Below, piece after piece: positions 1-15,358 of a stretch of 15,358 nucleotides of DNA. The position numbers and the translations under genes were made by a program. How positions within the stretch are numbered: position 1 is the stretch's first letter; each line of letters opens with the position of its first letter. The notes under the pieces are model-generated. The model did not search any database. It was not told the DNA's origin and saw only the letters and a program-made list of their open reading frames with translations. The DNA comes from an uncultured Oscillospiraceae bacterium (GTDB lineage Bacteria; Bacillota; Clostridia; Oscillospirales; Oscillospiraceae): positions 1-15,358 of the forward strand of contig CAJOFI010000003.1 in assembly GCA_905233595.1 (NCBI GenBank), read 5' to 3'.

Positions 1-1
1 C

Positions 2-1420
2 GGGCAGGCGGACAACATCCGCCGCGCCATGTCGAAGAAGAAGCACAAGGTCATCGACGCCGAGCGCGTGGCCTTCGTGCACGGCGACGCCGCGCGCGGC
101 ATCGAGGGCGCGGTGAAGCGCGGCGTGCCGGAGAGCGTCGCCAACAGCATCTATGACGAGATCCTGGACTTCGCGAGCTACGCCTTCAACAAGGCGCACG
201 CCGTGAGCTACGCCTTCGTCACCTACCGCACGGCCTACATGAAGCGGCACTACCCGCAGGAGTACATGGCGGCGCTGCTGACCTCGATCCTCGATAACTC
301 CGTCAAGGTCTCCGAGTACATCGCCGAGTGCCGTGAGCTGGGCATCCGGCTCCTGCCGCCGGACGTGAACCTCTCGGACGCGAACTTCACCGTGGACGGG
401 GAGAACCTGCGCTTCGGCCTCGTCGCCATCAAGGGCATCGGCTGGGGCGCCATCGAGGAGCTGGTGGCGGAGCGCGCTCAGGGCGGGCGCTTTGAGGGCT
501 TTGAGGACTTCTGCAAGCGCATGTCCGGCAAGGACATAAACCGCCGCGCGGTCGAAAATCTCATCAAGGCCGGCGCCTTCGACTCCATGGGGCACTCCCG
601 GCGCGCGCTGCTGGAGATCGCGGGCTCCGTCATCGACAGCTTTGCCCAGCAGAACCGGGACAACATCTCCGGCCAGCTCGACCTCTTCGGAAGCTTTGAG
701 GAAAGCGCCCCCGCGAGCATCCCCATTCCGGACACGCCGGAGTTTTCCAAGCGCGAGCTCATGGCGATGGAGAAGGAGATCACCGGCCTCTATCTCACCG
801 GCCACCCGATGGACGAGTACCGCGAGGCGGTGCGGCGCATCGGCGCGGTGCCCATCGGCGCGGTCATGAGCGATTTTGCCGCCGAGGACGGGCCGAGGAG
901 CTTCCGCGATAACCAGTTCGTCACCGTTGCGGGCAGCGTCGAGTCCTTCCGCACGCGCACGACGAAGAACAACGCCCTCATGAGCTATATCCAGCTCGAG
1001 GACGACACGGGCAGCATGGAGCTGATCGCCTTTCAGCGCGCGCTGGACACGGGCGCGGCCTACCTGCAGAACAACGCCGCCATCATCGTCAAGGGGCGCA
1101 TCTCCGTGCGCGACGAGAAGGAGCCGCAGCTCATGGTGGACAGCATCCGCCCCATCTCGGACTTGAACCTCATCGGCACCCAGGAGCCGCCGAAGCCTGC
1201 CGTCCGCCAGGGGCAAAAGCTCTGGGTGAAGCTCCCCTCGCGCTACGACCCCGCCATGAAGCGCATCGAGCTGATTTTGACCATGTTCCCCGGCGAGGGG
1301 CAGCTCATCCTCTGGTGCGAGCGCGAGCAAAAGCGCATCGGCGCAAAATGCCTCCTCCACGAGGGCCTGATCCTCGAGCTGCAGGAAATGCTCGGCAAGG
1401 AGAACGTCGTCCTGCGGTAG
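2..1420 (+). CDS. dnaE: DNA polymerase III subunit alpha, C-terminal part (5' truncated by window edge)
   Basis: The replicative polymerase subunit DnaE synthesises DNA in the replisome. Only the last 472 residues are here; the family is about 1,150 aa, so the PHP and palm regions lie outside the window. The frame is open from base 2, where GQADNIRRAMSKKK matches the family's finger-region motif. Next come the FNKAHAVSYAFVTYRTAYMK block, a helix-hairpin-helix near fragment residues 139-158 (AIKGIGWGAIEEL), a textbook beta-clamp binding motif QLDLF at 225-229, an OB fold at about 306-385 (VTVAGSVESFRTR onward) and a C-terminal domain ending ENVVLR. The intact frame and conserved blocks indicate a functional gene. 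It ends 7 bp before a large palindrome and faces a minus-strand gene. The ATG at 29 is internal, not the start. Confidence 0.97.
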   Translation, partial: GQADNIRRAMSKKKHKVIDAERVAFVHGDAARGIEGAVKRGVPESVANSIYDEILDFASYAFNKAHAVSYAFVTYRTAYMKRHYPQEYMAALLTSILDNSVKVSEYIAECRELGIRLLPPDVNLSDANFTVDGENLRFGLVAIKGIGWGAIEELVAERAQGGRFEGFEDFCKRMSGKDINRRAVENLIKAGAFDSMGHSRRALLEIAGSVIDSFAQQNRDNISGQLDLFGSFEESAPASIPIPDTPEFSKRELMAMEKEITGLYLTGHPMDEYREAVRRIGAVPIGAVMSDFAAEDGPRSFRDNQFVTVAGSVESFRTRTTKNNALMSYIQLEDDTGSMELIAFQRALDTGAAYLQNNAAIIVKGRISVRDEKEPQLMVDSIRPISDLNLIGTQEPPKPAVRQGQKLWVKLPSRYDPAMKRIELILTMFPGEGQLILWCEREQKRIGAKCLLHEGLILELQEMLGKENVVLR

Positions 1421-1426
1421 CGTGGT

Positions 1427-1491
1427 ATGTTAAGTGGTCAGTAGCGTAGGGACGAGCATTGCTCGTCCCTACGCTACTGACCACTTAACAT
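1427..1491. repeat. Near-perfect 32-bp palindrome between convergent genes
   Basis: Arms 1427-1458 and 1460-1491 are exact reverse complements around the single base 1459. The centre reads GACGAGCATTGCTCGTC and the outer arms carry AAGTGGTCAGTAGCG and its complement. It lies between the dnaE stop and the PAP2 stop, so a hairpin would form on either strand and could end both transcripts, but there is no U-tract outside the stem. GTAGGG(N)CATTG(N)CCCTAC palindromes are dispersed repeats in Oscillospiraceae as far as I know, so a mobile REP/MITE-like repeat is the better reading. It shares AGTGGTCA, ACTGACCA and TGACTACTG with the repeat at 8440-8490. Confidence 0.85.
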
Positions 1492-1502
1492 TGACTACTG
1501 TC

Positions 1503-2177
1503 TCAATGCTTCCCCTTGTACAAAACATACTTGAGCTGGCGGATGTCGAAGTCGAGGCAGAGGGCGCAGAAGTAGCTGCCGTCGTGCTGCTCGAGCAGGC
1601 GGTAGATGAGCTTCGTGATCGGCCAGGCGATGAAGGCCGAGGCGGTGCCGATGACGGCGGCAACGAGCACGTCGGAGGGGTAGTGCGCCATCAGATAATT
1701 GCGCGAGAAGGCCATCAGCAGCACCCACAGCACCGCAGGCAGCACCCATTTTTTGCCCCGGCTCAGGCAGAGCGACACCATGCCGGCCGCGGCGGCGGTC
1801 ACGTGCCCGGAGGGGAAGGAGAAGCCGTCCTCCGCCGGGGAGCCGAGGAATTCCCAGAAGCCGCGATACAGCTCCTGCGCCTCGAAGGGGCGGGGTCTCG
1901 CGATCAGATCCTTCAAAATGACGTTCGTGATCAGCGCGCCACAGGCGACCGCACCAAACATGCAGACGCCCACCTTGCGCGTCCTGGGAAAGAGCATCAG
2001 CACCAGCGCCGCGAGGAAGAAGACGATCCCGTGCTCCCCGATGAGCGTGACGAGCTTCGTCAGCGGGGTCAGCAGGCCGCCCATCGAGACGGCGAGGCGG
2101 TGCATCAGGCTCAAAATCGCCCGGTCGTAGCCGGCGAAAAAGCTGTTGAGCCAGAGCGCGGCGGCAGTCAGTTCCAT
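1503..2177 (-). CDS. PAP2-family membrane phosphatase
   Basis: A 224-aa integral membrane phosphatase of the PAP2 superfamily, acting on lipid phosphates such as phosphatidic acid or undecaprenyl pyrophosphate. All three signature motifs are present: KX6RP at residues 89-97 (K89, R96, P97), PSGH at 122-125, and SRX5HX3D at 158-169 with the catalytic H165 and D169. Several hydrophobic segments (about 51-63, 71-88, 125-138, 145-157, 168-186) fit the usual six-helix fold. The C-terminus adds a soluble cysteine-containing tail (YFCALCLDF) ending in KGKH. I chose the ATG at 2177 because AAGGAG at 2185-2190 is 7 nt upstream; the in-frame TTG at 2183 is too close to it. The gene lies 16 nt after the CotH-like lipoprotein, so they are probably cotranscribed. 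The exact substrate cannot be told. Confidence 0.92.
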   Translation of the reverse strand: MELTAAALWLNSFFAGYDRAILSLMHRLAVSMGGLLTPLTKLVTLIGEHGIVFFLAALVLMLFPRTRKVGVCMFGAVACGALITNVILKDLIARPRPFEAQELYRGFWEFLGSPAEDGFSFPSGHVTAAAAGMVSLCLSRGKKWVLPAVLWVLLMAFSRNYLMAHYPSDVLVAAVIGTASAFIAWPITKLIYRLLEQHDGSYFCALCLDFDIRQLKYVLYKGKH

Positions 2178-2193
2178 AAGCAATCTCCTTGTG

Positions 2194-4626
2194 TTACCGG
2201 AAAAATTCTCCGAAGTACTGGTTCTTCTCCGCGTCGCTCACGTTGAAGCAGGTGCAGAGACGGTTGATGGTGTAGTTGCGCCAGTTTTTGTCAATGATCC
2301 AGTTGCGCAGGCCGTTGACCTCGTTGTGCCAGCGCTCCATCGTCAGATCCCAGCGCTCGCGGTCGCGGGGCATTTCGGGCTCGAGCAGCGCCTCGTATTC
2401 GTCGATCTTTCTGAGGACGTAGTCGTTGTCAAACACCGTCCGGCAGAGCTCGGCGTAGCGGGTGAAGACCTTGTCGCGGAAGGTCGGGTTGTAGGAGAAG
2501 TTCGCGTACAGGGTCGGCATCTGGTTGCCGGAGTTGTTCTTGCCGTAGACCAGGGTCGTAAAGCTCGCCCAGTCGAAGTAGAACGCCCAGTCCATGTCGT
2601 AGTACACCAGCTCCCACTTGCCGCCGCTCTCCGGCGAGCGGTAGACCTTGAGGTTGCCCTGGGTGTCGGTGTTGGCGCTGTAGCTTTCAAAGAGCAGCCA
2701 GTCGATGAGGCTGTCCATGTTGAAGACCTTGTCCACCTCGTCGTAGCACTCGGCCTCGCGCGTGTTGTGGTGCGCGGTGTAGCTCACGAGATCCATGATG
2801 TCAGTGCCGAGGGCGAAGGGCGCCTTCATGTACTCCACGCTGTCCACGTCCACCCCGGCGTTGGAGGCGTAGTACTGGCGGCTGATGTCCTCCTTGAGGC
2901 AGTAGACGCCCCAGTAGCGCCCGTTGAGGTAGAGGATGCAGTATTTGCTGGCCTGGGTGTAGAGGGAATCCGAGGCCTCGGCGCAGAGATCCTGGAACAG
3001 CTCGTTGCGAAATTCCGAGAAGGTGTAGTCCTGCCCCGCGCGGATGGAGAGGGATTCAAACTCGTCCACGCCGTTGCCGAAGATGTCCACGCCCTCGAGC
3101 ATGCCGCCGTAGCGGCCGGAGAACTTCACGCCCATGCTCTTTTTCGGCAGCTCCCGGCTCGTCCAGCCCTTGATGCCGATGCTGCAATCATGGTTGAAGA
3201 CGGTCTCGCCGTTTTCAAACATCGTGAGGTTCGCGCCCTGCTTGCGCACCTTGTTGCCCTTGTTGTAGATCGTGGTGAAGTAGCCGGGGTCGTCGGTCGT
3301 AAGGCTCAGCACGGGCAGAACGTGGTTCTCGTTCACGATGAAGCTGAAGCTCGCCGGGCGGCTCGTAAGGCAGCCATCCTCCCGCGCGATCGCGCGGATC
3401 ACCGTCGTCTGCGTGACGGAGAGCGGCTCGGTGTAGAGCGGGGAGGCGAGGGTCGGCAGACTCCCGTCGAGCGTGTAGTGGATCTCCCCCGGGGAGGAGA
3501 GCGCCACGCTCAGCCCCTCGCAGTTGTCGTACACGCCCTCCGCCGTGAGGCTCGTCGGGCGCGCGCTGATGCGGCGGCTGCCGTTTGCGTTCGCGCTGTG
3601 GGGCGTGGGCGTCTCAAAGTAGAAGAAGCCCGCCTGCCCGTCCATGCGCCCCATACTGCCCTCCACGGGAATGTCGTGCAGGGCGATATAGTCGCAGAGC
3701 GCGCCCGCGCCGTCGAAGAGGTAGAGCTGCTCCGAGGCGGCGTCGAGCGAGAAGCCCGTGTTGCGCGCCGAGGCGTCCTTCTCCCCGTCGCAGCGCAGCA
3801 GCAGCTCCTCCCCCGGGGCGAGCGTCACGTCCGGCAGGGGATAACGCTGCGGGTCGCTGAATTTGTCCGTCAGCGTGTAGCCCGGCAGGTACAGGCTCTC
3901 CCCGGAGACGTTCTTGAGCGTCACGAAGTCGAACATCTCCTCGTTTTCAATGGGGGTCGCCTTGTTGGAGACCATGACCTCCTCGATGCGCAGGAGGCTC
4001 GGCTCCTCGCGGTAGGCGCAGAGGCTCTCATAGCTCTCCGCCGTGTTGGGAAAGCCCGGCGTCGGGTAGGAGCAGAGCGTGAAGCCCTCCTCCGTGCGGA
4101 TCTGGGAGAGATCCGCCGCCTCGACGCAGACCGCCGCGTCCTGCACTTCGCCGTTGGGATCGACCAGCACCAGCGTCTCCCCGTCGGAGACGGAGAAGAG
4201 CGGCTCCCCCAGCGGAATGAGCATGATGGCGCCCGCAGGCAGTTCCTGCGCGGAGAAGGCGCGACGCCCGCCCACCTCCTTGTCGGACAGCGTCCAGCCC
4301 TCGAGCGGCACCGGCGCGTCGGAGACGTTCTCGATCTCCACCCAGTCGGGAAAGGCGCCGTTTAAGAGCACGGCGGCCTTGTTCTTCGCCATCAGCTCGG
4401 AGATGCGCAGAAGCCCGTCGTAATTGACGCTCGGCGTCGGCTCGGGTGTCGGTTCGGACGCGGCTTCCGGCTCGCCGGGCAGGGCGCCCACAGACGCAAA
4501 AGGCGCCGAGGGCTCGCCCGGCGCCCCGTCAGGGATCGCGGAGCGGGGCGTACAGCCGAAGAGCAGCACCATCAGCGTAAACAGGCTCGCAAGGAGCGCA
4601 AGTAAAATTTTCTTTATCTTTCTCAT
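2194..4626 (-). CDS. CotH-like surface lipoprotein with lamin-tail and chitobiase-type domains
   Basis: An 810-aa exported lipoprotein. The N-terminus MRKIKKILLALLASLF is a signal peptide ending in the lipobox LLFGC (Cys25), followed by a Pro/Glu-rich linker (about 27-68). Then come two lamin-tail-like beta domains (about 70-190 and 209-345, each with an E(I/L)xN or LKNVS core and PGYTLTD/GWTLSD), a chitobiase/hexosaminidase C-terminal-type beta domain (about 355-430, IHYTLDGSLPT), and a CotH kinase-like domain (about 440-760) with YLNGRYWGVYCLKEDI and the acidic YYDMDWAF motif at 675-682. CotH of Bacillus is an atypical protein kinase that phosphorylates spore coat proteins. In this architecture, common in gut Clostridia, the target is unknown, and a role at the cell surface or on polysaccharide is inference. 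It is the first gene of a pair with the PAP2 phosphatase. No Shine-Dalgarno precedes it; see its promoter. Confidence 0.9.
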   Translation of the reverse strand: MRKIKKILLALLASLFTLMVLLFGCTPRSAIPDGAPGEPSAPFASVGALPGEPEAASEPTPEPTPSVNYDGLLRISELMAKNKAAVLLNGAFPDWVEIENVSDAPVPLEGWTLSDKEVGGRRAFSAQELPAGAIMLIPLGEPLFSVSDGETLVLVDPNGEVQDAAVCVEAADLSQIRTEEGFTLCSYPTPGFPNTAESYESLCAYREEPSLLRIEEVMVSNKATPIENEEMFDFVTLKNVSGESLYLPGYTLTDKFSDPQRYPLPDVTLAPGEELLLRCDGEKDASARNTGFSLDAASEQLYLFDGAGALCDYIALHDIPVEGSMGRMDGQAGFFYFETPTPHSANANGSRRISARPTSLTAEGVYDNCEGLSVALSSPGEIHYTLDGSLPTLASPLYTEPLSVTQTTVIRAIAREDGCLTSRPASFSFIVNENHVLPVLSLTTDDPGYFTTIYNKGNKVRKQGANLTMFENGETVFNHDCSIGIKGWTSRELPKKSMGVKFSGRYGGMLEGVDIFGNGVDEFESLSIRAGQDYTFSEFRNELFQDLCAEASDSLYTQASKYCILYLNGRYWGVYCLKEDISRQYYASNAGVDVDSVEYMKAPFALGTDIMDLVSYTAHHNTREAECYDEVDKVFNMDSLIDWLLFESYSANTDTQGNLKVYRSPESGGKWELVYYDMDWAFYFDWASFTTLVYGKNNSGNQMPTLYANFSYNPTFRDKVFTRYAELCRTVFDNDYVLRKIDEYEALLEPEMPRDRERWDLTMERWHNEVNGLRNWIIDKNWRNYTINRLCTCFNVSDAEKNQYFGEFFR

Positions 4627-4632
4627 AGCTGC

Positions 4633-4661
4633 ATTCTATCACAGCCCACCGCCATTTACAA
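4633..4661 (-). promoter_or_regulatory. Sigma-A-type promoter for the CotH lipoprotein, predicted leaderless
   Basis: On the minus strand TTGTAA (4661-4656) is followed after exactly 17 nt by TAGAAT (4638-4633). Transcription starting 7 nt downstream would begin at 4626, the A of the CotH ATG. The six bases between the -10 box and the ATG hold no ribosome binding site. The boxes match 4/6 and 5/6 of consensus. Confidence 0.55.
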
Positions 4662-4715
4662 CCGGAAATCCACGGATTTTTGGGAAAGATTCGCGGCTTT
4701 TTTCCGCAAAAGCCC

Positions 4716-4743
4716 TTGACAAGCGCGGAATTCACGGTATAAT
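4716..4743 (+). promoter_or_regulatory. Sigma-A promoter of the rpsF-ssb-rpsR operon
   Basis: A perfect TTGACA (4716-4721) and a perfect TATAAT (4738-4743) are 16 nt apart, giving a strong housekeeping promoter about 100 nt before rpsF. It is back to back with the CotH promoter. Confidence 0.92.
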
Positions 4744-4779
4744 AGTGTGGCCTGTCCGAATGGGCGGGTTTATTTCCTT

Positions 4780-4819
4780 GCTCCCACGGGCGCGTTGCCG
4801 CTCAATTCCGTGTGGGGGC
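4780..4819 (+). promoter_or_regulatory. Leader hairpin of rpsF, candidate S6:S18-binding autoregulatory RNA
   Basis: In the 5' leader GCTCCCAC (4780-4787) can pair with GTGGGGGC (4812-4819, one G-U pair), enclosing a loop with CCG triplets at 4798-4800 and 4808-4810. An alternative pairing CACGG/CCGTG competes. Many bacterial rpsF leaders carry an RNA motif with an exposed CCG bound by the S6:S18 complex; this operon encodes both proteins. The hairpin and position are seen; membership of that motif is inferred without a covariance search. Confidence 0.5.
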
Positions 4820-4843
4820 CAGAGACCAAAAGGAGGTGCAACC

Positions 4844-5140
4844 ATGGCAAAAGCAAGCGAAAAGTACGAAGTGATGTACATCATCAGCCCCAAGCTCTCC
4901 GAGGAGGAGACTGCGGCGGTCGTTGAGAAGTTCAAGGCGCTTGTTGAGGCGAACGGTACTCTGGAAGAGTTGGAGGAGATGGGCAAGCGCAAGCTCGCTT
5001 ACGAGATCAACTATATTTCCGAGGGCTACTACGTGCTGATGAAGTTCACCAGCGGCCCCGACTTCCCCGCTGAGCTCGACCGTATTCTCGGCATTACCGA
5101 CGGCATTATGCGTCGCCTGATCACCCTGCGCGCAGAGTAA
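4844..5140 (+). CDS. rpsF: 30S ribosomal protein bS6
   Basis: A 98-aa protein of normal length for bS6, which binds the small-subunit platform with bS18. Typical features are the start KYEVMYIISPKL, the GKRKLAYEIN core (residues about 46-55) and the end GIMRRLITLRAE. The ATG at 4844 follows AAAAGGAGGTG with ideal spacing; the frame stays open far upstream, but those codons do not match the family. It is the first gene of rpsF-ssb-rpsR, the standard Firmicutes order, and ssb follows after 11 nt. Confidence 0.97.
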   Translation: MAKASEKYEVMYIISPKLSEEETAAVVEKFKALVEANGTLEELEEMGKRKLAYEINYISEGYYVLMKFTSGPDFPAELDRILGITDGIMRRLITLRAE

Positions 5141-5151
5141 AGGAGACCGCT

Positions 5152-5676
5152 ATGCTCAACCACATTGTTATCATGGGTCGTCTGACCCGTGACCCTGAGC
5201 TGCGCACTACCCAGTCCGGCGTGAGCGTCGCTTCCTTCGCGGTGGCTGTTGACCGCGATTACGTCGGCCGCGACAGCGGCGAACGGCAGACCGATTTTGT
5301 CGATTGCGTCGCCTGGCGCCAGACCGGTGAGTTCGTGTCCAAGTACTTCCACAAGGGCAGCATGATCGTTGTCTCCGGCCGTCTGCAGAGCCGCAAATGG
5401 CAGGACCGCGACGGCAACAACCGCACGAGCTGGGAAGTGAACGCGGACAACGTCTATTTCGGCGAGAGCCGCGCGAGCGCCAACAACGGCGGCGGCAACT
5501 ACTCCCGCGACGCGGGCGGCTACGCGCAGAACAACGGCTACGCACAGAACAACTACTCCAACAGCTACTCCAACTCCGGCAATTACGGCTCCTACGACGG
5601 CGGCCACCAGCAGAGCGCGCCCGCTCCCTCTGCTTTTGCCGAGCTGGATGACGGCGACGGAGAGCTCCCGTTTTAA
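5152..5676 (+). CDS. ssb: Single-stranded DNA-binding protein
   Basis: A 174-aa SSB that coats single-stranded DNA in replication and repair. The OB fold occupies residues 1-106 (LNHIVIMGRLTRDPELR, FVDCVAWRQTGEFVSKYFHKG, SGRLQSRKWQDRDG). A flexible linker of about 110-160 is rich in Asn, Gly, Tyr and Ser with YAQNN/YSNSYSNS micro-repeats. The acidic tip DDGDGELPF ends in the conserved LPF that recruits partner proteins. AAAGGAGA just overlapping the rpsF stop is its ribosome binding site. Its place between the genes for S6 and S18 is conserved in Firmicutes. Confidence 0.97.
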   Translation: MLNHIVIMGRLTRDPELRTTQSGVSVASFAVAVDRDYVGRDSGERQTDFVDCVAWRQTGEFVSKYFHKGSMIVVSGRLQSRKWQDRDGNNRTSWEVNADNVYFGESRASANNGGGNYSRDAGGYAQNNGYAQNNYSNSYSNSGNYGSYDGGHQQSAPAPSAFAELDDGDGELPF

Positions 5677-5701
5677 TAACTGAGAATAGGAGGATACAGC
5701 T

Positions 5702-5941
5702 TTGGCTTTCGATAAGAACAATCCCAAGAACCGCAAGCGCAGAAAGGTTTGCCAGTTCTGCGTGGACAAGGCCACTTATATCGATTACAAGGACACCGCG
5801 AAGCTTCGCCGCTTCCTGTCCGAGCGCGGCAAGATCCTGCCCCGCCGCACCACCGGCACCTGCGCCATGCATCAGCGTGAGCTGACCGAGGCGATCAAGC
5901 GCTCCCGCCAGGTAGCGCTCCTGCCCTACGTGCTCGACTAA
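5702..5941 (+). CDS. rpsR: 30S ribosomal protein bS18, zinc-ligand form
   Basis: A 79-aa bS18, which pairs with bS6 on the 30S platform. The family core [20 protein letters not shown] is followed by LPRRTTGT. C17-X2-C20 and C54-X2-H57 give a full set of potential zinc ligands, so this is the zinc-binding form rather than the Cys-free paralogue. The start is TTG at 5702, preceded by AGGAGG at 5688-5693 with 8 nt spacing; no ATG is available near the conserved N-terminus. It is the last gene before a hairpin terminator. Confidence 0.96.
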
Positions 5942-5959
5942 TCGTTATACGAATCAACC

Positions 5960-5995
5960 GGGGATGTGAAAAACGGAGTTTTTCACATCCCCTTT
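5960..5995 (+). terminator. Hairpin terminator after rpsR
   Basis: GGGGATGTGAAAAAC (5960-5974) pairs perfectly with 5978-5992 around the loop GGA. The sequence after the stem is CTTTATC, only a weak U-tract, but the upper stem is A/T rich. The core is shared with the hairpin at 11965-12015. Confidence 0.75.
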
Positions 5996-6053
5996 ATCCG
6001 CCCTGCCGATCGTTCGTCGGCGCAATACCGGCGAAAAATTCCGTAAAAAACAG

Positions 6054-6082
6054 TTGACCTCCCGCCCGGCTTATGGTATAGT
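6054..6082 (+). promoter_or_regulatory. Sigma-A promoter of the rpmG-secE-nusG-rplK-rplA operon
   Basis: TTGACC (6054-6059) and TATAGT (6077-6082) are 17 nt apart. The leader to rpmG is about 115 nt long and holds small GC-rich inverted segments (TCGTG/CACGA around 6115-6132 and CCCGC/GCGGG around 6164-6178); I recognise no known riboswitch in it. Confidence 0.88.
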
Positions 6083-6203
6083 ATGTTTTACCTGTCGGAC
6101 GAGAGGTGCTTTTTTCGTGCGCTTTTTCACGACGCGCGGATCGTTCCATACAGGGAGGCAATGCCCGCCTTTTGCGGGTAAATAAAATAGGAGGTGCCGA
6201 AAT

Positions 6204-6365
6204 ATGGCTGCAGGCGCAAGAGTAAAGATTACTCTCAGATGCGATGAATGCAAGCAGAGAAACTACAACACGGTCAAGAACAAGAAGAATACCTCTGACC
6301 GTTTGGAGCGGAGCAAGTACTGCCCCTTCTGCAGAAAGCACACCAAGCATGTTGAGACCAAGTAA
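6204..6365 (+). CDS. rpmG: 50S ribosomal protein bL33
   Basis: A 53-aa bL33, easily missed because it is short. It reads [20 protein letters not shown] and then [20 protein letters not shown], with two zinc-knuckle pairs, C13-X2-C16 and C40-X2-C43, so it is the zinc-dependent form. It ends [17 protein letters not shown] at 6189-6196 lies 7 nt before the ATG. It heads the operon with secE, the common arrangement in Firmicutes. Confidence 0.96.
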
Positions 6366-6386
6366 GATCGGAAAGGATGCGTGAAA

Positions 6387-6659
6387 ATGGCTGAAGAAAA
6401 GAAAAGCAACGCTGCTCCGACCAAGGCCGTCACCGCCGTGAAGAAGGACGACACCAAGCTCACTTTCTTCCAGAAGGTCAGCAAGTGGTTCCGCGAAATG
6501 AAGAGCGAGCTGAAGAAGGTCATTTGGCCGACCCGCAAGCAGCTCACCCAGAATTCGCTGATCGCCGTCGGTGTGATGCTGGTCTCCTCCGTGGTGCTCT
6601 GGGGCTTCGATGAACTGGCGCAGATGCTGGTTCGCGTCCTCTTTACGCTGGCGGGTTAA
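6387..6659 (+). CDS. secE: Preprotein translocase subunit SecE
   Basis: A 90-aa SecE, the small clamp subunit of the SecYEG channel in the cytoplasmic membrane. The N-terminal 25 residues are polar and Lys/Ala rich. The conserved amphipathic helix FFQKVSKWFREMKSELKKV leads to the IWPTRKQLTQ motif (46-55) and one membrane helix (about 57-77), with a hydrophobic C-terminus. I prefer the ATG at 6387, 9 nt after AAAGGA (6372-6377); a GTG two codons upstream is only 3 nt from it. Confidence 0.94.
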   Translation: MAEEKKSNAAPTKAVTAVKKDDTKLTFFQKVSKWFREMKSELKKVIWPTRKQLTQNSLIAVGVMLVSSVVLWGFDELAQMLVRVLFTLAG

Positions 6660-6662
6660 GCG

Positions 6663-7190
6663 ATGGCGGAAGAGGCAAGATGGTACGTAGTCCATACGTA
6701 CTCCGGGTATGAAAACGCAGTCGCCGCGGCAGTGATGAAGGCCGCGGAAAACCGCCGCATGACGGATCTGATCCGCGAGGTCAACATCCCGCTGGAGACC
6801 GTCACCGAGATCACCGAGTCCGGTGAGCAGAAAACGGTGGAGCGCAAGGTGTTCCCCGGCTACGTGCTGGTGAAGATGATCCTCACCGACGATAGCTGGC
6901 ACCTGATCCACAACGTGCGCGGCGCGACGGGCTTCGTCGGCTCTGACGGCAAGGCCGTCCCTCTGACGGAGCAGGAAATTTACGATCTGGGCGTGGAACG
7001 CAAGGAGATCGTCGTGGGCTATGCTGTCGGCGACAGCGTGAAGGTCAACGACGGGCCGCTCACCGGCTTTATCGGCGTGGTGGAAGAGCTGGAACCCGAG
7101 AAGGATCGGGTCCGTGTGGTGGTCTCCATGTTCGGGCGCGAGACTCCGGTGGATCTGGAGCTCGACCAGGTCGAAGTCATCAAAGACTAA
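6663..7190 (+). CDS. nusG: Transcription termination/antitermination factor NusG
   Basis: A 175-aa NusG that binds RNA polymerase and controls pausing and termination. The N-terminal NGN domain (about 5-110) has WYVVHTYSGYENAV and VFPGYVLVKM, and the KOW domain (about 121-172) begins VGDSVKVNDGPLTGFIGVV. The length is normal. It starts 3 nt after the secE stop with no clear Shine-Dalgarno of its own, so it is probably translated by coupling to secE. Confidence 0.97.
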   Translation: MAEEARWYVVHTYSGYENAVAAAVMKAAENRRMTDLIREVNIPLETVTEITESGEQKTVERKVFPGYVLVKMILTDDSWHLIHNVRGATGFVGSDGKAVPLTEQEIYDLGVERKEIVVGYAVGDSVKVNDGPLTGFIGVVEELEPEKDRVRVVVSMFGRETPVDLELDQVEVIKD

Positions 7191-7211
7191 TTCTAAGAAA
7201 GAGGTGCTCTT

Positions 7212-7637
7212 ATGGCACAGAAAGTAGTTGGATACGTAAGATTCCAGGTTCCTGCCGGCAAGGCCACGCCGGCGCCCCCCGTCGGCCCGGCTCTGGGTCA
7301 GTACGGCGTGAACATCGGCCAGTTCACCAAGGACTTCAACGAGCGCACCAAGGGCGACATGGGTCTGATGATCCCCGTCGTCATCACCGTGTACTCCGAC
7401 CGCAGCTTCACCTTCATCACCAAGACTCCTCCTGCCGCCCTTCTCATCAAGAAGGCCTGCGGCATTGATACCGCTTCCGGTGTTCCCCAGCGCGACAAGG
7501 TCGCCACGATCAGCAAGGAAGATGTCCGCAAGATCGCCGAGCAGAAGATGCCCGACCTCAACTGCACCGACATTGAGTCCGCCATGAGCATGATCGCCGG
7601 CACCTGCCGCTCCATGGGCGTCGTCGTCGGCGACTAA
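7212..7637 (+). CDS. rplK: 50S ribosomal protein uL11
   Basis: A 141-aa uL11, which forms the GTPase-associated stalk base with 23S rRNA. The N-terminal domain carries the conserved [14 protein letters not shown] (about 22-35) and the C-terminal rRNA-binding domain contains [11 protein letters not shown]. It ends in [12 protein letters not shown]. The ATG follows AAGAGGTG at a good distance. It lies between nusG and rplA as usual. Confidence 0.97.
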
Positions 7638-7646
7638 GGGAGCAGA

Positions 7647-7677
7647 GTGGGAGGATCGTTTCAATCCATTACACCAC
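7647..7677 (+). promoter_or_regulatory. Candidate L1-binding control hairpin in the rplK-rplA gap
   Basis: The 60-nt gap holds GTGG (7647-7650) pairing with CCAC (7674-7677) and an inner stem GGAT (7653-7656) pairing with ATCC (7664-7667). They are separated by an asymmetric internal loop, GA on one side and ATTACA on the other. L1 proteins repress their own mRNA through two short helices joined by an asymmetric loop that mimics the 23S site. The structure and place are seen; L1 binding is inferred. Confidence 0.55.
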
Positions 7678-7697
7678 ACTATTAGGAGGAAACAACA

Positions 7698-8390
7698 TTG
7701 TTTAGAGGTAAAAATTACAAAGAGAGCTCCAAGCTCATTGATAAGCAGGCTCTGTATGACCCGCAGGAGGCGCTCCAGCTCGTCATCAACGCCAGCAAGG
7801 CCAAGTTCGACGAGACCGTCGAGCTGCATGTGAAGCTCGGTGTTGACGGCCGTCACGCCGACCAGCAGGTGCGCGGCGCCATCGTGCTGCCCAACGGCAC
7901 CGGCAAGACCGTTCGCGTCCTGGTCTTCTGCCCGCCTGAGCAGGTGGAGGACGCCCTCGCCGCGGGTGCCGATTACGCCGGCGGCATGGAGTACGTCGAG
8001 AAGATCCAGAAGGAGAACTGGTTCGAGTTCGATACCGTCATTGCCAATCCCAAGATGATGGGCACTGTCGGCCGTCTCGGTAAGATCCTCGGCCCCAAGG
8101 GCTTGATGCCCTCCCCCAAGGCCGGTACTGTCACCCCCAACGTGACCCAGGCCGTCAAGGAGGCCAAGGCCGGTAAGGTCGAGTACCGTCTGGACAAGAC
8201 CAACATCATCCACTGCCCCATCGGCAAGGTCAGCTTCGGCGCTGAGAAGCTGTACGAGAACTACGTGGCTCTGCTGGGCGCCATCAACAAGGCCAAGCCC
8301 GCCGCCGCGAAGGGTCAGTACATCCGCTCCTGCGTCACCGCCTCCACCATGGGCCCCGGCGTCAAGATCAACGCCCAGAAGCAGCTCTGA
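7698..8390 (+). CDS. rplA: 50S ribosomal protein uL1
   Basis: A 230-aa uL1, forming the L1 stalk that helps release deacylated tRNA and repressing its own operon. The signature [17 protein letters not shown] lies at residues 130-146, with [15 protein letters not shown] near the N-terminus and TMGPGVKIN near the end. The start codon is TTG at 7698, with AGGAGGA at 7684-7690. It is the last gene of the operon; rplJ and rplL, often next, are not in this window because a terminator follows at once. Confidence 0.97.
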
Positions 8391-8400
8391 TTTTACGATC

Positions 8401-8436
8401 AAAAAACCTCCCGTTCAGCCGAACGGGAGGTTTTTT
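8401..8436. terminator. Bidirectional terminator between rplA and spoIID
   Basis: AAAAAACCTCCCGTTC (8401-8416) pairs perfectly with 8421-8436 around AGCC. The stem is flanked by A6 and T6, so it serves the plus-strand rplA transcript and the minus-strand spoIID transcript alike. Confidence 0.95.
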
Positions 8437-8439
8437 CGC

Positions 8440-8490
8440 GGTCAGTGGTCACTGACCAGTGGCCACTGACTACTGGCCACTGGCCACTAA
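8440..8490. repeat. Clustered CAGTGG/CCACTG palindromic repeat overlapping the spoIID 3' end
   Basis: Overlapping small palindromes run through this stretch: GGTCAGTG/CACTGACC (8440-8447 and 8450-8457), CAGTGGCCACTG (8457-8468), then TGACTACTGGCCACTGGCC. The units are variants of AGTGGYCA in both directions. It shares AGTGGTCA, ACTGACCA and TGACTACTG with the 1427-1500 region. Bases 8470-8490 also encode the end of the SpoIID-like protein. Confidence 0.75.
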
Positions 8491-9432
8491 CTCGGTTCCT
8501 GGGTAATAGTGCGCGAGGATGCTTTTGTAATCGCTGCCCGTCTCCGCCATGAGCTTTGCGCCGTATTGGCTCATGCCGACGCCGTGGCCGTGCCCTGCGA
8601 CGGTGAAGACGAACCAGCCGTCGGTGTACTCGAGCGTGAAGGCCGTGGAGCGCAGGGAGAAGAGCGTGCGAAGCTGCGTTCCCCGGATGGCGACGCCGCC
8701 CAGCTCCACCGTGGAAACGCGCCCGCTTTGATCGCGCGTGAGCGCGCCCAGCCAGTCCTCCGGCTCGCCGGAGAGGTCGCAGTCCGGGAAGGCGGAGAGC
8801 AGCGTGTCCCTGAAGTCGAGCGGGGCGCAGCGCAGAGAGCTGATGAAGTTCGGCACCGTCTCCGCCGTCTCGGGGGTGGAAACGCTCACGAGGTACGGTC
8901 TGGGGTTCCAGACCTCGCCGCAGTCCTCGGTCGCCCCGGCGGAGGAGGCGTGGAAGGCCGCGAACACCGCCCGCCCCTCGTAGAGCAGCACCTCCCCGGC
9001 GGTGCCGTCTACCGCGCCGCGTATCCGCTGCTCACAGCGCTCGAAATCCCCGCCCCACTTTTCATGCCGCGCCGCCTCGTCCTGGTAGGCCTGGCAGCAG
9101 CCGGGGTCGGCGCAGACGTCCGCCTCGCCGTGCTTGTTCCCGTCCGCGCAGTAGATCGCGTAGGTACGCGCGGCGACGGCCTGCGCCTTGAGCGCCTCAA
9201 GCGGGAAATCCGCCGGCATCTCCGCCGCGACGACGCCCGCGAGATAGCGCTGCACGTCCACTTCCTCCACCGTCCCCGCCGCCGTCAGCAGGCGGATCGT
9301 CTCCGCCGGGGGCGAGGGCGCTTCCGTCGGCGGCGGCGCGGGCGTGTCCGCCGTGGGCGGCTTTTCCGGGACGTAGAGCAGCAGAAAGCAGGCAAGCAGA
9401 CCGAGATACGCGCACAGCAGCGTTTTTTTCAT
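8470..9432 (-). CDS. spoIID: SpoIID-like peptidoglycan lytic transglycosylase
   Basis: A 320-aa protein of the SpoIID/LytB family, which trims peptidoglycan stem-stripped glycans during engulfment of the forespore. An N-terminal signal anchor (about 4-21) is followed by a Pro/Thr-rich linker (about 22-43). The catalytic region AGVVAAEMPADFPLEALKAQ contains the conserved catalytic Glu (E71), and then AVAARTYA. Cys/His residues H101, C107, C112 and C113 could hold the metal ion reported near the active site of the Clostridioides homologue. The other conserved blocks are FAAFHASSAGATEDCGEVW (159-175) and GHGHGVGMSQYGA (280-291). I chose the ATG at 9432, preceded by GGGAGG with 5 nt spacing. The final codons after HYYPGTE (LVASGQ and stop) are repeat DNA. 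Whether it is SpoIID itself or a paralogue cannot be settled here. Confidence 0.9.
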   Translation of the reverse strand: MKKTLLCAYLGLLACFLLLYVPEKPPTADTPAPPPTEAPSPPAETIRLLTAAGTVEEVDVQRYLAGVVAAEMPADFPLEALKAQAVAARTYAIYCADGNKHGEADVCADPGCCQAYQDEAARHEKWGGDFERCEQRIRGAVDGTAGEVLLYEGRAVFAAFHASSAGATEDCGEVWNPRPYLVSVSTPETAETVPNFISSLRCAPLDFRDTLLSAFPDCDLSGEPEDWLGALTRDQSGRVSTVELGGVAIRGTQLRTLFSLRSTAFTLEYTDGWFVFTVAGHGHGVGMSQYGAKLMAETGSDYKSILAHYYPGTELVASGQ

Positions 9433-9449
9433 AGGTTCCTCCCGAAGTC

Positions 9450-9478
9450 TTGACGCAGGGGTCAAATGCGTATAAAAT
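9450..9478 (+). promoter_or_regulatory. Sigma-A-type promoter of the 9526-11874 operon
   Basis: TTGACG (9450-9455) and TAAAAT (9473-9478, within TATAAAATAA) are 17 nt apart, giving a leader of about 40 nt. It is divergent from and partly overlaps the 5' region of spoIID. No clear sigma-E promoter for spoIID is seen on the opposite strand. Confidence 0.75.
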
Positions 9479-9525
9479 AAGGCTTACGCCATCTGCTCAA
9501 TATCTATGGAAACGGAACGAACATT

Positions 9526-10359
9526 ATGCAAGAAAAAAAACAGGATAAGCAGCGGATCATGCTGCTGAAAAAAGCGCTGGAGATCACGCTGTACATCGCC
9601 GGCGCGGGCGCCTTCGGCGTCTTTCTGCGCTGGCTGCAGGTGATGATCGCCTTTGACGAGCTCGGCCTTGTAGATCCCAGCGCCTTCAACTTCCTCGTGC
9701 CCGCCTTCGTCATCGCCGCGGCGATCGTCTTCTACCGCTTTCTGGAGAAGGACAAGAGGCTGCGCCGCTCGGTGCCGGAGGACTTCGTCGGCGCGCTTCG
9801 GAACGATTACCGCATCTTCAGCATCGCCTGCTGGCTCGCGGGCTTCGTGCTCGCCCTCGGCGGCCTCTCCCTCTTCGGCAAGGCGGAGACCAGCAAGCTG
9901 GCCAATCTTATCCGTCTGATGTCGCTTCTCGCCGTGCTGAGCGGCGTGAGCGCGCCGCTGCTGCTGGAGCTTGCCCACCGCGAGGAGCGCCGCCCCCTGC
10001 CGCTCTGCCTGCTGAGCCTGCCGCCCGTGGCGCTCAACGCGGCCTGGGTCGTCTATCTCTACCGCGCAAACTCCATCAACAGCGTGCTCTGGTCCTACGT
10101 GCCGGAGCTTGCGAGCATCGCGGTGACCATGTTCGCCTTCGCCCGCATCGCGGGCTTCGCCTTCGGCTCTCCGAAGCCCGACCGCGCCCGCTTTGACGCA
10201 ATGCTGGGCGGCTCGCTGTGCCTGATGTGCCTCGCGGACGACCGCTACACCGGGATGCAGCTCATGCTGCTGGGCATGTCGCTGCTGCTGATGCTCTACA
10301 ACTGGGCGATGGTCTGCAACCTCCGCGAGGACGGGGGCGAGGAGACGGAGACGGCATGA
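9526..10359 (+). CDS. Polytopic membrane protein of unknown function
   Basis: I do not recognise this 277-aa protein. After a Lys-rich cytoplasmic start (MQEKKQDKQ) it has about seven hydrophobic segments, near residues 20-42, 54-72, 97-117, 126-147, 157-178, 188-211 and 228-264. The last is long and contains CLMCLADDRYTGMQLML, so it may be two helices. The end is acidic (REDGGEETETA). No catalytic motif or transporter signature is visible. The ribosome binding site is weak (GGAAC at 9515-9519, before the ATG). It is the first gene of a compact operon and overlaps the next gene by ATGA, so its product may work with the AlkZ-related protein or simply share expression. Confidence 0.75.
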   Translation: MQEKKQDKQRIMLLKKALEITLYIAGAGAFGVFLRWLQVMIAFDELGLVDPSAFNFLVPAFVIAAAIVFYRFLEKDKRLRRSVPEDFVGALRNDYRIFSIACWLAGFVLALGGLSLFGKAETSKLANLIRLMSLLAVLSGVSAPLLLELAHREERRPLPLCLLSLPPVALNAAWVVYLYRANSINSVLWSYVPELASIAVTMFAFARIAGFAFGSPKPDRARFDAMLGGSLCLMCLADDRYTGMQLMLLGMSLLLMLYNWAMVCNLREDGGEETETA

Positions 10360-11033
10360 ACATCGGCGTCTTTGACGCGCCGGAGGCCATTCTGGACGCG
10401 GTGCGCCGCCTGGGCTTTCTGCCCTTCTTCAAAAACGAGGTGCCCGGCTTCTCCATCGCAGAGCACACCCCGCCGCAGCTCTGGTTCTCCGACGTGGCGG
10501 ATGGCCCCTGGGAGTGGAAGGGGCCGGTCGCGCGCACGAAGGAAGTCCTCTACGGGAAGTTCTTCAAGGGGCGCGCGGGCTTCATCAGCCGGGACTGGTT
10601 CCCGGTCTTTGCCAACTACCGCCGCAACGGCTACGATTTCGACGCGCTGTATGACGACGGCTTCGCCCCCTACGGCGACAAGCAGATCTACGACGTTCTC
10701 GCCGCGCGCGAGAGCCTTCTGAGCAAGGAGCTCAAGACCCTCTCCGGCTACGGCAAGGGCGGGGAGAAGGGCTTTGACGGGCGCATCACGCGGCTGCAAA
10801 TGCAGTGCTACGCCGTGATCGCGGATTTCGAGTATATGCAGGATCGCTTCGGCAAGGAATACGGCTGGGGCGTCGCGCGCTATGCCACGCCCGAGGCGCT
10901 CTTCGGGGAGGACTTCATGGCTGAGGCCTACCGCGAAGCGCCGGAGCGCTCGCAGGCGCGGGTCTACGCCCGTCTGCGCGAGATTTGCCCCGGGGCGGAC
11001 GAGAAGCAGATCAAAAGGCTTTTAGGTGACTGA
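10356..11033 (+). CDS. AlkZ-related protein (possible winged-helix DNA repair-like fold)
   Basis: A 225-aa soluble protein. Its blocks GFLPFFKNEVPGFSIAEHTP, LWFSDVADGPWEWKGP, YGKFFKGRAGFISRDWFP, FANYRRNGYDFDALYDDG and ITRLQMQCY resemble a small Firmicutes family that I recall as AlkZ-related. True AlkZ/YcaQ glycosylases remove bulky or crosslinked alkylated bases, use a QxQ or QxD motif and are nearly twice as long. Here only RLQMQ (147-151) suggests such a motif, so enzyme activity is unproven. The start ATG at 10356 overlaps the upstream stop by ATGA, giving translational coupling. It ends one base before the next ATG. Confidence 0.72.
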   Translation: MNIGVFDAPEAILDAVRRLGFLPFFKNEVPGFSIAEHTPPQLWFSDVADGPWEWKGPVARTKEVLYGKFFKGRAGFISRDWFPVFANYRRNGYDFDALYDDGFAPYGDKQIYDVLAARESLLSKELKTLSGYGKGGEKGFDGRITRLQMQCYAVIADFEYMQDRFGKEYGWGVARYATPEALFGEDFMAEAYREAPERSQARVYARLREICPGADEKQIKRLLGD

Positions 11034-11034
11034 A

Positions 11035-11238
11035 ATGACGACAAAGGAAATTTCGCGGCTGGTGGTGCTGCTTGCGGTGCTGGTGTTCGGCTTTGGGCTG
11101 ATCGTGAAGCTCATCCAGGGCACGGCGGGTCTCGTGGGCAGCCTCTTCAATCTGATCCTCGGCATCGTGGTCGCGATGGCGCTGGTGTGCATCGTGATCT
11201 GGATGTTCTGGTACGCGAGCAAAAAGAGGAAAAAGTGA
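11035..11238 (+). CDS. Small two-helix membrane protein, unknown function
   Basis: A 67-aa protein with two hydrophobic helices (about residues 9-27 and 37-60) joined by a short Gly-rich turn, and a basic tail ASKKRKK, so both ends probably face the cytoplasm. I recognise no family. The ATG at 11035 is preceded by AGGTGA inside the end of the previous gene; a GTG three codons upstream overlaps that site and is less likely. The stop TGA shares its A with the ATG of the acetyltransferase (TGATG), which implies coupled translation. Confidence 0.72.
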   Translation: MTTKEISRLVVLLAVLVFGFGLIVKLIQGTAGLVGSLFNLILGIVVAMALVCIVIWMFWYASKKRKK

Positions 11239-11874
11239 TGGAAGCCTGGACGCTCGTGCGCCCCACGGAGGCGCATCTCGAGGAGGTCGCCGCCTATCGC
11301 GCGGCCTTTCTCGCCGCCGGGGACTCCATGGACGGCGCCGGCCCTCTGCGCCGCTTTGAAAACCCGGCGGACTGGCTGCGGCAGCTTCGGCTCTATGAAG
11401 ACCCCGCCACCGTGCCGGAGGGTCTGGTGCAGGCCACGCAGTTTCTCTGCCTGCGCGAGAGCGACGGGCGCGTGCTGGGCATGCTGCAGCTGCGGCATGA
11501 GCTGAACGACACCCTTGCAAAATACGCCGGGCACATCGGCTACTCCGTCCGCCCGGACGAGCGCAGAAAGGGCGTCGCGCGCTGGATGCTGCGCGAGGCG
11601 CTGTCCTATTGCCGCGCGCTGGGGCTTGCGCGGGTGCTGATCACCTGCCACACGGGAAACGAGGGCAGCCGCCGCACGATCCTCTCTAAGGAAGTGCTGA
11701 TTAATCCAGCTTCGGCGTCTACCGGCAAATTTCCGCCGGCTCTGCGTTGCAAAAGTTTGAAATACACAAAGTATTCCTGCACTTTAGCGCTTCCCTAACG
11801 GCGGCGTCTATGAGAGCACGGTCTACAAGCCGGACGACAACGAGTGGCTGGAGCGGTACTGGATCACGTTGTAG
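11238..11874 (+). pseudogene. GNAT N-acetyltransferase disrupted by a 105-bp insertion
   Basis: Residues 1-150 are a GNAT acetyltransferase. Typical parts are LVRPTEAHLEEVAAYRAAFL, a core strand GHIGYSVRP and the acetyl-CoA loop RRKGVA (109-114) followed by WMLREALSYC, then LGLARVLITCHTGNEGSRRT. At codon 151 the frame runs into an inserted element and ends after 36 foreign residues at TAA 11796-11798. Deleting 11690-11798 (element plus one copy of CTAA) joins TCT-AA to C and restores NGGVYESTVYKP through to YWITL and TAG at 11872-11874. That gives a 175-aa protein with the usual ending of the family. The present product lacks the last strands that shape the active site and is probably inactive or unstable. 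The substrate is unknown. It was the fourth gene of the operon. Confidence 0.88.
11690..11794. mobile_element. 105-bp MITE-like element inserted in the GNAT gene
   Basis: The element is bounded by a 4-bp direct repeat CTAA (11686-11689 and 11795-11798), the likely target site duplication. Its ends are imperfect inverted repeats: left GGAAGTGCTGA, right (reverse complement) GGAAGCGCTAA, 9 of 11 identical. Inside are a small hairpin CCGGC/GCCGG (11722-11726 and 11735-11739) and AATAC/GTATT (11761-11765 and 11771-11775). It has no coding capacity and is more AT-rich than the surrounding gene. A non-autonomous element moved by a transposase elsewhere is the natural reading; the parent family is unknown to me. 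Confidence 0.85.
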
Positions 11875-11964
11875 TTTTCAGTTTTCAGAGAAGAAAACGA
11901 AAACATCCAAACAATTTACCCCCGTCGCAAGAAGAGAAACGGATTCCGTTTCCTGCCTGAAAAC

Positions 11965-12015
11965 TATAAACAGAGGCTGTGAAAAAACGGAGTTTTTTCA
12001 CAGCCTCTGTTTATA
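11965..12015. terminator. Long hairpin terminator between the GNAT remnant and the 40-aa ORF
   Basis: Arms 11965-11988 and 11992-12015 are a perfect 24-bp inverted repeat around GGA. The inner part is GGCTGTGAAAAAAC and the outer part TATAAACAGA. It lies between convergent transcription units, after the broken GNAT gene on plus and after the 40-aa ORF on minus, and can serve both. Bases 11875-11964 before it hold no gene; only a small palindrome GAAACGGA/TCCGTTTC (11936-11952) is visible there. Confidence 0.8.
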
Positions 12016-12054
12016 TCTCAACAGCCATAAGGCTGCCTGGTTTTCGGTTCCTGC

Positions 12055-12177
12055 TTACAGATTGCAGAAGGGAAGGGTCCAGTTATAGGAAACGAAATCC
12101 TTATCCTTCAGCAGGTTGGGAAATGCGGGCGCACTCTCGAGCTCGAAAACCGAGGAGATCTGACGATACTCACTCAT
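12055..12177 (-). CDS. 40-aa small protein or peptide, unknown function
   Basis: A short ORF, MSEYRQISSVFELESAPAFP followed by a half ending SYNWTLPFCNL. It has full expression signals: promoter TTGAAA-N17-TATACT, ribosome binding site AAAGGAGG (12194-12187) 9 nt before the ATG, and a strong hairpin terminator 40 nt after the stop. The N-terminal half is acidic and polar; the C-terminal half is rich in aromatic residues (F, Y, W, F) with a single Cys38. No signal peptide or membrane helix is seen. It lies downstream of the scf operon on the same strand. I recognise no family. It may be a small regulatory protein, a peptide precursor, or the start of a degraded larger gene; the intact signals argue against the last. 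Confidence 0.6.
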   Translation of the reverse strand: MSEYRQISSVFELESAPAFPNLLKDKDFVSYNWTLPFCNL

Positions 12178-12202
12178 GTCTTGTTGCCTCCTTTCTCTCA
12201 AG

Positions 12203-12241
12203 TTCGGTAGGGAGTATAGTCCTCTTCCAACCGAATTTCAA
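12203..12241 (-). promoter_or_regulatory. Promoter of the 40-aa ORF with a flanking operator-like dyad
   Basis: On the minus strand TTGAAA (12241-12236) and TATACT (12218-12213) are 17 nt apart. The dyad ACCGAA (12235-12230) and TTCGGT (12208-12203) brackets the spacer and -10 box, and extends to ACCGAAYTT-like half-sites with one mismatch. One half abuts the -35 box and the other covers the start region, a position suited to repressor binding. The dyad is seen; the regulator is unknown. Confidence 0.7.
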
Positions 12242-12286
12242 GAGCAAAGCTGCCCAATGTTTTGCCGTTTTGCCTAAAAACTTGCC

Positions 12287-13624
12287 TTAATTTTTGTGCA
12301 AACCGTCATTTTTTCCAAGCACCACGTTCAGTTCCGTGATGCCGTAGTAGGAAAAGAGGGCGAGCGCCGCCGCGTTCAGTCGCTCCCCGCAGACCGCGAT
12401 GGGCACGGCGGGCGGGCAGCTCACGCAGGGCGAGGCCAGCACCCGGCCGAGGCATTGCGCCGTGGGCAGGGTCTCGAAGGGGGCGAGCAGCGCCTCGCGC
12501 GGCGTGAGCACGGCCTCCGCCGCTTCGCGCTTCGGCGGCGCGTCCGAAATCGGCGCGCGCGCGGGCAGGCGCAGCAGAAAGTCCGTCAGCTGCTCCAAGC
12601 CCTCCGTCTCCGGCGTGAGCATGAGCACGAGCTGATCCGGGTCGGCAAACTCCGGCACCATCCCCGCCTCCGTGAGCAGGTCAGAGAGCGCCTCGCCGGT
12701 GTAGCCCCGCGCTTTGGGCAGCAGCGTGAGCTTCAGGGCCTCCGTGCCGCAGGTCTGCCAGCCCGCCGCGGCAAGACGCGCCTTCGCTTTGCCCTCGCGG
12801 ATGCGCGCGGGGTAATCGCCCGCGAGCAGGGGGTTGAGCGCGTCCAGCGATTGCAGCAGCAGATAGGAGGGGCTCGTGCTCGCAAAGAGCGCCATGGCCT
12901 GCTCGGCCATGTTCAGCAGCGCCGCAGGGCAGCCCTTCGCGAGGTGGAGATAGGCGCAGCCGGTCAGCGCGGGCAGGGTCTTATGCGCGGAATCGCAGCA
13001 TAGGTCGGCGCCGCGATCCAGCGGGTGGCGCGAGGGGGCGAGGAATTTCAGATAGGCGCCGTGGGCGTTGTCCACCAGCAGCAGCGCCCCGTGCGCGTGG
13101 CAGAGCGCGGCGACGGGCGTCAGATCCAGCTCGTTTCCGAGATAATCGGGGCTCGTGAGATAGACCGCCGTGGGCTTCTCCTCCGCGGCAAAGAGCGCCT
13201 CCAGCTCCGCAGTCACCGGCGCGGAGGACAGCAGCGCCTCCCCGCAGCCGAGCCAGCGGATGGGCAGATCGAGCAGCGCCGCGCCCTCCAGAAAGACGCG
13301 GTGCGCGTTGCGCCCGGCGGCGACAAGCGGTTTTTTCCCGCTGAGGAGCGCGTATTGCCGCGCAAGCTGCAGCATGGCGCGGATGCAGAGGGACGAGCCC
13401 TCGGTGGAATAGAGCGTTCTCGCGCTGCCGAAGAGGGCGGAGGCGTTCTCCTCGCTCTCGCGGATGATGCCGCGCGCGTGGTACAGCACGTCCGCGCCGG
13501 GGATCTCGGTGATGTCCAGCGCCTCACAGCCGAGGCGCGGCCTTCCCTTGTGCCCCGGCATATGCAGCCGGAGGGGGGCTTCCCGCGCGTAGCGCCGCGC
13601 GAAGTCGCAGATGGGGCTGTTCAT
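12287..13624 (-). CDS. PLP-dependent Orn/Lys/Arg decarboxylase-family enzyme
   Basis: A 445-aa fold-type I PLP enzyme of the short decarboxylase group (like YaaO of Bacillus, about 480 aa). The N-terminus RLHMPGHKG (19-27) is the family hallmark. ADVLYHARGII and the PLP-phosphate loop STEGSS (73-78) follow, then LLLVDNAHGAYLKF with D185 (pyridine nitrogen) and H188, and DSAHKTLPALTG with the Schiff-base Lys K215. The C-terminal small domain (about 350-445) ends in a GITELNVVLGK segment. The reaction is probably decarboxylation of a basic amino acid, but the substrate cannot be read, and some relatives lack known activity. ATG at 13624 overlaps the scfB stop (ATGA), so it is made together with the SCIFF maturase. 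Confidence 0.88.
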   Translation of the reverse strand: MNSPICDFARRYAREAPLRLHMPGHKGRPRLGCEALDITEIPGADVLYHARGIIRESEENASALFGSARTLYSTEGSSLCIRAMLQLARQYALLSGKKPLVAAGRNAHRVFLEGAALLDLPIRWLGCGEALLSSAPVTAELEALFAAEEKPTAVYLTSPDYLGNELDLTPVAALCHAHGALLLVDNAHGAYLKFLAPSRHPLDRGADLCCDSAHKTLPALTGCAYLHLAKGCPAALLNMAEQAMALFASTSPSYLLLQSLDALNPLLAGDYPARIREGKAKARLAAAGWQTCGTEALKLTLLPKARGYTGEALSDLLTEAGMVPEFADPDQLVLMLTPETEGLEQLTDFLLRLPARAPISDAPPKREAAEAVLTPREALLAPFETLPTAQCLGRVLASPCVSCPPAVPIAVCGERLNAAALALFSYYGITELNVVLGKNDGLHKN

Positions 13625-15003
13625 GCCCGGCGCTGCCTGTCGAGCTGCCGCGCGATGGCGAGCATGATGGCGCACTCCATGCGCTTGCGGAACAGCTCGC
13701 AGCCCGCCTCATACACGCCGGTGATCGCGCCGGTGGCGTGGTAGGCGTTCGCCGCGCAGCCGCCCGCGCAGTAGAGCCGCGCCCAGCAATCCCGGCAGGC
13801 GGGCTTCTGGTAGACGTTGCAGGCGGCGAATTCGCCCTGCACGGCGGGGTTATCCAGCCCCTTCCAGATGTCGCCCAGCTTGAACCTTTCGTCGCCCACG
13901 AACTGGTGGCAGGGGTAGAGGTCGCCCCAGGGCGTGACCGCCATGTACTCGGTGCCGGAGCCGCAGCCGGAGATGCGCTTGTAGATGCAAGGGCCGCCGG
14001 TGAGGGCGAGCATGTAGTGGTAGAAGGTGAAGGGTCTGCCCTCCCGGTCGCGCTCGAGCATCAGCTCGGCCAGCTCCTCATACTGCCGCATGACGAGCGC
14101 GCGATCCTCCTCGGTCAGGGCGGAGGGATCGTCCGGCGCGCAGACCACCGGCTCCATGCTCAGCTCCGTGAAGCCAAGCGCGAGCATCTGGCGGATGTCC
14201 GCGAGGAAATCCGGGTTGTAGTGCGTGAAGGTGCCGCGCATGTAGTAGCCCTTGCCGCCGCGCGCCGCCACCAGCTTCTGGAACTTCGGCACGATGCGCT
14301 CCCAGCTCCCGTTCCCGGCGTAGTCCACGCGGAAGCGGTCGTGCACCTCCTTGCGCCCGTCGAGGCTCAGCACGACATTGCTCATCTCCCGGTTGCAGAA
14401 GTCGATCACGTCGTCGTCGATGAGCACGCCGTTCGTGGTGAGGGTGAAGCGGAAGTTCTTGTGCGCGTCCTTCTCGATGCTGCGCGCGTAGGCGACCAGA
14501 TCCTTCACCACCCGGAAGTTCATCAGCGGCTCGCCGCCGAAGAAGTCCACCTCGAGGTTGCGGCGGCTGCCGGAATGGGCGACGAGGAAATCCAGCGCCT
14601 GCTTGCCGACCTCGAAGGACATGACGGCACGCTCACCGTTATACTTGCCCTGGCTGGCGAAGCAATAGGAGCAGTTAAGGTTGCAGGTGTGCGCGACGTG
14701 CAGGCACAGCGCCTTGATGACGCCGCCGCTCTTTTCCTTGAAGCGCCCCGCCATCGGCTCAAAGGTGTCCGGCGTGAAGAGCCGCCCCTGCTCCTTGAGC
14801 GAGAGCACCTGCTCATAGCAGCGCTCGATCTCCCCACGCTCCAGGGCGGGATAGCTTGCCTGCAGGCTCTCGATTGCGTCCTCCCGGCTCTTCTGCTCAA
14901 AGAGCGCGATGCAGTCGTAGGCCAGGTCGTCAACCACGTGCAGCGCGCCGGAGCAGACGTCCAGCACGACATTGTAGCCGCCGAGCTTGTATTGATGGAT
15001 CAT
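13621..15003 (-). CDS. scfB: Radical SAM SPASM maturase of SCIFF peptide (thioether cross-link forming)
   Basis: A 460-aa enzyme that joins cysteine sulfur to alpha-carbons in the SCIFF peptide, as shown for CteB of Acetivibrio thermocellus. Residues about 1-85 form a RiPP recognition-type domain (HQYKLGGYNVVLDV, VVDDLAYDCIALF). The radical SAM cluster motif is C107-X3-C111-X2-C114 (CNLNCSYC), with FFGGEPLMNF (154-163) for SAM binding. The C-terminal SPASM/twitch part has cysteines at 339, 347, 365, 395, 403, 406, 412, 416 and 435 (SGCGSG, YPCHQFVG, CRDCWARLYCAGGC), enough for two auxiliary [4Fe-4S] clusters. GGGAG 9 nt before the ATG at 15003 is the ribosome binding site. It lies just downstream of its substrate gene. 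Confidence 0.96.
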   Translation of the reverse strand: MIHQYKLGGYNVVLDVCSGALHVVDDLAYDCIALFEQKSREDAIESLQASYPALERGEIERCYEQVLSLKEQGRLFTPDTFEPMAGRFKEKSGGVIKALCLHVAHTCNLNCSYCFASQGKYNGERAVMSFEVGKQALDFLVAHSGSRRNLEVDFFGGEPLMNFRVVKDLVAYARSIEKDAHKNFRFTLTTNGVLIDDDVIDFCNREMSNVVLSLDGRKEVHDRFRVDYAGNGSWERIVPKFQKLVAARGGKGYYMRGTFTHYNPDFLADIRQMLALGFTELSMEPVVCAPDDPSALTEEDRALVMRQYEELAELMLERDREGRPFTFYHYMLALTGGPCIYKRISGCGSGTEYMAVTPWGDLYPCHQFVGDERFKLGDIWKGLDNPAVQGEFAACNVYQKPACRDCWARLYCAGGCAANAYHATGAITGVYEAGCELFRKRMECAIMLAIARQLDRQRRA

Positions 15004-15041
15004 TCGTTTTCTCCCTCTGTTTCTTTATGGAAAGTGGTTAG

Positions 15042-15069
15042 GATTCCGCCGATCAATGATCGGCGCTAC
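15042..15069. repeat. Small palindrome between scfA and scfB, related to the 1427 repeat
   Basis: GCCGATCA (15048-15055) and TGATCGGC (15057-15064) are perfect arms around one base. The plus strand has AAGTGGTTA just upstream (15032-15040) and GCTAC downstream. On the minus strand the centre reads GATCATTGATC, with the same CATTG centre, single-base loop, AAGTGGTYA flank and CGCTAC flank as at 1427-1491. It is therefore probably a diverged copy of the same palindromic repeat. Confidence 0.6.
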
Positions 15070-15085
15070 GGCCATTTTTTTATAA

Positions 15086-15115
15086 TAAATGCCGCCATGG
15101 AAATGGCGGCATTTA
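15086..15115 (-). terminator. Hairpin after scfA, probable attenuating terminator or processing site
   Basis: TAAATGCCGCCAT (15086-15098) pairs perfectly with 15103-15115 around GGAA. On the minus-strand transcript it lies 20 nt after the scfA stop and before scfB. The bases after it are A-rich with only a weak U stretch, so read-through is expected. Such hairpins are common behind RiPP precursor genes to give more peptide mRNA than enzyme mRNA. Confidence 0.65.
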
Positions 15116-15135
15116 CAGAAGTAAATTTGCTGTTC

Positions 15136-15282
15136 TTACTTCTCCGCGTTCTCGCACTGCTGGTTGGCAATGCCGCAGCTCGTCTTGCAGGCGGACTGGC
15201 AAGAGGTCTGGCACTCGCCGCAGCCGCCGTTCATCGCGCTCTGGCAGAGATCACGGGTCTCGATCGTCATGATGTGTTCCAT
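15136..15282 (-). CDS. scfA: SCIFF precursor peptide (six-cysteine ranthipeptide), seven-Cys variant
   Basis: A 48-aa ribosomal peptide, substrate of the adjacent ScfB. The leader MEHIMTIETRDL matches the family start MKHIKT-like. The core GGCGECQTSCQSACKTSC with NQQCEN is diagnostic of SCIFF. The canonical six cysteines are C21, C24, C28, C32, C36 and C43, each a potential donor for a thioether to a nearby residue. An additional Cys13 lies in the leader half. No transporter or protease gene is seen beside it, as is usual for SCIFF. GGAGGG lies at 15287-15292, 4 nt before the ATG at 15282. The conserved leader supports this start over the in-frame Met5. Confidence 0.97.
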   Translation of the reverse strand: MEHIMTIETRDLCQSAMNGGCGECQTSCQSACKTSCGIANQQCENAEK

Positions 15283-15316
15283 AATACCCTCCAAACGTGG
15301 ATAAAATTACGGGTAT

Positions 15317-15345
15317 ATCATACCGCAACTTCCCCCACTCGTCAA
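15317..15345 (-). promoter_or_regulatory. Sigma-A promoter of the scf operon
   Basis: On the minus strand TTGACG (15345-15340) is followed after 17 nt by TATGAT (15322-15317), about 30 nt before scfA. The near-consensus boxes suggest constitutive, fairly strong expression. No operator is evident. Confidence 0.85.
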
Positions 15346-15358
15346 GCATTTCCTTTCG

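Follow-up and report, generated by a model that had tools for sequence, protein, structure and literature searches.

An Acetyltransferase Gene Probably Knocked Out by a Small IS5-Type MITE from a Hairpin Family with a Conserved Centre

Introduction

How did an acetyltransferase gene of an uncultured Oscillospiraceae bacterium lose its end, and what is the 105-bp sequence that now separates the gene from the lost part? The gene lies in a window of 15,358 nucleotides (the whole stretch of DNA analysed here), which is contig C3 of a draft genome of 1.73 Mb in 264 contigs, 85% complete with 6% contamination, hereafter the own MAG. Taking what was observed together with what we infer, we hold it to be very likely that insertion of an IS5-type MITE cut the GNAT acetyltransferase gene, and that this MITE is a member of a hairpin family with a conserved centre.

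Other features of the window are recorded here in their own right: a SCIFF peptide maturase gene at 13621-15003 (-) (TIGR03974, 736.6 bits), a small Cys-rich frame upstream of it at about 15140-15280 (-) that resembles a SCIFF precursor by eye, and a perfect 32-bp inverted repeat at 1427-1491 with one base between the arms and no obvious T tract.

Results and Discussion

The Interrupted Gene and Its Empty Site

The native part of the gene, codons 1-150, occupies 11238..11687 on the + strand. It is assigned to the GNAT acetyltransferases by its homologues and by PF00583 and PF13302, both above the gathering score (PF00583 on the 150-aa part: 46.1 bits, cut-off 20.7, E 6.9e-12). No NCBIfam model reached its cut-off with the 150-aa part or with the intact homologues P0002 and P0009; the NCBIfam matches of these two are weak, far under cut-off, and include resistance-type acetyltransferases. 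The insert itself lies at 11690..11794 (+), between CTAA at 11686..11689 (+) and a second CTAA at 11795..11798 (+), and together with one CTAA it amounts to 109 bp, which is not a multiple of 3. The interrupted frame (11238..11798, +; also listable from an upstream GTG as 11187-11798) counts 186 aa, 150 native and 36 read from the element, and its stop is the TAA of the right CTAA. Behind the insert, the displaced native C-terminus (NGGVYESTVYKPDDNEWLERYWITL) is found out of frame at 11797..11874 (+), as the sequence and its comparison with homologues and with the empty site indicate: 25 codons, open over 11797-11871 and alignable with the C-termini of homologues, are followed by the stop TAG at 11872-11874. 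Direct reading bore out the statement of the earlier note that the frame breaks at codon 151 and that its lost end is intact behind the element. Further downstream, at 11965..12015 (+), inverted-repeat listing and the sequence itself reveal a perfect 24-bp hairpin, likely an intrinsic terminator; the insertion would thus sit in the last gene before the terminator.

Searching 102 genomes of the genus with the gene (E <= 1e-40) gave hits in 25 genomes, including the own MAG, and 25 places outside the own MAG, of which 21 were inspected (G054:C69, G041, G062 and G074 were left out). In all 21 the GNAT frame is uninterrupted and has the native ending, at 49-87% identity. The nearest locus, in genome G060 (87%), reads ATCCTTTCTAACGGCGGCGTCTATGA with a single CTAA and represents the exact empty site that had been predicted; relatives sharing the 186-aa frame, which the earlier note had named as the observation that would count against an insertion, do not occur among the inspected loci. 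A conserved alternative C-terminus, tried as a candidate reading, was ruled out by the same 21 loci.

The protein database holds 1765 homologues, the best 120 of which were listed and 13 sequences compared. Eleven of the 13 possess the native ending NGG..., to which the displaced tail of the window aligns. P0001 (147 aa, 99% identical) ends three codons ahead of the insertion point and is probably a partial gene at a contig end, while P0066 diverges near residue 136 into unrelated sequence and does not have the native ending.

These data bear on two other readings of the locus. An assembly artefact, in which a repeat was misjoined into an intact gene of the own MAG, would fit the contamination of this draft genome, its contigs ending in these repeats, and P0001, with which a second assembly may also have failed at this point. 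However, a misjoin is unlikely to produce a precise 4-bp duplication, an exact empty site in G060 and two intact gene halves, and we regard an artefact as extremely improbable. The insertion might also have been domesticated, the 186-aa chimera being a working acetyltransferase with an element-derived tail, in the manner of Rickettsia palindromic elements in working proteins. The frame does run on across the element and acquires a stop, small mobile sequences inserted in frame are known (PMC2229807), and the native ending is likewise missing from P0066, 1 of the 13 homologues compared, although P0066 departs at an earlier point and into unrelated sequence. The length of the insert, however, is not divisible by 3, conserved residues at the C-terminus are lost through it, and an element-derived tail is present in none of the 13 compared homologues (of 120 listed and 1765 found); a domesticated chimera is therefore very unlikely.

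An insertion that disrupted the gene remains the preferred reading. The 109-bp insertion would have replaced the final 25 residues by 36 that the element encodes. Of the lost residues, G152, G153, V159, Y171 and L175 show no variation across 35 homologues, while N151, W172 and others vary very little. The chimeric 186-aa protein, deprived of these conserved GNAT residues, is judged from its sequence to be probably inactive, and the acetyltransferase gene at the end of its gene cluster was probably knocked out by a small IS5-type MITE. Ribosomal bypass of the insert was considered and dropped, since the junction triplets TCT and CCT do not match.

Copies in the Own MAG and Their Target Duplications

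With the 105-bp insert as query, at least 48 matching places were found in the own MAG, and with a full copy at least 56; both counts are lower bounds, 40 of about 140 candidates having been scored per query. The second copy on which the earlier note had made its reading depend is thus present many times over, in the own MAG as well as in the genus. The terminal repeat occurs at 28 places in the own MAG, and in 25 of the 28 surrounding loci, some of them overlapping, the core of the element is no more than 260 bp away. A second element type, with ends GGAACTGTTCC, gave at least 48 matches in the own MAG (40 of 159 candidates scored).

One full first-type copy, on contig C145, has a length of 159 bp. 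Comparison with such copies reveals what the window alone does not disclose, namely that the insert of 105 bp derives by shortening from a palindromic element of about 159 bp. Repeat comparison within the own MAG identifies the insert as an internally deleted MITE with a left terminal inverted repeat GGAAGTGCTGATTAATCC at 11690..11707 (+), which resembles the ends of an IS5-type element (L320, see below). The conserved central core of the family, TTTGAAATACACAAAGTATTCCTGC (25 nt), lies at 11756..11780 (+) according to repeat comparisons and to the covariance model of the family, which matches the window at 11733-11804. At 11786..11794 (+), comparison by eye with the full copy L003 shows the remnant of the right terminal inverted repeat, AGCGCTTCC, the right arm being mostly deleted. 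Full copies elsewhere carry terminal inverted repeats, and the window copy has 9 nt left of the right one; it may therefore have been shortened after its insertion, as such a remnant allows. The right arm is mostly missing from three copies in total, that of the window (105 bp) and two of 103 bp each (L002 and L004), with three different junctions.

Eleven copies of the own MAG were listed after pre-filtering for full or near duplications, and 10 of these 11 have identical YTAR flanks: CTAA, TTAG or CTAG. A sample free of this filter was drawn from five other genomes, in which 40 sites, a subset of a longer list, were chosen by the terminal repeat only. They yielded 31 paired elements, mostly 159-161 bp long, and 21 of the 31 have identical flanking 4-mers, although the duplication was not used in the pairing; ten shifted comparisons as a control gave 0 or 1 of 31 each. 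Thirteen of the 21 duplications are YTAR and eight are not, and 10 of the 31 pairs show no identical 4-mers. CTAA had been taken for a target duplication from the window alone, and this was right, as identical 4-mers also flank other copies. The element is short, holds no transposase, is present in many copies and has a target duplication, which are the features by which we recognise a MITE. The 4-bp YTAR duplication taken as the mark of IS5-group origin was found as CTAA, TTAG and CTAG in own copies and in 13 of 21 cases elsewhere; IS5 uses the YTAR motif (PMC10359306).

A MITE of the TA type, from the IS630/Tc1-mariner group, might leave the same picture if only TA were duplicated and the adjacent C and A agreed by chance. 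TA does form the central two bases of CTAA, and the RUP element of pneumococci combines ends of the IS630 type with targets that contain TA (PMC2229807). Yet the outer bases agree as well in own copies (CTAA/CTAA, TTAG/TTAG, CTAG/CTAG), TA is absent from some duplications (TGAA, CTGT, CTTG), and the transposase within the element of similar ends is of IS5 type. We consider a TA-type MITE highly improbable and retain the IS5-type origin.

In two own copies (L005 and L008), the frame preceding the element terminates at the TAA of the left junction; in L005 this frame looks by eye like the C-terminus of an ABC transporter. As YTAR includes TAA and TAG, an insertion at this kind of target can spare the protein. 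Contigs C5, C8, C77, C127, C230 and C241 of the own MAG start within an element; these repeats probably contribute to its fragmentation. The L002 copy is adjoined by ACTGACCACTGGCCACT sequence, similar to dense, overlapping palindromes of the CAGTGGCCACTGAC type at 8435-8490 of the window, and sequences like CAGTGGCCACTGAC and ACTGACCACTGGCCACT are perhaps another class of repeats.

A Likely IS5-Type Carrier

A complete element in genome G015 (L320) reads TTAA-GGAAACACTGATTTAATCCGGCC ... ATTTATTCAGCGTTTCC-TTAA around a transposase of 331 aa. This transposase is 95% identical to one in G006 that belongs to the IS5 family (NF033581, 289.9 bits, cut-off 140); the G006 contig ends within the gene. 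Read inwards, the right end of the MITE, GGAAGCGCTGATTAAATCCGGC, is similar but not identical to the L320 end GGAAACACTGATTTAATCCGGCC, and is counted as an IS5-type end. More distant relatives of the transposase (L322, L323, L325 and L327; 46-49% identity) have ends of the GGCAACACCGC or GGCAATACCGC type. On both sides they are flanked by TTAA (L322), CTAA (L323) and TTAA (L325), and L327 has TTAG versus TTAA. Thus, among eight IS5-type loci, identical flanking 4-mers occur in four (L320, L322, L323, L325) and differing ones in L327, the flanks of L321, L324 and L326 not being assessable. Ends of the GGAACTGT type were found at none of the nine transposase loci scanned for them (L132, L209-L216).

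Relatives of the IS5-type transposase used as query occur in 14 of 102 genomes of the genus (E <= 1e-20). At the same threshold, the own MAG, 85% complete and in 264 contigs, gave no match; a helper of this genome would accordingly lie in the portion not assembled, have diverged or have been lost. The own MAG has one PF01609 match, IS4-like, on C39. As the sole candidate for a parent within the own MAG, this transposase was rejected, for it does not have these ends.

In our proposal, an IS5-group transposase supplied in trans would move the element by cut-and-paste, in the present case into TCT-CTAA-CGG. IS5-type transposases are most likely what moved the hairpin family.

Age of the Insertion

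The earlier note had called the insertion apparently recent on account of the undamaged tail. The tail is indeed open, with no stop; the conclusion drawn from it was too strong, as an intact tail is no demonstration of a recent insertion. Over 23 of the 25 tail codons, 8 of 69 nt differ from G060 (3 synonymous and 3 nonsynonymous codons), much like the body with 55 of 450 nt (23 synonymous and 19 nonsynonymous codons), and this divergence would probably be older than the insertion for the most part. Few random changes create stops, and a short stop-free stretch is for this reason weak evidence of age. The window copy is 97% identical to a full-length sibling over 105 aligned positions and is young, albeit not demonstrably brand new. 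Hence, the data lend weak support to a recent insertion, which is possible.

Core, Ends, and Breadth of the Hairpin Family

The element would be a shortened member of a large hairpin family with a conserved centre and with ends that go along with different IS5 transposases. The 22-mer core GAAATACACAAAGTATTCCTGC occurs in exact form in at least 102 stretches of named genomes. The 80 core-bearing records listed derive mostly from MAGs of uncultured Oscillospiraceae, Ruminococcaceae, Clostridia and Clostridiales, and judged by the sample names, many of these MAGs come from the guts of ruminants or other herbivores. By the rule used, 86 of 104 core sites in the 102 stretches have inverted ends, 31 with a 4-bp duplication, 10 with a 3-bp duplication and 45 with none or 2 bp; this scoring favoured duplications, and some low-end pairings are probably spurious. 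The ends vary in type (GGAAACGCTGA, GGCAACACCGCACA, GGAACCTCTGA, GTAAACGCTGA, GGAACTGT and others), and for two types matching IS5 elements were observed in the genus; most lengths are near 158-165 bp. Some of the duplication-free elements look old and are located at the same intergenic place in different genomes. The elements of L242, L263, L295 and L317 lie between genes that resemble rpmH and rnpA by eye, with no 4-bp duplication by the rule, which suggests either old shared insertions or a repeated target.

As these sites had been retrieved through the core itself, conservation was gauged a second time on elements fetched by their ends: 27 of 31 pairs carry the core within 6 mismatches of 25. 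In 25 such elements (length 155-180) plus one own copy, the core and the ends each have a mean identity of 0.96, and the arms one of 0.78; the value for the ends reflects their selection and that for the core is somewhat too high, four elements with no recognisable core having been excluded. Of 147 genomes of the order, 44 (the own MAG among them) have matches to a covariance model of 40 elements (E <= 1e-4), as do 27 of 86 genera, with rough E-values and 19 candidates scored per genome; at nine loci from other genomes in this search (L378-L386), between 0 and 6 of the 25 core positions are changed. Within the genus, a DNA search with one full copy gave matches in 41 of 61 genomes, own MAG included. 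Phage and plasmid collections held no match to one full copy; one exact 25-mer core occurs in a viral contig of IMG/VR (L376, 10050-10074).

A chimera in the own MAG (L008; G000:C2, about 2868-3010) combines a left arm of the first type with a second-type arm, the two meeting in the middle of the core. It shows that arms can be exchanged at the core, but does not thereby establish exchange as the source of end diversity. The near-constant length of the elements rather points to slow divergence of the ends along with their transposases.

Hairpin Structure and Strand

By a stricter rule, 66 elements were selected and thinned to 54; 15 of these, similar or doubtful by eye, were left out, and the remaining 39 were aligned together with L003 of the own MAG, giving 40 rows. 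For this one alignment, a hairpin of 43 pairs is predicted, with 89.5% of cells paired and 36 pairs changed on both sides. The covariation score, taken on the alignment from which the structure had also been predicted, is 0.515; 500 shuffles gave 0.145, and slid partners reached no more than 0.154. The six innermost pairs are invariant through the selection for an exact core, and the outer helix is favoured by the required matching ends. The two helices between these were not favoured by the choice of elements; in one, 14 of 15 pairs are changed on both sides and 87% of cells are paired, in the other 6 of 6 and 94%. Template switching can also give palindromic mobile elements such symmetry, and covariation alone is for this reason no proof of an RNA.

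Mismatches on the core strand are A-C in 87 and G-T in 31 cells (by pair 23 versus 7 with 13 ties, sign p 0.005). A-C on the core strand corresponds to G-U on the opposite one, which points to one strand. The strand opposite the core is the more stable one in 40 of 40 elements (means -81.9 versus -57.1) and in 26 of 26 elements (-87.0 versus -57.8), where the two sets share one own copy and the elements are related, such that the counts are not independent. Other results speak against a preferred strand: the consensus energy of a fresh reverse-strand alignment (-33.1) is weaker than that of the reverse-complemented forward alignment (-56.2; forward strand -27.1), the two strands of the shortened window copy are equal (-33.8 and -33.9), and orientation relative to adjacent genes is unbiased in the crude test below.

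An mRNA element oriented to neighbouring genes was rejected as a candidate, since a crude ORF test at the 70 of 104 core sites with enough flank revealed no bias: the 5'-side gene is on the same strand in 27 and on the opposite strand in 26 cases, the 3'-side gene in 22 and 31. No Rfam family reaches its gathering score in the window, and the full element retrieves only MIR904 (E 0.5, 16.8 bits, cut-off 80) and is thus no member of a known Rfam family.

Tentatively, and with rather less than even confidence, we propose that the insert of 105 bp belongs, in degenerate form, to an order-wide class of mobile hairpins in Oscillospirales-type gut bacteria. In such elements of about 160 nt, selection may act on the fold of a single strand, as RNA or as ssDNA, this strand being the one opposite the core as written here; a host or element factor might recognise the near-invariant apical core, while the terminal repeats would have changed repeatedly, with several IS5-type transposases as carriers.

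Comparison with Known Systems

The event itself has the form of an ordinary gene loss through a small mobile element, documented with its empty site. The hairpin family is apparently new to description: among the matches listed in the open-licence literature searched for Oscillospiraceae, Faecalibacterium, Ruminococcaceae, Clostridiales and related names, it is described nowhere, and a term search of the review PMC10969869 gave no hit for Clostridi-, Oscillospir- or Faecalibacter-. It would affect genome assembly, as contigs break inside its members, and gene annotation, through broken or chimeric C-termini and insertions at stop codons.

With REP/REPIN sequences the family shares abundant short palindromes. 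REPs, however, are 20-40 bp long and associated with tyrosine transposases (PMC3733652 and PMC2817692), and the present elements instead have IS5-type ends and target duplications. ERIC/IRU, Correia/NEMIS and RUP are likewise small palindromic mobile sequences between, and sometimes within, genes, and the Correia forms of 155 bp and 107 bp (PMC2229807) are close to the 159 and 105 bp found here. These families differ by their other hosts and by TA at the termini, as tabulated in PMC2229807, and are set apart here by description and by the lack of an Rfam match. Rickettsia palindromic elements (RPEs) also place a palindrome inside a protein gene with the frame open through it (again PMC2229807); they are described as in-frame fusions, whereas the present gene is shifted out of its frame and deprived of its native C-terminus.

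With the IS5-group MITEs the family has in common its inverted ends and high copy number, the absence of coding sequence, a 4-bp and mostly YTAR duplication, and ends like those of an IS5-type element. A strongly conserved 25-nt centre and a near-constant length across several types of terminal repeats are, to our knowledge, no feature of IS5 MITEs. A conserved hairpin with differing ends bears on whether MITEs are merely deleted IS copies or can be self-persisting structures.
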